Below are positions 1-64,000 of a stretch of 64,000 nucleotides of DNA, piece after piece (position 1 is the stretch's first letter; each line of letters begins with the position of its first letter). The notes under the pieces are model-generated. The model had not been told where the DNA came from. It saw only the letters and a list, made by a program, of their open reading frames with translations, and did no database searches. The stretch is from Phycisphaerae bacterium (GTDB lineage Bacteria; Planctomycetota; Phycisphaerae; UBA1845; Fen-1342): the NCBI GenBank assembly GCA_017999985.1, contig JAGNKU010000001.1, positions 487,276 to 551,275 of the forward strand, given 5' to 3'. The translations under genes were made by a program, and so were the position numbers.

Positions 1-552
1 CGCGACGACCTGGAGGATGAGGGTGCCGGCCACTTCGCACGCTGCATCCGCGCGCTGCGCGCTCGGTTACCGGAGGTGTCGGTCGAGGTGCTCGTTCCGG
101 ACTTTCACGCCCGGCGCCAGTGCGTGCAGATCGTCGCGGACGCGGCCCCCGAGGTTTTCAACCACAACGTGGAGACGGTCCCCAGCCTGCACAAACGCGT
201 GCGGCCGCAGGCGAAGTACCCGCGCTCGCTCGAGACCCTGCGCCTCGCCAAGGAGCTGCGGCCGGACATGAAGACGAAGAGCGGCGTGATGGTCGGGCTT
301 GGCGAAAGCCGGGACGAGTTGTTCCAGGTGCTGCGCGACCTGCGGGCGGCGAACTGTGACCTGCTCACGATCGGGCAGTACCTGAAGCCGTCCTCCGGCG
401 ATGGGCACGCGCCGGTGGCGCGCTACTACCATCCCGAGGAATTCGAGGAGCTGGCGGCGCGGGCCGAGGAACTCGGCTTCACCGCCGTCGCCAGCGGCCC
501 GTTCGTGCGCAGCAGCTACTTCGCGGAGACGCTGTACCGGAAAACGGATTGA
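1..552 (+). CDS. lipA: Lipoyl synthase, C-terminal part (truncated by window edge)
   Basis: This is the C-terminal 183 residues of a radical-SAM lipoyl synthase, which inserts two sulfurs into octanoyl groups on lipoyl-dependent enzymes in the cytoplasm. The frame is open from the first base, so the start and the N-terminal cysteine clusters lie outside the window. Visible family blocks are NRDDL-like RDDLEDEGAGHF at the edge, then VEVLVPDF, FNHNVETVPSL, KSGVMVGLGE, LTIGQYLKPS and the C-terminal GPFVRSSYFAE block, which carries the conserved RSSY end of the family. No frameshift is seen. The DUF900 lipoprotein gene starts 29 bases downstream on the same strand. Identity is strong; only the left boundary is unknown. 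Confidence 0.95.
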   Translation, partial: RDDLEDEGAGHFARCIRALRARLPEVSVEVLVPDFHARRQCVQIVADAAPEVFNHNVETVPSLHKRVRPQAKYPRSLETLRLAKELRPDMKTKSGVMVGLGESRDELFQVLRDLRAANCDLLTIGQYLKPSSGDGHAPVARYYHPEEFEELAARAEELGFTAVASGPFVRSSYFAETLYRKTD

Positions 553-581
553 CGCCCGAGCGGGCGCAACGGGGCCATCGC

Positions 582-1763
582 ATGGACTTGCGAAGTCGCA
601 CGCGCTGTCTGCTCGTAGTGTGGACGCTCTCCGCGCTCACGGGCTGCGCAACATACCCGCGGGTACCGTGCCCGCCACGTGTGACGCCAGCGCTCGGCGA
701 AATGCGGAGCGACCATGCGGCCGTGCAACTGCTGTTCGCGACGGATCGCCGACCTACAGGAGCGAAAGAGCCGGCGCTGATGTTCGGTATCGAGCGCGCC
801 CGCGGGCTGACGTACGGGCGAAGTGAAGTGAGCATTCCCGCCCGGCACAACGCCGGCCGCGTCGACGAAGTGGTCCTCGCCGCACACGACCCCCGCCGAA
901 ATGTCGTGTTGCTGTCCGCCCTGACGCTCGATCGGCCCGGGCGCGGCCAGGTGCCCCAGCAGTTCCTGAATGAACTGCGCGCCCGCGTGGCCCAGTCGCC
1001 GCGGCGGGAAATCTTCGTCTTCATCCACGGCTACGCGGCGACGTTCGAGAGTGCGGCCCGCACGGCGGCCCAGGTCGCACACGATGTCCGCTTCGACGGC
1101 GTGCCGATCGTCTACACGTGGCCCACGCAGGGTTCCGTGCTGAGCTACCTCGTGGACGGGGCCAACGCCGAATGGACCGTGCCGTACTTCGTCGATTTCC
1201 TGGAGCTGCTGGTCCGCGAGTCCGGAGCGGAACGCATCCACCTCATGGCCCACAGCATGGGCACGCGTGTACTGGCCAACGGACTGCGCGACTACATGGC
1301 GCGCCAAGGCCGCTTGCCGCACCTGCACCCGACGGCCGTCGATGCCGAGCCGGATTTCGACCAGATCATCTTCGCCGCCGCCGACCTGGACGCCGAGATC
1401 TTCGAGCGCGACTATGTGCCCTTCGTGCTGGCGGCGGCGCGGCGGGCGACGATCTACGTCTCGACGAACGATTGGGCGCTGGGTTTGTCAGTGCGGCTGA
1501 ACGGGTACTTTCGGCTCGGGCAGGGCGATCTGCCGAACGTGGACCTGGAGGCGCTGCAACGCATCGACGTGGTCGACGTGACGGCGTTTGATCGCGACTT
1601 TCTCGGCCACTTCTACTTCAGCCAGTGCCCACGCGTGCTGGAAGACCTGGCGGGCGTGCTCGACACGCCGGCCGCTCCCCGCGCCGCGCCTCCGGCGACC
1701 ACCGCAAACGACAAGACCGCCCGGCGACTGCAGCGGACGTTCTACTACCGCATGAACCCGTAG
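582..1763 (+). CDS. DUF900-type alpha/beta-hydrolase lipoprotein
   Basis: Predicted outer-envelope lipoprotein with an esterase-like alpha/beta-hydrolase domain of 393 residues. The ATG at 582 gives a short basic N-terminus, a hydrophobic stretch and the lipobox LTGC near residue 22; a TTG further upstream would spoil this signal. The family opens with FATDRRPTG and FGIERARGLTYGR. The hydrolase core shows FIHGY (oxyanion region), VYTWPTQG and AHSMGTR, the GxSxG nucleophile elbow with Ser near residue 225. These are the hallmarks of the DUF900 family, whose substrates are generally unknown. It follows lipA closely, but no functional tie to lipoylation is evident. Substrate is not inferable from sequence. 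Confidence 0.82.
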   Translation: MDLRSRTRCLLVVWTLSALTGCATYPRVPCPPRVTPALGEMRSDHAAVQLLFATDRRPTGAKEPALMFGIERARGLTYGRSEVSIPARHNAGRVDEVVLAAHDPRRNVVLLSALTLDRPGRGQVPQQFLNELRARVAQSPRREIFVFIHGYAATFESAARTAAQVAHDVRFDGVPIVYTWPTQGSVLSYLVDGANAEWTVPYFVDFLELLVRESGAERIHLMAHSMGTRVLANGLRDYMARQGRLPHLHPTAVDAEPDFDQIIFAAADLDAEIFERDYVPFVLAAARRATIYVSTNDWALGLSVRLNGYFRLGQGDLPNVDLEALQRIDVVDVTAFDRDFLGHFYFSQCPRVLEDLAGVLDTPAAPRAAPPATTANDKTARRLQRTFYYRMNP

Positions 1764-1928
1764 GCGCAAAGCGGAGCTTTGCGGTCCCCCGTCGCGAGGC
1801 GCAAGGTGGAGCTTTGCGGTCCCCCGTCGCGAGGCGCAAGGTGGAGCTTTGCGGTCCCCCGTCGCGAGGCGCAAGGCGGAGCTTCGCGGTCCCCCGTCGC
1901 GAGGCGCAAAGCGGAGCTTCGCGGTCCC
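1762..1928. repeat. 35-bp tandem repeat, about 4.8 copies
   Basis: Copies start at 1762, 1797, 1832, 1867 and 1902; the last is partial. The unit begins AGGCGCAAAG and ends CCCCCGTCGCG. Each unit holds a palindrome: in copy 1 GCAAAGC and GCTTTGC flank GGA, a perfect 7-bp inverted repeat, and other copies carry substitutions in the arms. The array begins on the stop codon of the DUF900 gene and lies before gltX. The palindrome core matches that of the hairpin after ftsK at 40251. Confidence 0.95.
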
Positions 1929-2024
1929 TGATCCTGCGCGTCGAAAACCGGCTCGCGCCGCGTTACCCTACCAAGGTGCGGCGGCCCGCCCCCGTGACCC
2001 ATGGCCGCCGCAGACGAGGTAATC

Positions 2025-3683
2025 ATGAGCCAGACCGTGCGTACCCGCTTCGCGCCCTCGCCGACCGGATACCTCCACATCGGCGGCGCGCGGACGGCAC
2101 TGTTCAACTACCTGTTGGCCAAACGGCTCGGCGGGAAATTCGTGCTGCGCATCGAAGACACCGACCAGACCCGCAACATCGAGGCGGCCGACCAGAAGCT
2201 GCTCGAAGACCTGCGCTGGCTCGGGCTGCACTGGGACGAGGGACCGGAGGTCGGCGGACCGCACGGGCCGTACTACCAGTCGCAGCGCCGCCACCTGTAC
2301 GACGAGCACGCCCGCCGCCTGCTCGACGCCGGCCAGGCCTACTACGCCATGGAGACGCGCGAGGAGCTCGACGCCATGCGCAAGGCCGCTCAGCAGCGCG
2401 GCGAAAAGGGCTTTCGCTATCCGCGACCGGCGCGCTTCCCCTCCGAGTCCGAGGCACAAGCAGCCCGTGGCGCCGGCCGGGAGGTGGTCGTGCGGTTCAA
2501 GATGCCCGAGCGCGACTTCGTCGTGCCGGACCAAATCCTCGGCGACGTCGCGATCGGCGCGGCCGAGCTGAGCGATTTCGTCATCGTCAAGAGCGACGGC
2601 TGGCCCACGTACAATTACGCCGTCGTCGTCGACGACGCGTCGATGCAGATCACGCACGTGCTCCGCGGCCAGGAGCACCTGATGAACACGCCCGGCCAGA
2701 TCGCACTGTACGAAGCCTTCGGCTACACGCCGCCCGCGTTCGCCCACCTGCCGATCATCTTCAACATGAGCGGCACGAAGATGAGCAAGCGCGAGAAGGA
2801 CAAGGTGGTGCGCGACGCGGCGAAAACGGCGCAGCTCGATGATGCGCGCCTGATGACGCTGGCCGGCGTGGACGACGCCGCGCTGGTGCAGGCCTGGCGG
2901 CAGGGCGAGACGCAATTGCCGGGCGAGGCTCTGCAGCGGCTGGCCCGCGCGCTGCACGTGCATCTGCCGGAAATCGAGATCCACGATTTCCGCCGGAGCG
3001 GGTATTTGCCCGAGGTGCTGGTGAACTTTATCGCGCTGTTGGGCTGGTCGCCGGGCACCGACCAGGAAAAGTTCACGCTGGCGGAGCTGTGCGCGGCGTT
3101 TGGCGTCGAGCGCGTCGGCAAGACGAATGCGCGCTTCGATCGCGACAAGCTGTTGAACTTCAATACGACGGCGCTGGAGGCGGCGCCCATGGCGCGCAAG
3201 CTGGCGGCGTTTCGCGATTTTCTGAGCGTGAATGAGCCGGGGCCGTTGGCCGGCCTCGACGACGCGCAGCTCACGCACCTGATCGAGCTCTGCCAGGGCT
3301 TCCGCACGTTCCCCGACATCGAATACAAGTGCGGGGCGCTATTCGTGCCGGACGCGGCGGTGCGCTACGACGAGGATGCGCTCAAGAAACACCTACTGAA
3401 GGGCGAGTCGGCTGGCGTAAAGGTCCTGAAGGAAATGCAGACGCGGCTGGCGGCGCTGGACGACTGGTCACCGGCCCGGCTGGACGCTCTCATCCGCGGC
3501 TATGCCGAGGAGCATGGGCTCGGGCTTGGCAAGGTCGCGCAGCCGCTGCGGGTGGCGGTGACCGGGACGACGGTGAGCCCGCAGATTTTCGATACGCTGG
3601 CGGTGCTGGGGCGGGACCGGACACTGGCCCGTATCGCGCGCACATTGGAAATGGTGGCCGGCGCTGCGAAATCTGCTGTATAA
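2025..3683 (+). CDS. gltX: Glutamate--tRNA ligase
   Basis: Class I aminoacyl-tRNA synthetase that charges tRNA-Glu in the cytoplasm, 552 residues. The N-terminus reads RTRFAPSPTGYLHIGGART, with the HIGH-type motif at residues 18-21. The KMSKR loop is at 252-256. The ATG at 2025 was preferred to 2001 because GAGG lies just upstream and the conserved domain begins within a few residues. Odd point: in the familiar enzymes GYLPE follows KMSKR after about a dozen residues, but here it is at 326, so about 57 extra residues sit between the catalytic loop and the stem-contact region. The stop codon overlaps a TATAAT box for the next gene. Confidence 0.95.
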   Translation: MSQTVRTRFAPSPTGYLHIGGARTALFNYLLAKRLGGKFVLRIEDTDQTRNIEAADQKLLEDLRWLGLHWDEGPEVGGPHGPYYQSQRRHLYDEHARRLLDAGQAYYAMETREELDAMRKAAQQRGEKGFRYPRPARFPSESEAQAARGAGREVVVRFKMPERDFVVPDQILGDVAIGAAELSDFVIVKSDGWPTYNYAVVVDDASMQITHVLRGQEHLMNTPGQIALYEAFGYTPPAFAHLPIIFNMSGTKMSKREKDKVVRDAAKTAQLDDARLMTLAGVDDAALVQAWRQGETQLPGEALQRLARALHVHLPEIEIHDFRRSGYLPEVLVNFIALLGWSPGTDQEKFTLAELCAAFGVERVGKTNARFDRDKLLNFNTTALEAAPMARKLAAFRDFLSVNEPGPLAGLDDAQLTHLIELCQGFRTFPDIEYKCGALFVPDAAVRYDEDALKKHLLKGESAGVKVLKEMQTRLAALDDWSPARLDALIRGYAEEHGLGLGKVAQPLRVAVTGTTVSPQIFDTLAVLGRDRTLARIARTLEMVAGAAKSAV

Positions 3684-3684
3684 T
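3679..3684 (+). promoter_or_regulatory. Putative -10 box overlapping the gltX stop
   Basis: A perfect TATAAT lies over the TAA stop of gltX, with TG upstream as in extended -10 elements. No good -35 is present at normal spacing. It would drive the small lipoprotein gene 84 bases downstream. Confidence 0.4.
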
Positions 3685-3767
3685 GTGTGTAGCGGCGCAT
3701 GGCTGGTTTATGGACCGCCGGGCGCGCAGGTCTGGGTGCAAAACGGGAGCGAGTGGAGGTCGTGGAG

Positions 3768-4142
3768 ATGTCGCGGATGCGCGTGTCCGTCGGGCACCAC
3801 GGCATGGCGTGGCCGGCCGTCCTCGGTGCGTTGCTGCTGCTGACCGGCTGCCAGGGCGCCGTAGTCGGCGACTGGTACCTGGTCGAGGCGATCCCCAATC
3901 GACAGACGTTCAGCATCGACCGTGCCAGCTTTCGAGCCAACGGGACGTATGCGGCGACAACGACCATCGAGGGCGTGACGACCGAGGACAAGGGCACGTA
4001 CGATTTCAACGGTTTCAAGTTGCGGCTGCGGCCGGACGCCGGCGGGCAACGGGCGTACACGACGAGTGTGCAGCCGGGCCAGTTGCAGCTCACGAGCGGT
4101 AATCGGAAGGTGCTTCTGAAGAAGGGCAAGAAAGGCGTGTAG
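3768..4142 (+). CDS. Small predicted lipoprotein, lipocalin-like
   Basis: A 124-residue secreted lipoprotein of unknown role. The ATG at 3768 follows a purine-rich GTGGAG and gives a long n-region, a leucine-rich h-region and the lipobox LLTGC near residue 27. The mature part, starting GDWYLVEA, has alternating hydrophobic residues and many Thr and Gly, as in small beta-barrel lipocalin-like or NlpE-like domains, and it ends in a lysine-rich tail. I cannot assign a ligand. It sits between gltX and acylphosphatase and may be transcribed from the TATAAT box inside the end of gltX. Confidence 0.7.
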   Translation: MSRMRVSVGHHGMAWPAVLGALLLLTGCQGAVVGDWYLVEAIPNRQTFSIDRASFRANGTYAATTTIEGVTTEDKGTYDFNGFKLRLRPDAGGQRAYTTSVQPGQLQLTSGNRKVLLKKGKKGV

Positions 4143-4181
4143 CGTCGGCCCGCGGTGACCGTACGAGTCGCGCCAGCTAGG

Positions 4182-4487
4182 ATGGCCAGGACCATGACGA
4201 CAAAGACGAGCGGCGAAACCGTACGCTGCCGGGTCGTGTATTCCGGCCGCGTGCAGGGGGTGTGTTTTCGGGCCACGACGGCGGAGCTGTCGCGCGAGGC
4301 CGCAGTGGTCGGCTACGTGCGGAACCAGCCGGACGGCACGGTGGAGCTGGAGGCCGAGGGGGCCGCGCGGGATGTGGAGGCGCTGCTCAACGCGGTGGCA
4401 ACGGAGTATTCCGGCTTCATCGCGCAAGCGCAGCGCAGCGCGCTCCCGCCGCGCGGCGACGAGACCCGCTTCGAGATCCGCTACTGA
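4182..4487 (+). CDS. acyP: Acylphosphatase
   Basis: Small cytosolic enzyme that hydrolyses carboxyl-phosphate bonds such as acetyl phosphate. Both family signatures are present: GRVQGVCFR, holding the catalytic Arg, and GYVRNQPDGTVELEAEG, holding the catalytic Asn. The length of about 100 residues is normal for the single-domain family. ATGs at 4182 and 4194 are both possible; neither has a strong ribosome site. It stands alone among unrelated genes. An imperfect hairpin with AAAGGC/GCCTTT arms at 4511-4530 follows the gene but has no T-run. Confidence 0.93.
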   Translation: MARTMTTKTSGETVRCRVVYSGRVQGVCFRATTAELSREAAVVGYVRNQPDGTVELEAEGAARDVEALLNAVATEYSGFIAQAQRSALPPRGDETRFEIRY

Positions 4488-4614
4488 ACAGGGGTGCAGT
4501 ACGGGTACGGAAAGGCGGTCCGGAGCCTTTGCTGCTTCCAACGTGGAGTTCCTTCAGACAGGACCCTTGCCCCATAGATCTAGGACACATCCGGCAAACG
4601 AACGGAGCGGTTTG

Positions 4615-4629
4615 TAACACGGTGTGTTA
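4615..4629. promoter_or_regulatory. 15-bp palindrome upstream of a membrane protein gene
   Basis: TAACAC-GGT-GTGTTA is a perfect inverted repeat 28 bases before the start at 4658. Its position suggests an operator, but no regulator is known for it. Confidence 0.4.
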
Positions 4630-4657
4630 GGTAACAACCTGGCACTGGATCCGCCTG

Positions 4658-5116
4658 ATGTTCACGTATGTCTTTTGGTTGGGCGTCGTCATCCTGGCGA
4701 TAATACAGATTGGGCTGTGCTACTCAGATCTTTATGTCCCGCTGAACGCCGACGTGGGCCTTTATTCTAGCCCTGCCGGCGAAGGACTATTCTCGTTGTC
4801 AAGCCGCACGCATGGCGGCTTGATTGACGCGGTCACTGAATATCGCGTCCTTGAGAATGGGCTTATCGTTGGTCGGACGACACGGCGTTTCTTTGTGATT
4901 GCTCCTGCAGGCGAGGTGAAGTTGTTTGCGGATAGGCCCCAATGGCTTAAGGAGTGCGGGGCCGCGCAAGTGGAGCTGGGTCTGCCGTCACGGTTCGATG
5001 ATCCCTACTATTGGATGGCACAGAAGGGGCTCATTGTCTGTGCGATCTTGTGGTTTGTTGCGGGCATCGCTGCCTGGGGCGTGAAGATCAGGTCCGCGAG
5101 AGCTCGCGAGTACTGA
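4658..5116 (+). CDS. Hypothetical two-helix membrane protein
   Basis: I do not recognise this 152-residue protein. It has an N-terminal helix (VFWLGVVILAIIQIGLC), a soluble loop of about 90 residues that is probably outside the membrane, and a C-terminal helix (LIVCAILWFVAGIAAWG) followed by a basic tail. The coding sequence is clearly AT-richer than its neighbours and uses codons such as TTT, ATA and TCA that are rare nearby, which suggests recent acquisition. No operon partner lies on either side. A palindrome precedes it. The reading frame is clean and the hydropathy is convincing, so it is probably a real gene, but no function can be offered. Confidence 0.65.
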   Translation: MFTYVFWLGVVILAIIQIGLCYSDLYVPLNADVGLYSSPAGEGLFSLSSRTHGGLIDAVTEYRVLENGLIVGRTTRRFFVIAPAGEVKLFADRPQWLKECGAAQVELGLPSRFDDPYYWMAQKGLIVCAILWFVAGIAAWGVKIRSARAREY

Positions 5117-5398
5117 AAATAAATCGGGACAGTCAACGATTATCTACATCAGAATCGGCGGCTGTCGGTGTTCGCGGCGATGTTGCCACCCGGTTTGTCG
5201 CGCTGCCGAGCCAATGACACGCGGCGCCGATGTCAACGGCATGGCGACGATGCGCGGGTCACTCGCTGCCGCGCGCGGCTCGGACGGGCCGCGCGCCGGG
5301 TCCAGCTTTGGCAGTTCGGTCGATGAAGCTGCGTTGGCGCGGCCGCCGGGGCCGATTCGAGCCCGCAGGTCTGCACCACAAAACGGATGCTGCGTGGT

Positions 5399-7615
5399 TC
5401 AGCCGGGGGGACGGGGGAGATTCTGGACATCCGGATCCTTGGCTTCCTTGAAACGCTCCGGGTGCTGCTGGCGATACTCCTCCATGCCCTTCGGCTCCGG
5501 AAACGCCCGCGCCACGTCGAACTCCCAGAGAGCACACTCCTCCTTCAGCTGCGGGAGCAACGGATCGTAGACGGCCTGCCGCAGGTACAACGGCGCCTGC
5601 TGCCAGAGCCGGATCTTCTGCAACGTCGCGGCGGACGACAGCCGCAGCGTGTCGCCCGGCATCACCGCCGGCCGGTCGAACCAGCGCCCGAACGCGTCGA
5701 TCTGCAGATCGACGAACTCCGGGATCCGCTTGCCGGCCCAGCCCGGATCGGTGCGCTTCTCGCGCATGTAGTGCTCGTGATACTCGCGCGCCGTGTTCAT
5801 CAGCCGGATATAGCCGGTGACATCCCCGTCGGCCAGTTCGTTGTAGGCGCTGGTGAACCACGCATCCAGCACCAGCAGGATGTCCCGCAGCCCCGCCGCC
5901 TCGGTGGCGTCCAGGAAACTGTCCATCACGAAATCGTGCAGCGACTTCGCCACCGCGGGGTTCGGCTCGCCGCTGGGCGTCAGGGCGTAGACCGTGCGCA
6001 GATATCTGAAGTAGTGGTTCGCATCCGCGTCGCGGCCCGACATGTAGAGCAGCCGGATCGCCTCCGTCAGGAAGTTGATGTGCCCGCTGCGGTAGGTCTC
6101 GCCGGCCCCGGCGCCGGTCGTATCATCCGGATCGAACAGCGGCCCGTATCTCACGAAGGCCTGGTGCATCGACTCGATCATGTTCAGGTCGCGGCCGTAA
6201 CTGAGATACGAGCGGTTGACGTCGTCGGGGTTCGGCTCGAACACCAGCCGCCCGCGCACAAACAGGTTGCGCAGGCAGAAGAAGATGATCCGCGCCGTGT
6301 TGGTCTTGTCGTTGCCGTAGCGGCTGATCGTCTCCCCGCCGGCGATCAGGCCGCGCGTCGCCCAGTACAGCCCCTGGCTGTCCACGGTCCGCCAGTCCAT
6401 CGGCCCGAACTCCCGGACCAGCTCGAGCATGTCGCGTGGCTCCATCTTGTAGACTTCGCGGAGCACCTTGCGCTGCAGGAACTGCACGAGGGCCTCACCG
6501 GCGGGGTTGCGCGCCTGGACGCCGAGGATCCGGTCCAGGTCCTCCTCGCGTGCGCGCTGCTCATAACTGCCGACCGGGCGCCGCGCGACGCGGGCCAGCG
6601 TCGCACTGGGGTCCACCAGGTCGCGATACGGCTTGAAGAACGCAAACGCGAGCCCCTCGCTCCGCCAGTACTGGTCCTCGCTCAGGGGGTCGTCACTGAG
6701 ATTCAGGCCGCGCTGGCGCAGGGCGGCGATCATCGCGGCCGTTTCCGGCTGCCGCCGCACCAGCTCCGCCAGCGTGTCCGGGGCGGACACCAGCGGCGCC
6801 AACTGGGCTTCCGCGGCGCGCTGGGCGATCTCGAATTCCGAGTGCTGGGGCGGCGGCGCCACCTCCCCCGGCGCGATGGCCGGCTGCTCCCGGGGCTTGA
6901 ATTCCTGCCCGCGGGCGGCCAGCGCTTCGCGGCGCCGCGCCTCGTTCTGCTCGAACGTCAGCCGGCCGGCCTGCGCGAGCCGGTCCAGCTCCGTGTCGGC
7001 CTTAATCTCGTCCGCCAGCGCGCTGGTATTGAGCCCTTCCAGGGGGTCCGGGGCCGGGCCGAGCACCAGGTGCATCCGCCACGCCCAGTTGCACTTGTAC
7101 GCATAGTGGTGGTCGTCCGTGGGCTCGCTCATCTTGTTGTTGAACGTCCAGGCGAGCTGCTTGTACAGGTTCACCGCGCGCGGGTTCAGCGGAATGCCAT
7201 GATCCCGCAGCAGCTTCACGCCGTTATACACCCAGTTCCAGCGCTCCTGCGGCGTGAAGGTGGTGACGGAGATGTTCCAGGCCAGGTTCCAGGCGGCGTT
7301 CTCCCAGACGGACGGGAAGTGCGGCTGCAGCGCGCAAATCCACTCATGAAGCTGCATCGCGTCGTAGTAGCGGCCCTGCTCCTTGAGCGCGTCCGCCCGG
7401 ATGAACGCGACGTCGGCGATCAGGCCGCGAAACGCCCCGAACGCCTGGATGTAGAACACGTACGCGGGCGGCGTGTTCGCCACCGGCGATTCCGACCCCA
7501 TGATGTTGAGCTGCGTGCGCCCGCGGTTGATCGTCGCGATGCGCGTGGACGCGAGCGCCACGAGGCCGGCCCCGCAGACGAGCGCGATGAGCTGAATTGT
7601 CCGGGGTCGAAACAT
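5399..7615 (-). CDS. Large membrane-anchored protein of the SPFH/ABC locus, unknown function
   Basis: A 738-residue protein with a single N-terminal helix (QLIALVCGAGLVALA) right after the start, then a long soluble part rich in Trp, Tyr and Arg. The stretch from about residue 60 to 140 (RYYDAMQLHEWICALQP and following) looks like TPR helices. A Pro/Glu-rich low-complexity segment lies mid-protein and the C-terminus is Pro-rich. ATG at 7615 puts the helix at the N-terminus. It is the last gene of a six-gene minus-strand run, 34 bases after the ABC permease, so it is probably an extracytoplasmic or scaffolding partner of that transporter. I know of no defined function. Confidence 0.75.
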   Translation of the reverse strand: MFRPRTIQLIALVCGAGLVALASTRIATINRGRTQLNIMGSESPVANTPPAYVFYIQAFGAFRGLIADVAFIRADALKEQGRYYDAMQLHEWICALQPHFPSVWENAAWNLAWNISVTTFTPQERWNWVYNGVKLLRDHGIPLNPRAVNLYKQLAWTFNNKMSEPTDDHHYAYKCNWAWRMHLVLGPAPDPLEGLNTSALADEIKADTELDRLAQAGRLTFEQNEARRREALAARGQEFKPREQPAIAPGEVAPPPQHSEFEIAQRAAEAQLAPLVSAPDTLAELVRRQPETAAMIAALRQRGLNLSDDPLSEDQYWRSEGLAFAFFKPYRDLVDPSATLARVARRPVGSYEQRAREEDLDRILGVQARNPAGEALVQFLQRKVLREVYKMEPRDMLELVREFGPMDWRTVDSQGLYWATRGLIAGGETISRYGNDKTNTARIIFFCLRNLFVRGRLVFEPNPDDVNRSYLSYGRDLNMIESMHQAFVRYGPLFDPDDTTGAGAGETYRSGHINFLTEAIRLLYMSGRDADANHYFRYLRTVYALTPSGEPNPAVAKSLHDFVMDSFLDATEAAGLRDILLVLDAWFTSAYNELADGDVTGYIRLMNTAREYHEHYMREKRTDPGWAGKRIPEFVDLQIDAFGRWFDRPAVMPGDTLRLSSAATLQKIRLWQQAPLYLRQAVYDPLLPQLKEECALWEFDVARAFPEPKGMEEYRQQHPERFKEAKDPDVQNLPRPPG

Positions 7616-7649
7616 GCACACGCACCCTGCGGCCGCCGCCACCGGGGCC

Positions 7650-9038
7650 TTACACCGTGACCTCCGCGACCTCGCGGCGCTGGAAGATCAGCCAGCCGGG
7701 CAGCAGCAACAGCAGCCCGCCATACAGAACTGTATGCGCGCTGCATGCGCCCAGCACGCCCAGCGAGATATACTCACCGTCCACCAGGTACTGCGCTCCG
7801 TTGTAGCGCACAAAATCCGGGAACGCCGCCCGCAGGAACGGCACCAGAAACGCACGCACGGATGGTCCCCAGGCGCCGTACGGGTCCGTGCCCGGCATAA
7901 TGACCTCCATGTTGGCCCCGATCGACTCCATCACGAACGGGAGCAACAGGCAGATCACGTAGAACGCGCTCGTGCACAGGCACGCCACCGGGAACGACAC
8001 GAACACGCCGAAGAACAGGCCGACCGCGCTCAGCAGCAGCAACTGGCACATGATCATGCCGAGGGCTTTGCTGAAATTGACCTCGAAGCTGCCGACCTTG
8101 TACAGCACCTGCAGCGAATCCTCGCCCTCGAAGTAGACCGAGGTGTTGACCTGCGGCGGATACGGGTTGACGACCTGGAGCACCAGCTCGCCGTTGCGCA
8201 CGACCGGCCCGGCGCGGACCAGGAACTGGTGCAGATCGCTGGAGTGTTCATCGGTCTCCCGCTGCGCCAGCGGCACCCCGGTCACCGGGTCGTGGATCAC
8301 CCACCCGATCCGCACGTTTTCGCCCGGCGGCAGCGGCAGGCCCCGCGCCTTGTAGCGGATCTGGAGCACGGTGTCCTCGCGTTCCGGCGCCGTGAGGTTC
8401 TTGAACTGGTAGAAGCGGTAGCCCCCCGGCTCGATGGTCCGCCACTGGCTGAGGAGCTCGGTGATGCGCGCATGCCGCGCGGCCGCTTCGCCGCTCTTGT
8501 CCAGGCCGCCCGAACGCAGGCGCTCCTGAATCTCCTTGGTAACCTGCTCGTCGATCTCGGCCAGCGGCACGACCGGCTTGGACGCGACCCGCGCGGTCCA
8601 GACCACGTCGCGGACCTGGAGCCGGTCGCGCTCGAACTGCTCCGGCCGCGCCGCGATGAACCGCGCGAAGCCGTAGATCGCCCCGCCGGCCAGCACCACG
8701 ATCAGCACGTTGAGCAGGTTCACGCCCAGCCACTTGCCGACCAGGATCTGAAACCGCGCGACCGGCTTGGTGACCACCAGGTGCAGCGAGCGTTCCTTGA
8801 TCTCGTTGGTGAGCGTCGCACAGGAAAAGAACACCGTCGCCAGGCTCAACAGCGCGCTCAACGCCCCCAGCGAGTAGGCCAGGAAATTCTGCAGCCGCCC
8901 CGTCAGCGTGTCGTCGCCGCGCAGCGCGAACGGCATGCGCAGCACCAAAAACACCAGCACGACCAGGAACACGAGCACGATGCGCATGCGAACACCTTCG
9001 GCAAACGTCAGCCGGGCGATCGCCAGGACGCGCCTCAT
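7650..9038 (-). CDS. ABC-2 type transporter permease with large extracytoplasmic domain
   Basis: Inner-membrane subunit of an ABC exporter, 462 residues. It opens with the typical RRVLAIARLTFAEGVR segment, then a first helix, and carries the family EIKERSLHLVVTKPVAR cytoplasmic loop that contacts the ATPase. A large soluble insert of about 200 residues (roughly 150-340) separates the second-third helices from the four C-terminal helices, as in NosY- or GldG-like permeases. The start overlaps the stop of the ATPase gene by four bases, so the two are translationally coupled. Cargo is unknown. Confidence 0.88.
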   Translation of the reverse strand: MRRVLAIARLTFAEGVRMRIVLVFLVVLVFLVLRMPFALRGDDTLTGRLQNFLAYSLGALSALLSLATVFFSCATLTNEIKERSLHLVVTKPVARFQILVGKWLGVNLLNVLIVVLAGGAIYGFARFIAARPEQFERDRLQVRDVVWTARVASKPVVPLAEIDEQVTKEIQERLRSGGLDKSGEAAARHARITELLSQWRTIEPGGYRFYQFKNLTAPEREDTVLQIRYKARGLPLPPGENVRIGWVIHDPVTGVPLAQRETDEHSSDLHQFLVRAGPVVRNGELVLQVVNPYPPQVNTSVYFEGEDSLQVLYKVGSFEVNFSKALGMIMCQLLLLSAVGLFFGVFVSFPVACLCTSAFYVICLLLPFVMESIGANMEVIMPGTDPYGAWGPSVRAFLVPFLRAAFPDFVRYNGAQYLVDGEYISLGVLGACSAHTVLYGGLLLLLPGWLIFQRREVAEVTV

Positions 9039-10219
9039 GTCCGCTCCTGCCGTTGCTCATCCCCGCCGGCCAGCTCGTCGAGCAGCCCGCGATCCACGTC
9101 GTCCAGCGCCGGCGGCGCGGCGGGCGTCGGCTCCCCGGCGGCCGGCGGCGGTGGCGCCGCGCGCGGTCCCGCAACCAGGTCGCCGAGCACGCCGGTATCC
9201 ACCCCGGCCGGTTCCGGCTCGCGCGCCCGCGGCGCGGGCGCGGCCGGCGCCGGCACGGGCTCCGTTCGCAGCAGCGACTCGATGACCGCCTTGCCTTCCT
9301 GCTCGGCCCCGAGGAAACCCGCAATCTCGCCCGCCGGCGCGCTGCCCGCGGTCTCCATGTGCTGCTCGCGCGCCCGCTCCACGATGCGCAGGAAGAGCGC
9401 TTCCAGCCGGTCGCGCGGCGTCGAGATCTCCAGCTTCTTGCCCGCCCGCTGCTCGACCAGCCGCGTCAGCTCCGCCAGCGTGTCCTGATCGAGCCGTTCA
9501 CACGTCATCTGCAGCATGTCCCGGCGGCTGAGAATGTCCTCCAGCCGCCCGGTCTCCTGGGCCCGCCCACCGTACAGGATCGTCACGCGGTCGCAGACTT
9601 CCTCCACGTCCGCGAGCAGGTGGCTCGAGAGCAGAATCGTCTTCTGGTACACGCGGCCCAACCGCAGAATGATGTCCTTCACCAGCTTCGAGCCGATCGG
9701 GTCGAGACCGCTGGTCGGCTCGTCCAGGATCAGCAGGTCGGGATCGTTGATCAGCGCCTGCGCCAGCCCGATCCGCCGGGCCATGCCTTTCGAGTACTCG
9801 CCCACCGGCCGGCGGGCCGCCGAGCGCAGCCCGACCATTTCGAGCAATTCCTCCGTGCGGCGGCGGCGGTCGCGGCGGTCGAGCCGGAAAAGCGTGCCGT
9901 AATAGTCGAGCGTCTCGCGCGCGTTCAGGAAACGGTAGAGGTACGACTCCTCGGGCAGGTAGCCGATGCGGGTCTTGGTGCGCACGTCATCCGGCGGGCG
10001 GCCGAAAACGGTGATGCGGCCGCGCGTGGGATAGAGCAGGCCGAGCAGCATCTTGATGGTCGTGCTCTTGCCGGAGCCGTTGGGGCCGAGCAGGCCGAAG
10101 ACCTCGCCGGGGTAGATCTCCAGGTCGAAGTCGCTGACCGCGCGGACGCGCGCCCGGCGCCAGAAGTCCTTGAAGACCTTGGTCAGGCCGATGGCCTTGA
10201 TGACGGGTGGCGTACTCAC
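9035..10219 (-). CDS. ABC transporter ATP-binding protein with C-terminal extension
   Basis: Cytoplasmic ATPase of an ABC-2 exporter, 394 residues. Walker A is GPNGSGKST near residue 45, the Q-loop region is GYLPEE, the signature is EYSKGMARRIGLAQ and Walker B is LLILDEPTSGLDP; the switch His is in SSHLLADVEE. After the roughly 230-residue nucleotide-binding domain comes a long Ala/Pro/Glu-rich tail of about 150 residues that is unusual for this family. A GTG at 10219 with AGGA upstream is preferred over the GTG at 10231. It overlaps the permease start by four bases and follows the HflK-like gene by 39. Confidence 0.93.
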   Translation of the reverse strand: MSTPPVIKAIGLTKVFKDFWRRARVRAVSDFDLEIYPGEVFGLLGPNGSGKSTTIKMLLGLLYPTRGRITVFGRPPDDVRTKTRIGYLPEESYLYRFLNARETLDYYGTLFRLDRRDRRRRTEELLEMVGLRSAARRPVGEYSKGMARRIGLAQALINDPDLLILDEPTSGLDPIGSKLVKDIILRLGRVYQKTILLSSHLLADVEEVCDRVTILYGGRAQETGRLEDILSRRDMLQMTCERLDQDTLAELTRLVEQRAGKKLEISTPRDRLEALFLRIVERAREQHMETAGSAPAGEIAGFLGAEQEGKAVIESLLRTEPVPAPAAPAPRAREPEPAGVDTGVLGDLVAGPRAAPPPPAAGEPTPAAPPALDDVDRGLLDELAGGDEQRQERT

Positions 10220-10258
10220 GGTGTTCCTCACACGGGTGGTGGGCCGCGCGGGCCCGCG

Positions 10259-11530
10259 TCACTGCCGCTTCAGAGCGCGCTGCTCCTGGAGTTCGAGCTG
10301 CCGCTGCACGTCGCTCTTCACGTGGATTTCGAGTTCGCGCGTCTCCGGAACGAAGATGATCTCGTTCTCGGGGCGCCCCAGCAGGTCGGCCCGCATCTGC
10401 GCCCAGCGATCCAGCAGCGTGATACGCGGCTGCACCGCCCGCTGGGCAAGGTAGTCGGTAAACTCCTTGAACTCGCTGCGCAAGCTCTCGTTGACCCGGT
10501 CGGCCCGGGCCACGGCCTCGCTCAACTTGACGGCCACCTGCCCGGCACCATTCCGGCGGGCCGCATCCAGCACGGCGTTGATCTCCGCCAACTGCACCTG
10601 CAGCTCCGTGTCACTTGCCCCGGCCAACTGCGCGTCGCCGTAGCGCGTAATCTTCTCCAGCAATTCCGGGTACTTGTCGCCGGCGGCCTGGTTGAGGACC
10701 TGGGTGGCCTCCTCCTCGGCACGTTCCTGGAGGCTCAGCCGCTCGTTCTCGGCCCGCACGACGTCCACGAACGCCTCGCGTACAGCACCGGGCTCGATCG
10801 TGTTGGCGACCACTTGCACGACCTGCACGCCGGTGTTCAGGTTGTCCAGCGACTGCTGCAGCCGGCGCTGCACGCTCTGGCGGACGTCATCGAGGGCGGT
10901 GCGCGTGACCTGCTCGATCGTGCGCCCCGCGACCTCGCGGATCACCGCGGTCTCGGTCAGGCGCTTCAGCAGGGGGGTGAAGTCCGCGGGCCGCTCGCCG
11001 ACGTGCTGCACGAAGAGCGCGGCGTCATCGATGCGATATTGCACCTCCCAGCGCCCGTGCGAGAGGTTGCGGTCGCCGGTCAGCATGGCCCCGTCCGTGC
11101 CGGGGTTCAGCTCGCCGGACAGGCGGACGATTGCTGCGAGGTCCTTCGTCGTGGCCGCCTCTTCATGGCTGAACAGGAACGTCGTAATCGTCTCTTCCAG
11201 GACCTGCCCGGTGATGACGTACTTGCGGTCGAACGGATCGGGCAGCGCGAGGTGCCAGCCCTGGGCGAAGATCGGGGTGCGGCCGCGTTCGCTGTCGGTG
11301 AGCCGCAGCTCACCGAACCGCGCCACGAGGCCCTGCTCGCCCGGCTGCACGCGAAACAGGCCCGACAGGATGTACAGCACCACCAGGACGACCATCAGCA
11401 CGCGCAGGATGTTGAAGCTGGCGCGCAGCGCGCGGACCAGCGACTCCTGCGCGGGATCACTGGGGCGCGGCGCGGGCAGACCGGTCGGCTCGGGGCCGTG
11501 TACATGCGCGTGGGTCGGATCGCTGCTCAT
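10259..11530 (-). CDS. SPFH-domain membrane protein, HflK-like
   Basis: A 423-residue stomatin/prohibitin-family protein. A His/Pro-rich N-terminus is followed by one transmembrane helix (FNILRVLMVVLVVLYILSG) and then the SPFH domain beginning FRVQPGEQGLVARFGE. A charged, Gln/Glu-rich coiled-coil fills the C-terminal half. Known HflK/HflC pairs form a large cage around the FtsH protease in the inner membrane; here no ftsH is in the window. The ATG overlaps the stop of the HflC-like gene by four bases. The next gene downstream is the ABC ATPase, an unusual neighbour for HflK. Confidence 0.87.
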   Translation of the reverse strand: MSSDPTHAHVHGPEPTGLPAPRPSDPAQESLVRALRASFNILRVLMVVLVVLYILSGLFRVQPGEQGLVARFGELRLTDSERGRTPIFAQGWHLALPDPFDRKYVITGQVLEETITTFLFSHEEAATTKDLAAIVRLSGELNPGTDGAMLTGDRNLSHGRWEVQYRIDDAALFVQHVGERPADFTPLLKRLTETAVIREVAGRTIEQVTRTALDDVRQSVQRRLQQSLDNLNTGVQVVQVVANTIEPGAVREAFVDVVRAENERLSLQERAEEEATQVLNQAAGDKYPELLEKITRYGDAQLAGASDTELQVQLAEINAVLDAARRNGAGQVAVKLSEAVARADRVNESLRSEFKEFTDYLAQRAVQPRITLLDRWAQMRADLLGRPENEIIFVPETRELEIHVKSDVQRQLELQEQRALKRQ

Positions 11531-12462
11531 TGCCCCGGCCTCCCGTCCGTCGGCTGGCTGGTCGCCGCCACCGGCGGCCGCACGAACGGCTCAAATAGCG
11601 GCGAGCGTTCATCCAGGAAGAACGTGGTTTTCTGCGCCAGCGATTGCTTGAGCGCGTCCAGCCAGCGCAGCCACTCGAAGAACTCGCGGTCCTCGGGCGC
11701 GATCATGGCCAGGATACGCGTGCTGGCCTGGATGCCGGCCGACTCGATCTCCTTCGCCCGCCGGTCGGCAAACGCGAGGATCTGCATGGCGCTGGCCTCG
11801 GCGCGGGCCTTGATGCCTTCGGCGCGCGACTTGCCTTCCTGGCGGTAGCGGGCGGCAAGCTTGTTGCGCTCCTGTCGCATGCTCTCGAAGACCTGCTGCG
11901 TCGCCTCCTTGGGCAGCGAGATACGCTGGAAGCCGATCTGGGTCACATCAATGCCGTAATCGGCCAGCAATTCCGCCCGGGCCCCGTCCAGCATCTGCTG
12001 GAGCAGCCGCGTGTAGCTCGCTTCCTTCTGCTGCTGGTCCAGGTTCACGAAGTCGGCCAGCGTGCTTTGTCCGATGACCGCGGCCTGCGACTGGGCCAGC
12101 CGCGGGCGCATGCGGTTCTCCGCCTCCTTGACCGTCCGGACCCGCGTGTAAAACTTCAACGGGTCCGCAATCGTCCACACGGCGTAGGACCCGACGATCA
12201 GGTTCTTGCCGTCGACCGTCTTGATCTCCGTCTCCGGCGTGTCCAGCGTGCGCAGCCGGATGTCGTAGGTCTCGATCGAGTCGATCAGCGGCCAGCGGAA
12301 CTTCAGGCCGGGCTCGCGGATGATGCTGTTCTCATCCGCTTTCCCCAGCCGAACCTTCACCGCCACCTCACTGAAATTCACCTGATACGTGCAGGCGAAG
12401 AACACGAGGATGCCCACCACCAGGAGGGCGATGAACAGGTTGAACAGTGATTGCTTGCTCAT
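11527..12462 (-). CDS. hflC: SPFH-domain membrane protein, HflC-like
   Basis: A 311-residue HflC-type protein with an N-terminal helix (LFNLFIALLVVGILVFFA), then an SPFH domain: VNFSEVAVKVRLGK, GLKFRWPLIDSIETYD and DGKNLIVGSYAVW. The typical HflC block IDVTQIGFQRISLP and the RQEGKSRAEGIKARA coiled segment follow. In E. coli HflC pairs with HflK to modulate FtsH. GAGGAG stands before the ATG. The gene is in the centre of a three-SPFH run, 57 bases after the large SPFH gene and overlapping the HflK-like gene by four. Confidence 0.9.
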   Translation of the reverse strand: MSKQSLFNLFIALLVVGILVFFACTYQVNFSEVAVKVRLGKADENSIIREPGLKFRWPLIDSIETYDIRLRTLDTPETEIKTVDGKNLIVGSYAVWTIADPLKFYTRVRTVKEAENRMRPRLAQSQAAVIGQSTLADFVNLDQQQKEASYTRLLQQMLDGARAELLADYGIDVTQIGFQRISLPKEATQQVFESMRQERNKLAARYRQEGKSRAEGIKARAEASAMQILAFADRRAKEIESAGIQASTRILAMIAPEDREFFEWLRWLDALKQSLAQKTTFFLDERSPLFEPFVRPPVAATSQPTDGRPGQ

Positions 12463-12519
12463 GATGGCTCCTCGCGGCGCTCCGCCGCACCCGCGGCGGG
12501 AGCCGTTCGTACCTCGAAT

Positions 12520-15000
12520 CTAGCGCTTGCGGTCCGGAGCGATGTCCTGCGGCTGCAACTGCGGCTGATCTTCTGAGATAAAACGCACGCGCACGGTCCG
12601 ACCGCCGGGGTCGAACGCCAGGAAATACTTCCGGGCATCCTTCAGCCCGTTTACGAGCACCTCCGCCAGCCGCCGGGTCTTGTAGACGCTCGGGGCCGTG
12701 TAGTACGCGGTGCGCTCGTTCTGCAGCTCGATGACGTCCCGCGCGGCCGTCATCTCCTTCGTCCAGCGCGCGGCCAGCGCCTTGGCCAGCGCCACGGCCG
12801 CCTCGCCTTCCAGACGTGCCAGCGTGAAGTCCTGCGCCAGCTGCTCTTCCCAGTAGTCCCGCGCCAGGCGCGCCTCGGTCGCCCGCAGCAGGGCCGCCGC
12901 CAGCTCGGGCGACAGCCGGGTCGCCGCTTCGCTGCGCACCGGCGCGACCGCCGCCTCCAGCGCCGCGGCCGCCGCCTGCTCGTCCCGTGCCGCCTGCGTT
13001 ACCGCCACGGCCGCCGCGCGCCGTTCTTCCAGCGTGCGCCCCAGCCCCAGCTCGAAATCCTGCTCAATCTCGCGCTGCCGCTCGAGGGCCTGCGCGTGCT
13101 GCGCCACGGCGGCAATGTGCGCCTCGAACAGCCCGGCCTGCGCTTTCAGCCGCTCGACGTAGTGCGCCACCACGGCCGGGTCCCCCCGACCCAGCTTCTG
13201 TTCGGCTTCGTTGACGGTCTCGCTTGCCTGGCGGTTCCGCTCGACCGCGTTGGACAGCCGGCGGGCCCGCTGCGCGTCGCCGGCCACTTTCGACAGGCGC
13301 TCGTTTTCCGTCACGAGCGCCGTGCGCACGTCCGCCACGCTCTGCTGCTGGGCCGTCACCACGCCGCGATACGCTTCCGCAACGGCCTTCTCTGGATGCA
13401 CATTCGTCACCCCGACGTAGACGACCGCGAGACCCAGCTCGCGCACCCGCCGGTCGATCCGCTCACGCAGGATCCTGCCGATCTCGCTGAGCTCGCGGCC
13501 CAGCAAGCCGTCCACCGTCGTGCCCGCCGCAAAGCTGCTCACCTCCTCCCAGGCCATGTCGCGCAGGGTCTGGTCCGGGTTCACCATCCGTTGCGTGAAC
13601 TCGGCCAGCCGCTCGGCCTGGATCCGGTATTGCACGGCCACATCCATGCGCACCAGGTTGACCGGCGAATCCTTAGCGCCGGTCGGCGTTTCCGCGACCG
13701 GCTGCGTCGCGGGCACCTCGCCGTCCAGCAGCGACCGCGGCGGCGGACAGGTCAGGAAATCGAAATGCGTCTGGCCGAGGTGCTTCTCGTCGGTCCAGAG
13801 CTGGACGGTCATCGCGTCGGTGTAATCCGGCTCCCCCGCGAGCAACTGAAAGCCGACGTTGATCTGGTGCAGTTGCCCGGTGTTGTACGCTCGCGTCCGA
13901 TCGATCGGCCACGGCAACTTGAAATGCAGGCCCGGCTGATAGGGCGCCTCAGCATTCAGTTGCCGCCCCCAGCGCTCGATGATCACGTGCTCGTAGGGCT
14001 GCACGATCACGATGCACGTCAGCAGCCATAGCGCCACCGCCCCCACCAGCGCCATCGGCACGAAGGTCCGCTGCAGAAGCTGGTAGAACCAGGTCTGCGA
14101 AACCTGGAAACCGAACTGGTAGTTGATGGCGTCCGCGATGGACGACGCGATCCCGCCCGGCTCCGCGAACAGCCCCAGCAGCCGGCTGTCGAAGCACGCC
14201 CGCGGCTCCACGCCCGGCGCCCGCGGACGATAGATATCGAGCACGAAGTTGATGAGCGTCTCGAACGCCAACACCACCATCAGGCTCGGAATCACGTACG
14301 CCAGCACGTGCTCCCAGGCGGCGACGCCCGCGTACAGCTGCACGCCCAGGCACACCAGCAGCGCCATCGTTACCAGGGCGTTGCCCAGCATGTACGAACC
14401 GCAGCCGCGCAGGAGCTGCCACTCACGGACCCGCCCCATGCCGGAGGCATAGCGCGAGAACAGAAATACGCCCAGCATCACCACCGCGAGAATGACCAGC
14501 GCGATCGGGATGTTGACGACCGTCGGCCAGCCCTCGCCGCCGATGGTCAGCCCGGGCGCCCGGACCCCGCCCACGACCCGCCCCACTGCCAGCTTCCGCC
14601 AGATCAGGATCCCCATCACTGCCAGGTACAGGGCCGACACCAGCCCGAAGACCGGTACCAGCCAGCGCTGCATCCACTGCAGGCGCGCCTCCGCCACGCG
14701 GAACCCCAGCCCGGCTGCGCCTTCCGCGCCAAACAGGGCCTCGCCGCCGCCCGTGGCCTGACGCTCGCGGCGCAGCTCCTCGAGATCGAGGGCTTCGAGC
14801 GCCGCCAGCTCCCGCTGCCGAAAAACCAGCAGCGCGACGAACCAGAGCGGCACGCCACCGAGCAGGTACCACGCCACCTGGTACGTGGCCACGGAGTGAG
14901 TCGTCAGCGCCAGCGCCAGCACGCCGCCCGTGGCGACAAGCTGGATGACGAGGCCGCCCAGACTGGCCCGGCGGCTACGGGTATGCAGGGTCTCGGTCAC
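12520..15000 (-). CDS. Large polytopic SPFH-domain protein (HflK-like fused to membrane domain)
   Basis: An 826-residue protein. The first 340 or so residues hold about seven or eight predicted helices with Arg-rich linkers. The last helix (ALWLLTCIVIVQPYEHVI) leads straight into an SPFH domain (IIERWGRQLN, GLHFKLPWPIDRTRAYN) and then a long coiled-coil region (about 560-770) rich in Ala, Arg and Glu. Standard HflK has one helix and about 420 residues, so the N-terminal membrane domain is an extra. A GTG at 15000 with AGAGG six bases upstream is a better start than the in-frame codon at 15081. It is the first gene of the six-gene run. Confidence 0.83.
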   Translation of the reverse strand: MTETLHTRSRRASLGGLVIQLVATGGVLALALTTHSVATYQVAWYLLGGVPLWFVALLVFRQRELAALEALDLEELRRERQATGGGEALFGAEGAAGLGFRVAEARLQWMQRWLVPVFGLVSALYLAVMGILIWRKLAVGRVVGGVRAPGLTIGGEGWPTVVNIPIALVILAVVMLGVFLFSRYASGMGRVREWQLLRGCGSYMLGNALVTMALLVCLGVQLYAGVAAWEHVLAYVIPSLMVVLAFETLINFVLDIYRPRAPGVEPRACFDSRLLGLFAEPGGIASSIADAINYQFGFQVSQTWFYQLLQRTFVPMALVGAVALWLLTCIVIVQPYEHVIIERWGRQLNAEAPYQPGLHFKLPWPIDRTRAYNTGQLHQINVGFQLLAGEPDYTDAMTVQLWTDEKHLGQTHFDFLTCPPPRSLLDGEVPATQPVAETPTGAKDSPVNLVRMDVAVQYRIQAERLAEFTQRMVNPDQTLRDMAWEEVSSFAAGTTVDGLLGRELSEIGRILRERIDRRVRELGLAVVYVGVTNVHPEKAVAEAYRGVVTAQQQSVADVRTALVTENERLSKVAGDAQRARRLSNAVERNRQASETVNEAEQKLGRGDPAVVAHYVERLKAQAGLFEAHIAAVAQHAQALERQREIEQDFELGLGRTLEERRAAAVAVTQAARDEQAAAAALEAAVAPVRSEAATRLSPELAAALLRATEARLARDYWEEQLAQDFTLARLEGEAAVALAKALAARWTKEMTAARDVIELQNERTAYYTAPSVYKTRRLAEVLVNGLKDARKYFLAFDPGGRTVRVRFISEDQPQLQPQDIAPDRKR

Positions 15001-15137
15001 GACGCACCTCTGTGAAAGACCAGCGAACCGGCCCGCGCGCCGGGCGTAACGTTCCTTGTTCGGCGGCGCAAAGCCGGGCATAATGGCGGACGCGCGGGCC
15101 GCAGGTAAGCGGTCCGGCCGCCAGTCGTTGCGAACCG

Positions 15138-16127
15138 GTGCTCAACTTGGCCAAGCTCCTCGCCATCGCCCAGAATACGTTCATCGAGACGATCCGCCAG
15201 CCGATCTACGGCGTGCTGATGTGGGTCGCCGCCGGGCTGCTCATGCTGAACCCGAGCCTGGCCGGCTTCTCGCTCGAAAACAATGAGGGCGACATCAAGA
15301 TCGTCAAGGACGTGGGCCTGGCCACGCTGTTGCTGTACGGGCTGCTGGCCAGCGTCTTCAGCGCCACCAGCGTCATCACGCGGGAAATCGAATCGCACAC
15401 GGTGCTGACCGTCGTCTCCAAGCCGGTCCCCCGCCCGCTCTTCCTGCTTGGCAAGTATCTCGGCGTATGCGCGGCCGTGCTGGTCGGCTACTACTTCCTC
15501 TGCCTGGTGTTCCTGATGACCGTCCGGCACGGCACGATGGCTATGGCCTCCGACCCGTTCGACATGCCCGTGCTGTTGTTCTCCGGTCTGGCGATCTTCA
15601 TCAGCCTGGTCGCCGCCACGTTCGGCAATTACGTCTACGGCTGGCACTTCCCGGCAGCCCTCACCGCGTGGGTCGTGTCGCTCGGCACCGTCGCACTCGT
15701 CGCCGTCCTGTTCATCTCGAAGAAATGGGAGCCGCAATCCCCCGGTACCGATTTCGGCGACATGCAGATGGTCTACGCGATTGCGCTGACCTTCTGCGGC
15801 GTGCTGATCCTGACGGCCTTTGCCGTCACGCTGGCCACACGCTTCAGCCAGGTGATGACCCTCTTCTTCTGTGCCGTGGTCTACGTCCTGGGCCTGTTGT
15901 CCGACCACTTCCTCGGCCAGCCCGCCATGGCCGGCACGGCGTGGGTCTACACGGTCCTCTACGCCATCGTCCCGAACTTCCAGTTCTTCTGGGCCGGCGA
16001 CGCGCTGACGCAGCAGCAGATCATCCCCGCGACCCAGGTAGCCCAAGTCGCCGCCTACGCCGCGCTCTACTCGCTCGGCGTACTGGGCCTGGGCGTCACC
16101 CTGTTTGAAACCCGCGAAGTCGGCTGA
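15138..16127 (+). CDS. ABC-2 type transporter permease (second)
   Basis: A 329-residue inner-membrane permease transcribed divergently from the SPFH run. It begins LAKLLAIAQNTFIETIRQ and has the family coupling loop TREIESHTVLTVVSKPVPRP between the second and third helices; six or so helices are visible. It resembles the other permease at 7650 in plan but lacks the large soluble insert. There is no ATPase next to it on the same strand, so it may share the ATPase encoded at 9035. The start is a GTG at 15138; CATAAT lies in the divergent spacer as a possible -10. Confidence 0.86.
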   Translation: MLNLAKLLAIAQNTFIETIRQPIYGVLMWVAAGLLMLNPSLAGFSLENNEGDIKIVKDVGLATLLLYGLLASVFSATSVITREIESHTVLTVVSKPVPRPLFLLGKYLGVCAAVLVGYYFLCLVFLMTVRHGTMAMASDPFDMPVLLFSGLAIFISLVAATFGNYVYGWHFPAALTAWVVSLGTVALVAVLFISKKWEPQSPGTDFGDMQMVYAIALTFCGVLILTAFAVTLATRFSQVMTLFFCAVVYVLGLLSDHFLGQPAMAGTAWVYTVLYAIVPNFQFFWAGDALTQQQIIPATQVAQVAAYAALYSLGVLGLGVTLFETREVG

Positions 16128-16237
16128 CGCACGGTCCGGAAATTCGCGCCATGCCGCGGTTCGGCGGGCCCCGGCCACACCTGTCGCCGCCAGAACCACG
16201 CCGTCGGATGTCAGTGCTGGTGGAAAGCGGTTCGTCA

Positions 16238-18214
16238 TCAGACCGGTTGCAGAGCGACCTTGCCAGGCGCGGCCGACTCCGGCGCGACCCGCGCCGCCGG
16301 CCGGTGCGACTCGATGTGCTCGCCGAAGCGCACCATGCGAGCGCTGTTGAACACCACAATCGCCGACGAGAACGTGTGCAGGAACGCCGCCAGCATCGGG
16401 TGCACACTCCCGAACACGATCAAGACCTCGACCGCGATGATGAACGTCACGCCGAAGATCAGGTTCTGCCAGACGACCTTCGTCGTCGCCCGCGACAGGC
16501 TCACCATGAACGGTAGCCGCCGCAGATCGTTGCTCATCAGCGCCACGCTGGCGCTGTTCATCGCCACGTCACTGCCGGCCGCGCCCATCGCCACGCCCAG
16601 GTTGCCCGCGGCCAGGGCCGGCGCGTCGTTCACGCCGTCGCCCACCACCGCCACCGTGTGCCCCTTGCGCTTCAGCGCGTCCACCAGCGCCAGCTTGTCC
16701 TGCGGCAAGACCTCGGCCTGCACGTCCGAGCAGCCCATCTCCCCGGCCACCCGCCGCGCCACCGACCACCGGTCACCCGTCACCATGATCAGGTCACGAA
16801 TACCCAGTTGCCGCAGCTCGTCCATCGCCAGCTTCGCCTCCGGCCGCGTGCGATCCTCCAGCCCGACCCAGCCCAGGCAACGATGGCCACGCACCACGTA
16901 CAGCGTGCTCAGGCCCTCCGGCTCCGCGTATTTCTCATCCTGCAGCGGCGTCAGATCCACGCCCGCCTGCTGAATCCAGGTCCGGCGGCCAACCTGCACC
17001 GTCTGCCCCCCGAGCTGGGCCTTGACACCCTTGCCCGACACTTCCTCGAACCCGGTCGCTTCATCGAGCGGCACACGCGCCTTTTCGGCCACTGCGACGA
17101 TCGCCCGAGCCACCGGGTGCCGGCTGAGCCGCTCCACCGACGCCGCGGTCCGCAGCAGTTCCGCCGCGTCCACGCCCGGCGCCGGCATGAGGCGGGTGAC
17201 CGCGAGCTCGCCCGTCGTCAGCGTGCCGGTCTTGTCAAACACGACCGCCGTGAGCTTGCGGGCCCACTCAAGGTTGCTGACGTCCTTGATGTACACGCCG
17301 AGCCGGGCGGCGGCGGACAGCGCCGCCACGATCGCCGTCGGCGTGGCAAGAATCAGCGCACACGGACAGGCAATGACCAGCAGGGCGATCGTCTTGTTCA
17401 TGTCCTGCGTGAAGAACCAGACGACACCGGCGATCATCAGCGTGACCGGCGTGTACCACGAGGCATACTGGTCGATCAACCGCATCAGCGGGATCTTCGT
17501 CCGCTCCGCCTCGAGAATCAGGTCCTGCACGCGGCCCAGCGTCGTGTCGTGCCCAACCTTGGTCACCTTGATCTTCAGTGCGCCGGTCACGTTGTTCGTG
17601 CCGCCGTAAACCTCATCGCCGGACACTTTTTCCGCGGGCAGCGACTCGCCGGTGATGTTCGCTTCATTGATCGTGGAGTGCCCCTCGACGATCTGACCAT
17701 CCGCGGGAACGTTGTCGCCCGGAAGCACCACGACGGTGTCGCCGGGCCGCAGGTTATGGGCTTCGACCTCTTCCTGACGGCCATCCGCCAGCAGCCGGCG
17801 GGCCTTGGTCGGCGTCAAGCGCACCAGGCCCTCGATCGCTGCCCGCGCCCCCAGCGCGGTGCGCGTCTCGATGAGCATGCTCAGAAGCAGGAAGAAGGCG
17901 ACGACGCCCGCAGTCTGGTACTCCTCTTTGGCCATGGCGGCCAGGATTGCCAAGGCGACCAGCTCGTCCATGTGCAGGTGGCCGGTCAGGAGCGCCTTCA
18001 GTGCGTGCCACCAGAGCGGGATGGCCAAAAGCAGGGCACCGACCAGGGCCAGCGCGTTGCTGTAGAATTTGGCGCTCTGTCCACCACCCGGCGAACTGAA
18101 CATCCAGCCCGCCACGAAGGAGGCGAGCACGAGCACGCCGCCCAGGAGCGTTGCAATGAGCTTGACTGTCGCGCGCCAGGTTTCCGACTTGACCGACAGA
18201 TGATCGTGCCTCAT
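16238..18214 (-). CDS. Heavy-metal translocating P1B-type ATPase
   Basis: Inner-membrane metal efflux pump of 658 residues. The CPC ion-binding motif is at 283-285, the phosphorylation motif DKTGT starts at Asp 327, TGES is the actuator motif and GDGVNDAPAL the hinge. There is no N-terminal heavy-metal-associated domain; the N-terminus only has HDH. The last helix reads FLHTFSSAIVVFNSARM, which does not match the Cu (MxxSS) or Co (HEGGT) signatures I know, so specificity is open, with Zn/Cd/Pb more likely than Cu. It is monocistronic, tail-to-tail with the permease, and has a good promoter at 18289-18316. Confidence 0.92.
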   Translation of the reverse strand: MRHDHLSVKSETWRATVKLIATLLGGVLVLASFVAGWMFSSPGGGQSAKFYSNALALVGALLLAIPLWWHALKALLTGHLHMDELVALAILAAMAKEEYQTAGVVAFFLLLSMLIETRTALGARAAIEGLVRLTPTKARRLLADGRQEEVEAHNLRPGDTVVVLPGDNVPADGQIVEGHSTINEANITGESLPAEKVSGDEVYGGTNNVTGALKIKVTKVGHDTTLGRVQDLILEAERTKIPLMRLIDQYASWYTPVTLMIAGVVWFFTQDMNKTIALLVIACPCALILATPTAIVAALSAAARLGVYIKDVSNLEWARKLTAVVFDKTGTLTTGELAVTRLMPAPGVDAAELLRTAASVERLSRHPVARAIVAVAEKARVPLDEATGFEEVSGKGVKAQLGGQTVQVGRRTWIQQAGVDLTPLQDEKYAEPEGLSTLYVVRGHRCLGWVGLEDRTRPEAKLAMDELRQLGIRDLIMVTGDRWSVARRVAGEMGCSDVQAEVLPQDKLALVDALKRKGHTVAVVGDGVNDAPALAAGNLGVAMGAAGSDVAMNSASVALMSNDLRRLPFMVSLSRATTKVVWQNLIFGVTFIIAVEVLIVFGSVHPMLAAFLHTFSSAIVVFNSARMVRFGEHIESHRPAARVAPESAAPGKVALQPV

Positions 18215-18288
18215 ATCTCACCGTCGCCGCAGAGGTTAAGACTGCGGCTCAGAATCCGCCACCACCCAAGCGCAGCACGAGATGTGTG

Positions 18289-18316
18289 AATGTAAGCACG
18301 AGCGGCGCCATGTCAA
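18289..18316 (-). promoter_or_regulatory. Sigma-70-like promoter for the metal ATPase
   Basis: On the minus strand TTGACA (18316-18311), a 16-base spacer and TACATT (18294-18289). It would start about 70 bases before the ATPase ATG. The 300-base spacer 18215-18515 holds nothing else I can call except GTAC-TCACCA-GTAC upstream, a possible operator. Confidence 0.55.
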
Positions 18317-18515
18317 CGTGGTGCCGGGAGCGCACCAGTGGTACTCACCAGTACTTACGAATACGCCGGTCGCGTCTGGCCGGTTCGCGCCGTCCGGCCC
18401 AAGCGGAACTTCCGGTCATCGATCGCTGGTTGCCCGCGCGTTCCGCGACCGCAGCCGGTGCGACGTGGCCGCGGAGACCAGCCGGCCGCGCCCCGACCCT
18501 GCCACCCACGCCCGG

Positions 18516-18743
18516 CTACGTCGGCTTCGGTGCCTCTTCGGCCGCACCCTCGGCACCCTCCACCTTGGCCTTTTTCTTGGTGGTCTTGGCCTTCCGGTGG
18601 GCAATCTTGGGCAGGCCGAGCACGCTCTGCTCCTCAAGCCACTTTTCTTCATCCTTGAGCCGGGCCACCCGCTCGGCCCGGGTCAGCACATTCCGGTGGC
18701 GTTCCAGCGAGCTCTTCGTGCGCAGCGAACGATCGATCGACAT
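18516..18743 (-). CDS. PVC-type small basic protein
   Basis: A 75-residue, lysine- and arginine-rich protein. Its N-terminus (MSIDRSLRTKSSLERHRNVL) and the LTRAERVARLKDEEKW and VLGLPKI blocks match, from memory, the small basic protein family of Chlamydiae, Verrucomicrobia and Planctomycetes (TIGR04137-like), whose role is unknown and which has been suggested to be ribosome-associated. A Lys/Ala/Glu-rich tail after the conserved core is longer than in the short members. The ATG at 18743 has GGAG eight bases upstream and begins exactly at the conserved MSIDRSL; an upstream in-frame start is not used. A TTGCCC-N17-TATCCT promoter precedes it. Confidence 0.85.
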   Translation of the reverse strand: MSIDRSLRTKSSLERHRNVLTRAERVARLKDEEKWLEEQSVLGLPKIAHRKAKTTKKKAKVEGAEGAAEEAPKPT

Positions 18744-18771
18744 CGGGGGTCTCCACGGATACAGACCCGTA

Positions 18772-18800
18772 AGGATAGCGGCCCGGAGCACCCGGGGCAA
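18772..18800 (-). promoter_or_regulatory. Sigma-70-like promoter for the small basic protein
   Basis: TTGCCC (18800-18795), 17-base spacer, TATCCT (18777-18772) on the minus strand. The predicted leader is about 23 bases. Confidence 0.5.
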
Positions 18801-18893
18801 CCCCGCCGGCGACCGGTTCCCGGCCCGCCGACCATCCCATAACTGCGCCCCGAATCACCGTGCGCGGTAGCGCTCCCCAATCCCGCCGATACC

Positions 18894-18902
18894 TGCTATA
18901 CT
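18894..18902 (+). promoter_or_regulatory. Extended -10 element upstream of rnc
   Basis: TGCTATACT (TG-N-TATACT) at 18894-18902 with only a weak -35 upstream. It would give a leader of about 120 bases before the rnc ATG. Confidence 0.4.
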
Positions 18903-19031
18903 GTGCGTGAAGTCCACGTGCCCGCCGACGGGGCGGGCACGGCAGTTCGTCGCACCGACCACCGGCCGATGACGCAACGCGCCCCACCGCGGGGCGCCTT
19001 GCGTCCTCGGCTTGTGCCGAGGAACCTGCTG

Positions 19032-19751
19032 ATGCCATCTCAACGTGTTCTCGAAGCCTGCCAGGAACGTATGGGCTACCGCTTCGTCGACCCCAACCTC
19101 CTGCGTCTCGCTCTGCACCACGCCTCCTCCGCGAACCATCGCCGCGACAGCAACGAGCGCATGGAGTTCCTGGGCGACGCCGTCCTGGGCCTCGTCGTCT
19201 GCCAGGCCCTCTATGAGCAGCTCCCGGAAGCCCTCGAAGGCGATATGACCAAGATCAAGTCCGCCGTCGTTTCCCGCCGGACGTGTGCCCGCGTGGCCCG
19301 CGATCTGCACCTGACCGAGGGGCTCGTGCTGGGCCAGGGAATGGACAACGGCGACCAACTGCCAAGCTCGCTGGCGGCCGGCACGCTGGAGGCGGTGATC
19401 GCGGCGATCTACCTGGACGGCGGCCTGGAGCCGGCTCGGACGTTCATTCTGCGCCACATGGACGCTGAGCTGCGGGAAGTGATCGACTCGCAGCACCAGT
19501 TCAACTTCAAGTCGCATCTGCAGCAGTGGGCCCAGCGCCAATTGAGCGCGACACCCACGTACGAGCTGCTGGACGAGAAGGGGCCGGACCATTCCAAGTG
19601 CTTCGAGATCGCGGTGACGATCGCCGGCCGGCAATTCCCGAGCGCCTGGGGCCCGAACAAGAAGGAGGCGGAACAAAAGGCCGCCCGCCTCGCCCTCATC
19701 TCGGTCGGCGAACTCCCCGAAGGCCCCTACGAAGACGCCGCCCGCTGCTGA
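19032..19751 (+). CDS. rnc: Ribonuclease III
   Basis: Cytoplasmic double-strand RNA endonuclease used in rRNA and mRNA processing, 239 residues. The catalytic signature NERMEFLGDAVLG is at about 41-53, with the second acidic cluster in LEAVIAAIYLDGG. A C-terminal double-stranded RNA-binding domain (FNFKSHLQQWAQ through NKKEAEQKAARLAL) completes the normal architecture. The ATG at 19032 is preceded by GAGGA; longer in-frame starts would add an Arg/Pro-rich stretch of no known family value. Neighbours are unrelated: a divergent small basic protein and IS debris. Confidence 0.95.
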   Translation: MPSQRVLEACQERMGYRFVDPNLLRLALHHASSANHRRDSNERMEFLGDAVLGLVVCQALYEQLPEALEGDMTKIKSAVVSRRTCARVARDLHLTEGLVLGQGMDNGDQLPSSLAAGTLEAVIAAIYLDGGLEPARTFILRHMDAELREVIDSQHQFNFKSHLQQWAQRQLSATPTYELLDEKGPDHSKCFEIAVTIAGRQFPSAWGPNKKEAEQKAARLALISVGELPEGPYEDAARC

Positions 19752-19834
19752 GGCCGGATTGAACCAGACCGGGGCTGGCGCCACGAAAGCGAGCTCCGGC
19801 GGTATTTCGATCAACATTAGGGTCTGAATAGGGC

Positions 19835-19968
19835 TTACTGCAGCCGTACGTAGTACGCCCGGTGGCAACCAGCGCCGGGGAGCTGGATGACGCACGCGAC
19901 TGGCCCGAATCCCTCGATAGCACCGATATTGCTCAGGGGGTAGTCGATGAGGCGGAAGGAGCTTCGAG
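19835..19968 (-). pseudogene. C-terminal gene remnant cut by an IS3 end
   Basis: On the minus strand an open frame ends at 19835 and reads LIDYPLSNIGAIEGFGPVA followed by CVIQLPGAGCHRAYYVRL. The residue mix is protein-like rather than shadow-like. It runs without a start straight into the IS3-type terminus at 19969, which suggests that the 5' part of the gene was lost when the element arrived. I cannot name the family. Confidence 0.45.
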
Positions 19969-20308
19969 TGAACTGCCCCCCTGAAATGAGTCCAGGTGGA
20001 ATGTTAGGATGACGGTGCTTGGTGCACCGGTTCACCGGGACTCGGCAAGGAGGTCGGGTATGCGGACGGGCAGGCACACGGCAGAGCAGATCGTGGCCAA
20101 GCTACGGCAGGCAGAAGTCGAGCTGGCCAGGGGCCAGTCGATCGCCCAAATAAGCAAGCATTGGGGCATCACGGAGCAGACCTACTACCGCTGGCGGAAG
20201 GAGTTTGGCGGCCTGCGGCTGGACCAGGCCAAGCGGCTCAAGCAGTTGGAGCAGGAGAACACCCGGCTGAAGAAGGTCGTGGCTGATCTGACGCTGGATA
20301 TGCGCCGC
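19969..20308 (+). mobile_element. IS3-family insertion sequence remnant (left part)
   Basis: The left end reads TGAACTGCCCCCCTGAAATG, which resembles IS3/IS150-group terminal inverted repeats. It is followed by the OrfA coding region. Similarity to an IS3 OrfA stops near 20308, and no OrfB (DDE integrase) or right inverted repeat follows before the tRNA gene. The remnant is therefore a truncated left end. The right boundary is approximate. Confidence 0.65.
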
Positions 20309-20449
20309 TTTACGACGGGCACGCCGCAGGGCGAGGTCGCGCCGCAACCGACCGCAACCGGGAATGTTGGGGGAACTGTGGGGGAGGAGGATGCAGGGCA
20401 GTCACGGACCGACGGTCAGCGTCGGTCGCAAACCCCGCCGGCGGCGTGA
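20060..20449 (+). pseudogene. IS3-family transposase OrfA, truncated and fused to unrelated sequence
   Basis: AAGGAGG stands six bases before the ATG. The first 80 or so residues are a normal IS3 OrfA: HTAEQIVAKLRQAEVELARG, a helix-turn-helix (ISKHWGITEQTYYRWRKEFG) and a leucine-zipper-like segment (LKQLEQENTRLKKVVADLTL). Intact relatives end soon after with an ILKE-type tail and then shift into OrfB; here the frame runs into Thr/Pro/Arg-rich sequence and stops at 20449. Without OrfB it cannot transpose. It might still bind DNA. Confidence 0.7.
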
Positions 20450-20486
20450 GTTGCCGCCGGCATTACGGAGATCAGAGATGAAAGAA

Positions 20487-20573
20487 CGGAGAGGGGGGGA
20501 TTCGAACCCCCGGTACGGTTGCCCGCACACCGGTTTTCGAAACCGGCCCGATCGGCCACTCCGGCACCTCTCC
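20487..20573 (-). tRNA. tRNA-Ser (CGA)
   Basis: An 87-nt class II tRNA on the minus strand. The acceptor arms GGAGAGG and CCTCTCC pair over 7 bp, the discriminator is G as expected for Ser, the anticodon stem is CCGGT/ACCGG around loop TTCGAAA (anticodon CGA), there is a long variable arm, and the T-arm has GGGGGTTCGAATCCCCC. No CCA is encoded. A TATACT box at 20635-20630 on the minus strand may be its -10. Confidence 0.95.
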
Positions 20574-20718
20574 GGCCTTGCCACGCCCCGGGCTGCAACT
20601 GCCAGCCCCGCCGGCGCGATAGCCCGGAAAGTATAACCCATTCGCCCTACCGCGCCTATTCGGCCTGCGAACCATCACGCACGAGCTGACGTTACCCACC
20701 GTCCCCTGCCCTGTCGCC

Positions 20719-20739
20719 CCGCGCTACGCCGCAGCGCGG
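20719..20739 (-). terminator. Hairpin downstream of selB
   Basis: CCGCGCT-ACGCCGC-AGCGCGG, a perfect 7-bp stem about 105 bases after the selB stop. There is no T-run, so intrinsic termination is uncertain. The rest of 20574-20843 shows only the putative tRNA -10 box. Confidence 0.35.
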
Positions 20740-20843
20740 ACGTCGACCGCTTTGGCTGACGCGGCGCGCGATTCGTTCCGCCGGGGCATGCCGGTGGTTC
20801 GCTCGCTGCCGCTCGCGGCTCGGATCGACTTTCCCCTCCTGCA

Positions 20844-22781
20844 CTACGCCGGCGGCGCCTTCGGCCCCAGCACACGCACATCGCCCTGCCGCCGCGTGAC
20901 GCCCGCCGCATCCAGTCGCTCCACGATCGGCACCACGAACTTGCGCGACGAGTTCAGCAGCGTCCGAATCTCCGCCACCGTGATCGGCTTCCCGCCACGC
21001 AGCACCTGCGCCACGCGCGTCACCAATTCCTCCCAGCGCCGCGCATGCAGCCAGAGGCCGTCCGCGATCCGCACCAATTGCCCCCGCGCCAGCGCCAGAT
21101 CGATCAGCTCACGCAGCCGCTTCTCGTTCCGCGGCGTCCGGCAACGCAACGTCGCCAGCTCCGGCGGCTGAAACGCCCCCGCCTCGAACTCCGCCAGCAT
21201 CTCGTCGAGCAGCGTCTGATCCGCCGGCGACAGCGCGTCCTTGTGACCGCGCGGCACGATGCGATCACCGGCGAGCGCAACCACGCCCTGTGTCACGAAC
21301 CACTCGGCCAGCGCCGCCCGAAAACGCTCCGGACAGACGCGCGGCATCCACCCCGTCCACTCGCTGCGCGGCACGCCCGGCACCCTCGGGTTCGCCTCCA
21401 GAAACGCCTTCAAGCGCCGCTCCAAGTCCGCCCCGAGCGTTGTCAGATGCGACGCATGCACGAGCAGACGCTGCGAAGCCGTCTCGAGCTGGCGCAGCAC
21501 GCCCTTGTCGAGCAGGCTCCGGCACATCCGCGCCACCTCCTCGGCGTCGGCTACGCCCGCCTCCGCGGCCAGCCGCGCCTCGCCGAGCCCCTGCCAACCC
21601 GCCGCCCGAATGACCTCCTCCAGCCGCTCTCTCGGGCCTCCCGCGCACAGGATCGGCCATGCCTCGGCCTGCGGCGGATGCCGCGCCGTCCAGCGCCGCA
21701 CCGTCGGCCGCAGCACGCGCCCGCCACCCAAGGTGCGCGTCGCGCTCTCGTCGCGCAGGATGAAATGCTGGCCCCACGTCGCGACGATCGGCTCGGCGGT
21801 CTTGAGCTGCGCCGCCACGCCGCGGCACACGTCGGCGGCGGGCTTCTCCGCCAGGCGCAGCTCCGCCAGCACGTCGCTTGTCGCAACGTGCAGCCGCAGC
21901 CGCAGCGTCTGCCGCCGTGTCTTGCCCGGCATGCGCAGTGTCGTCAACCATGCTTCAAGACACGTCGTCGGCCGCAGATAGCCGGGCGTCGCCAACTCCT
22001 GGCCGCGGCGCACCTCTTCCACCGCGATGCCCGCCAGGTTTACGCCCAGCCGCAGGCGCCCGCTGGCGGCCTCGCGCTCGTCATTGTGAATCTGAATGTC
22101 GCGTGCTCGCACGCGCTTCCCCGCGGGCCACAACTCCAGCTCGTCATCCCGCCGCACCGCGCCATGTGCGACCGAGCCCGTCGCGACCGTGCCGCGCCCG
22201 GCAACCACGAACGCGCGATCGATCGGCATGCGGAACCACCGATACGGCGCCCGCGCCTGCTGCGGATCGCGCGCCAGATCCACGAGCACGCGCCGTACAT
22301 CATCCAGGCCACGCCCCGTCTGGGCCGACGTCCGCACGCAGGCCAGCGGCCCCAGCCCGTGCGTCGCGAGCAGCGCGCGCGCCTCTTCCTCCACTTGGTC
22401 CGCCCACTCGTCATCCACGAGGTCCATCTTCGTCAGCACGAGCACGCAGCGCTCGACGCCCAGCAGGCTCAGCACTTCCGCGTGCTCGCGCGTCTGCGGC
22501 ATCACCGAGTCGTCCGCCGCCACGACAAGCAGCGCCACGTCCACACCCGTCGCGCCCGCGACCATGTTCCGAATGAAGCGCTCGTGCCCCGGCACATCGA
22601 CGAAGGAGAGATCACAGTCCTCAATGCGGCTGTGCGCGAACCCGAGGTCAATCGTCATGCCCCGGGCCTTTTCCTCCGGCAGGCGATCGGGATCCGTGCC
22701 GGTCAGCGCCCGCACAAGCCGACTCTTGCCGTGATCGATGTGCCCTGCCGTTCCGATGACCAGTGTCCGGTTCTCAGGCAT
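20844..22781 (-). CDS. selB: Selenocysteine-specific elongation factor SelB
   Basis: Translation GTPase that carries Sec-tRNA to in-frame UGA codons next to a SECIS hairpin, 645 residues. G motifs are visible: GHIDHGKS at about 13-20, DVPGH and TKMD, with the SelB-type DLGFAH in switch I. EF-Tu-like domains follow (RAFVVAGRGTVATGSV), then a C-terminal array of winged helices that read SECIS RNA, ending near FVVPIVERLDAAGVTRR. ATGs at 22790 and 22781 both lack a strong ribosome site; 22781 starts right at the conserved domain. No selA, selD or tRNA-Sec is in the window. Its presence implies that this organism makes selenoproteins. Confidence 0.93.
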   Translation of the reverse strand: MPENRTLVIGTAGHIDHGKSRLVRALTGTDPDRLPEEKARGMTIDLGFAHSRIEDCDLSFVDVPGHERFIRNMVAGATGVDVALLVVAADDSVMPQTREHAEVLSLLGVERCVLVLTKMDLVDDEWADQVEEEARALLATHGLGPLACVRTSAQTGRGLDDVRRVLVDLARDPQQARAPYRWFRMPIDRAFVVAGRGTVATGSVAHGAVRRDDELELWPAGKRVRARDIQIHNDEREAASGRLRLGVNLAGIAVEEVRRGQELATPGYLRPTTCLEAWLTTLRMPGKTRRQTLRLRLHVATSDVLAELRLAEKPAADVCRGVAAQLKTAEPIVATWGQHFILRDESATRTLGGGRVLRPTVRRWTARHPPQAEAWPILCAGGPRERLEEVIRAAGWQGLGEARLAAEAGVADAEEVARMCRSLLDKGVLRQLETASQRLLVHASHLTTLGADLERRLKAFLEANPRVPGVPRSEWTGWMPRVCPERFRAALAEWFVTQGVVALAGDRIVPRGHKDALSPADQTLLDEMLAEFEAGAFQPPELATLRCRTPRNEKRLRELIDLALARGQLVRIADGLWLHARRWEELVTRVAQVLRGGKPITVAEIRTLLNSSRKFVVPIVERLDAAGVTRRQGDVRVLGPKAPPA

Positions 22782-23130
22782 GGCGGGCATTGTAGATTCG
22801 TCGGCGGCCATCGGCACGCGCAGAACAGAATCGGCCAATTGATCTATTCGCCCGAAAATCTGCAATTGTTCCATGGCGGGCCGGATGGTCCTAACATCCA
22901 GACCCAAAAAGACTTGTGTGTCCTTCCGGGCCGCGACGCACCGCGCGCATCCTCCGCGCGTTAGGGGAAACCCTAATAGACGCACCGCTCCCGGTGACTT
23001 ATTCTATTCAATGGCCAAGGTGATCTAGATTGACGCACACGGCTCGTCAAGCTGGGGGGGCTTGGCGGGCCGTTTTGTTGGCTGATGGCATCGCCCCGCC
23101 CGCGTTCCTCCCCACGCCTGATCAATCCAC
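22782..23130. other. Long selB 5' region without a gene
   Basis: About 350 bases upstream of selB with no supported gene; the in-frame extension of selB looks untranslated. It contains a perfect hairpin TTGACG-N9-CGTCAA (23030-23050) and several weak -10-like boxes on the minus strand. Confidence 0.5.
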
Positions 23131-23232
23131 AAAAAAAGCCCGAGTGGGGGGCCGACAGGCCGGGGGGGAAACCTGTACGTGCCGCTCGCCACTCGAGCGC
23201 TTTAATTCTAGTTCCTTCGTGGTGGCGGGCAA
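23131..23232 (-). ncRNA. Putative promoter, alternative hairpins and intrinsic terminator (attenuator or small RNA)
   Basis: On the minus strand TTGCCC (23232-23227), 16 bases, TAGAAT (23210-23205) would start RNA near 23198. The RNA can form CGAGTGG/CCACTCG (23195-23189 with 23147-23141), enclosing ACAGG/CCTGT, followed by GGC and seven T residues (23137-23131): an intrinsic terminator. The 5' arm can instead pair locally as GCTCG-AGTGG-CGAGC (23198-23184), which excludes the terminator stem. Reading through would lead into selB. It could be a selB leader attenuator or an independent RNA of about 65 nt. Confidence 0.4.
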
Positions 23233-23411
23233 GTCCGACCGGGGTAAGATTTTTGCAGGACTGAAACGGGCGGGTGCGACTTGACGGGACGTCCGAAAAC
23301 GATCCCGGGTGCTGGTCGCAGGAGGCCCGTTGCGGTGACAGCCGCGTGCGGTTCAAATGCCGTACGTTTCCGCCACCGGACGGGGCTCCGTGGCCGATCA
23401 GAAGGGAATAG

Positions 23412-24155
23412 ATGCGATCGTTGCTCTCTGTGTCGACGTTCGTCCTCGCCTTCAGCGAGCTTAGCAGCGTGGAAGGCTGGATGCAGCAGGCCTTCTACCC
23501 GGCCCTTCTGGGCATCCTGGTTATTGCCAGCCTCGGCATTCCGATCCCGGAAGACATCCCGCTCATCGCCGCCGGCGTCCTGCTCAACACGCACCCTGGG
23601 ATCGGCACGTGGTACGGCACATTTATCGTCGCGATGATCGGCATCATGACCGGCGACCTGGTGCTCTACTCGCTTGGCCGCCGATGGGGGCCGGACGTCG
23701 TGAACCACCGTTCGGTGCGCTGGATGATCACGCCCGAGCGTTTCACGCGCGTCGCGCGGCGTTTCCGCGTGCACGGCACCTGGTTCTGCTTCTTCGGCCG
23801 GTTCTTCGTCGGCATCCGCGCCGTGATGTGCATGACCGCCGGGGCCACCCGCTTCCCGTACTGGCGTTTCTTCATTGCCGATTTCGCCGGTGCAGCACTC
23901 TCGATCCCGCTGTTCGTTTTCCTGGGGTACTGGTTCGCCGACATGATCCCCACGCTGCGGCGCTACCTGACCAGCGCACAGGCGCTACTGGTCGTCTGCG
24001 CGGCGGTGGGCCTGTTCATCGCCTTCCATGTCTACCGGGTGCGTCGCCGCGCGCCCGAGAAGGCCCGCCAGACCCCGGTGCGGGACACCGCTCAGCCACC
24101 TGTCCCCCCCGCCCGTCGCACGCCGGTCTGCCCGTCCCGCGCCGAGGTGGAGTAG
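23412..24155 (+). CDS. DedA-family membrane protein
   Basis: A 247-residue inner-membrane protein of the DedA/SNARE-associated family, whose members are implicated in lipid carrier flipping and membrane homeostasis. Family blocks seen are GIPIPEDIPLIAAGVL, GIMTGDLVLYSLGRRWG, FFGRFFVGIRAVMCMTAG and FPYWRFFIADFAGA. Five or so helices are present, with a basic Pro-rich C-terminal tail that is longer than usual. The ATG has AAGGGA five bases upstream. It is monocistronic and converges with the ACT gene. Confidence 0.9.
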   Translation: MRSLLSVSTFVLAFSELSSVEGWMQQAFYPALLGILVIASLGIPIPEDIPLIAAGVLLNTHPGIGTWYGTFIVAMIGIMTGDLVLYSLGRRWGPDVVNHRSVRWMITPERFTRVARRFRVHGTWFCFFGRFFVGIRAVMCMTAGATRFPYWRFFIADFAGAALSIPLFVFLGYWFADMIPTLRRYLTSAQALLVVCAAVGLFIAFHVYRVRRRAPEKARQTPVRDTAQPPVPPARRTPVCPSRAEVE

Positions 24156-24182
24156 CGCACCTGCGCCGTGGGGCCGCCAGTG

Positions 24183-24614
24183 CTACGCCAGCCGTGGCGT
24201 CAGCAACTGCGCCGCCCGCCGGGCTTCCGCGTTCGATTCCAGCCGGATGTACAGCGCGCTGCCCTCGGCGAGTGAGGCGGCCCACAGCCCGGTGATGTTG
24301 ATCCGCGCATCCGCGAGCGTCCGCGCGATGCCGGCGACCAGCCCGGGCCGATCCGGCCCGACGATGCGCAGCGCGTGCAGGCTGGCGTTCTTCTCCAGCC
24401 CCGCATCCAGCGCCGCGTGCGTCTGCTGCGGCCCGACCACCGGGGCCACGAACATCAGCCCTGCGCTGGACAGCACGTCCCCCGACGGCCGCACGATCGC
24501 GAATTCGAGGTTCGCCCCTGCCCGTTGCAGCGCTTCGAGCTTCTCCGCCAGCGCGCCGGGCCGGTCCTCCAGCTCACACGTCCAGACATCCACCATCGTG
24601 ATCTCGAATGCCAT
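24183..24614 (-). CDS. Tandem ACT-domain protein
   Basis: A 143-residue cytosolic protein made of two ACT domains: the first starts TMVDVWTCELEDRPGALAEK, the second LHALRIVGPDRPGLVAGIA with ARINITGLWA. Both carry the DRPG-type ligand-loop motif. No catalytic domain is attached, so a small-molecule (often amino acid) sensing or regulatory role is inferred from the family. GGAAGG precedes the ATG. It lies tail-to-tail with dedA and divergently from putA, which could mean amino-acid-related control, but nothing direct shows this. Confidence 0.85.
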   Translation of the reverse strand: MAFEITMVDVWTCELEDRPGALAEKLEALQRAGANLEFAIVRPSGDVLSSAGLMFVAPVVGPQQTHAALDAGLEKNASLHALRIVGPDRPGLVAGIARTLADARINITGLWAASLAEGSALYIRLESNAEARRAAQLLTPRLA

Positions 24615-24691
24615 CGCCTGCCCTTCCGATCTGCTCCCGGCGCACCGATACAGCCCCCGGCGCGGCGCGTCAAGCCGGCTGTCGCCACGGA

Positions 24692-24720
24692 TTGTCGCCC
24701 GTGCCGGCGCCAGTTAGAAT
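24692..24720 (+). promoter_or_regulatory. Sigma-70-like promoter for putA
   Basis: TTGTCG (24692-24697), 17-base spacer, TAGAAT (24715-24720). It predicts a leader of about 75 bases before the putA ATG. Confidence 0.5.
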
Positions 24721-24800
24721 CCCGCCCTGCGCGTAACACCGATGCTTGCCCTGCGCGTGGATCACGCAGCGCCCCGGTGCGGGACTTGTCAGGGTGATTG

Positions 24801-27800
24801 ATGCCCGCCACGTTGAAGGCTCAGACCGTCGAGGAGCTGACCCGCACGCTGGGTCACGAGATGTTCGCCCGCATGCGCAGCAACAACCCGCGCTGCTACC
24901 ACTTCGCCTGGTGGCAGGAGCGGATGCTGCAGATCTGCATGCAGGACGAGTGGTTCAAGGTCCAGGCGTTCCGCTTCATCGACGTCCTGCCCATGATGCA
25001 GACCGATGTCGATGTCGCCCGGCACCTCAAAGAGTACTTCGTACTCCCGGAACACGTGCGCCATGGCTCCAACGGCCACGAGCAGCACCGCCCGCGCGAC
25101 GATGCCGACGCCGCCCTCCGTGAACTGGAAGCGGTCCCGGCCACCCACGCCCTCACGCAGTGGGTCTCACGCCTCATGAACTTCCGCCGGCTGGACTCGC
25201 TCACCGCGCGCCTCTTCGCGCTGGTGGCGCGCAAAAGTTCCGCACTCATGGCCGGCAGCTTCATCGCCGGCTCCAACATCACCGAGGCCGAACGGGCCAT
25301 CCGCAAACTGCGCGACCGCAAGCTCGCCTTCACGATCGACGTGCTGGGCGAGGCAGCGTTGTCCGCGTCCGAGGCGGAGACTTACCAGCAGACGTATCTC
25401 GATCTGATCGATCAGTTGCCGCGCCGCGCGGCCACCTGGTCGCCCGTGCCGCTTGTAGACGAGGCTGACGGCCAGCCCGTCCCGCGCGTCAACGTGTCGG
25501 TGAAGCTGACCTCGCTGTACCCCGGCTTCGATCCCATCGCGCCCGACGCCGCCAAGGCTCGCGCCAAAGAGCTGCTGCGACCGCTCTTCCGCAAGGCCAT
25601 GCAAGGTGGTGCCCATCTCCATCTCGACATGGAGCATTACGCGATCAAGGACCTGACGCTGGACGTCTACGAAGAGCTTCTCCTCGAGCCCGAGTTCCGC
25701 GACTACCCCCACTTCGGAATCGTCATCCAGGCCTATCTCCGCGACGGGGACAAGGACGCCGACCGCGTGATCGAGTTCGCCCGGCGGCGCGGTACGCCGT
25801 TCTGGGTGCGCCTGGTCAAAGGTGCCTACTGGGACTCCGAGACCGTCTGGGCGGCCCAGCGCCACTGGCCGGTCCCGGTCTGGTGGCAGAAGTGGGAGTC
25901 CGACGCCTGCTACGAGCGCATGACGCAGAAACTGCTGGCCAATTATCAACACACGCGCTGCGCGTTCGCCAGTCACAATATCCGCAGCCTCGCGCACGCC
26001 ATGGCCGTGCGTCAGCTCCTCGAGGTCCCTGGCTGGGCGTTCGAGCTCCAGATGCTTTACGGCATGGGCGACCCGATCAAGGCCGCTGGCGTCGGCCTGG
26101 GCCAGCGCTGCCGCATCTACACCCCCTACGGGAACATGCTTGCGGGCATGGCCTACCTGATCCGGCGACTGCTGGAAAACACCGCCAATGAGTCCTTTCT
26201 GCGCCAATCGGCCAGCGACGACGCCGACGAGGACGCGCTCCTCGAGGATCCCGTGGCCATCGGCCGGCGCACCCCGCCGCCGTCGCGCCCGGTTGTTGTT
26301 CGCTATGAATTCGAGGAACCCATCATGGACCCGTTCGAAAATACGCCCAATGCAGACTTCACCTCGGAAACCAGCCGCCAGCGCATGCAGGCCGGCCTGG
26401 CCCAGGTCCGCGCCGAGCTCGGCCGCGAGTACCCCCTGATGATCGGCGGCCAGCCCGTCACCACCGGCCAGTGGTTCGAGTCGCACAACCCCGCCCGCCC
26501 GAAGGAAGTCGTCGGTCGCATCGCCCAGGCCAATGATGAAATGGTCAACCGCGCCGTCACGGCGGCGGCGGCCGCGCAGCGCGCCTGGCGGCTGGTCCCG
26601 GCGGCTGACCGCGCGGAGCACGTCACGCGCATCGGACAGCAGCTCGAAGCCCGGCGTTTCGAACTCGCGGCCCTCATGGCCATCGAGTGCGGCAAGACCT
26701 GGCGCGAAGCGGACGCCGACGTCTCCGAGGCGATCGACTACTGCACGTACTACGCGCGTGAGATGGTGCGTATCGCCGAGCACCCGCGCCGCCGCGACAT
26801 CGAGGGCGAAACCAACGAGTACTTCTATGCCCCGCGCGGCGTCGTCGCCGTGATCAGCCCGTGGAACTTCCCGCTGGCGCTGCTGGCCAACATGACCGCC
26901 GCCGCCGTCGTGACCGGCAACGCGGTCGTGATGAAACCGGCCAGCGCCGCGGCCACGGTCGCTGCCAGGTTCATGGAAGCCTGCACCGCCGCCGGGCTGC
27001 CCGCCGGCGTGGTCAACTACCTGCCCGGCCCGGGCGTGACCGTCGGCGAAGCCCTGGTGCGCCACCCCGGCGTGGCGATCGTTGCCTTCACCGGTTCGCG
27101 CGCAGTCGGCTGCCGGATCAACCAACTCGCCAGCGCCGCGCCCACGGCGCGCCCTGGCCTCAAGCGGGTCATCGCCGAGATGGGCGGCAAGAATGCGGTC
27201 ATCGTCGACGCGAACGCCGACCTCGACGAAGCGATCAAGGGCATCATCGCGAGTGCCTTCAGCTACGCCGGTCAGAAGTGCTCGGCGGCGTCGCGCGTGA
27301 TCGTGCTCGACGCGCTGCACGATCGCCTGATGGAGCGGCTGATCGAGGCTGCGCGGTCCAAGGGCGTCGGCCCGGCCGAGGAGCCGACCACCGCCATTCC
27401 GCCGGTGATCGACGCGCGCGCCCGCGAGGCGATCCTGAAGTACATCGAAATCGGCCGCCAGGAGGCCACGTGCGTCCTGGCCGTCGATACGCAGCGGCTT
27501 GTCCAGGAGACCGGTGGCTACTACGTCGGCCCGCACATCTTTGACGACGTGCCCCCGACCGCCCGCATTGCCCGCGAGGAGATCTTCGGCCCCGTCCTGT
27601 GCGTGCTCCGGGCCCGCGACTTCGACGACGCCATCCGCATCTTCAACGACTCCGACTACGCCCTCACCGGCGGGGTCTTCTCGCGCAGCCCCGCCAACCT
27701 CGAACGCGCCCGCGCCGAGTGCGAATGCGGCAATCTCTACATCAACCGCCCGATCACCGGCTCCCGGGTCGATCTCCAGCCCTACGGCGGCTTCAAGCTG

Positions 27801-27929
27801 TCGGGCATCGGATCGAAGTTCGGCGGCCCCGACTATCTCATCCAGTACTGCGAACCACGCACGGTCACCGAGAACACCCTGCGCCGCGGCTTCGCCCCCA
27901 GCGAGGAAGTGGTCGAAGCTCTGGGCTGA
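24801..27929 (+). CDS. putA: Bifunctional proline dehydrogenase / L-glutamate gamma-semialdehyde dehydrogenase
   Basis: Oxidises proline to glutamate in two steps, 1042 residues. The first half is the FAD-dependent proline dehydrogenase barrel (VSVKLTSLYPGFDP, DMEHYAIKDLTLDVYEEL, WVRLVKGAYWD, YTPYGNMLAGMAYLIRRLLE). The second half is an aldehyde dehydrogenase with VISPWNFPLAL, EMGGKNA (Glu 793) and the catalytic Cys 827 in YAGQKCSAASR. There is no N-terminal ribbon-helix-helix DNA-binding domain, so this is the catalytic-only form, not a self-repressing PutA. The ATG at 24801 is chosen over an adjacent TTG. The gene stands alone behind its own promoter. Confidence 0.95.
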   Translation: MPATLKAQTVEELTRTLGHEMFARMRSNNPRCYHFAWWQERMLQICMQDEWFKVQAFRFIDVLPMMQTDVDVARHLKEYFVLPEHVRHGSNGHEQHRPRDDADAALRELEAVPATHALTQWVSRLMNFRRLDSLTARLFALVARKSSALMAGSFIAGSNITEAERAIRKLRDRKLAFTIDVLGEAALSASEAETYQQTYLDLIDQLPRRAATWSPVPLVDEADGQPVPRVNVSVKLTSLYPGFDPIAPDAAKARAKELLRPLFRKAMQGGAHLHLDMEHYAIKDLTLDVYEELLLEPEFRDYPHFGIVIQAYLRDGDKDADRVIEFARRRGTPFWVRLVKGAYWDSETVWAAQRHWPVPVWWQKWESDACYERMTQKLLANYQHTRCAFASHNIRSLAHAMAVRQLLEVPGWAFELQMLYGMGDPIKAAGVGLGQRCRIYTPYGNMLAGMAYLIRRLLENTANESFLRQSASDDADEDALLEDPVAIGRRTPPPSRPVVVRYEFEEPIMDPFENTPNADFTSETSRQRMQAGLAQVRAELGREYPLMIGGQPVTTGQWFESHNPARPKEVVGRIAQANDEMVNRAVTAAAAAQRAWRLVPAADRAEHVTRIGQQLEARRFELAALMAIECGKTWREADADVSEAIDYCTYYAREMVRIAEHPRRRDIEGETNEYFYAPRGVVAVISPWNFPLALLANMTAAAVVTGNAVVMKPASAAATVAARFMEACTAAGLPAGVVNYLPGPGVTVGEALVRHPGVAIVAFTGSRAVGCRINQLASAAPTARPGLKRVIAEMGGKNAVIVDANADLDEAIKGIIASAFSYAGQKCSAASRVIVLDALHDRLMERLIEAARSKGVGPAEEPTTAIPPVIDARAREAILKYIEIGRQEATCVLAVDTQRLVQETGGYYVGPHIFDDVPPTARIAREEIFGPVLCVLRARDFDDAIRIFNDSDYALTGGVFSRSPANLERARAECECGNLYINRPITGSRVDLQPYGGFKLSGIGSKFGGPDYLIQYCEPRTVTENTLRRGFAPSEEVVEALG

Positions 27930-27985
27930 CCCGGGAGCGCTGCCTGCGACCCCGGATGTTATTGGACGTGTCCCCGCGTTCAGGG

Positions 27986-28014
27986 TTGCCGACGCACGTG
28001 GCACGGGGAATAAT
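27986..28014 (+). promoter_or_regulatory. Sigma-70-like promoter for the pseudopilin gene
   Basis: TTGCCG (27986-27991), 17-base spacer, AATAAT (28009-28014), about 65 bases before the ATG at 28079. Confidence 0.5.
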
Positions 28015-28078
28015 GCAGGTGCCCGCGGGCCGCGTGTGCTCGCATGGCCTTATCCTACTTGCTCTTCCTGGTGCTGCG

Positions 28079-29086
28079 ATGTCCGGAACCTCAAGCCCCC
28101 GACGACGTTGGGCATTCACGCTCATCGAGTTGCTCACCGTCGTCGCGATCATCTCCCTCCTGATCAGCATCCTGGTCCCGTCGCTGTCCGGTGCCCGCGA
28201 CGCGGCCAAGAACGCCAAGACCAGATCCATCATGAAGGCCGCCGGCGAGGGCCTGGAGCTGTTCCGCAACGAGAATGAGCAGGAACTCCGCGGTAACAAC
28301 TACCCACCTTCGACCCCCGGGGATGACCCGACAGAGAGCGGCAACAACAACAGCCCCGGCAACGAGGAGCTGTGCGGCGCGCAGTGGCTCGTGCGCTACC
28401 TGCTCGGCAAGGACCTGAACGGCTACGTCGCCCGGCGCAACGTGCCCGTGGGCGCGATCGGAACGACGCCGGGCTTTGAGCAGGAAGGCTGGTATGACCC
28501 GAACTCGGCCCTGCCGCGCAGCGGCCCGTACCTGCCGCTCAATTCCGCCATGCTGAAGTCGCCCAAGCAGCTCCCGGGCGCGCCGGCCAGCGCTGACGGC
28601 GACAGCCCGCGCTTCAAGAACCCGGTAATTATCGATAACTGGGATATGCCCATTCTCTACTACGCCGCGAACACGATGTACGGCCAGAACCCCAACGCGA
28701 ACATGACGACGTACCCGGGTGCCAACCCGGACAAGGGCATCTACAGCTACGTGGACAACGCATTCTTCACCGGCCTGTGCACCGAGTCGGGTTGCGCGGC
28801 GGACTACCCGCCGTGGCTCTTCCGGGGTGACGAACACAAGCTCTTCTACCCGGGCGCCTGGACGAGCTCACCGCCCGCAACGCCGGCCGCGTGGGCCAGC
28901 CAGATCGCCGACCCCGCCTACCGGAACTCGTTCCCATACATCATCATGAACAAAGAGGCCTACCAGTCGACCGGCGGGGCGTCGAAAGGCACGGTCATCC
29001 CCTACCGCCGGGATTCGTTCCTGTTGCTCAGCCCGGGCAAGGATGGCCGGTTCGGCACCGACGACGACATCTGGAACTTCAAGTAA
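28079..29086 (+). CDS. Type II secretion / pseudopilin-like protein with prepilin methylation motif
   Basis: A 335-residue secreted or pilus-like protein. The ATG at 28079 gives a short basic leader (SSPRRRWA) followed by FTLIELLTVVAIISLLIS, the prepilin peptidase site and the hydrophobic alpha-helix with the key Glu at position 5. The mature part is long and ends in LLLSPGKDGRFGTDDDIWNF, a G/D-rich loop of the kind that binds calcium in major pseudopilins of the GspG type. In Planctomycetota such proteins are numerous and mostly uncharacterised. An in-frame extension upstream is antisense-shadow-like and was not used. A hairpin follows the gene. Confidence 0.85.
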   Translation: MSGTSSPRRRWAFTLIELLTVVAIISLLISILVPSLSGARDAAKNAKTRSIMKAAGEGLELFRNENEQELRGNNYPPSTPGDDPTESGNNNSPGNEELCGAQWLVRYLLGKDLNGYVARRNVPVGAIGTTPGFEQEGWYDPNSALPRSGPYLPLNSAMLKSPKQLPGAPASADGDSPRFKNPVIIDNWDMPILYYAANTMYGQNPNANMTTYPGANPDKGIYSYVDNAFFTGLCTESGCAADYPPWLFRGDEHKLFYPGAWTSSPPATPAAWASQIADPAYRNSFPYIIMNKEAYQSTGGASKGTVIPYRRDSFLLLSPGKDGRFGTDDDIWNFK

Positions 29087-29122
29087 AGACCGCGCGGCGC
29101 ATTACGTTCCGGGCACGGCGAT

Positions 29123-29149
29123 GGGCCTGCACCCATGCGATGCAGGCCC
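29123..29149 (+). terminator. Hairpin after the pseudopilin gene
   Basis: GGGCCTGCA and TGCAGGCCC form a perfect 9-bp stem around a 9-base loop 37 bases after the stop, followed by GTTGGTTT. Probable terminator. The remaining 290 bases to the next gene show no other clear feature. Confidence 0.6.
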
Positions 29150-29443
29150 GTTGGTTTGCGTCCCGCCCCCGGCCGTCCGGGTCCGCACTGGCATGTGTGG
29201 GCGCGCGGTTTCGCGCCCCTGACCGGTCGCGCACCTGTGACCGTCGGCCGGGGGGTACCTCGGCCGCGCAGGAATTCTCGTTCCAGCGTCACATAACCGT
29301 TGACGTAGAGCATCTCATCTAGGTACCTTAGCGCATGGGTTTGGGTCAGAAGAAGAAGTACGGTCCCCGCGCGGCGTGAGCAGTTCGCCCGACGCCGCTC
29401 GGAGTGACTGTCGTGGCAGGGGAGTTGGAGAGAGGACCGGCAG

Positions 29444-30496
29444 ATGACGATCCGTACGTATGCGCCGGGCGCACTGCGCCGCGTTGTCGGCGCAGGGATG
29501 GTCTGGGGGCTGGTTCTGTTGTATGGCGGGTTCGGCGCCGCGGGCGCAGAACGCTGTGTGCTTGTCGAGGACTTCACGGCGACGTGGTGTGGCCCCTGCC
29601 ACACGGTCAGCACGTGGCTGGCCGAGATGCAGGAGCTCTATCCTGCTACGTTCGCGCTGCTGCAGGAACATGTGAGCAGCACGGACGCCTACGCGATCGC
29701 CTGGGGAAAGTCACGCTTCTTGAGCTACGGCAACGCGTCTTCGATCCCCAATGTCTGGTTCGATGGCACGATCCAGGTGCTCGGCACCAACCCCGGTTAC
29801 GACGGCTACTATGCTGCTTACGCCACGCGCGCCGCGCTGCCGACCGACGTTACCGTTGAGTTGGGCGCGGAGCAGATCGAGGGGCCGACGTTCCGTTTCA
29901 AGGTCCGCGTGGGACTCGAGTCGGGCGGCCAACCGAAGACGGTCCGCGTGTATCTCGTGCGGGCCCTCGACCGCTACCCGAATCCGGCGAATGCGTACGA
30001 CCGCAATTGCCTGATGGAAGCTGCGCCGACCGCCGATGTCGCACTGTCGCCGGGTCACAAGGAAACCATCGAGTCGGTCATGACGTTCGACCCGGCCAGC
30101 TGGACGCGTCAGCCCGACATCCGCGCGTTCGCGTGGGCCCAGGTCCCCGGCGACACCGGCCCCCGCAACGTGTACCAGTCCGTCCGCGCGGCCTGGCCAT
30201 TAACGCCGCTGCCGCCGGATCTCACCCCGGGCGACCTGAATTGCGACGCGGAAGTGGACTTTGACGACATTAATGCGTTCGTGCTCGCCCTGAGCAATCC
30301 GCCGGGGTATCTGGAGTTCTATCCCGACTGCAACATCATGAATGCGGACATCAACGGTGACGGCGTGGTTGATTTCGGCGACATCAATCCGTTTGTCACG
30401 CTGCTGAGCGGCCCGCCGCCGGGTGGCGCGAGTACGACCGCGTTCGTGCACGTCCGCGCCGAGGTGCTCCGCCGGCTCGGAATGGCGGACCGTTAG
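29444..30496 (+). CDS. Secreted thioredoxin-fold protein with dockerin-like C-terminus
   Basis: A 350-residue exported protein. A signal peptide (AGMVWGLVLLYGGFGAAGA) is followed by a thioredoxin-like domain whose active site is WCGPC, with Cys 49 and Cys 52. A beta-rich middle region of about 130 residues comes next. The C-terminus holds two dockerin-type calcium-loop repeats: GDLNCDAEVDFDDINAFV and [18 protein letters not shown]. In Planctomycetota such repeats occur in many secreted proteins and their partners are mostly unknown. GAGAGG precedes the ATG. The 3' end overlaps the convergent oxidoreductase gene by four bases. Confidence 0.85.
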   Translation: MTIRTYAPGALRRVVGAGMVWGLVLLYGGFGAAGAERCVLVEDFTATWCGPCHTVSTWLAEMQELYPATFALLQEHVSSTDAYAIAWGKSRFLSYGNASSIPNVWFDGTIQVLGTNPGYDGYYAAYATRAALPTDVTVELGAEQIEGPTFRFKVRVGLESGGQPKTVRVYLVRALDRYPNPANAYDRNCLMEAAPTADVALSPGHKETIESVMTFDPASWTRQPDIRAFAWAQVPGDTGPRNVYQSVRAAWPLTPLPPDLTPGDLNCDAEVDFDDINAFVLALSNPPGYLEFYPDCNIMNADINGDGVVDFGDINPFVTLLSGPPPGGASTTAFVHVRAEVLRRLGMADR

Positions 30497-31554
30497 ACGC
30501 GCGGCGCAGCGTCCAGCCGCACTTCGCGTCCGCTTTCCGCCGACGCATAGAGTGCTTCCAGCACCCGCGCCACGGTCAGGCTCTGCTCCGCGGGTACGGG
30601 CGACGGGCCACCACTGCGGATGGCCGCGAGAAACGCGTGCAGCTCGCTGCGGTGGCCGTCCGTCCCCAGGCCGCTGACGACTTTCGTGTCGACCAGCGCC
30701 CCCTCCTGCACGTGCGCCAGCCGCAGGTCCGGCCAGCGCACCCCGCCCTCCGTCCCGTGCAGCCAGACGCTGCACAGCTCCGGCTCCGGCATGTTGAGCA
30801 GCCAGCTCACTTCCAGGGAGAGTGCAGCGCCATCCGCGAACCGGATCAGGCCGGCCGCGAAATCTTCCACCTCAAACGCCGCCGGCGCATACGTGCCCCA
30901 TTGGTTGGTCACGTCCGGCCGCCGCCCGAGCTGACACGTCGCCACGCCGCTGACGCTGGCCGGCGTCGGCTGGTCCAGCAGGTGCAGTGCCAGGTCGAGC
31001 ACGTGCACACCCAGATCCATCCCCGGCCCGCGCCCCGCCTGCGCCCGCGTCAGGAAACCCGGTGTCGTGGGCGCAAAACGCCGGCGCAGCCACCACGCCC
31101 GCGTGTAGTACACGTCCCCCAGCCGGCCGGCGTCGATCATCCGCTTGAGCGTGCGGCTGCGCTCTTCGAACCGCAGGTGCTGCGCCGTCATCAGTAGCCG
31201 CCCGCTCCGGTCGCGCGCCGCGATCATCGCCGCGATGTCCGCCGCGCGCACCGCGAGCGGTTTCTCGCACAGGCAGTGCTTGCCGACCTCAAGCGCCGCC
31301 ACCACGCTTTCCCGGTGGAACATGTTCGGTGTCGCGACGATGACCGCGTCGGCCCGTGGCTCGCTGACGGCGTCATTCAATGACTCGTAGACCTTTTTTA
31401 CGCCGAATTGCGCCGCCACCCGCCGGGCCGCTTCCGGCGCGACGTCATACACGCCGACCAGCTCGGCGTCCGGCGACTCCACGCAGTTTTGCACATGCAG
31501 TTGCCCCATGCCCCCGGTGCCGATCACCACCACGCCAATCGGGTCCGACTTCAT
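30493..31554 (-). CDS. Gfo/Idh/MocA-family oxidoreductase
   Basis: A 353-residue NAD(P)-dependent sugar-type oxidoreductase, cytoplasmic. The Rossmann motif is VVVIGTGGMGQLH, followed by ADAVIVATPNMFH, and the family EKPLA motif is in KHCLCEKPLAV. The C-terminal beta-sheet domain includes GPGMDLGVHVLDLALHLL, with the usual Asp and His of the active site. Substrate cannot be read from sequence. It converges with the thioredoxin-dockerin gene and is divergent from sdhC, with no sugar operon around it. Confidence 0.92.
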   Translation of the reverse strand: MKSDPIGVVVIGTGGMGQLHVQNCVESPDAELVGVYDVAPEAARRVAAQFGVKKVYESLNDAVSEPRADAVIVATPNMFHRESVVAALEVGKHCLCEKPLAVRAADIAAMIAARDRSGRLLMTAQHLRFEERSRTLKRMIDAGRLGDVYYTRAWWLRRRFAPTTPGFLTRAQAGRGPGMDLGVHVLDLALHLLDQPTPASVSGVATCQLGRRPDVTNQWGTYAPAAFEVEDFAAGLIRFADGAALSLEVSWLLNMPEPELCSVWLHGTEGGVRWPDLRLAHVQEGALVDTKVVSGLGTDGHRSELHAFLAAIRSGGPSPVPAEQSLTVARVLEALYASAESGREVRLDAAPRV

Positions 31555-31632
31555 TGCGTTTCTCGCCTGCTGCCCAGCGGGAGCGCGACTCTACGGCCCG
31601 CCGTCAGCCCGGGCAAGCGATCGGCCGCCGGG

Positions 31633-31660
31633 TTGCCACGCCGCGGGGCGCATCTATAAT
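31633..31660 (+). promoter_or_regulatory. Strong sigma-70-like promoter for the sdh operon
   Basis: TTGCCA (31633-31638), 16-base spacer and a perfect TATAAT (31655-31660). The predicted leader is about 50 bases before sdhC. Confidence 0.65.
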
Positions 31661-31719
31661 GCCCGTTCCAACTATGTTCACCGTGATCGACCATCCAGTG
31701 GGGGGCTGAGAGGATCGCC

Positions 31720-32469
31720 GTGGCTGACACTGCACCGGGTTTCCTGGACCGCCATCATTTCCTGCTGCGACGCCTGCACTCGTTGTCGGGCATCATTCCG
31801 GTCGGCGCGTTCCTGATCAATCACCTGCTGGCGAACTCGACGGCCTTCCTCGGACAGAAGCACTTCGACCACCACATCGGGATCATCCACGATCTCCCCT
31901 GGCTGGTCGTGATCGAGTTCGTCTTCATCTTCATCCCGATCGCATTCCACGCGATTTACGGCATCCTGATCGCGTGGCAGGGCAAGCTCAACCAGAATCA
32001 GTACCCCTACATGGACAACTGGCGCTACACCCTCCAACGCATCACCGCCTACATCACGATCGTCTTCATCCTCGTCCACCTGGCCCACTTCCGCTTCGCT
32101 TACCTCTTCGGCGGCGAGGAGTACGGCAGTGCCTACCCGGCGTTCTTCGCGTTTACCAAAGCCGGCTTCCAGAATATGTGGCTGCCGTTGTGGACCTGGA
32201 TTGTCCTGTACGCCATCGGCCTGACCGCGGCGGTGTACCACTTCTGCAACGGCATCGTGACCTTCTGCATCACCTGGGGCATCACGGTCGGCGTCACAGC
32301 TCGCCGCAAGATGTCCATGGCCGCCGGCGGTCTCGGTGCGATCCTGATGATCTGGGGCGTGCTGTCGCTGGTCGCGTTCGCGCAAACTCCGAACAAGGAC
32401 TCCGGTCCGCATTCGACCGCGACGTTGCGGGTGGTGGACAGCCAAGCAGCGCTGGTGTCCCGTCCCTGA
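31720..32469 (+). CDS. sdhC: Succinate dehydrogenase cytochrome b558 subunit
   Basis: Membrane anchor of complex II, 249 residues with five helices as in the B. subtilis and Wolinella type, and candidate haem-ligating His in RRLHSLSGIIP, LINHLL, IAFHAIYG, LVHLAHFRF and AVYHFCNG. It passes electrons from succinate to the quinone pool. The GTG start at 31720 has GAGAGG upstream. A hydrophilic tail of about 25 residues follows the last helix. sdhA starts 33 bases downstream. The single-anchor form with two haems fits the SdhA/SdhB types next to it. Confidence 0.92.
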   Translation: MADTAPGFLDRHHFLLRRLHSLSGIIPVGAFLINHLLANSTAFLGQKHFDHHIGIIHDLPWLVVIEFVFIFIPIAFHAIYGILIAWQGKLNQNQYPYMDNWRYTLQRITAYITIVFILVHLAHFRFAYLFGGEEYGSAYPAFFAFTKAGFQNMWLPLWTWIVLYAIGLTAAVYHFCNGIVTFCITWGITVGVTARRKMSMAAGGLGAILMIWGVLSLVAFAQTPNKDSGPHSTATLRVVDSQAALVSRP

Positions 32470-32502
32470 CTGAAGACTGACTACTGATAACCGAGAACTC
32501 TG

Positions 32503-34401
32503 ATGGCCAAACAACGCGTTATCGTCGTCGGCGGCGGCCTCGGGGGCCTCTGGGCCACCTTGCGGCTCGCCGAAGCCGGCGTGCCCGTCGACCTGTTCTC
32601 GCTCTTCCCCGTCAAGCGCTCGCACTCGTGCTGCGCCCAGGGCGGCATCAACGCCGTGCTCGACGTGAAGGGCCAGCATGATTCCATCTGGCAGCACATC
32701 GTCGACACGATCAAGGGCGGCGACTACCTCGCCGACCAACCTCCGATCAAGACCATGTGCGAAGACGCCCCCGGCCTCATCCGCACGTACGATCGCATGG
32801 GCGTTACCTTCAGCCGTACGCCCGAAGGCGTGATGGATCAGCGCCTCTTCGGCGGCGTCAAGAATCGCCGGACGGCGTTCGCCGGCGCGACCACCGGCCA
32901 GCAACTGCTCTACACCTCGGATGAGCAGGTCCGGGCGAAGGAAGCCCTCGGCCTCGTCCAGAAGTACGAGAATTGGGAATTTCTCTCCATCGTTCGCGAC
33001 AGCGACGGCGTCTGCCGCGGCATCGTCGCCCTCGACCTCAACACCATGAAGGTCCAGGCCTTCCGCGCCGACGCCGTCATTCTCGCGACCGGCGGCCTCG
33101 GCCTCATCTTCGGTCGGTCCACGATGTCCACCAACTCGACCGGCTGCGCCGCCTCGCGCGTCTATCAGCAGGGCGCGAAGTTCGCCAACGGCGAGTTCGT
33201 CCAGTTCCACCCCACCGCCATGAAGGGCCACGACAAGCTCCGCCTGATGAGCGAGGCCTGCCGCGGCGAGGGCGGCCGCATGTGGGTGCCGAAGAAAGCC
33301 GGCGACCCGCGCCGCCCGCAGGACATCCCCGAAGCGGAGCGTTTCTACTTCCTCGAAGAGTGGTACCCGACCTACGGCAACACCGTCCCGCGCGACGTCG
33401 CCAGCCGGGCGATCTATCGCCTGACGCGGCACATGGGGCTCGGCGTGGTCGGGTCGTCCGGTGCGCCGGCAGACATCGTTTACCTCGACCTCTCGCACAA
33501 GCCGCGCGAGTTTCTCGAGACCCGCCTCGGCGGCATCCTGGAGATGTACCAGACGTTCAGCGGCGAAGACCCCTTCACCGGCCCGATGAAGGTCTTCCCC
33601 GCCGTCCACTACAGCATGGGTGGCCTCTACGTCACCTTCGCCAAGGACGAGAAGACCGGCGGCATGCAACAGGTCAGCCCGAAGAACCACGCGACCACCA
33701 TCCCCGGCCTCTACGCCGCTGGTGAATGCGACTTCGCGTATCACGGCGCCAACCGCCTCGGCGCGAACTCGCTGCTCAGCGCGTCGTTCAGCGGCCGGGT
33801 CGCCGGCGACGCGGCGGCGGCCTACGTCAAAGGCCTGAAGAAAGGCCGCGCCGACGCCCCCGACGCCGTGTTCGAAGCGGAGCGCAAGCGCCAGGACGAG
33901 ATCAACACGGCCATCATGGGCCGCACGACCGGCGAGAATGCCTTCGCGCTGCACCACGAATTGGGCGAGCTGATGCAGGAGCACGTGTTCGTGGAGCGCG
34001 AGAACGCCGGCTTGGACAAGGCGCTCGCGGGCCTGGCGAAGCTGAAGGAGCGGTCGCAGCGCATCGCCCTCGACGACAGGAGCCCGTGGGCGAACCAGTC
34101 CCTATCCTGGGCCCGCCAGGTGCAGGATATGATCGTACTGGCCGAGGTCATCGCGAAGGGTGCCCGGCTGCGGGATGAATGCCGTGGTTCGCACTACAAG
34201 GCCGAGTTCGAGCTGAAGGTGCCCGAAGGCAAGTTCGCGGGCGACCCCGAGTACGAGGCGTACAAGCAGCGCTGGAAGGCCAGCAACGAGAAGTGGATGA
34301 AGCACACGGTGGCCAGCCACACGCCCGACGGCCCGCAGATCGAGTACATCCCGATCGACGCCAGCGTGATGGCCCCCGAGACGCCGAGAGACTACAGATA
34401 A
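32503..34401 (+). CDS. sdhA: Succinate dehydrogenase flavoprotein subunit
   Basis: Catalytic subunit, 632 residues, oxidises succinate to fumarate with covalently bound FAD. The N-terminal FAD site is VVGGGLGGLWA, the FAD-linking segment is KRSHSCCAQGGINAV (His next to Ser), and the active-site loops are QFHPTAM, EACRGEGG and GLYAAGECDFAYHGANRLGANS. The length and the VHYSMGGLYV block fit the non-proteobacterial three-subunit type. The stop codon is followed at once by a CACAGAG-type repeat and an extra gene before sdhB. Confidence 0.96.
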   Translation: MAKQRVIVVGGGLGGLWATLRLAEAGVPVDLFSLFPVKRSHSCCAQGGINAVLDVKGQHDSIWQHIVDTIKGGDYLADQPPIKTMCEDAPGLIRTYDRMGVTFSRTPEGVMDQRLFGGVKNRRTAFAGATTGQQLLYTSDEQVRAKEALGLVQKYENWEFLSIVRDSDGVCRGIVALDLNTMKVQAFRADAVILATGGLGLIFGRSTMSTNSTGCAASRVYQQGAKFANGEFVQFHPTAMKGHDKLRLMSEACRGEGGRMWVPKKAGDPRRPQDIPEAERFYFLEEWYPTYGNTVPRDVASRAIYRLTRHMGLGVVGSSGAPADIVYLDLSHKPREFLETRLGGILEMYQTFSGEDPFTGPMKVFPAVHYSMGGLYVTFAKDEKTGGMQQVSPKNHATTIPGLYAAGECDFAYHGANRLGANSLLSASFSGRVAGDAAAAYVKGLKKGRADAPDAVFEAERKRQDEINTAIMGRTTGENAFALHHELGELMQEHVFVERENAGLDKALAGLAKLKERSQRIALDDRSPWANQSLSWARQVQDMIVLAEVIAKGARLRDECRGSHYKAEFELKVPEGKFAGDPEYEAYKQRWKASNEKWMKHTVASHTPDGPQIEYIPIDASVMAPETPRDYR

Positions 34402-34440
34402 CCACAGAGACGCAGAGGACACAGAGAAACACAGAGAAAG
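34402..34440. repeat. Left inverted repeat of the sdh cassette (CACAGAG type)
   Basis: Begins on the base after the sdhA stop: CCACAGAGACGCAGAGGACA and so on, a run of CACAGAG/GCAGAG units. Its first 25 bases match the inverted copy at 35018-35042 at 22 of 25 positions. Confidence 0.85.
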
Positions 34441-34534
34441 AACTGTGATGGGGCCGCCAGCAACGGTTCTGGCTGTACTTTGCGAATGAGAGGTACAACC
34501 AGCCCCTGGCAATGGCAGTAGAGTACAACAAGAC

Positions 34535-35002
34535 GTGTGGAACGGTGTACGACTTCGAAGGAGCTTCGTCCTGCCTGTGGCGCTGACCATAGTCACCGCT
34601 GGGTGCGTTTGCATTGATGGGGTCGCATCTCTTGAAGTGACCGGCAAGATCGTTGATCGCAACCTACAGCCGCTCACCGACACGCCGGTCGAAATCCGCC
34701 TGCTTGATGGCGGAGATCCGGTGCGCCCGTCACCGATTCAAACGACAAGCACCGCTCAGGGCGACATCGAGGCCGCATCAGGCTATTCGCTCTACGGCGG
34801 AACAGTGCCGTTCTGCTTCGTTTGGTTGCCGGACCGTCCACCGCCTCCGCCCGCGTTCGATGCGATCGAGGTCAGTGCGTCGATCCCGGGCGGGTGCCGG
34901 CAGATATCGGTCCCGCTGAAGCCGGGCATGCTGCTTCGCACCGACAACGGCGGACGGCTCGAGCTGGGTGTGGTGACGCTGGAGGACTCTGCCAGGGAAT
35001 AG
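34535..35002 (+). CDS. Small predicted lipoprotein with carboxypeptidase-regulatory-like domain, inside the sdh operon
   Basis: A 155-residue protein of unknown role between sdhA and sdhB. A GTG start gives RRSFVLPVALTIVTAGC, a lipoprotein signal peptide with lipobox VTAGC. The mature part (VTGKIVDRNLQPLTDTPVEI) resembles the carboxypeptidase-regulatory-like/CNA-B beta-sandwich found in many secreted proteins. Its codon use is less GC-biased than that of sdhA and sdhB. It is flanked by inverted repeats (34402 and 35010), so it looks like an inserted cassette. No role in complex II is expected. The start has no strong ribosome site. Confidence 0.6.
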   Translation: MWNGVRLRRSFVLPVALTIVTAGCVCIDGVASLEVTGKIVDRNLQPLTDTPVEIRLLDGGDPVRPSPIQTTSTAQGDIEAASGYSLYGGTVPFCFVWLPDRPPPPPAFDAIEVSASIPGGCRQISVPLKPGMLLRTDNGGRLELGVVTLEDSARE

Positions 35003-35009
35003 TGAGCCC

Positions 35010-35042
35010 TGTGTAACCTCTGTGTTCTCTGTGCCTCTGTGG
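35010..35042. repeat. Right inverted repeat of the sdh cassette
   Basis: Its reverse complement starts CCACAGAGGCACAGAGAACA, matching the left copy at 34402 in inverted orientation (22 of 25 over the outer part). It ends 38 bases before the sdhB ATG. Confidence 0.85.
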
Positions 35043-35080
35043 TGATCCGTCGCGCAGGCGAGCGCGAGTTTGAGGTTGAT

Positions 35081-35833
35081 ATGACGCCGAATGAAGTCCG
35101 TTTCCAGATCAAGCGCCAGGACGGCCCCCGGTCCACGCCGTACTGGGAGAACTTCAAGATGCCCTACGCGCCGGGCCACAACGTGGTCTCGGCGCTCATG
35201 TACCTCCGCCAGCACCCGCTCACGGTCGACGGCCGGCGGGTCAACCCCGTCGTCTGGGAGTCCAATTGCATGGAGGAGGTGTGCGGCGCGTGCAGCATGC
35301 TGGTCAACGGCGTGCCGCGGCAGGCCTGCGCCGCGCTGATCGACGAGCTGGAGCAGCCGATCCGGCTGGAGCCGCTCACGAAGTTCCCCGTCGTGCGCGA
35401 CCTCCAGGTCGATCGCCAGAAGATGTTCGACGCCCTGCTGAAGGTGAAGGCCTGGGTCCCGGTCGACGGCTCCTGGGACATCCACCGCCACGCGCCGCTC
35501 ATCTCGCCCGGCGAGCAGTCGCTGCGTTACCTCTTCTCGCGCTGCATGACCTGCGGCTGCTGCATGGAGGCCTGCCCCCAGTTCCATGCGGGCTCGGAGT
35601 TCATCGGCCCCGCCCCGCTCGGCCAGGTGCGCCTGCACAACGCGCACCCCACCGGCGGCTACTTCAAGGAGGACCGCCTCCACGCCGTCATGGGCCCCGG
35701 CGGCATCACCGACTGCGGCAACGCCCAGAACTGCGTGAAGGTCTGCCCGAAGGATATCCCGCTCACGGAAGCCATCGGCGAGATTGGCCGGCAGACCACG
35801 ATGCAGTGGCTGCGGGATTTGTTCTTGAAGTAG
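35081..35833 (+). CDS. sdhB: Succinate dehydrogenase iron-sulfur subunit
   Basis: Electron-transfer subunit of complex II, 250 residues. The [2Fe-2S] cluster motif is SNCMEEVCGACSMLVNG plus a later Cys (QACAAL); the second and third clusters are in CMTCGCCMEACPQF and CGNAQNCVKVCPKDIP. The ATG at 35081 has TGAGG upstream; an in-frame codon at 35039 lies within the repeat and is unlikely to be used. Because the repeat-flanked gene separates it from sdhA, its expression depends on readthrough across that cassette or on a new promoter. Confidence 0.95.
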   Translation: MTPNEVRFQIKRQDGPRSTPYWENFKMPYAPGHNVVSALMYLRQHPLTVDGRRVNPVVWESNCMEEVCGACSMLVNGVPRQACAALIDELEQPIRLEPLTKFPVVRDLQVDRQKMFDALLKVKAWVPVDGSWDIHRHAPLISPGEQSLRYLFSRCMTCGCCMEACPQFHAGSEFIGPAPLGQVRLHNAHPTGGYFKEDRLHAVMGPGGITDCGNAQNCVKVCPKDIPLTEAIGEIGRQTTMQWLRDLFLK

Positions 35834-35915
35834 GCGGCGCGCCTGTAATCTGAAGTCCCCCACGGCCTGCCTGCAGCAGACCGTGCCACCCTTGGCTGCG
35901 GCGGCTCGTGCCGAC

Positions 35916-36701
35916 CTACGTCGTGAGCGTGATGATGTCCCCCGGCTCCGCGACGCCCGTCGCGAATCGCCGCACGTGCGGCTCCTTCGCCCGCAGCACG
36001 TCGTCCGGCGTGCCGTCCGCGATGAACCGCCCGTCGTAGAGCATGAGCACGCGGTCCCCGACTTCTGCCGTGCTCTTCATGTCGTGCGTCACCACCACGC
36101 CGGTGACGTGGAACTCCTGCTGCATCTGCCGGATCAGCTTGTTGATCACGTCCGAGCGCTGCGGGTCCAGCCCGGCCGTCGGCTCGTCGTACAGGATGAC
36201 CTTCGGCGGCGGGTCCATCGCGATCGCTCGCGCAATCGCCACGCGTTTCTTCTCGCCGCCCGACAGTTCCGCCGGCCGCTTCCGCTCGAACCCGCTCAGC
36301 CCGACGAGGTTCAGGCAGCGTGACGCCAGCGCGAGGATCTTCTTGCGATCGATGCGCCCCGTCGCGTTCTCCAGCATCGGGAACTCGACGTTCTCGATCA
36401 CCGTCATCGAGTCGAACAGCGCGTTGAGCTGAAAAACGAACGCGATCTGCCGCCGGATCTCCACCCACGCCCGCTCGCCCAGGTTGTCGATCCGCTGGCC
36501 TTCGAAGTACACCTCGCCGCGGTCCGGCCGCAGCAGCCCGACGATGTGCTTGAGCAGTACGCTCTTGCCCGTGCCCGAGCGCCCGATGATCACCGTATTG
36601 CGGCCGCGCTCGACGCGCAGGTCGATCTGGTCCAGCACGCGCTGGGCTCCAAACGACTTGCTCACGCCGCGGAGCTCGATGATCGTCTGCCCGTCGTTCA
36701 C
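35916..36701 (-). CDS. mlaF: MlaF-type ABC transporter ATP-binding protein
   Basis: Cytoplasmic ATPase of a phospholipid (Mla/MCE) transporter, 261 residues. Walker A is IGRSGTGKSVLLKH, the signature is ELSGGEKKRVAIARA, Walker B is VILYDEPTAGLDP and the switch His is in VVTHDMKS. These, with the VFQLNALFDSMTVIENV block, are typical of MlaF. GTG start at 36701 with GAGGG upstream. It lies 13 bases after mlaE. No MCE-domain (MlaD) gene follows in this window, so the substrate-binding partner must be elsewhere. Confidence 0.93.
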   Translation of the reverse strand: MNDGQTIIELRGVSKSFGAQRVLDQIDLRVERGRNTVIIGRSGTGKSVLLKHIVGLLRPDRGEVYFEGQRIDNLGERAWVEIRRQIAFVFQLNALFDSMTVIENVEFPMLENATGRIDRKKILALASRCLNLVGLSGFERKRPAELSGGEKKRVAIARAIAMDPPPKVILYDEPTAGLDPQRSDVINKLIRQMQQEFHVTGVVVTHDMKSTAEVGDRVLMLYDGRFIADGTPDDVLRAKEPHVRRFATGVAEPGDIITLTT

Positions 36702-36714
36702 CGCGCGCGGCCCT

Positions 36715-37563
36715 CTAGATCAGCGACCGGAACCCGAACCACACGCTGTACAGCCCGTTCAGCAGGAAGCCCAGGAACAGGTCCAGCATGAGAATCAGGA
36801 TGAAGCTCGTCACGAAGCTCTGCGTGCACGCCTGCCCGACGCCCTCCGCCCCCGGCTTGCAGTGGAACCCGTTGAAGCAGCTCACCAGCCCGATCGCTCC
36901 GCCGAAGAAGACCGACTTGAACAGACCGCTGCCCACGTCCCACAGCTCGACCGTCTGCCGCGCGTAAAACCAGAACGGCTCCGAGTCGCCGTGGTACACC
37001 ACCACGTACACCGCCCACGCCCCCAGCGTACCCATCAGGTTCGCATAGCACGTCAGCAGCGGCGACAGCACCACGCACGCCACGAATCGCGGCGTCACCA
37101 GGTATCGCACCGGGTCCGCCCCCATCGAGCGCAGCGCCAGAAGCTGCTCCGTGACGTTCATCGTCCCCAGCTCGGCGGTCAGCGCCCCGCCCGCCCGGCC
37201 GGCCAACATCACGCCCGCCAGCACCGGCCCCAGCTCCGAGCACACCGAGATGATGATGATCGCCCCCAGCCGATCCGACATGCCGGCCGCGTCGAACTGC
37301 GCCCAGCCCTGCACGATCAGCACCATCCCGATGAACATGCCCGTCAGCATGATCACCGGCACCGAGCGCGCCCCGATGTGAAAGCACTGCGGCAGAAAAC
37401 GCCGCCAGCCCCGGATCGTCACCAGTTCGAGCGGGATGAACGATGTCGCCGCCGCGCAGAAGCCCCAGAAGCGGCCGAAGTTCCGCAGCGAACTGGCCAC
37501 GCCACCGCTCGCGGCGGCGCCGACGCGGGCGATCGGTTCAAGCACGAGCCTCTGCTGCGGCAT
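36715..37563 (-). CDS. mlaE: MlaE-type ABC transporter permease
   Basis: Inner-membrane permease of an Mla-like lipid transporter, about 282 residues from the ATG at 37563 (a GTG at 37605 is also possible). Family blocks are SVPVIMLTGMFIGMVLIVQG, ELGPVLAGVMLAGRAGGALTAELGTM, ALRSMGADPVRYLVTPRF and the C-terminal CFNGFHCKPGAEGVGQACT. Five or six helices are seen. It pairs with mlaF downstream and is divergent from ftsK. Confidence 0.92.
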   Translation of the reverse strand: MPQQRLVLEPIARVGAAASGGVASSLRNFGRFWGFCAAATSFIPLELVTIRGWRRFLPQCFHIGARSVPVIMLTGMFIGMVLIVQGWAQFDAAGMSDRLGAIIIISVCSELGPVLAGVMLAGRAGGALTAELGTMNVTEQLLALRSMGADPVRYLVTPRFVACVVLSPLLTCYANLMGTLGAWAVYVVVYHGDSEPFWFYARQTVELWDVGSGLFKSVFFGGAIGLVSCFNGFHCKPGAEGVGQACTQSFVTSFILILMLDLFLGFLLNGLYSVWFGFRSLI

Positions 37564-37758
37564 GGTTCGCTTCGCACTCTCTGCCGGCGTCGCACCCACC
37601 GGCACGCCCCGGCCACTGCCCGGCCACAGTCCCGGCCGGCCGGATTGAATCTCGGTTCCGGGTGGCGCATGTTATCGAAATCCGCCCCGCAATGCGATAT
37701 GATGCCGGCCCGTTGGAGACCGGCCCCGGCACGACGCCGGGCCGTGGAGCGAGCAGGG

Positions 37759-40221
37759 ATGGTCCGCATGTCGCGCACGGATGAGCGTCAGGCGGCGCTG
37801 CGATTCTGCCTCGTAGCGTTCGGCTGGCTGGTTTGCCTTTTCGCATGGGGTGCGATCCTCAGTTTCAACATCGCCGACCCGCCCGCGACCACCGTCTGGC
37901 CCAACCTCAACCCCGCCCGCAACTTGTGCGGCTCTGTCGGCGCCTGGCTCGCCTACCTGGCCTTCAAGTACTTCGGCCTGGCCACCTACCCGCTTTTGTT
38001 CCTCGTCCACGCCGCCGTCATCGCCGCCTCGAAGCCCGGCCGCCTCAATGACGTCTGGCTGCGCTTCGTGGGCCTGCTCCTGATCGTCACCGCGACGGCG
38101 ACGTTTGCCACTCTCTTCATCACTCCCACCGACAAATACCTGATCACCGGCCCCGGCGGCGTGCTCGGCACGGCCACCGCCGCGCTGCTGGTGCCTCGGC
38201 TCCAGTTGTTCGGCAGCATCCTGCTCATGGCCCTGGCGCTCGTCGTCGGCCTGCTGCTCGCCGCTGACAACCTCGTGCTCGGCTTCATCCGCTGGGCCCG
38301 CTGGGCCGGCGAAACGTCCACCCCCGCACTGGTTCGCGGCAGTACCGCCATCGCGGGCGCCGGCATTGCCGTCGCCAATGGCGTCGCGTCCACACTGGTC
38401 GGCCGCGGCGGCAGCACGAGCACGACCGCGGCCCCGCGGCCGACCCCACCGCCGCGCGCGGCTCAGCCGCTGCGCCCGGGGCCCGCGCGCCCGAAGCCGG
38501 TCGCGCCCGACGAGGAAGAGGACGAGGTCGCCGAGGAGCCGGACGAAGAGCAGGCGCAAACCCTGGAAGAGGTGGAGGCCCCGGCGCCCGCCGCGGCGCC
38601 GCCCGAACCGCCGCGGCCGCGCACGCCGGCGTCCATCCCCGTCGTGAAGGACATCGCGCCGCCGCCGCGGAAGAAGCCGGCCGAGGCCGCGCCGCCGCCA
38701 CGTCCGACCACCGACGACGACTACGAGTTGCCGCCGATGGAGCTGCTCAACCGGTCGATTGCGGTGGACAAGGGCTCCGTCGAGGCGCTCTGCCGCGAGA
38801 AGGCGTATACGCTGGAGCAGACGCTCAACGAATTCCGTCTCGCCGTCGAGGTCGTCGCGATTGAGACTGGCCCGGTCATCACCGTCTTCGAGCTGAAGCT
38901 CGCCCCCGGGATCAAGGTCAGCCAGATCGTCTCGCTCAGCAACGACATGGCCCGCGCGCTGAAGGCTCCCGCGGTCCGCGTCGTCGCGCCGCTGCCCGGC
39001 AAGAGCACCATCGGCATCGAGGTCCCCAACATCGACAAGGAGAAGGTGCGCCTGCGCGACGTCATGGAAATGTCCGCCTCGCGGACCGAGCACCTCGCCA
39101 TCCCGCTCTACATGGGCAAGGACGCCTCCGGCCAGCCGCTCATCGCCGACCTCACGCGCATGCCGCACCTGCTCATCGCCGGCACCACGGGCTCCGGCAA
39201 GAGCGTCTGCGTCACCAGCCTGATCATGTCCATCCTGATGACCCGCGCGCCGTCCGAGGTCAACCTGATCCTCATCGATCCGAAGGTCGTCGAGCTGGCC
39301 GCGTACAAGGACGTGCCGCACCTGATCTGCCCGATCGTCACCGAAGTCACGAAGGCCGAGGGCATCCTCGACTGGGCCTCCACCAAGATGGACGAACGCT
39401 ACGCCCTGCTCGCCGAGGCCGGCGTCAAGGACATCCGCTCCTACAACCGCCTCGGCTACGACGCGCTCTGCGAACGCCTCCAGCCCACCACGCCGGACGA
39501 AATGACCAAGATCCCCGTCCGGCTGCCGTACATCGTCATCATGATCGACGAGCTGGCTGACCTGATGATGACCTCGGCGAAGGAGGTGGAGTTCTACCTA
39601 TGTCGCATCGCGCAGAAGAGCCGCGCCGTCGGCATCCACCTGATCGTCTCCACGCAGCGCCCCCAGGCGAACGTCGTCACCGGCCTGATCAAGTCCAACC
39701 TGCCCAGCCGCATCGCGTTCCGCGTCTCGTCGCGCCTCGACTCGCGCATCGTTCTCGACCAGAACGGCGGCGAGGTGCTCATGGGCCAGGGCGACATGCT
39801 GTTTCTCCCGCCCGGCAGCTCCAAGCTCGTCCGCGCGCAGGGCACGTTCGTCGATGACGACGAGCTGCGCGCGGTCGTGAAGCACTGCCGCGAGCAGCGC
39901 GCCCCGGAGTTCCATCCGGAATTGGTGCGCATGCCCGGCGAAGGCGGCGGCGGGCTCGACGAGCGCGACGAGCTGTTCGACCAGGCGGTGGACATCGTCA
40001 TCGCGACGGGCCGCGGCTCGGTCAGCTTGCTGCAGCGGCGACTGACGATCGGCTACGGCCGCGCGTCGCGCCTGATCGACCAGATGTACGCGGCCGGCAT
40101 TGTCGGCGAATACAAAGGCAGCCAGGCCCGCGAGGTCGTCGTGACGGCGGAGGAGTGGGAAGCGATCAAGAACCAGCGCAACCGCGAAGAGGCGGACGAA
40201 GTCTCTGACTCGCCGGAGTAA
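37759..40221 (+). CDS. ftsK: FtsK/SpoIIIE-type DNA translocase
   Basis: Septal DNA pump that moves and resolves chromosomes at division, 820 residues. Four N-terminal helices anchor it (WLVCLFAWGAILSFN through LALVVGLLLAADN). A Pro/Ala/Glu-rich linker spans about 210-325. The motor has the alpha domain, Walker A GTTGSGKSV at 475-483, Walker B YIVIMIDELADLMM and the STQRPQANVVTGLIKSN block. The C-terminal gamma winged helix (SLLQRRLTIGYGRASRLIDQ) reads polar sequences. The ATG at 37759 has GGAG upstream; 37768 is also possible. A 22-bp perfect palindrome follows 29 bases after the stop. Confidence 0.95.
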   Translation: MVRMSRTDERQAALRFCLVAFGWLVCLFAWGAILSFNIADPPATTVWPNLNPARNLCGSVGAWLAYLAFKYFGLATYPLLFLVHAAVIAASKPGRLNDVWLRFVGLLLIVTATATFATLFITPTDKYLITGPGGVLGTATAALLVPRLQLFGSILLMALALVVGLLLAADNLVLGFIRWARWAGETSTPALVRGSTAIAGAGIAVANGVASTLVGRGGSTSTTAAPRPTPPPRAAQPLRPGPARPKPVAPDEEEDEVAEEPDEEQAQTLEEVEAPAPAAAPPEPPRPRTPASIPVVKDIAPPPRKKPAEAAPPPRPTTDDDYELPPMELLNRSIAVDKGSVEALCREKAYTLEQTLNEFRLAVEVVAIETGPVITVFELKLAPGIKVSQIVSLSNDMARALKAPAVRVVAPLPGKSTIGIEVPNIDKEKVRLRDVMEMSASRTEHLAIPLYMGKDASGQPLIADLTRMPHLLIAGTTGSGKSVCVTSLIMSILMTRAPSEVNLILIDPKVVELAAYKDVPHLICPIVTEVTKAEGILDWASTKMDERYALLAEAGVKDIRSYNRLGYDALCERLQPTTPDEMTKIPVRLPYIVIMIDELADLMMTSAKEVEFYLCRIAQKSRAVGIHLIVSTQRPQANVVTGLIKSNLPSRIAFRVSSRLDSRIVLDQNGGEVLMGQGDMLFLPPGSSKLVRAQGTFVDDDELRAVVKHCREQRAPEFHPELVRMPGEGGGGLDERDELFDQAVDIVIATGRGSVSLLQRRLTIGYGRASRLIDQMYAAGIVGEYKGSQAREVVVTAEEWEAIKNQRNREEADEVSDSPE

Positions 40222-40250
40222 GGTTCGCCGGAGTCAGGCTTGTCGAGGTA

Positions 40251-40272
40251 GGGCGAAGCTCCAGCTTCGCCC
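40251..40272. repeat. 22-bp perfect palindrome after ftsK
   Basis: GGGCGAAGCT-CC-AGCTTCGCCC, a 10-bp perfect stem with a 2-base centre. It may act as a terminator for ftsK though no T-run follows. Its core, GCGAAGCTCCAGCTTCGC, is the same palindrome type as the unit of the 35-bp tandem array at 1762. Confidence 0.75.
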
Positions 40273-40400
40273 CCACTCGGAAGGCGGACGGAGGTTGCCA
40301 GGGGCTGCGAGCCTTCGGAGGGCCAAGTTGCTCTCTTGCGCGTGCGCGCCCTGCCGTCTTCGCCCGGAGGGCGCGCGGTGTCTGCCAGGGACTTCCAGTC

Positions 40401-41512
40401 TTGCTGTTACCCACATCTTGGGGCTGGTATCCTCCGGGTGAGCGAGAGGGTTGCGGCGCTGCTCAGCAAGGATGCCGAGCAGCGTGGCGCTGTTGAGCGA
40501 GGGCGGCCATGGACGGCATGCAATCATTGGCCCGTGCGCGTTCCGGGTATTTTTGCCACCCTCTTCCGGTAATTCCTGCCACATAGGCTCGCGGCTGCGC
40601 CGCGAGGGATTTGTCGCTTTGGTGCCAGTCCCGAAGGGCAGGGGAAGAACGGGCGGAGCACGCGGTGCGGGCCGCCGCCCGCCCTTCGGTCTTGGCCCCC
40701 GGGGCGGCGCTCGAGTCGGTTCCCACCGGAGCTCTATCCTCCGCCCGGGTCGTCACCGCCGCCGACCCGATTTGCTGTTTGCTTACGCCCGGGGGCTACC
40801 GAGCCTTGCGGAGCGCGTCGTGCGAACGCGTCGCGGGGGCAATCGAGATGCGGAGGAAGTGCGTTTGAACGTGGCGGCGGGGCTGGTGAAGCTCTTACCT
40901 TCACGGTACGAGCCGAGCTACCGCGACCGCGAACCGATTGCCTGCTGGGTCGTACGTGCCTGGGAGCCGCAGCCACCGGCCAACGCGGAGGCCCTGGAAC
41001 GGTTGTTGTGTACGAGTCTGCCTTGCGAGGAGCCGACCGCGGCGTTGTTCGTGGCCGAGGGTTATTCGCTGCGTTGGTTGATCGAGGAATTCCACAAGGC
41101 CGAGAAGACGGGGTGCAGCGTGGAGTTGCGCCGGCTGGAACACACGGATCGCCTCGAACCGCGGCTGGGCCTGCTGAGCGTGCTGGCCGTCTGGCTGCTC
41201 GAACTGAAGTTTGTGGCACGGGCTGAACCGGACCGGTCCGCGGGCGAGGTCTATGATCCGCTCGCGGTGCGCGTCATGGCCAAGTACCTGAAACGGTCCG
41301 CCGAAGGGCTAATCGTGGCGCGCTTCCGGTCCGGCATTGGGCGTCTCGGCGGTCACCTTGGCCGCAAACGCGACGGTCCGGTCGGCTGGCTCCGCGCCTG
41401 GCGCGGCTGGGAAAGTTTCCAACTGATCCTGCTCGGAGCCACGCTCGCAGCGGACGGTCGAGATGCGGGTAACAGCAACAGTGGTGTGCTCCTGCCACGG
41501 CCTGGCTGCGCC
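40401..41512 (+). mobile_element. IS4-family element remnant with 20-bp terminal inverted repeats
   Basis: The left end TTGCTGTTACCCACATCTTG (40401-40420) and the inverted right end at 41459-41478 match at 18 of 20 bases. Between them lies the 3' half of an IS4/Tn5-type transposase; the 5' half is replaced by sequence of no recognisable origin (40421-40858), so the element is deleted internally. Bases 41228-41512 recur at 55120-55404 with five mismatches, showing that shared sequence extends 34 bases past the right repeat. Beyond it CCTGGCTGCGCCAGACAGTG-type units repeat at 41501 and 41552. No target duplication was recognised. Confidence 0.75.
40859..41512 (+). pseudogene. IS4-family (Tn5-like) transposase, C-terminal fragment
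   Basis: In this frame about 200 residues match the end of IS4-type DDE transposases: PPANAEALERLLCTSLP, then YSLRWLIEEFHKAEK, which is the intact Y-R-E-K motif holding the catalytic Glu, then LGLLSVLAVWLLELKF and the terminal LGRKRDGPVGWLRAWRGWE. The two catalytic Asp residues and the N-terminal DNA-binding part are missing because the 5' half is absent. It therefore cannot be active. The frame stays open to 41701 through non-homologous sequence. Confidence 0.75.
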
Positions 41513-41761
41513 AGACAGTGCCCCCGTCGTGACGACCAGGCGCAACCACCGCCCGGCTGCGTTAGGCAGTGCCGCCCGACCCGGAAGTGCGACCTGGAAA
41601 ATGCGCCGCTCTCGGACTTTGATCGGGCATTTAGCAGCCCGCGTCCGATCATGCGGCGCCGGTCCCCCGCCCGCAGCGGTTGTTATCTGTCCACACCCTG
41701 AATTCGAGCCACCCCGGGCGGCGGCCGATGCCCCAGGCAGTACCGCAGCATGGGAGCCGTG

Positions 41762-42550
41762 ATGACGCTCGACCTCGATGAACTGGTAGAGGGCTGGGAC
41801 TGTCCGCCGGGAGAACTGCGGGCCCGCGCGGTGGTCGGCCGCGATGGCCGCGAACTGCTGCAACTGCGGATCGACCTCGGCGTGATGCAGATGATTGCCG
41901 AGGGGCGCCCGGACGGCGAGCGCTACCACGGATTCCCCACGGCGCGGGCGTATATCGAGCACGAGCTGTGTGTCGGCGGCGAGCAGCTCTCGGCGGTCGA
42001 CTGGCAGGAACTGGAGCGCGAGCTGCTGCAGACCAACTATCGCCGGATGGCGTACTCCGCCGTGGCGGAGGAGGCACTGCAGGGCAGCGCGGACGAGGGA
42101 GCGCGGCGTTATATCCGGAGCGCGCTGCGGGACATCGAGGAATGCCTGGCGGACCTGCAGATGATCAAGCAACATGGGCCCGGGCCGGAAGAGTATCCGG
42201 CGCTGGAGCCGACGCTGGTTTTCGACCGCGCCCGGCTGGCGGCGCAGCTTCAGATTGTCGAGGGGCAGTTCGAGGAGGCGATCGAGCAGGCGGAGGCGGG
42301 GGCCAACGCGCTGGAGGAGCTGCTGAAAGCGCTGGGTTACGAGGATGAGCAGCGCGCGGACGACCCCGGGTTGCGCTACCTGCGCGGGCTCGGCACGCAG
42401 CTCCGGCGGGAATACGGCATTTCGCAGACGCTGCACGAGCAGTTGGCGGCCGCGATCGAGAATGAGGATTTCGAGACGGCGGCGGAGATCCGCGACGAGA
42501 TGCGCCGGCGGCAGCGGGCGCTGCCGCGCCAGGACGAGCCGGGGGCCTGA
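41762..42550 (+). CDS. UVR-motif (UvrB/UvrC) domain protein
   Basis: A 262-residue soluble, strongly acidic, helical protein. The C-terminus carries a UVR motif (LHEQLAAAIENEDFETAAEI then RDEMRR), which in UvrB binds UvrC and in other proteins such as McsA/ClpC partners mediates contacts. The middle region is predicted helical with Glu/Ala-rich heptads. GGGAG lies five bases before the ATG at 41762; an ATG at 41750 is in frame. No cysteine clusters or catalytic motifs are seen. Its role is unknown; protein-protein adaptor is an inference. Confidence 0.78.
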   Translation: MTLDLDELVEGWDCPPGELRARAVVGRDGRELLQLRIDLGVMQMIAEGRPDGERYHGFPTARAYIEHELCVGGEQLSAVDWQELERELLQTNYRRMAYSAVAEEALQGSADEGARRYIRSALRDIEECLADLQMIKQHGPGPEEYPALEPTLVFDRARLAAQLQIVEGQFEEAIEQAEAGANALEELLKALGYEDEQRADDPGLRYLRGLGTQLRREYGISQTLHEQLAAAIENEDFETAAEIRDEMRRRQRALPRQDEPGA

Positions 42551-42625
42551 AAAGAGCGGCCCGAGCGGCGGCGCGAGGCGCCGCGCCGCTCGGGCGCGCA
42601 GTTCAGGGGGCGGTCGCGGGGGCGA

Positions 42626-42952
42626 CTACACCATGGCCTTGAGGTTCTTCAGGGGGCGGACCTTGACCACTTTGCGGGCGGGCTTGGCCTTGAACATCAT
42701 CTCCTCGCCGGTGAAGGGATTGATGCCCTTGCGCGCCTTGGTGGCGGGCTTCTTGGTGACGGTGATCTTCATCAGGCCGGGGACGGTGAAGATGCCCGGG
42801 CCCCTGGTGAGATCCTTTTTGATCAGGCCGGCCATCTCGTTGAAGACGGTCGCGACCTGCTTGCGCGAGAGGCCGGTGGTCTCGGCCAGGGCACCGTACA
42901 CTTCGCCCTTGGTGCGCGCCTTGGTGATCCCCTTGCTCTTGGATGCTTTCAT
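42626..42952 (-). CDS. HU-family DNA-binding protein
   Basis: A 108-residue nucleoid protein. After a short Lys/Ser-rich N-terminus comes the HU fold: TKGEVYGALAETTGLSRKQV, FNEMAGLIKKDLT, then the beta-arm region (FTVPGLMKITVTKKPATKAR) and a GINPFTGEEMMFKAKPA segment followed by a basic tail. The PATKARKGINPFTGE arm is recognisable HU, although the usual RNPQTGE-like arm is altered. The ATG at 42952 has GGAGG upstream; longer in-frame starts would add an unrelated Arg-rich stretch. TTGACG at 43147-43142 on the minus strand may be its -35. Confidence 0.93.
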   Translation of the reverse strand: MKASKSKGITKARTKGEVYGALAETTGLSRKQVATVFNEMAGLIKKDLTRGPGIFTVPGLMKITVTKKPATKARKGINPFTGEEMMFKAKPARKVVKVRPLKNLKAMV

Positions 42953-43226
42953 TGCAGTTCTGCCTCCACGGACAGCGGCGCGCGGGTCGCGCGACCGGGG
43001 TCCGCACCTGGTCCCACCGCCAGCATCATGGACGTAAGCCGTGGCGCACGCACAACGGCGAGAGAAGGCCACGCCCATGACCGCAAACGACCGCGTTTGC
43101 TGCTGGCTGCGTGACCACCTTCTCGCATGCCGCCCGCCGCGCGTCAAGGGGTTTTCGGCGTTGGACGGCGGAAAAGTCCGATTTTTTTAGGGTTTTCCGG
43201 GGGCGAAGTGCGGCGCACCCCTGTTT

Positions 43227-44294
43227 TCAAGCCAAATCCGCGGCCCCCGGGGCCTCGGGCTCCTGGTTGACCAGGTCGATGCAGCGCCGCAGCAAGCCGC
43301 AACTCTTGCGGTCGAAACGCAGTTTCAGGCGCGGCAGCTCCGGGTATTCTCCGTTTTCCGCCGGCAGGATCGGCACCTGCTCGAGCTTCCCGCCGGTCAC
43401 GATCGCGCCGTATTCGTCGTTGATGCGCTCCAGCGTGGACGGCGCCAGCGGGCGGCGCAGACGCAGCACCAGCTCGTCACCGACGTAGCGCATGGAGTGA
43501 TACACGCGGTAGAACTGCACGACCTCGCGCACCGCCACCTCCACATCGTCGGTGATCCGGAAGAGGTGCATATCGTCAGGGTTGATCATGCCCGCGTTGA
43601 GCAGCTCAGCCTTCACGTACGCCCGCCACTGCAGCCAGTAGGTGCCGCCCGGCTGCTCCAGCATCACGATGGGAATCAGGGATGCCTTCCCGGTCTGGAT
43701 CAGCGTCAGGGCCTCGAAGCCCTCGTCCTGCGTCCCGAAGCCCCCCGGGAACAGCGCCACCGCCGACGCCTCCTTCATGAACATCAGCTTCCGCGTGAAG
43801 AAGTACCGGAAGTTCACCAGCTTGGCGTCCTCGGCGATGATCGGGTTGGTCTTCTGCTCGAACGGCAGGCGGATCGCGACCCCAAAGCTGGCCTCCGGAC
43901 CCGCGCCGCCGTGACCGGCCTTCATGATTCCATCGCCCGCCCCGGTGATCACCATCCAGCCGTTCTCGCGGATCCGGCGGGCAAAACGCACGGCCGTCTG
44001 GTAGTCCGGATGGTCCTCGGGCGTACGGCTCGAGCCGAAAATGCTGATCTTGCGCGTGCCGCTGTACGGGGCAAAGACCTTCAGGGCGTAGCGCAGCTCC
44101 GCAACCGCCTTGTTGAGCAGCTTGACGTCGCCGCGGCCGGCCTGGTCCCGCGCCAGGCGGCAGAGGGTGACCAGCATCTCCTCGAACAGGTCCTGGTTAT
44201 CGCCACACAGAAACTGGTCGGCGAACGCCCGGATCGCCGCGGCACGGTTCTGACGGCGCTCCGCCGCCGTGTGGTCCTCGGGTATGGTGGCCAA
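43227..44294 (-). CDS. LOG-family (TIGR00730-like) Rossmann-fold protein
   Basis: A 355-residue cytosolic protein of the lysine-decarboxylase-like/LOG family, whose characterised members are cytokinin-type nucleotide 5'-monophosphate phosphoribohydrolases. The fold opens KISIFGSSRTPEDHPDY, GWMVITGAGDGIMKAG, and the key PGGFGTQDE motif with catalytic Glu is present, preceded by FTRKLMFMKEA (Arg and Lys of the active site). It is longer than single-domain LOG proteins (about 180-200 residues), with an N-terminal helical region and an extra C-terminal part. TTG start at 44294 with GGGAG six bases upstream. TGCTAGAAT at 44398-44390 may be its -10. Confidence 0.88.
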   Translation of the reverse strand: MATIPEDHTAAERRQNRAAAIRAFADQFLCGDNQDLFEEMLVTLCRLARDQAGRGDVKLLNKAVAELRYALKVFAPYSGTRKISIFGSSRTPEDHPDYQTAVRFARRIRENGWMVITGAGDGIMKAGHGGAGPEASFGVAIRLPFEQKTNPIIAEDAKLVNFRYFFTRKLMFMKEASAVALFPGGFGTQDEGFEALTLIQTGKASLIPIVMLEQPGGTYWLQWRAYVKAELLNAGMINPDDMHLFRITDDVEVAVREVVQFYRVYHSMRYVGDELVLRLRRPLAPSTLERINDEYGAIVTGGKLEQVPILPAENGEYPELPRLKLRFDRKSCGLLRRCIDLVNQEPEAPGAADLA

Positions 44295-44436
44295 CCGCTA
44301 CTCCCGCACTAGGATTCAAACTGGTCCGCCGTGGCCGAATCCCGGCCCTGGCGCGGTACCGCCGGCCGCCTGCCGGTCGGAAGCGATGGATTCTAGCACA
44401 GACTGCGGGCGGGAGAAATTGCCCCCCGGCTGGCAT

Positions 44437-44465
44437 TTGACCTGCGCCAGGGGGCTTCGTAGGAT
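44437..44465 (+). promoter_or_regulatory. Sigma-70-like promoter for the glycosyltransferase
   Basis: TTGACC (44437-44442), 17-base spacer, TAGGAT (44460-44465), about 60 bases before the start. Confidence 0.5.
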
Positions 44466-44530
44466 AAGCGGCTTGTGGGTAGATGGTTATGCGGATCGGC
44501 AGCAGTTAGCCGATGGCGGGCCCGGTGTTC

Positions 44531-46051
44531 ATGGACACGCAAACATTAGCACGAGCGGCCATCTTCGCGTACCTCGCGGTTCTGACGCTCATCTGCATCT
44601 ACGGAGCTCACCGCTACTTCCTGGTCCTGTTGTACTACGCCGCCCGTCGGCGGGTGCCGCAGCCGCGGTCGAAGTTCGCGGAGCTGCCGCGGGTCACGGT
44701 CCAACTGCCGATGTACAACGAGCAGTACGTCGCGCAGCGGATCATTGAGCGGACGTGCCAGATCGACTATCCCCGGGACCGGTTACAGATCCAGGTCCTC
44801 GACGATTCCACCGACGACACGCAGCAGATCGCGCAGGAAATGGTCACGCGGATGCGCGCCGCGGGACACAACATCGTCTATCGGCATCGGACGAACCGCG
44901 TCGGTTTCAAGGCCGGCGCCCTCGAGGAGGCAACGCGCGAGGCCACCGGCGACTTCATCGCCATCTTTGACGCCGACTTCCTGCCGCCGCCGAACATCCT
45001 GCTGGAGACGATCCATTACTTCACGGATGAGCGCGTCGGCATGGTCCAGTCGCGCTGGGAACACCTGAACCGCGACCTGTCGCTGCTCACCCAGGCCCAG
45101 GCCATCCTGCTCGACGGCCACTTCGTCATCGAGCACACCGCGCGCAACCGCACCGGCCGGTTCATGAGTTTCAACGGCACGGCGGGCGTCTGGCGGAAGG
45201 CCGCGATCACCGATGCCGGCGGCTGGCAGCACGACACGCTGACCGAGGACCTCGACCTCTCCTACCGGGCACAGCTCAAGGGCTGGCGGTTCGTGTTCCT
45301 GCCAAACCTGACTTCGCCGGCCGAGCTGCCGCCGGAGATGAACGCGTTCAAAGCGCAGCAACACCGCTGGACGAAGGGTGGAGCCCAGACCTGTCTGAAG
45401 GTGCTGCCGCGGGTGCTGCGGAGCGACGTCAGTTGGAAGGTGAAGCTGGAGGCTTTCTTCCATCTGACCAGCGGGGCGGTCTACGTGCTGGTGGTGATCC
45501 TGAGCCTGCTGGTCGGACCGGCGCTGGTCGCCAAGCTGACGCTCACCAAGCCGCAGGCTTCGTGGGTGTACTGGTTCGAGTTCCTGCTGTTCATCATCGG
45601 CTTCGGCTCGACGACGGCGTTCTATATCGTCAGTCAGCAGCAGCTGCTCCGCGGCTGGTGGTACGGGCTGCGCCACGTGCCGACGCTGATGGCCGTGGGC
45701 ATCGGCATCGCGTTCAACAACGCGATCGCGGCGCTGGACGGGTTCTTCGGGCAGACCGGGGAGTTCGTCCGGACGCCGAAGTTCGGCGACGCGGCCCAGG
45801 TGAGCGGCGACTGGCGGACGCGGCTGGGGGCGTTTCAACTCAAGAAAAACTGGCAGGCCTGGCTCGAACTGATCATGGCGCTGTATCTGACGGGCTGTGC
45901 CGTGGCGCTGCTGTTCTTCGACCGCTGGTTCGAGCGCGTCTCGATGGCCCTGCCGTTCCTGCTGATCTTCATCGTCGGCTACTTCTACGTCGCCTTCCAG
46001 ACGTTCTACACGCGCTGGCTCTCGCGCCACCGCCCCAACGCGACGGCGTAA
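44531..46051 (+). CDS. Family 2 glycosyltransferase, BcsA/CslA-like, membrane-bound
   Basis: A 506-residue processive polysaccharide synthase of the inner membrane. One N-terminal helix precedes the GT-A domain: VTVQLPMYNE, VLDDSTDDTQ (first Asp), AIFDADFLPP (DAD), TLTEDLDLSYR (catalytic TED) and QQHRWTKGGAQ (the Q-x-x-R-W motif that holds the growing chain). Four or five C-terminal helices form the export channel. It is most like the bacterial mannan/glucan synthase relatives. ATG at 44531 is preferred; 44513 is also in frame. No BcsB or c-di-GMP-binding PilZ domain is seen, so it is not a standard cellulose synthase. Confidence 0.9.
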   Translation: MDTQTLARAAIFAYLAVLTLICIYGAHRYFLVLLYYAARRRVPQPRSKFAELPRVTVQLPMYNEQYVAQRIIERTCQIDYPRDRLQIQVLDDSTDDTQQIAQEMVTRMRAAGHNIVYRHRTNRVGFKAGALEEATREATGDFIAIFDADFLPPPNILLETIHYFTDERVGMVQSRWEHLNRDLSLLTQAQAILLDGHFVIEHTARNRTGRFMSFNGTAGVWRKAAITDAGGWQHDTLTEDLDLSYRAQLKGWRFVFLPNLTSPAELPPEMNAFKAQQHRWTKGGAQTCLKVLPRVLRSDVSWKVKLEAFFHLTSGAVYVLVVILSLLVGPALVAKLTLTKPQASWVYWFEFLLFIIGFGSTTAFYIVSQQQLLRGWWYGLRHVPTLMAVGIGIAFNNAIAALDGFFGQTGEFVRTPKFGDAAQVSGDWRTRLGAFQLKKNWQAWLELIMALYLTGCAVALLFFDRWFERVSMALPFLLIFIVGYFYVAFQTFYTRWLSRHRPNATA

Positions 46052-46181
46052 GCGGTCCGGCCGGCGGGTTTTGTCCGCCAGCAGTCGAGGGGTATTCCAC
46101 CGAGTCCGGCGCATGACACCCGCGCCGGGACGGGAACGGGCCATTCTCCAGCCCGCAAGGCCGAGCTGGAGTAGCCGGGGG

Positions 46182-46757
46182 TCAGTCCGTGTGATCGGCC
46201 GCCAGCAGCGGCGTCAGTTGCTGTTCCACCGCTTTCGCTGACTCGGGCGACATCAATGGCAGGTTCGTCCGTACGTTCGCCGCCGCGGCGCGAAGCCCGG
46301 CCCGCGCGAGGTGCCGGGCTGCTTCCATGTCCGCCCGCAACAACGGGTTGCCGACTTCCTGCAGCGCCTGCACCGCGTCCGCGACCTTGGCGCAGAATCC
46401 CGCCGTCTCCAGCGGCACCGCCCCGGCCACCCACGCCGCCTCCTGCACGCGCGCCGCCCGCTGCGGGTCGGACTTGTCCAGAGCCAGCGCCGCGTTCAGC
46501 ACGCCATACGCCGTCGCATCCTCGTCCATGAGCTGCCGGAGGTGCTGGCGCGCGCGGTGCAGGCGCTCGGCGAGGTTCTGCACCTGCGGCGCGACGGCCG
46601 CGAACTTCGGTCGACCGAGCGTGTACGCCGCCACCATCTGCCCCAAGCCCGCCGCCAGCGCACCGGTCAGGGCCGCGACGCTGCCGCCCCCGGGCGTCGG
46701 CGTGCGCGACGCTAGCTGCTCCAGGAACTCGTCGATGCTCAACTCTGCCAGGGACAT
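46182..46757 (-). CDS. Formiminotetrahydrofolate cyclodeaminase family protein
   Basis: A 191-residue helical protein of the cyclodeaminase (FTCD-C) family, which converts formimino-THF to methenyl-THF during histidine breakdown and related one-carbon routes. The family N-terminus FLEQLASRTPTPGGGSVAAL with the glycine-rich loop is clear, followed by DEDATAYGVLNAALAL and VPLETAGFCAKVADA. It is stand-alone, not fused to the formiminotransferase domain. GGAG lies eight bases before the ATG at 46757. It is divergent from tadA across 97 bases. Confidence 0.9.
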   Translation of the reverse strand: MSLAELSIDEFLEQLASRTPTPGGGSVAALTGALAAGLGQMVAAYTLGRPKFAAVAPQVQNLAERLHRARQHLRQLMDEDATAYGVLNAALALDKSDPQRAARVQEAAWVAGAVPLETAGFCAKVADAVQALQEVGNPLLRADMEAARHLARAGLRAAAANVRTNLPLMSPESAKAVEQQLTPLLAADHTD

Positions 46758-46854
46758 GTCCGCACTCCGCCGCGGCTGGCCGGCGAACCCGCGCACGTTG
46801 CCGCCGCAGCGCGCATAATACGCCCCGGCGCCGCAGCGCCCAATCGGTGAACCC

Positions 46855-47334
46855 ATGCTTGGACTGCACCAGGACGAAATCGACCGGCGCTACATGCAGC
46901 AGGCGGTGGAGCTGGCCCGCAAAGCCCTCGACAGCGAGGACGTCCCCATCGGCGCCCTCGTCGTCCACGAAGACCACATCATCGGCCGCGGCTACAACCA
47001 GCGCGAGAAGCTGCGGGACCCCACCGCCCACGCCGAAATGCTGGCAATCACGGCAGCAGCCGAATACCTCGGCCAGTGGCGGCTGGATGACTGCACGCTG
47101 TATGTCACGCTGGAGCCCTGTGCCATGTGCGCCGGCGCCCTCGTCCTGGCCCGGCTGCAACGGCTGGTCTACGGCGCCACCGACCCCAAGGCCGGCGCGT
47201 GCGGCTCGGTGTTTGACATCGTCCGTGACCCGCGTCTCAACCACCAAGTCGAGACCATCGGCGGCGTGCTGACCGAGCCGGCGGCCGAGCTGCTGCGCGA
47301 TTTCTTCCGCCATCGCCGGGAAATCGGCGACTGA
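46855..47334 (+). CDS. tadA: tRNA-specific adenosine deaminase
   Basis: Makes inosine at the wobble position of tRNA-Arg(ACG), 159 residues, cytoplasmic. Zinc ligands and the proton shuttle are present: His 59 and Glu 61 in AHAE and Cys 89 and Cys 92 in PCAMC. TLYVTLEPC and GATDPKAGACGSV, with the later FDIVRDPRLNHQVE, are typical of TadA. The length is normal. It runs with the EamA gene downstream, 32 bases apart, but they are not functionally linked in any known way. Confidence 0.95.
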   Translation: MLGLHQDEIDRRYMQQAVELARKALDSEDVPIGALVVHEDHIIGRGYNQREKLRDPTAHAEMLAITAAAEYLGQWRLDDCTLYVTLEPCAMCAGALVLARLQRLVYGATDPKAGACGSVFDIVRDPRLNHQVETIGGVLTEPAAELLRDFFRHRREIGD

Positions 47335-47366
47335 CGCCGGCGTGTCCGGCCGGGTATAAAGCCACG

Positions 47367-48284
47367 ATGTCCGCACTCGCGCCCCCCCGCACAGATCACC
47401 AGTGGCCCGGCGTGGTCGTGCTGATTCTCTGTGCCACGCTGTGGAGCCTCAACGGCCCGCTGATCAAGCTGTTGGACAAGGCCGCAGTGCCGGCACTGAC
47501 GATCGCCTGCGGCCGTTCGCTGATCGGCGGCCTCGTGTTCCTGCCCTTCGCTTGGCCGCGCCGCGCCACCGTCCGCCAGGTGCGCCCCGCCTGGCCCGTC
47601 GTGACCATGCTGACATTCACGATCATGACCGCCTCGTTCGTCATCGCGAACACGAAAACCGCCGCGACGAACGCCATCGTGCTGCAGTACACCTCGCCGA
47701 TCTGGGTGTTCCTCTTGGCGCCGCTCATCCTGCGCGAACGATCCAGCCGCGCCGAGGGCGCCGTGCTGCTGGTCGCGATGGCCGGCGTCGGCGTGATCCT
47801 GGCCGGCAATCCGCCGCGCGATCTGCCCGGCCTCGGCTGGGCGCTGCTCAGCGGCTGGGGCTACGGCACGCTGACTGTCCTGCTCCGCAAGCTGCGACCG
47901 GTCAGCCCGGCCGTCGTCGCCGCGGCGAACGCGCTGGGCTCCGGGCTGCTGCTGCTGACGCCGGTGCTGCTGAGCGGCGCGTACCGGCTTAACGCGTACC
48001 AGTTGTCCGTCCTGTTGCTGCTCGCGCTGGTCCAGTTCACGCTGCCGTACCTGATGTTCTCGTGGGCGCTGCAGCGCGTGGACGCGCACCGGGCCGCCCT
48101 CCTGCTCCTGCTCGAAGTCGTCCTCAACCCGATCTGGACGTTCTTCGCGGTCGGCGAAATCCCCCCGGCGGCCACGCTCGTCGGTGGGCCGCTGATCCTT
48201 GCCGGCGTCGTGCTCTCCCTGGTCGTCGGCCACCGCCGCGCGCGGGCGGCCGCGGCGGAGCTGGCCCCACCGGGAGGGCCTTGA
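47367..48284 (+). CDS. EamA/DMT-family transporter
   Basis: A 305-residue inner-membrane carrier with ten predicted helices in two EamA repeats. The first repeat starts VVVLILCATLWSLNGPLIKL and the second LPGLGWALLSGWGYGTLTVL; the second ends with EVVLNPIWTFFAVGEIPP, a family hallmark. Such proteins export amino acids, nucleotides or other metabolites; the substrate is not inferable. A short Arg/Ala tail follows the last helix. Confidence 0.9.
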   Translation: MSALAPPRTDHQWPGVVVLILCATLWSLNGPLIKLLDKAAVPALTIACGRSLIGGLVFLPFAWPRRATVRQVRPAWPVVTMLTFTIMTASFVIANTKTAATNAIVLQYTSPIWVFLLAPLILRERSSRAEGAVLLVAMAGVGVILAGNPPRDLPGLGWALLSGWGYGTLTVLLRKLRPVSPAVVAAANALGSGLLLLTPVLLSGAYRLNAYQLSVLLLLALVQFTLPYLMFSWALQRVDAHRAALLLLLEVVLNPIWTFFAVGEIPPAATLVGGPLILAGVVLSLVVGHRRARAAAAELAPPGGP

Positions 48285-48366
48285 GCCAACCGGCCACCGG
48301 CGTTATTTACGGTACAATCCCTGCTCTGCCGGGTGTGCGACCCGGCGAGGCTCTGGTACGGAACGC

Positions 48367-49719
<1,353 letters not shown>

Positions 49720-49727
49720 CGGGCCCG

Positions 49728-50432
49728 CTACGGGCTCGTGTAGGTGTGCCCGGCGCGCGTTGCGAAATGCGTAATTAAGCCCGTGTCGCCCGCGTGTTGC
49801 AGCCAGAGCGACCGTCGCAGCGGAAAGCGGCTCTCGTCGATCTGGTCACTCCCCTCCATGCGCGGGAACTTTGGTGCCTTTGGATCCGGTCCCACGCTCC
49901 AAATGGCATAGCGCACCGGACAGGGTGGTTCGGAGCGCAAAGCACGATGACGCGTGCCGGTCTCGGCGTCGCAGCGCGGGAAATCGTCCGGCACCCAGAT
50001 CCACGCACGCGGCTGATAGGGAGTCGCCGGGAAGTCGTAGAACTGCCCGTTGTACCAGATCGGCCCCGGCGCCCGGTACTTGTACGTCTGCCACGGCGCG
50101 AAGAGGTCGACGTACTGCGCCTGGTGCTTGTGCTCCGTACTCGGCGGCGGTGCCAGCCAGCGCTCGCGCGACAATTCTTCCGGCAATTGCAGTTCCACGT
50201 TCTCGCCGCAGCCCATCCGCGCCGGCGGCAGACGATCACGGTTGCCCAGCGCGTACGCCTCGAGCGCCACGCCGATCTGCCGCAGCTCGGCATGGACGCG
50301 CACAATCCGCGCGTGCCGGCGCCCCTGCCCGAGCGCCGGCAGCAGCACCGCCAGCAGCATCGCGATGATCGCGACCACAACCAGCACTTCGATCAGCGTG
50401 AAGCCCTGCGCTGGTCGCCGGCGGACACTCAT
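49728..50432 (-). CDS. Pseudopilin-like secreted protein with prepilin methylation motif
   Basis: A 234-residue protein. The leader SVRRRPAQG is followed by [20 protein letters not shown], a prepilin peptidase site and helix with Glu at position 5. After the helix comes [20 protein letters not shown], typical of the planctomycetal pseudopilin-like proteins, then a mixed domain rich in Trp, Pro and Tyr. Its start overlaps the stop of the dockerin gene by four bases, so both are one unit transcribed away from nikR. Confidence 0.8.
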
Positions 50433-51544
50433 GGTTGCGTCAGTAGCCCCACAAACGGGTTGATGTCACGGAAGTTGACCGCACCGTCACCATCAATATC
50501 GGCATTGCTCGTCGGGCAGCAGGGAAAATCCGCACCGTAGCTCTCGGGGCTGGTGAGCGCCAACACAAACGGGTTGATGTCGCCGAACCCCACCGCGCCG
50601 CTGCAGTCCACATCGCCCGTGAGCATCAGCTCGTGCGGTCGCACGTAGCCTGTCGCCGCCGGAATCCACAGGCGATAGCCGTACGTGTACGGGCTGCCCG
50701 CCGTCGCCTCCTGGTCAAAGATCCCGATCAGGTCCACCTGCCCCGCTGGCGGCGGGCACGTGCTGAATCCGGCGCCGCGGCCCAACAGCACGGGGAGGGT
50801 GCGACCAGTGTCGTCCATGATCGTCAGCTGTGCGTTGGGCCCCCAGCCCGCCGTGCTCACAAATGAAACATTCAGGATTTCGACCAGCGTGCCCTGGAAC
50901 CACTCCGCCCCGGACAGCCGGCTCGGGTCAAAGATGAACTGATCGCTCGTGTCCTTCACGTACGCGAGCGTGATAGTCGCCGGCACCAGGCCATACCCGG
51001 CCTCGAGCAGCACAATATCGTAGTCCATCTCCGGCGCGTTGAAGTGCTTTTCGTTCACGTTGGTCTTACCGCGATAGAACATGCCCGGGGCTCGCGCCCG
51101 CACCTCGACAAGATCACCGGGCACGAAAGCGTGCCCTGTCACGGGATCGTGCTCCAGACGTTCCAGCTCGGCCAGCCACTCCGCATCCGTGTAGCTGCCG
51201 TCCGGGTGATTGCCCACCATCTTGCCAATGTTCTGACCCATCCAGCACGCCGTCCCCCCAAAATCGGCGTCGCCCACGGCCTGCACGTACACCTGCCACT
51301 GGCCGCCGATGAACGGATTGGCGCCCGGCGCCGGGTCGAGCAGATCGCTGGCCCGATTTACCCAGACGCCGCGCAGCTTTACGGGGTCGACGGTAGGGAA
51401 CGTGCCCTCGCCGAACGCGTTAACCGCCTGGTACTCCGCGTGCTGCGTGTACGGCATGGCCGCCCAATCCGGCTCCGTGCCGTAGGCCCCGGGAATCGAC
51501 AGCGCCAGACTCACCACCACCGTCATGCGTAGCCACCGCGTCAT
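50429..51544 (-). CDS. Secreted protein with dockerin-like C-terminus, unknown function
   Basis: A 371-residue exported protein. The signal peptide is [19 protein letters not shown]-like. The middle 270 residues, with blocks such as [28 protein letters not shown] and [18 protein letters not shown], look beta-rich and may hold an OB-like fold, but I recognise no family. The C-terminus has two dockerin-type repeats: [19 protein letters not shown] and [20 protein letters not shown] palindrome with the layout of a nikR operator lies 34 bases upstream of its ATG, so metal control of this gene is possible. Confidence 0.75.
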
Positions 51545-51554
51545 GTTCCGCTCC

Positions 51555-51584
51555 TTGTGCGCCTGAAGCTCTCATCGGTAATAC
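51555..51584 (+). promoter_or_regulatory. Sigma-70-like promoter for nikR
   Basis: TTGTGC (51555-51560), 18-base spacer, TAATAC (51579-51584). The -10 lies inside the palindrome at 51578-51605, as expected for autorepression. Confidence 0.5.
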
Positions 51585-51605
51585 GATTCCGAGAATCGTA
51601 ATAAC
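51578..51605. promoter_or_regulatory. Palindromic operator, NikR-type layout, in the divergent nikR/dockerin spacer
   Basis: GTAATAC-N13-GTAATAAC, centred on the perfect inverted repeat TACGATTC-CGA-GAATCGTA (51582-51600). The seven-base half-sites 13 bases apart resemble the GTGTTAC-N13-GTAACAC pattern I recall for NikR outside enterobacteria. It overlaps the proposed nikR -10 and is 34 bases upstream of the dockerin gene start. Confidence 0.6.
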
Positions 51606-51730
51606 AACCGCCCGACCTTGTCTAGTCCATCCGAAACCGGTCCGCCGCGCAGAACTTGCCAGCGCCGCCCCGGCAAGCTACACCACTCGCCGAGCGCCGC
51701 GACGGCCCCGCGCTACCGGAGTACACCGTC

Positions 51731-52150
51731 ATGTCTGAACTCGTCCGGATCAGCATCTCGCTCGAACCCACTCTCGCCCGGCGGCTGGAGCGCCTCATGC
51801 AAAACAGCGGCGTTGCCAACCGTTCGGAATTCGTCCGCGATCTTGTCCGCCAGCGGCTGGTCGAGGAGGAGTGGGCCGATACGCGCCAAACCGTGGTGGC
51901 CACCATCACGCTCGTCTACGACCACCACGCGCGTGAGTTGCTCGACCGGCTCACCGCCATCCAGCATGATCACGCCGACGCGATTCTGGCCTCGACACAC
52001 GTCCATCTTTCGCACCACATGTGCGCCGAGATGATCATGGTGCGGGGCAGACCCGCGCAGCTTTGCCGGTTGGCCGACGCGCTCCGCCAGCAACGTGGCG
52101 TGGTCCACGCGGCGCTCAGCCCGGCCACGACCGGCGAAGCCCTGCGCTAA
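51731..52150 (+). CDS. nikR: Nickel-responsive transcriptional regulator NikR
   Basis: A 139-residue ribbon-helix-helix repressor with a C-terminal ACT-like nickel domain. The N-terminal strand is LVRISISLEP and the helix pair RRLERLMQNSGVANRSEFVR. Nickel ligands match E. coli NikR in spacing: His 79, His 90, His 92 and Cys 98, the last three within THVHLSHHMC. CGGAG lies upstream of the ATG at 51731, which begins just before the DNA-binding strand. No nickel transporter (nikABCDE) or urease/hydrogenase gene is in this window. A matching palindrome lies in its promoter. Confidence 0.93.
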   Translation: MSELVRISISLEPTLARRLERLMQNSGVANRSEFVRDLVRQRLVEEEWADTRQTVVATITLVYDHHARELLDRLTAIQHDHADAILASTHVHLSHHMCAEMIMVRGRPAQLCRLADALRQQRGVVHAALSPATTGEALR

Positions 52151-52353
52151 CTTGCCGAGGGCGAGTGGCCGGAATAACTCGGAGCGGCACGCTCAGTTGA
52201 TTTTCCATTCTCAAGTGCGGCGCGGTGACCAGTGCCCATGTACGCCGTCGCCGGGCCCGGCATAATGCGGACGTCCCGCGGCCGGGCTGCGGCGCGGCGG
52301 GAGGCCCGGCAATCAATCGCTGCCGCAGGCGTTGGGCCTGATGTGAGGACATC

Positions 52354-52920
52354 GTGGACCGGACCGGCCTGGATGAGCTCCTCCGGCGCGCCCGTCAGCG
52401 CGACGCCGACGCGCTCGGCCGGCTGGTCGAGTTGTACAGCCCACGTGTCTTCGGGCTGGTCTATCGGCTCGCGGGCTCCCGGGATGCGGCCGAAGACCTC
52501 TTGCAGGAGACGTTCCTGCGGGTCGTGCGCGTGATCGGGGAGTATGAGCATGTGGGCAAATTCGAAGCCTGGCTCTTCCGCATCGCCGCGAACCTCGCCC
52601 GCGACCGGGCCCGCAAGCGACAACGGCGCGGCGAAGGCGGCGTGCATGATGACGCTAACGGCGCGACGTCGGCACGCCCCGCGCCTGCCGTCGCTGACGA
52701 ACCGGCGCAGGCCCTGGAGCGACGCGAGGCCGGTGAGCGGCTGGCTGCCGGTTTGCAGCGGCTGCCCGACGCCGATCGAGAGATTATCCTGTTGCGGCAC
52801 TACTCGGAGCTGTCGTTTCGCGAGATCGCGGACTTGCTGCATGTCCCGCTTGGGACGGCCTTGGCTCGCGCGCACCGGGCCTTGCAGCGACTCCGGCGCG
52901 AGCTGAGCGCGGAAGAATGA
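52354..52920 (+). CDS. ECF-type RNA polymerase sigma factor
   Basis: A 188-residue extracytoplasmic-function sigma factor. Region 2 is clear: LVELYSPRVFGLVYRLAGSR, AAEDLLQETFLRV and KFEAWLFRIAANLARDRAR; region 4 is LQRLPDADREIILLRHYSEL with the helix-turn-helix SFREIADLLHVPLGTALAR. The two are joined by an Ala/Pro-rich linker. GTG start at 52354 with GAGGA upstream. The stop overlaps the ATG of the next gene (ATGA), so sigma and its likely anti-sigma factor are co-translated. It lies 203 bases after nikR. Confidence 0.92.
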   Translation: MDRTGLDELLRRARQRDADALGRLVELYSPRVFGLVYRLAGSRDAAEDLLQETFLRVVRVIGEYEHVGKFEAWLFRIAANLARDRARKRQRRGEGGVHDDANGATSARPAPAVADEPAQALERREAGERLAAGLQRLPDADREIILLRHYSELSFREIADLLHVPLGTALARAHRALQRLRRELSAEE

Positions 52921-53354
52921 TCATGGACGGCGATTTGCATGGGCTGGAGCGCACGGTCGAGCGGGAGATGGGACTCCTGCGCGGCCTGCCGGACGTGGCG
53001 CCGCGCCCGGAGTGTCTCGCGCGCGTGCAGGCCGCCGTGCGGGCGGAGGCGCTGCGCGCGGCGCGGCGCGGGCCGCTGCGGCGCTGGGTGCGCGTCGCCA
53101 GTGGTGTGGCGGCGGCGGCGGCGCTGGTGTTCGGCTGGACGACGTGGTCGCGTGCCACCCGTGGGCCGGCCCTGCCCGATCCGGAAGCCGTCGTGGCCGA
53201 ATGGGCAGCGGCGCTGGACGAGTCCAACTACTGCCTGCGGCAGTTGACCACCAGCGGCTGGGCGCGCGGCGATGCGACGCGCGACGCGGCCGCGGAGCTG
53301 GACGAGTTGCTGCAAGGGCTCGATGATTCGTTCGAACGTTTTGAGGGTCTGTAG
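52917..53354 (+). CDS. Probable membrane-bound anti-sigma factor
   Basis: A 145-residue single-helix protein. The N-terminal 60 residues are soluble, charged and cytoplasmic (LERTVEREMGLLRGLPDVAP), then comes the helix (VASGVAAAAALVFGWTTW) and a short extracytoplasmic domain with one Cys (NYCLRQLTT). There is no zinc-binding HxxxCxxC motif. Overlap with the ECF sigma gene and the topology argue for an anti-sigma role; I do not recognise the sequence family. The next gene starts 3 bases after its stop. Confidence 0.65.
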   Translation: MIMDGDLHGLERTVEREMGLLRGLPDVAPRPECLARVQAAVRAEALRAARRGPLRRWVRVASGVAAAAALVFGWTTWSRATRGPALPDPEAVVAEWAAALDESNYCLRQLTTSGWARGDATRDAAAELDELLQGLDDSFERFEGL

Positions 53355-53357
53355 CCG

Positions 53358-54254
53358 GTGACGCACGCAAGCGTACAACTCGGCCGCTGGGGCGCGCTGG
53401 GCGTGGTGCTGCTGCTCGGCGGGTGGGCCGTGCCGGCTGGCGCGCAGGGTCCGCCGAAGCGCGAGGGCTTCCGGTCACCGCCCACGACGCAGGACGCCGG
53501 GCGCGGCGGTTTCCGCGGCCGCCGGATGGAGCACGTGATGCGCGGGCTCTTCCGGATCGAGCCGGAGGACGAGGGTCCGTTACAACCGGGCGAGGCGGAA
53601 GAGCTGCTCGAGTTTGCCCGCGAGCATGCGCCGCGGCTGCACCGGGCGATGACCGCGCTGCGGGAGCGGAGTCCCGAGCGTTTCGCCGAGCGGATGACGA
53701 CGCATGCGCCGCGGCTGCGGCACCTGCGGCGGGTGTGGGCGCGCAATCCGCGGCTGGGGGCGATCATCCAGACCTACGCAGAGAACCTGATCGAGATCGA
53801 GCGCGGCGCGCGGGCGCTGCGCAAGACGCCGGCGGATTCGCCGACCTATGAGCGCGACCTGCAGGCGCTGCGCGACTTGATCGCGGACAACTTGCGGCGC
53901 GAGTCGGATGCGCTGGAGGCGCTGGCGGAGCATCTCGATGCGCAGCGCGCCACGCGCGTGGCGGAGCGCGTCACGCAACTCACCAGCGCAGGCGCTGATC
54001 TGTCGACCGAGCCGGAGAAGGTGCGCGATCTGGTGGCGACGTATCTCGCGGCCGCCGGCGACGCGGAGCGCAACGCGGCACGCGAGAAGCTGGAGGCGGC
54101 GGTCACGCACCAGTTGACCACCGAGAGCGCGGCGCTGCGCGAGCGGGCGGCGCGGCAGCGCGAGCACGCGCCGGAAGAAGTGGATCGCCGGGTCGAACAC
54201 GCGCTGGCGCCCGGCCCACCCGGCCGCCCGGACCAGCACCCGCCCCACCGGTAG
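53358..54254 (+). CDS. Secreted helical protein of the sigma factor operon
   Basis: A 298-residue exported protein: GTG start, signal peptide (LGVVLLLGGWAVPAGAQG), then almost wholly helical and highly charged sequence with Arg, Glu and Ala repeats (PGEAEELLEFAREHAPRLHR and AALRERAARQREHAPEEVDR). The tail is Pro-rich. The plan resembles periplasmic sensors such as CpxP, Spy and CnrX, which also lie beside sigma or two-component genes, but the LTxxQ motif of that family is not evident. It is the third gene of the ECF operon. Signal sensing outside the inner membrane is an inference from position. Confidence 0.6.
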   Translation: MTHASVQLGRWGALGVVLLLGGWAVPAGAQGPPKREGFRSPPTTQDAGRGGFRGRRMEHVMRGLFRIEPEDEGPLQPGEAEELLEFAREHAPRLHRAMTALRERSPERFAERMTTHAPRLRHLRRVWARNPRLGAIIQTYAENLIEIERGARALRKTPADSPTYERDLQALRDLIADNLRRESDALEALAEHLDAQRATRVAERVTQLTSAGADLSTEPEKVRDLVATYLAAAGDAERNAAREKLEAAVTHQLTTESAALRERAARQREHAPEEVDRRVEHALAPGPPGRPDQHPPHR

Positions 54255-54394
54255 CATCGAAGTCGCGCGGCGCTAATCAGAGCCCGGAGCGGAAGCGACG
54301 GGCCGTAGAACCCAAAGCGGAAACGGCGCGCCCAGCCACGGAATTGCGCATCCGCAGACCCACTCGCTGGCGCTCGGGGCTTTGGTGCGCGGCC

Positions 54395-55054
54395 TCACAC
54401 CGTCGCAACAATCAGAAAAGAATGACTGAAGTACCGGCGGAAGAGGCGCTTCCACGCCTTCAGCCACCGGCGCTGCGGCTGGATCCAGTAGCCCTCCACC
54501 GGCTCGAACCCGCAGCGACGCAGCAGCCGGGTGAGCGTGACGGGGTCGAACCAGACCACATGGCCCTCGTTGCAGCGCGGCCGGCCGCGCCGCCAGATGT
54601 GCCACGCCTGCAGTGCGTAAAACGGGTTCGGCGTTGTCAGAATCAGCTTGCCGCCGGGCTTCAGGTGGCGGCGTACCGCGGTGAGGAACAGCCCGGGGTT
54701 GTCCAGGTGCTCGATGAGCTCGCCGGCGACGATCGTGTCGAACTGCCAGCCGAGGTCGAGCGTCTGGACGTTGGCGCAGACGGCGTGGTAGCCGGCGCTC
54801 TGCAGGGCGGCGACACCCTCGGCGTCGTGGTCCACGCCCACCGCATCAGGGTTCACTTCGACCAGCCGGCGAAAAAGCAAGTCGGGCGCGTGGGCGCTGG
54901 TGTGTCCGGACCGGCGGGCGGGCCGGGCATCGACGCAGCCGAGGTCGAGGACCGCCGTCCCGGGGACGATGTGCGGGGCGATGGCGTCGAAGCGGTCGCG
55001 GATGGTCGTGTCGAACACGGCGGCGAGTGTGGCGTGGGCGGCGGTAGGGGTCAA
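54395..55054 (-). CDS. Class I SAM-dependent methyltransferase
   Basis: A 219-residue methyltransferase of the Methyltransf_11/23 type. The SAM motif I is TAVLDLGCVDA, motif II is FDTIVAGELIEHLDNPGLFL and motif III is LKPGGKLILTTPNPFYAL. The C-terminus has VWFDPVTLTRLLRRCGF, often found in methyltransferases that act on sugars or small metabolites. The start is unclear: a TTG at 55054 or a GTG at 55018. It is convergent with the ECF operon, and its upstream side carries IS4 debris and short direct repeats, so its original promoter may have been disturbed. Confidence 0.85.
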   Translation of the reverse strand: MTPTAAHATLAAVFDTTIRDRFDAIAPHIVPGTAVLDLGCVDARPARRSGHTSAHAPDLLFRRLVEVNPDAVGVDHDAEGVAALQSAGYHAVCANVQTLDLGWQFDTIVAGELIEHLDNPGLFLTAVRRHLKPGGKLILTTPNPFYALQAWHIWRRGRPRCNEGHVVWFDPVTLTRLLRRCGFEPVEGYWIQPQRRWLKAWKRLFRRYFSHSFLIVATV

Positions 55055-55073
55055 GCGGTGGAGGCAGCACCGC

Positions 55074-55106
55074 GTGGGAACGTGGGAACGCGAGCACGTG
55101 GGAACG
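55074..55106. repeat. Three direct repeats of GTGGGAACG
   Basis: Copies at 55074, 55082 and 55098 between the methyltransferase start and the IS4 fragment. Confidence 0.8.
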
Positions 55107-55119
55107 AGGGCGGACCGCG

Positions 55120-55404
55120 CCGGACCGGTCCGCGGGCGAGGTCTATGATCCGCTCGTGGTGCGCGTCATGGCCAAGTACCTGAAACGGTCCGCCGAAGGG
55201 CTAACCGTGGCGCGCTTCCGGTCCGGCATTGGGCGTCTCAGCGGTCACCTTGGCCGCAAACGCGACGGTCCGGTCGGCTGGCTCCGCGCCTGGCGCGGCT
55301 GGGAAAGTTTCCAATTGATCCTGCTCGGAGCCACGCTCGCAGCGGACGGTCGAGATGCGGGTAACAGCAACAGTGGTGTGCTCCTGCCACGGCTTGGCTG
55401 CGCC
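55120..55404 (+). mobile_element. Second fragment of the IS4-family element (right end only)
   Basis: 285 bases nearly identical to 41228-41512 (five mismatches, all transitions). It codes for the terminal 80 or so residues of the transposase (LGRKRDGPVGWLRAWRGWE is intact) and includes the right terminal repeat. No left end is present. It lies 25 bases beyond the pntB stop, in head-to-tail orientation to the first copy. Confidence 0.85.
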
Positions 55405-55429
55405 CAATCGTGCTACACCGTCGCGCGCG

Positions 55430-56938
55430 TCAGTGCCCCTTCAGCTCACTCACGATGCTGCTGACCATCTTCTTGGCGTCGCCGAAGACCATCACCGTGT
55501 TGGGCAGGTAGAACAGCTCGTTCTCGATCCCGGCAAAGCCCGGGTTCAGGCTGCGCTTGAAGACCATGACGGTCTTCGCCTTGTCCACGTCGAAGATCGG
55601 CATGCCGAAAATCGGGCTGCCGCGGTCGTGGCGGGCCGCCGGGTTGACTACGTCATTGGCCCCGATGACCAGCGCCACGTCGCACTGGTCCATCTCGGAG
55701 TTCAGCTCCAGGTCGGCGAGCTGCTCGTACGGCACGTTCGCTTCGGCCAGCAGCACGTTCATGTGCCCCGGCATGCGGCCGGCCACCGGATGTACGCCGT
55801 ACCGGACTTCCACGCCTTTCTTGCCCAACTGGGCGGCCATCTCGGCGACGGCGTGCTGGGCCTGGGCCACGGCCATGCCATAGCCCGGGATGATGAAGAC
55901 CTTCTGGGCGGCCTCGAGCACCATGACCGCCTCCTCGGCGTCCATCTGCCGGACGGTCTTACCCTCGGCCGACGTGGCGCCGGCCGAGCTGAGCTCCTGC
56001 CCGAACCCGCCGGCCACCACGTTCAGCAGCGAGCGGTTCATGGCGTTGCACATGATCTTGGTCAGGATGATGCCCGACGCGCCAACGAGCGACCCGCTGA
56101 TGATCAGGCAGTAGTTGTCCAGCGCGAAACCGGTGGTCATCGCCGCCAGGCCGGAGTACGAGTTCAGCAGCGAGATCACGACCGGCATGTCGGCGCCGCC
56201 GATCGGGATGACCGCCATTACGCCAAGCACGGCGGCAATCAGATACAGGGCGATGATGGCCCAGAGCCCGGCCTGGTAGTCGCGGGTCATCAGGACGCCC
56301 AGCCCGACGCAGACCAGCAGCAGCACGATGCTGAGCAGGTGGTGGCGCGGCACGAGCAGCGGGTTGCTGATGGACCGGCCCTTGATCTTCCAGCCTTCCA
56401 GCTTGCCGTAGGCCGTCACGCTGCCGGTGAAGGTCACCATGCCGATCAGCGCACTCAGCCCGATCGTGATCAGCGTGTCCAGGCGCGGGTCCCGGAGCGG
56501 GTCGAAATACACGCGCAGGAACTCGGCGAAGGCGACGGTCGCCGAGCCGAGGCCGCCGAAGCCGTTCAGCATGCCCACCATCTGCGGCATCGCGGTCATC
56601 TGGACGCGGAGCGCGAGCACGGCGCCGATGACCGAGCCGGTGATGAGCCCGGCGCCGATCGTCCACCAGCTCACGATCTCCTTGTCACCCAGCGTCACGA
56701 CGATGGCGATGAGCATGCCGACAGCCGAAAGCAGGTTGCCGCGGCGGGCCGAGCGCGGGTGCGACATCATCTTCAGGCCGAAGATGAACAGGGCGGCGGA
56801 GACGAGGTAGGCGAGGTTGATGCCCAGCTTGAGCAGGCTGTCGGCGTGTTCCGCGGCCTCCGTCAGGGCCGCCGCTGTTGCCGGGGCGCTGCTGATGGCC
56901 TGGGCCAGAAGCCCGCTCACATGCGATAGGTCGTTCAT
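55430..56938 (-). CDS. pntB: NAD(P) transhydrogenase subunit beta
   Basis: Membrane and NADP-binding subunit of the proton-translocating transhydrogenase, 502 residues. About nine helices (INLAYLVSAALFIFGLK onward) precede the dIII domain, which has VFIIPGYGMAVAQAQHAVAE, GVEVRYGVHPVAGRMPGHMN and GANDVVNPAARHDRGSPI, the known NADP-binding fingerprint. It uses the proton-motive force to drive NADPH formation from NADH. It is the last gene of pntAa-pntAb-pntB, 10 bases after pntAb. Confidence 0.96.
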   Translation of the reverse strand: MNDLSHVSGLLAQAISSAPATAAALTEAAEHADSLLKLGINLAYLVSAALFIFGLKMMSHPRSARRGNLLSAVGMLIAIVVTLGDKEIVSWWTIGAGLITGSVIGAVLALRVQMTAMPQMVGMLNGFGGLGSATVAFAEFLRVYFDPLRDPRLDTLITIGLSALIGMVTFTGSVTAYGKLEGWKIKGRSISNPLLVPRHHLLSIVLLLVCVGLGVLMTRDYQAGLWAIIALYLIAAVLGVMAVIPIGGADMPVVISLLNSYSGLAAMTTGFALDNYCLIISGSLVGASGIILTKIMCNAMNRSLLNVVAGGFGQELSSAGATSAEGKTVRQMDAEEAVMVLEAAQKVFIIPGYGMAVAQAQHAVAEMAAQLGKKGVEVRYGVHPVAGRMPGHMNVLLAEANVPYEQLADLELNSEMDQCDVALVIGANDVVNPAARHDRGSPIFGMPIFDVDKAKTVMVFKRSLNPGFAGIENELFYLPNTVMVFGDAKKMVSSIVSELKGH

Positions 56939-56948
56939 GCGCAGGCTC

Positions 56949-57230
56949 CTACTTCTTCTTGAACATGGCCAGCATGCGATCCGTCACCTTGTACCCGCCG
57001 ACCACGTTGATCATCGCGAAGGTCACCGCCAGGAACCCGAGAACCTCGCTCCAGGCGCCCTTGTGCAGGCCGGCGATCACGACTGCGCCGACGATCGTGA
57101 TCCCCGAGATCGCGTTCGAGCCGGACATCAGCGGCGTGTGCAGGATGGGCGGCACCTTGGCGATCACTTCGAAGCCGATGAACATCGCCAGCACAAAGAT
57201 CACGAAGTTGTTGGTGAAGAGCTCGATCAC
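56949..57230 (-). CDS. pntAb: NAD(P) transhydrogenase subunit alpha part 2 (membrane part)
   Basis: A 93-residue membrane subunit with three helices (NFVIFVLAMFIGFEVIAKVP, AISGITIVGAVVIAGL and LGFLAVTFAMINVVGGY), ending in MLAMFKKK. In E. coli this part is fused to the NAD-binding domain; here it is separate, as in Rhodospirillum. The GTG start at 57230 overlaps the pntAa stop as GTGA and has GAGGG upstream, which fixes the start. Confidence 0.93.
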   Translation of the reverse strand: MIELFTNNFVIFVLAMFIGFEVIAKVPPILHTPLMSGSNAISGITIVGAVVIAGLHKGAWSEVLGFLAVTFAMINVVGGYKVTDRMLAMFKKK

Positions 57231-58369
57231 GCGCGACCCTCGCTTTCCATGGCGGCCTTGACCCCCGTGTGGACGACCTGGCCCGCGTGCGTCACCAGCG
57301 CGCCGGCGATGATCTCGTCCGTCAGGTCCAGGTTGAATTTCTGGTCTTTCCAGAACTCCAGGATGAACGTTGTCAGGTTTCGCGAATACAACGTGCTGCC
57401 GTCCTTCGGCATGTCGGACGGCAGGTTCAGCGGGCCGATGATCTTCACGCCGTTCTCGATCACCGTCTCCCCCGGCCGCGTCAACTCGCAGTTGCCGCCC
57501 GCCTCGGCCGCCAGGTCGACGATCACCGAGCCGGGCTGCATTCGGCGCACCATCTCGGCGGTAATGAGCTTTGGGGCCTTCACGCCGCCGATCAGCGCGG
57601 TCGTGATGACGACGTCGTTGAGCGCGCACTGCTGGGCGATGAGCTCGGCCTGCTTGCGGTAGAACTCCGCGGAGAGCTCCTTCGCGTAGCCGCTGGCGGT
57701 CTGCGCGTCCTCGGCGCTCTCGACGCCGACGAACTTGCCGCCCAGGCTCTGGATCTGCTCCGCGACGACCCGCCGCGTGTCCGTCGCGCTGACCGTCGCC
57801 CCCAGGCGCTTGGCGGTGGCGATCGCCTGCAACCCGGCCACGCCCGCGCCGATTACGAAGACCTTCGCCGAAAAGATCGTCCCGGCGGCGGTCATCGCCA
57901 TCGGGAAGTACCGGCACAGCGCGTTCGCCGCGATCAGCACGGCCTTGTAGCCGGCGATGTTCGACATCGCGGACAGCGTGTCCATGGACTGCGCCCGCGT
58001 GGTGCGCGGGATACAGTCGGTGGAGAACGCGGTGATGTTGCGTTCGGCCAGCCTGCGGACCGCGTCGCGGTTCTTGATCGGCAGCAACGTGGTGAGCAGC
58101 ATGGCGCCGGCGCGCATCTGCTGAATCTCGGCCGCGGTGGGCGGCTGCACCATCAGCACGAAATCCGCGCCGCCCAGCAGGCCAGCGGCGTCGGTCGCGA
58201 GCGTCGCGCCCACCGCCCGGTAGGCGTCATCGTCGAAGAACGACGCGCTACCCGCACCGCTCTGCACGGCGACCTCGAGGCCCTTGCCAATGAGCTTCTT
58301 GCAGGACTCCGGCACCAGCGCGACGCGCCGCTCGCCGTCCCGCGTTTCCTTCGGCACCGCAATCTTCAT
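57227..58369 (-). CDS. pntAa: NAD(P) transhydrogenase subunit alpha part 1 (NAD-binding part)
   Basis: Soluble NAD(H)-binding dI subunit of 380 residues, similar to alanine dehydrogenase. Blocks seen are IAVPKETRDGERRVALVP at the start, FSTDCIPRTTRAQSMDTLSA, the Rossmann motif VFVIGAGVAGLQAIATAKRL and the mobile-loop region in EFYRKQAELIAQ. The ATG at 58369 has GAGAGGA upstream and begins exactly at the family N-terminus. First gene of the pnt operon; a promoter is proposed at 58454-58481. Confidence 0.95.
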   Translation of the reverse strand: MKIAVPKETRDGERRVALVPESCKKLIGKGLEVAVQSGAGSASFFDDDAYRAVGATLATDAAGLLGGADFVLMVQPPTAAEIQQMRAGAMLLTTLLPIKNRDAVRRLAERNITAFSTDCIPRTTRAQSMDTLSAMSNIAGYKAVLIAANALCRYFPMAMTAAGTIFSAKVFVIGAGVAGLQAIATAKRLGATVSATDTRRVVAEQIQSLGGKFVGVESAEDAQTASGYAKELSAEFYRKQAELIAQQCALNDVVITTALIGGVKAPKLITAEMVRRMQPGSVIVDLAAEAGGNCELTRPGETVIENGVKIIGPLNLPSDMPKDGSTLYSRNLTTFILEFWKDQKFNLDLTDEIIAGALVTHAGQVVHTGVKAAMESEGRA

Positions 58370-58453
58370 AGTGTCCTCTCTCAGCCGCCGGCGTGGCACC
58401 GGCGCAGCCCCGGCAGATCGGCCCACGGCCCTGGCAAACACGTGGGATGTGCT

Positions 58454-58481
58454 ATTGTAGTCACGAGGTCGCGCCGGTAAA
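58454..58481 (-). promoter_or_regulatory. Putative promoter of the pnt operon
   Basis: On the minus strand TTTACC (58481-58476), 16-base spacer, TACAAT (58459-58454), about 85 bases before the pntAa ATG. Confidence 0.4.
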
Positions 58482-58498
58482 GGCGGGGCGCGGCGCGC

Positions 58499-59125
58499 CT
58501 ACGCGGACCGATACAACCCGTGCTCCGCGATGTAGCCACGGACCGCTTCCGGGACGAGATGACGGATGCTCCGGCCGGCCCGCACGCGGGCGCGGAGGTC
58601 CGTGCCGGAAACGTCGATCCGTGGGCTTTCGATCACGTGCTGCAGCAGCCGCTCGCACTGCGCCACGGAAAAGCACCGGCCGAGGCGGGCGGCGTCCGGC
58701 GGCGCGTAACCCGAACGGGCCGCCGTCACGATGGTGCACGCGTCGACCAGCTCCGTCGCGTGATACCACGACTCCAGCTCCAGCAGGCTGTCCATGCCAA
58801 CCAGCCAGCACAGCTCGACCGCCGGCCCATGCGCGGCGCGGAAGTGCGCGACCGTGTTGAGCGTGTAATTCGGCCCCGGCTGCCCCAGCTCCCAGTCGCT
58901 GACCTCGAACTGCGGATCGTCCGCGACCGCCAGCCGGCACATCGCGAGCCGGTCCGCCGGCGGCGTCAGCGTGCGGCGCTGCTTGTGCGGCGGGCTGGCG
59001 CTGGGGATCAGGATGACGCGCGGCACCTGCAGCCGCTCGGCGATGAACCGGCTGACGATCAGATGTCCGTGGTGGATGGGATCGAACGAACCGCCGTAGA
59101 GCAGGATGCGGTCCACAGGCAACAT
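58499..59125 (-). CDS. nadD: Nicotinate-nucleotide adenylyltransferase
   Basis: Adenylates nicotinate mononucleotide in NAD synthesis, 208 residues, cytoplasmic. The N-terminal GGSFDPIHHGHLIVS holds the HxGH motif; SPPHKQ and the C-terminal ISGTxxR-like block (DVSGTDLRARVRAGRSIRHL) bind ATP; LVGMDSLLELESWY is also typical. It follows the TPR gene by 15 bases on the same strand. Its closeness to the pnt operon links NAD supply and NADP reduction only by position. Confidence 0.94.
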   Translation of the reverse strand: MLPVDRILLYGGSFDPIHHGHLIVSRFIAERLQVPRVILIPSASPPHKQRRTLTPPADRLAMCRLAVADDPQFEVSDWELGQPGPNYTLNTVAHFRAAHGPAVELCWLVGMDSLLELESWYHATELVDACTIVTAARSGYAPPDAARLGRCFSVAQCERLLQHVIESPRIDVSGTDLRARVRAGRSIRHLVPEAVRGYIAEHGLYRSA

Positions 59126-59140
59126 TCCCGGTGGGAGGGG

Positions 59141-59812
59141 TCAGGCGTGCTGGCTGCCCCGTGACTCCAGCGCGGCCTCCAGCTCATGCAGCGCGACCGG
59201 CACGTCCTCGAGTTGCGGATGGATGCGCAGCGCCTGCCGGTAGCAGTGCAGCGCCCCGCGCAGGTTGCCGCGCTCCACACAGGCATGCCCCAGAGCCGCC
59301 GCCGCACCGAAGTGGTACGGATTCAGCCGCAGCGCCTGCCGGTATGCCTGCTCCGCCTCTTCCACGCGCTCCATCATGGACAAGGCCAGCCCGCGCTGGA
59401 AGTGGGCCTCGGCGAAATCCGGCTCCGCGGCGACGAGTGCGTCGAAGGTCCGCACCGCCGCCCGGCTGTCCCCGGTCTCCAGATAGCCGATGCCGCTCGC
59501 CAGTCGCCGGTTGCCGTCCGCCGACCCCGCCTGCATCCACAGCGACCAAAGGCAGTGCTCGGCGAGCTGCACCACGCCCGCGTCCTCGTGGTGCAGACAC
59601 AGCGCCAGCACGGCACTCTCGCGCATGGTCCCATACATGCCCAGGTAGAGCACCGCAGCGCGCACCGCGCTCGGGTCGGGGGCGGCCAGCAGCGACACGA
59701 GTCCCGCAGGCGTCGGCTTCTCGCGAATCAGGGCCTCGAGGACCGTGCGGTCGACGTGCACGCCGGGGATGACCCGGCGGAGGATCCGATTGATTGTGGC
59801 GTCGTATGTCAC
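59141..59812 (-). CDS. TPR-repeat protein
   Basis: A 223-residue soluble protein. From about residue 100 three or four tetratricopeptide repeats are seen: LETGDSRAAVRTFDALVA, FQRGLALSMMERVEEAEQAY and ACVERGNLRGALHCYRQALR. The N-terminal part is helical with no known motif. Start GTG at 59812, preceded by a purine run (GGAAGG) that touches the start codon. It is probably co-transcribed with nadD, which it precedes. Role unknown; TPRs usually mediate protein contacts. Confidence 0.82.
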   Translation of the reverse strand: MTYDATINRILRRVIPGVHVDRTVLEALIREKPTPAGLVSLLAAPDPSAVRAAVLYLGMYGTMRESAVLALCLHHEDAGVVQLAEHCLWSLWMQAGSADGNRRLASGIGYLETGDSRAAVRTFDALVAAEPDFAEAHFQRGLALSMMERVEEAEQAYRQALRLNPYHFGAAAALGHACVERGNLRGALHCYRQALRIHPQLEDVPVALHELEAALESRGSQHA

Positions 59813-59937
59813 CCTTCCACCGTTCCAGCCAAACGTCCTGCGGCCGGTGCGCCTCCTCGCCTGTCAGACCATCCTTGAGGTCGCGGCGCAATCGGATTCG
59901 TCGCTTGCCAGGGACGGACACGTCCCCGTGCACCGAA

Positions 59938-59966
59938 TGGTATGCCCATGCGGTAGGAAGGGTCAA
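59938..59966 (-). promoter_or_regulatory. Promoter for the TPR-nadD unit
   Basis: TTGACC (59966-59961), 17-base spacer, ATACCA (59943-59938) on the minus strand. The rest of the 375-base spacer 59813-60187 holds a GTGCCGG/CCGGCAC hairpin upstream and the hairpin at 60083. Confidence 0.45.
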
Positions 59967-60082
59967 ATAAGCATTGTGCCGGCGCGGCCCCCCGGCACCA
60001 TTGGTAATTAACGTCCTGATATGATGTTACGTGCTGGCCGTCGGGAGCGGGAACGGTCGCGGAAAGCCCTTTCTCCCCGCAG

Positions 60083-60107
60083 GGCACGAATAACTCCAAT
60101 TCGTGCC
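60083..60107 (-). terminator. Hairpin downstream of the sigma factor gene
   Basis: GGCACGAAT-AACTCCA-ATTCGTGCC, a perfect 9-bp stem 80 bases after the stop at 60188. No T-run is visible, so it may be a processing or stability structure rather than a true terminator. Confidence 0.4.
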
Positions 60108-60187
60108 GCGAGCAACCGATGAGGGGCAGTCATGCGGCAGGGTGGCCGCTTTTTGCCCAGTGCCGGGCCGGCCCCCGCATCCGCCGG

Positions 60188-61165
60188 CTACTGCGTCAGG
60201 ACGGCCTGTTCGAGGGCTGCCCGCAACTTGGTCAGGGCCTTGTTCTGGATCTGCCGGACGCGCTCCTTGGTCACGCCGATCATCTCGCCGACCTGTTCGA
60301 GCGTCTTGGCCTTTTCGGCCGGGTCGCCCGCGCACGGGTCGAGCGCGAAGCGGGCCAGGATGACCTTCTGTTCGACGTCGCTGAGGCGCGCGCTGTTGTC
60401 CGTGAGAATCGATTTGAGTTCGTGCACGCACTCGCCCTCCGCCCGCACCCGGTTTTGTTCCAGACTGTTGCCGCGCTCCAGCGCCGGATCGAACTCGGTG
60501 GGGAAACGTCCCCGGTGCCGTGCCATCCGCGTCGCGACGCGCGAGAAGCTCTTCAGGATCGCGCGACAGGCATACGTGCTGAAGCGATAGCCGCGCGCGC
60601 AGTCGAACTTGTTCACCGCACGCAGCAGCGCCAGGTTGCCCTCGCTGATCAGGTCCGTCAGATCCACGCCGGTGATCCGCGTCCGCTTGGCCATCGCCAG
60701 CACCAGCGGGATGTTCTCCCGCACCACCTCGCCGCGCGTCCCGGTCGTCAACTGCTCCCACCGCAGCAGGGCCCGTGCGGCTTCCTCCGTGAGGCGCCGC
60801 CCGGCGAACTCGGTGAGGATGTTGAACATCTGCCGGCGGCAGTAATTCAGCCGCAGAAAGAGGTATCGCTCGCGCTCGAGCTGGCGCACCGCCTCGCCCG
60901 GCTGTTCGAGTCCGTAGACGCCGCTGTCGTCACTGTGGGTCGGCACGTCCTCCCATTCGTACAGCGGCCGGTGCAGCAGCCCCGCTGCGGCCGGCTGGTC
61001 CAGAAACGGGTCGGGGACGTACTCGACGGGTTCGCTGACCAGGCGCTTGAGCAACTTGGCTTCGGCCGCGCTCAGCACTTGCATCACGGGCGCGGAAGGC
61101 AATTTCGCCTTGGGCACCAGCTTGACCAGATTCGTCGACGTGGTCGTCGGCTCAACAGGAAGCAT
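60188..61165 (-). CDS. Sigma-70 family RNA polymerase sigma factor
   Basis: A 325-residue sigma factor with regions 2 to 4 but no long region 1.1. Region 2 is VRENIPLVLAMAKRTRI with DLTDLISEGNLALLRAVNKFD and FSTYACRAILKSF; region 4 ends TLEQVGEMIGVTKERVRQIQ then NKALTKLRAAL. It lacks the usual RpoD core features such as the exact RPYWIRQAI-type helix, so it is an alternative (group 2/3) factor. The ATG at 61165 has GGGAG five bases upstream. A good promoter, TTGCTC-N17-TATACT, lies about 200 bases upstream. Confidence 0.88.
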   Translation of the reverse strand: MLPVEPTTTSTNLVKLVPKAKLPSAPVMQVLSAAEAKLLKRLVSEPVEYVPDPFLDQPAAAGLLHRPLYEWEDVPTHSDDSGVYGLEQPGEAVRQLERERYLFLRLNYCRRQMFNILTEFAGRRLTEEAARALLRWEQLTTGTRGEVVRENIPLVLAMAKRTRITGVDLTDLISEGNLALLRAVNKFDCARGYRFSTYACRAILKSFSRVATRMARHRGRFPTEFDPALERGNSLEQNRVRAEGECVHELKSILTDNSARLSDVEQKVILARFALDPCAGDPAEKAKTLEQVGEMIGVTKERVRQIQNKALTKLRAALEQAVLTQ

Positions 61166-61648
61166 CGCTTCTCCCATCCTGCACTCGCATCCTTCTCCTG
61201 ACGCGGCGCGCGGCTCTGCCCGCGCGACGCGGCCTCTGAATGGGGCTGCACATCCAGTGGATGCACACCACCACGCAGAAATACAAACATGGAGCCGTGG
61301 TCCCGGCAGGGGGGAGCCGACAAGACATGCCGGGTACGGCAACAAGGGGAGCCAAGGGAAGTATACTCAACTTCGTCGTCGCGAGCAAGAGAAACTTGTC
61401 ACTACCGCTCCCGGATCGGGGCACGTGCGATAACACATGGACATGCAATCATTTACCGCGGTTTCGGCGCCCGTGGTCATGCGAAGACCGACGACGGTTT
61501 TCCGCGTCGCCACGCGGCGGATTCCCCACTGCCCGATAGTACCTGACCGCCCGGCCCGGCCGCGCACCGCGGTCATACCGCCTGCTCTGACGCGAGCACG
61601 CCCCCGCAAACGCGCCCTCGGCTCGCCACCCCGCGCGGCGGGCGGTGC
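61166..61648. other. Sigma factor leader and spacer without a gene
   Basis: 483 bases between the sigma factor and the DUF1573 gene. They hold the promoter at 61360-61388 and a leader of about 190 bases. I see no supported coding sequence. Confidence 0.5.
61360..61388 (-). promoter_or_regulatory. Sigma-70-like promoter for the sigma factor gene
   Basis: On the minus strand TTGCTC (61388-61383), 17-base spacer, TATACT (61365-61360). Confidence 0.6.
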
Positions 61649-62743
61649 CTATCCCGGTTGCGGCGGCGCGACTGGCGCGGCCTGCGGCTGCGTAGTCGCC
61701 GGCGGCGGCGCGATGATCTGGATCGGCACGCTCAGCGTCCGGTACTCGGCGTCGGCGGCCGTGGTCTTGATTTCAATCCGCGGCTCCACGCCGGCGGGGA
61801 TGCGGTCGCCCGGCGGCAGCACGACGGTGACCTCGTAAACGGCGGCGGACTTGCCAGCAGCGCCGGGCGCGGCCTGCCCGAAGGTCACCTTGATCGCGTC
61901 GTGACTGGCCTGCGCGGACTCGATCTCGCACGGGTAGTCCGGCGCGTGCGAAACGCGCAGCACGCGCGTCATCGGGCTCACCGCGTTCCTGGGCAGATAC
62001 AGCTTCGCGGGCCGCACCGACACCGGCGGCTGCACGAACCCGTACATCGGCACCGAGATTTCCGGCACGAGTTCGATCCCCGTCGTCAGGACGACGTTCG
62101 CCTGGTAGCGGTCAACCTTGAGCGGCGGCTGCGTCCTGGCCGTCAGCTTGTAGCGCTGCCCCGGTTCGATCTCCTGGATCTCGACCGCGAAGGGCCCGAA
62201 GTCCTGGCCCTCCTTCAGCTTGAGGAATAGCTTGTCTGTGTACTTGTTGACGACCTCGACGGCCTTCGATTCCTGCGATTGCTGGTAAAGCTGCCCGAAG
62301 ATCATCCCGTCCTTCGGCTCGAGCTCATAGATCGGCTTCACCTCGCCGGTGATCTTGATGACGGTGGAGCCGCGGGCCGGGTCGTTGCATGTCAGCGTGA
62401 CGGTCTGGTTAGCCGGTCCCAGCCGGCGCAGCGAGTCATACGTGATCGTCATCGTGTCCGACGCGCCGGGCGCCAGCGGGCTCTTCGGCTTCGTGGGCAC
62501 GGTGCAGCCGCAGGAGCTCTTGACCTCGAGGGTCAACGGGGCGTCACCCGTGTTCTTGATGGTGAATTCCTGCTTCAGCGGCTGGCCCTGCCACGCCGTG
62601 CCGAAGTTGAACTCGGTCGGGCTGATCTCGAAGCGCGGTCCCGCGCCGGCCGGTGCCGCCGCCGGCGCCTGCGCCCAGGCCGCGCCCCCGCACGCCATCC
62701 CCGCAATCCACACCGCGCCCCACGCCCAGTATCGGCTAACCAT
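61649..62743 (-). CDS. DUF1573-domain secreted protein (first)
   Basis: A 364-residue exported protein. A signal peptide (WAWGAVWIAGMACGGAAWAQ) is followed by a DUF1573 domain: ISPTEFNFGTAWQGQPLKQE then KNTGDAPLTL and the hallmark SSCGCTVP, a CGC motif that may form a disulfide. Further beta-sandwich repeats follow to a Pro/Ala-rich tail. Such proteins are abundant in Planctomycetota and of unknown function. The ATG at 62743 has AGGAG upstream. It is paired with a second DUF1573 gene upstream on the same strand, so they are likely co-transcribed. Confidence 0.87.
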   Translation of the reverse strand: MVSRYWAWGAVWIAGMACGGAAWAQAPAAAPAGAGPRFEISPTEFNFGTAWQGQPLKQEFTIKNTGDAPLTLEVKSSCGCTVPTKPKSPLAPGASDTMTITYDSLRRLGPANQTVTLTCNDPARGSTVIKITGEVKPIYELEPKDGMIFGQLYQQSQESKAVEVVNKYTDKLFLKLKEGQDFGPFAVEIQEIEPGQRYKLTARTQPPLKVDRYQANVVLTTGIELVPEISVPMYGFVQPPVSVRPAKLYLPRNAVSPMTRVLRVSHAPDYPCEIESAQASHDAIKVTFGQAAPGAAGKSAAVYEVTVVLPPGDRIPAGVEPRIEIKTTAADAEYRTLSVPIQIIAPPPATTQPQAAPVAPPQPG

Positions 62744-62826
62744 GAACTGCAATCTCCTGCCAAGGCCCCAGGGGTTTCAGGCACACGCGCGGGCCCGCCG
62801 CCCGCGCTGCCACCGCCAGCCGGCGA

Positions 62827-63918
62827 CTATGGCACCGGCTGTTGCGGGCTTTCCGGCGGCCCGCGCAGCTTCAGGTCCCACTCGTGCGGGTCGCTGGTCA
62901 CCAGCACTTCAAGCTTCGGAAAGTCCTTGTCGTCGGTCGTGTACGTGATCACGGCCCCCTCGGGCGGCAATGCGCTCGCGGGCGGCAGCTTCACCTGCGT
63001 CCGCACGACACACGTCAGCTTGGGCGTCAGCTTCTCCAGCCCGCCGATCGGTGGCTCCGGCGCCCGCACCGTGACCTTGATATCCGGGTGGTTCGCGGTC
63101 GCGCCGGTGACATTGAACGGGCCGGTGCCGTAGTACTGCAGGCTCACGGCGCGTTCACCGGCCGTCGTGGCCGTCTTCGGGTCCAGGTAGATGATCGGGG
63201 GCATGACTTGGACGCGCGACATGATCTCGACACGCGCGCCGATCGAAACCTGCGACTCCTTGGACAGCCCCGTCGAGAAGATCAGTCGGCCGCGCCGCAG
63301 CGACCCCGGCGGCAACTCGTGCTTCGTCTTGGCCGTCACGATGTACACCAGCCCCGGCGTGACTTCCTGCACCTCAACGTCCAGGTCCGGCAGGTTGGTC
63401 GAGATCAGCTTCAGCTTCATTGGCTCCGACATCTGGTTCTCGAGCCGGATGCTGCCGGTCTGCCCGGCCGACGGATCGAGCGAACGGATGGTGAGCCCGC
63501 CGAGCGGCGTGCGCTTGACGGCGCGGCGGACGACCCCGTCGATCCGCATCTCGACCTTCGGCCGCGCCGGGTCGTTGCTTTCGATGATGACCTTCGAGTC
63601 GACGTGGTCCTGCTTGCCCTCGGAGTTGTACCGCACCTTGACCTCGGTGTTTTCGCCGGCGGGGATGCGGTCGCGGGCCGGCTGGACGACGGTGCAGCCG
63701 CAGGTCGAGGTGACGTTGGTGAGGACGAGCTCGGCGTTGCCTTCGTTCCGGACGATCAGCGTCATCGTCGGGCTGTCGGGGTGCCAGACCTCGCCGAAGT
63801 TCCACGCTTCCTGCGACAGGACCAGCTTGGGGGCCTTGGTCTGCTGTGCCAAGGCCGCGCCGGGCAGGCTCGTGCACGTCAGGAGCACAACCAGCCAGGT
63901 GAATCGGTACATCTGCAT
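62827..63918 (-). CDS. DUF1573-domain secreted protein (second)
   Basis: A 363-residue exported protein. A signal peptide (FTWLVVLLTCTSLPGAALAQ) leads into a DUF1573 domain with EAWNFGEVWHPDSPTM, RNEGNAELVLTNV and STCGCTVVQPARDRIPAGE, again with the CGC motif. The rest is beta-rich. It has the same plan and length as the protein encoded at 61649, so the two appear to be paralogues from a tandem duplication, now diverged. The spacer between them is 83 bases. Function unknown; a role in envelope structure is a guess. Confidence 0.87.
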   Translation of the reverse strand: MQMYRFTWLVVLLTCTSLPGAALAQQTKAPKLVLSQEAWNFGEVWHPDSPTMTLIVRNEGNAELVLTNVTSTCGCTVVQPARDRIPAGENTEVKVRYNSEGKQDHVDSKVIIESNDPARPKVEMRIDGVVRRAVKRTPLGGLTIRSLDPSAGQTGSIRLENQMSEPMKLKLISTNLPDLDVEVQEVTPGLVYIVTAKTKHELPPGSLRRGRLIFSTGLSKESQVSIGARVEIMSRVQVMPPIIYLDPKTATTAGERAVSLQYYGTGPFNVTGATANHPDIKVTVRAPEPPIGGLEKLTPKLTCVVRTQVKLPPASALPPEGAVITYTTDDKDFPKLEVLVTSDPHEWDLKLRGPPESPQQPVP

Positions 63919-64000
63919 CCGCGACCTCCGCGGCCAACGCCGTCGGGCGCATACCCCGCACTCACGGGGCCCGCCCGCCGGACCACTCCGTCCCCGGTTC

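Follow-up and report, generated by a model that had tools for sequence, protein, structure and literature searches.

How does a small gene enclosed by inverted repeats come to lie between two genes of succinate dehydrogenase, and what are the repeats that enclose it? We addressed these questions for the sdhA-sdhB junction in a window of 64,000 nucleotides, the whole stretch of DNA analysed here (G000:C1:487276-551275), which belongs to an assembly of 5.23 Mb with 98.7% completeness.

A repeat-bounded insert between sdhA and sdhB

The first-pass annotation of the window had described a small lipoprotein-like gene between sdhA and sdhB, and an open reading frame (ORF) was found at this place between the two intact genes (Table 1). 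The inverted CACAGAG repeats said to bound the gene were recovered as well. In inverted orientation the two 25-mers are identical at 22 of 25 positions, compared with 16/25 for the next best inverted match of the arm in the 64-kb window, and the ungapped repeat extends to arms of 33 nt with 85% complementarity. As had been noted, CCACAGAG starts at 34402, directly after the sdhA stop codon TAA (34399-34401), and the right repeat ends at 35042, leaving 38 bases to the sdhB ATG at 35081. The extended left repeat reaches 34394 and thus overlaps the last sdhA codons, so that the sdhA stop codon lies inside it (ACAGATAACC; right counterpart ACGGATCACC). The left repeat agrees with the family consensus GATCACCACAGAGRCACAGAGRACACAGAG, to which we return below, at 28/30 positions and the right repeat at 30/30; the latter also fits the 26-nt pattern of the family without a mismatch.

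The insert is indeed AT-richer than its surroundings (GC 0.56-0.63 vs 0.64-0.70 in sdhA and sdhB) and is present as a single copy in the genome. In agreement with the earlier reading, Pfam and NCBIfam profile searches revealed no transposase family within it. Neither a sigma-70 promoter nor a gene or remnant of the GxxExxY family described below was found inside the cassette, the best GxxExxY profile score having an E-value of about 1-2. Some terminator-like hits occur in the cassette.

Table 1 Features of the sdhA-sdhB locus (positions within the window).
Feature	Position	Strand	Description
sdhC	31720-32469	same direction as sdhA and sdhB	
sdhA	32503-34401	+	Succinate dehydrogenase flavoprotein; PF00890 1.6e-78, PF02910 2.2e-29; intact, left neighbour
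Left inverted repeat	34394-34426	+	ACAGATAACCACAGAGACGCAGAGGACACAGAG; array of CACAGAG-type units
Whole cassette	34402-35042		641 bp; outer ends CC...GG of the inverted CACAGAG arrays
Cargo ORF	34535-35002	+	155 aa, GTG start; lipoprotein-like, predicted mostly beta, without family
Right inverted repeat	35018-35050	-	GGATCACCACAGAGGCACAGAGAACACAGAG on the minus strand
sdhB	35081-35833	+	Iron-sulphur subunit; PF13085 2.3e-29; intact, right neighbour

The cargo ORF begins some 109 bp after the left arm and ends 15 bp short of the right one. Its N-terminus has an Arg-rich n-region, a hydrophobic stretch and a TAGC lipobox-like motif, and it is this signal motif that suggests a lipoprotein. The ORF looks coding but foreign, because its in-frame codon score (-0.06 bits/codon) is higher than that of any of 500 shuffles (maximum -0.28), with all other frames scoring lower, while its GC3 of 0.71 is atypical for the host (0.87-0.96). 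Family searches returned only Big_1 in Pfam (E 0.11) and no match in NCBIfam or PADLOC. A structure model built from the single sequence is all-beta, but its confidence is low (pLDDT 40), making it unusable.

The junction in related genomes

Comparison of the junction with 26 relatives from the same family and order, in which both genes are adjacent, supports the view of an insert. The gap between sdhA and sdhB has a median of 64 bp, with 5-182 bp in 22/26 relatives and 346-1365 bp in the other four, and the CACAGAG repeat is absent from all 26 junctions. The closest relatives share 81-84% identity in sdhB. In close relatives without the insert, sdhA also ends with Tyr-Arg-stop, in two of them with the exact letters TACAGATAA; therefore, the sdhA stop codon need not come from the insert. 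Vertical inheritance of the gene, which the first-pass annotation had named as evidence against a cassette, was not found: the cargo ORF had no match in 60 relatives (family and order), 392 genomes of the phylum gave weak partial matches only (E >= 2e-4), and no convincing homologue was present in 84,980 species genomes and viral contigs.

Two of the four relatives with larger gaps, G005 and G016, carry homologous ORFs of ~330 aa between sdhA and sdhB (L016:2350-3354 and L021:414-1406), whose C-termini weakly resemble PD-(D/E)XK enzymes (PDDEXK_9) and which have no inverted repeats. Considering the larger gaps and this unrelated gene, the sdhA-sdhB junction is a recurrent insertion point. At the junction of a further genome, G007 (L020:1015-1490), 14-bp tandem arrays (AGGGTTCAGGGTTT ... 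CTGGAACCTGGAA) form roughly inverted halves.

A widespread family of paired repeats

The repeats of the cassette are members of a large family and are not peculiar to it. Allowing up to three mismatches, the 26-nt pattern occurs eight times in the window genome and the reversed pattern not at all. The genome has four outward-facing pairs (+ then -) spanning at most 641 bp each, where about 0.003 would be expected by chance, namely the sdh cassette and units of 275 bp (C1:446340-446614), 148 bp and ~160 bp. Solo arms are located at C1:789520 and C14:9534. The 148-bp unit is flanked by two genes which, judged from their sequence, are a putative thiolase gene and a putative 3-hydroxyacyl-CoA dehydrogenase-like gene.

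Across the phylum, 57/294 genomes contain the repeat in up to ~198 copies, with the reversed-sequence control at 0 throughout. Overall, the repeat spans more than ten phyla, a spread in which single assemblies may carry binning errors. Among the matches listed are Planctomycetota, Verrucomicrobia, Acidobacteria, Chloroflexi, Cyanobacteria, Bacteroidetes, Proteobacteria, deltaproteobacterial lineages, a myxobacterium, Hydrogenedentes, one Fibrobacteres assembly and one Diapherotrites archaeal assembly. The repeat is carried by seven plasmid records and was not found in phage records. An exact scan of named genomes yielded at least 119 loci; among the matches listed, neighbouring arms are ordered +- in 69 cases, -+ in 16, ++ in 8 and -- in 8. 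According to a logo of 98 repeat ends (WTTMA, then CCACAGAGRCACAGAGRACACAGAG), the arm is a direct, non-palindromic array of CACAGAG units. The 129 distinct pairs show a bimodal size distribution and are either short (<200 bp, 105/129) or 400-900 bp long. Short pairs have inverted ends, many dispersed copies and unrelated flanks, and the repeats gave no match in Rfam.

Individual lineages show additional features. In G064 (L133-L152), units of ~190 bp are built around the CACAGAG pair and have a second inverted repeat farther out (AGAGCYTGTTTAAAAAGT / ACTTTTTAAACAGGCTCT), and other repeat subfamilies of this genome have other conserved flanks. G104 (L301-L329) holds about 196 copies, and in those read a mini-hairpin TTCGCCTTCGGCGAA, followed by GAGGATGTCA, lies outside most arms. 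In L146 and L224, some copies are tandemly expanded (CTCTGTG x many), as if the units were prone to slippage. A predicted viral contig (IMGVR_UViG_3300008516_000240; L176, L179) contains three copies of a repeat pair of 77-78 bp. The same repeat pair with ~85% identical flanks was seen in L226, a 'Klebsiella pneumoniae' MAG, and L286, a 'Proteobacteria bacterium' MAG; therefore, the Klebsiella label is probably wrong.

Association with GxxExxY nuclease genes

The first-pass annotation had raised the question of whether pairs of the repeat flank other genes. The repeat proved to be common but paired (four pairs here and further pairs elsewhere) around genes, mostly of the GxxExxY family (PF13366 PDDEXK_3, TIGR04256). 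This sharing of the cassette repeat with GxxExxY units of many phyla is the new part of our analysis. A profile scan showed that GxxExxY genes are often located inside CACAGAG inverted arms: 15/30 loci were bracketed in the first set. In the taxonomic order to which the window belongs the figure is 12/30, no locus of this set being wrongly oriented and the elements measuring 440-720 bp. Overall, 37/100 loci are bracketed in the correct orientation vs 1 in the wrong one (one locus counted twice), and 63/100 have no detectable arms. Conversely, 15/17 of the pairs of at least 400 bp hold GxxExxY, a fraction that would be smaller in an unbiased sample because some loci of the 129-pair set were fetched by GxxExxY; for loci fetched by repeat or place it is 6/8. 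Besides GxxExxY, the window ORF and one DUF2971 ORF, the 129 pairs (up to 3 kb) contain no long ORF.

The two long pairs lacking GxxExxY are the sdh cassette and L043 (G151), an 887-bp unit with 25-nt arms situated just after a stop codon. Its 267-aa ORF matches DUF2971 (2.9e-7) and the PADLOC defence candidate PDC-S31 (3e-42). No further long cargo other than GxxExxY was seen in G104 and the matches listed (at least 119 named loci). Such cargo is rare, since it was seen only in these two cases.

The window genome keeps only a relic of GxxExxY: the 275-bp unit encodes GLRTGLLLNFYVAKRRDGIVQMVL-stop, a GxxExxY C-terminus (E 0.002). Relics were also found within shorter pairs at L157, L159, L160, L189 and L199, and internal deletion is seen for the relic copies L006, L159, L160, L189 and L199 only. 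The parent of the short copies was presumably a transposon.

At the genome level, GxxExxY is present in 33/38 repeat-positive vs 16/39 repeat-negative genomes (Fisher 4e-5), a comparison of hand-picked and hence non-random genomes; the repeat-rich genomes G350, G111, G099 and G305 have no GxxExxY match. Lineages are mixed in the GxxExxY tree, and the repeat label is mildly clustered (23 changes vs 29.5 shuffled). Apart from one locus fetched twice, no recent GxxExxY duplicates at >=75% were found within one genome. This diversity of copies is unlike an actively multiplying transposon. The protein has the invariant residues D63, E73-x-K75 and Q87-xxx-Y91 and a confident structure model (pLDDT 94.6). 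Among solved folds it comes closest to Cas4 SSO0001, LHK-Exo and lambda exonuclease, in each case as a weak match, and it is taken here as a Cas4/lambda-exonuclease-like PD-(D/E)XK nuclease.

We also compared the place where G277 has a GxxExxY unit (L162:5742-6314) with the congener G213 (L343). The two species have the same flanks there, and the comparison puts the right boundary no more than about 2 nt away from the GTGG end. In G213 the insert is a PIN-domain gene with an AF2212-like gene; it was therefore rejected as an empty site, as a swapped insert is present instead. In the open-access literature, we found no description of GxxExxY or the CACAGAG repeat as a mobile element.

Origin of the cassette and alternative explanations

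The best explanation, to which we assign a probability of roughly 70%, is that the cassette belongs, as a non-autonomous member with cargo, to a widespread, GxxExxY-associated family of units bounded by inverted repeats. The case for its membership in a family of bounded units is strong. The proposal, already made on first reading, that the cassette is non-autonomous and carries a passenger is supported: the gene is not shared vertically, and the repeat, common as it is, occurs in pairs around genes. Units of this family end in inverted repeats of consensus WTTMACCACAGAGRCACAGAGRACACAGAG, and their commonest coding form is the arrangement repeat - GxxExxY nuclease - inverted repeat over 420-740 bp. 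Internal deletion would give rise to at least some of the abundant empty pairs of 50-200 bp, and rarely the interior holds another gene, such as the lipoprotein-like gene here or the DUF2971 defence candidate elsewhere. An enzyme acting in trans might recognise the two end repeats together and insert the segment between them at an intergenic position, here right after the sdhA stop, leaving the reading frames unbroken. The sdh cassette probably moved as a single piece.

Alternatively, a short empty CACAGAG pair may have arrived first after sdhA, and the lipoprotein gene may have been inserted or recombined between its arms later. The large majority of pairs are short and empty (105/129), relatives carry unrelated inserts at this junction, and cargo other than GxxExxY is rare. 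We nevertheless regard this nested history as improbable, considering that the cargo ORF fills the interior as GxxExxY does, that 641 bp falls within the size range of GxxExxY units, and that L043 represents a second unrelated gene filling the interior likewise. It is scarcely credible that two independent single-repeat insertions flank a horizontally acquired gene by coincidence: solo arms do exist in the window genome, but against this stand the chance expectation of 0.003 pairs, the likeness of the arms (22/25) with a correct orientation as in most pairs, and the junction of the relatives, which has neither gene nor repeat. The repeats could also be fixed structural or regulatory DNA, such as RNA hairpins or recombination sites, instead of ends of mobile units. 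Their scattered taxonomic presence (0 to ~198 copies), the dispersed copies with unrelated flanks, the association with a nuclease gene and the absence of an Rfam match make this very unlikely, even though strong hairpins are conceivable for short pairs and two orthologous pairs of differing length are inherited in place (L226/L286, L224/L259).

For a cargo-carrying member of the GxxExxY-associated family, the identity of the moving enzyme is a separate issue. The GxxExxY PD-(D/E)XK nuclease may itself move the units, nicking DNA or resecting it so that copying can proceed by recombination; this idea is speculative, and it is disfavoured because near-identical GxxExxY copies within genomes are absent. 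Equally tentative is a classical transposase as the mover, either an IS200/IS605-type tyrosine enzyme as in TIRtrons or a DDE enzyme in trans, with GxxExxY as cargo. Tyrosine transposases that are flanked by TIRs and have genomic TIR families are known (PMC3733652), G104 copies bear their mini-hairpin outside the arms, and GxxExxY copies do not multiply within genomes. The outer inverted repeat of G064 copies (AGAGCYTGTTTAAA) points in the same direction, so that more than one mover is possible. On the other hand, a transposase is difficult to reconcile with the 129 pairs, whose only long ORFs are GxxExxY, DUF2971 and the window ORF, and with non-palindromic arms devoid of GTAG/CGTC tags. More doubtful is the broader notion that CACAGAG/GxxExxY units constitute an undescribed class of mobile elements in bacteria and at least one archaeal assembly, whose own enzyme would be a small nuclease of the Cas4/lambda-exonuclease PD-(D/E)XK type in place of the DDE, HUH, serine or tyrosine kinds. 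Its gene would be exchangeable for other cargo, the sdh cassette being one such exchange.

No role is known for the GxxExxY family, common and conserved as it is, and its link to the repeat offers a concrete and testable one, either as part of a mobile element or as what drives it. The link also accounts for at least some of a large class of dispersed repeats, as deletion derivatives. Moreover, such units may allow foreign genes, defence candidates among them, to enter operons that stay intact.

Comparison with known mobile elements

Mobile insertion cassettes (MICs) have inverted-repeat ends and a passenger gene, lack a transposase and are thought to move in trans; in the IS231-derived MICs of Bacillus cereus, for instance, the ends match a known DDE insertion sequence. 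The sdh cassette resembles them in its inverted repeats at both ends (33-nt arms, 85%), its single 155-aa passenger ORF and the absence of a transposase, but its ends match units whose only gene is a GxxExxY nuclease. The short pairs, in turn, resemble bacterial MITEs such as Nezha, Bcr1 and RUP (PMC3733652): at 50-200 bp, they are non-coding, dispersed and intergenic with inverted ends, and some are internal-deletion derivatives of a coding parent. In contrast to MITEs, their apparent parent gene is a PD-(D/E)XK nuclease, and the CACAGAG repeat is conserved across many phyla, with outermost sequences that vary from lineage to lineage.

REP/REPtron systems and TIRtrons, the latter described as TIR-flanked tyrosine transposases with genomic TIR families (PMC3733652), are similar in that small dispersed repeats are tied to a single gene family, whose members have these sequences as inverted flanks. 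A REP element was rejected, as the CACAGAG arm carries no GTAG/CGTC tag and is not self-palindromic, and a TIRtron was rejected, as a tyrosine (HUH) transposase is absent from the 129 pairs up to 3 kb. The sdh cassette differs from the GxxExxY elements themselves in having no GxxExxY gene or remnant, but it shares their CACAGAG consensus ends and, with 641 bp, their size (440-720 bp).
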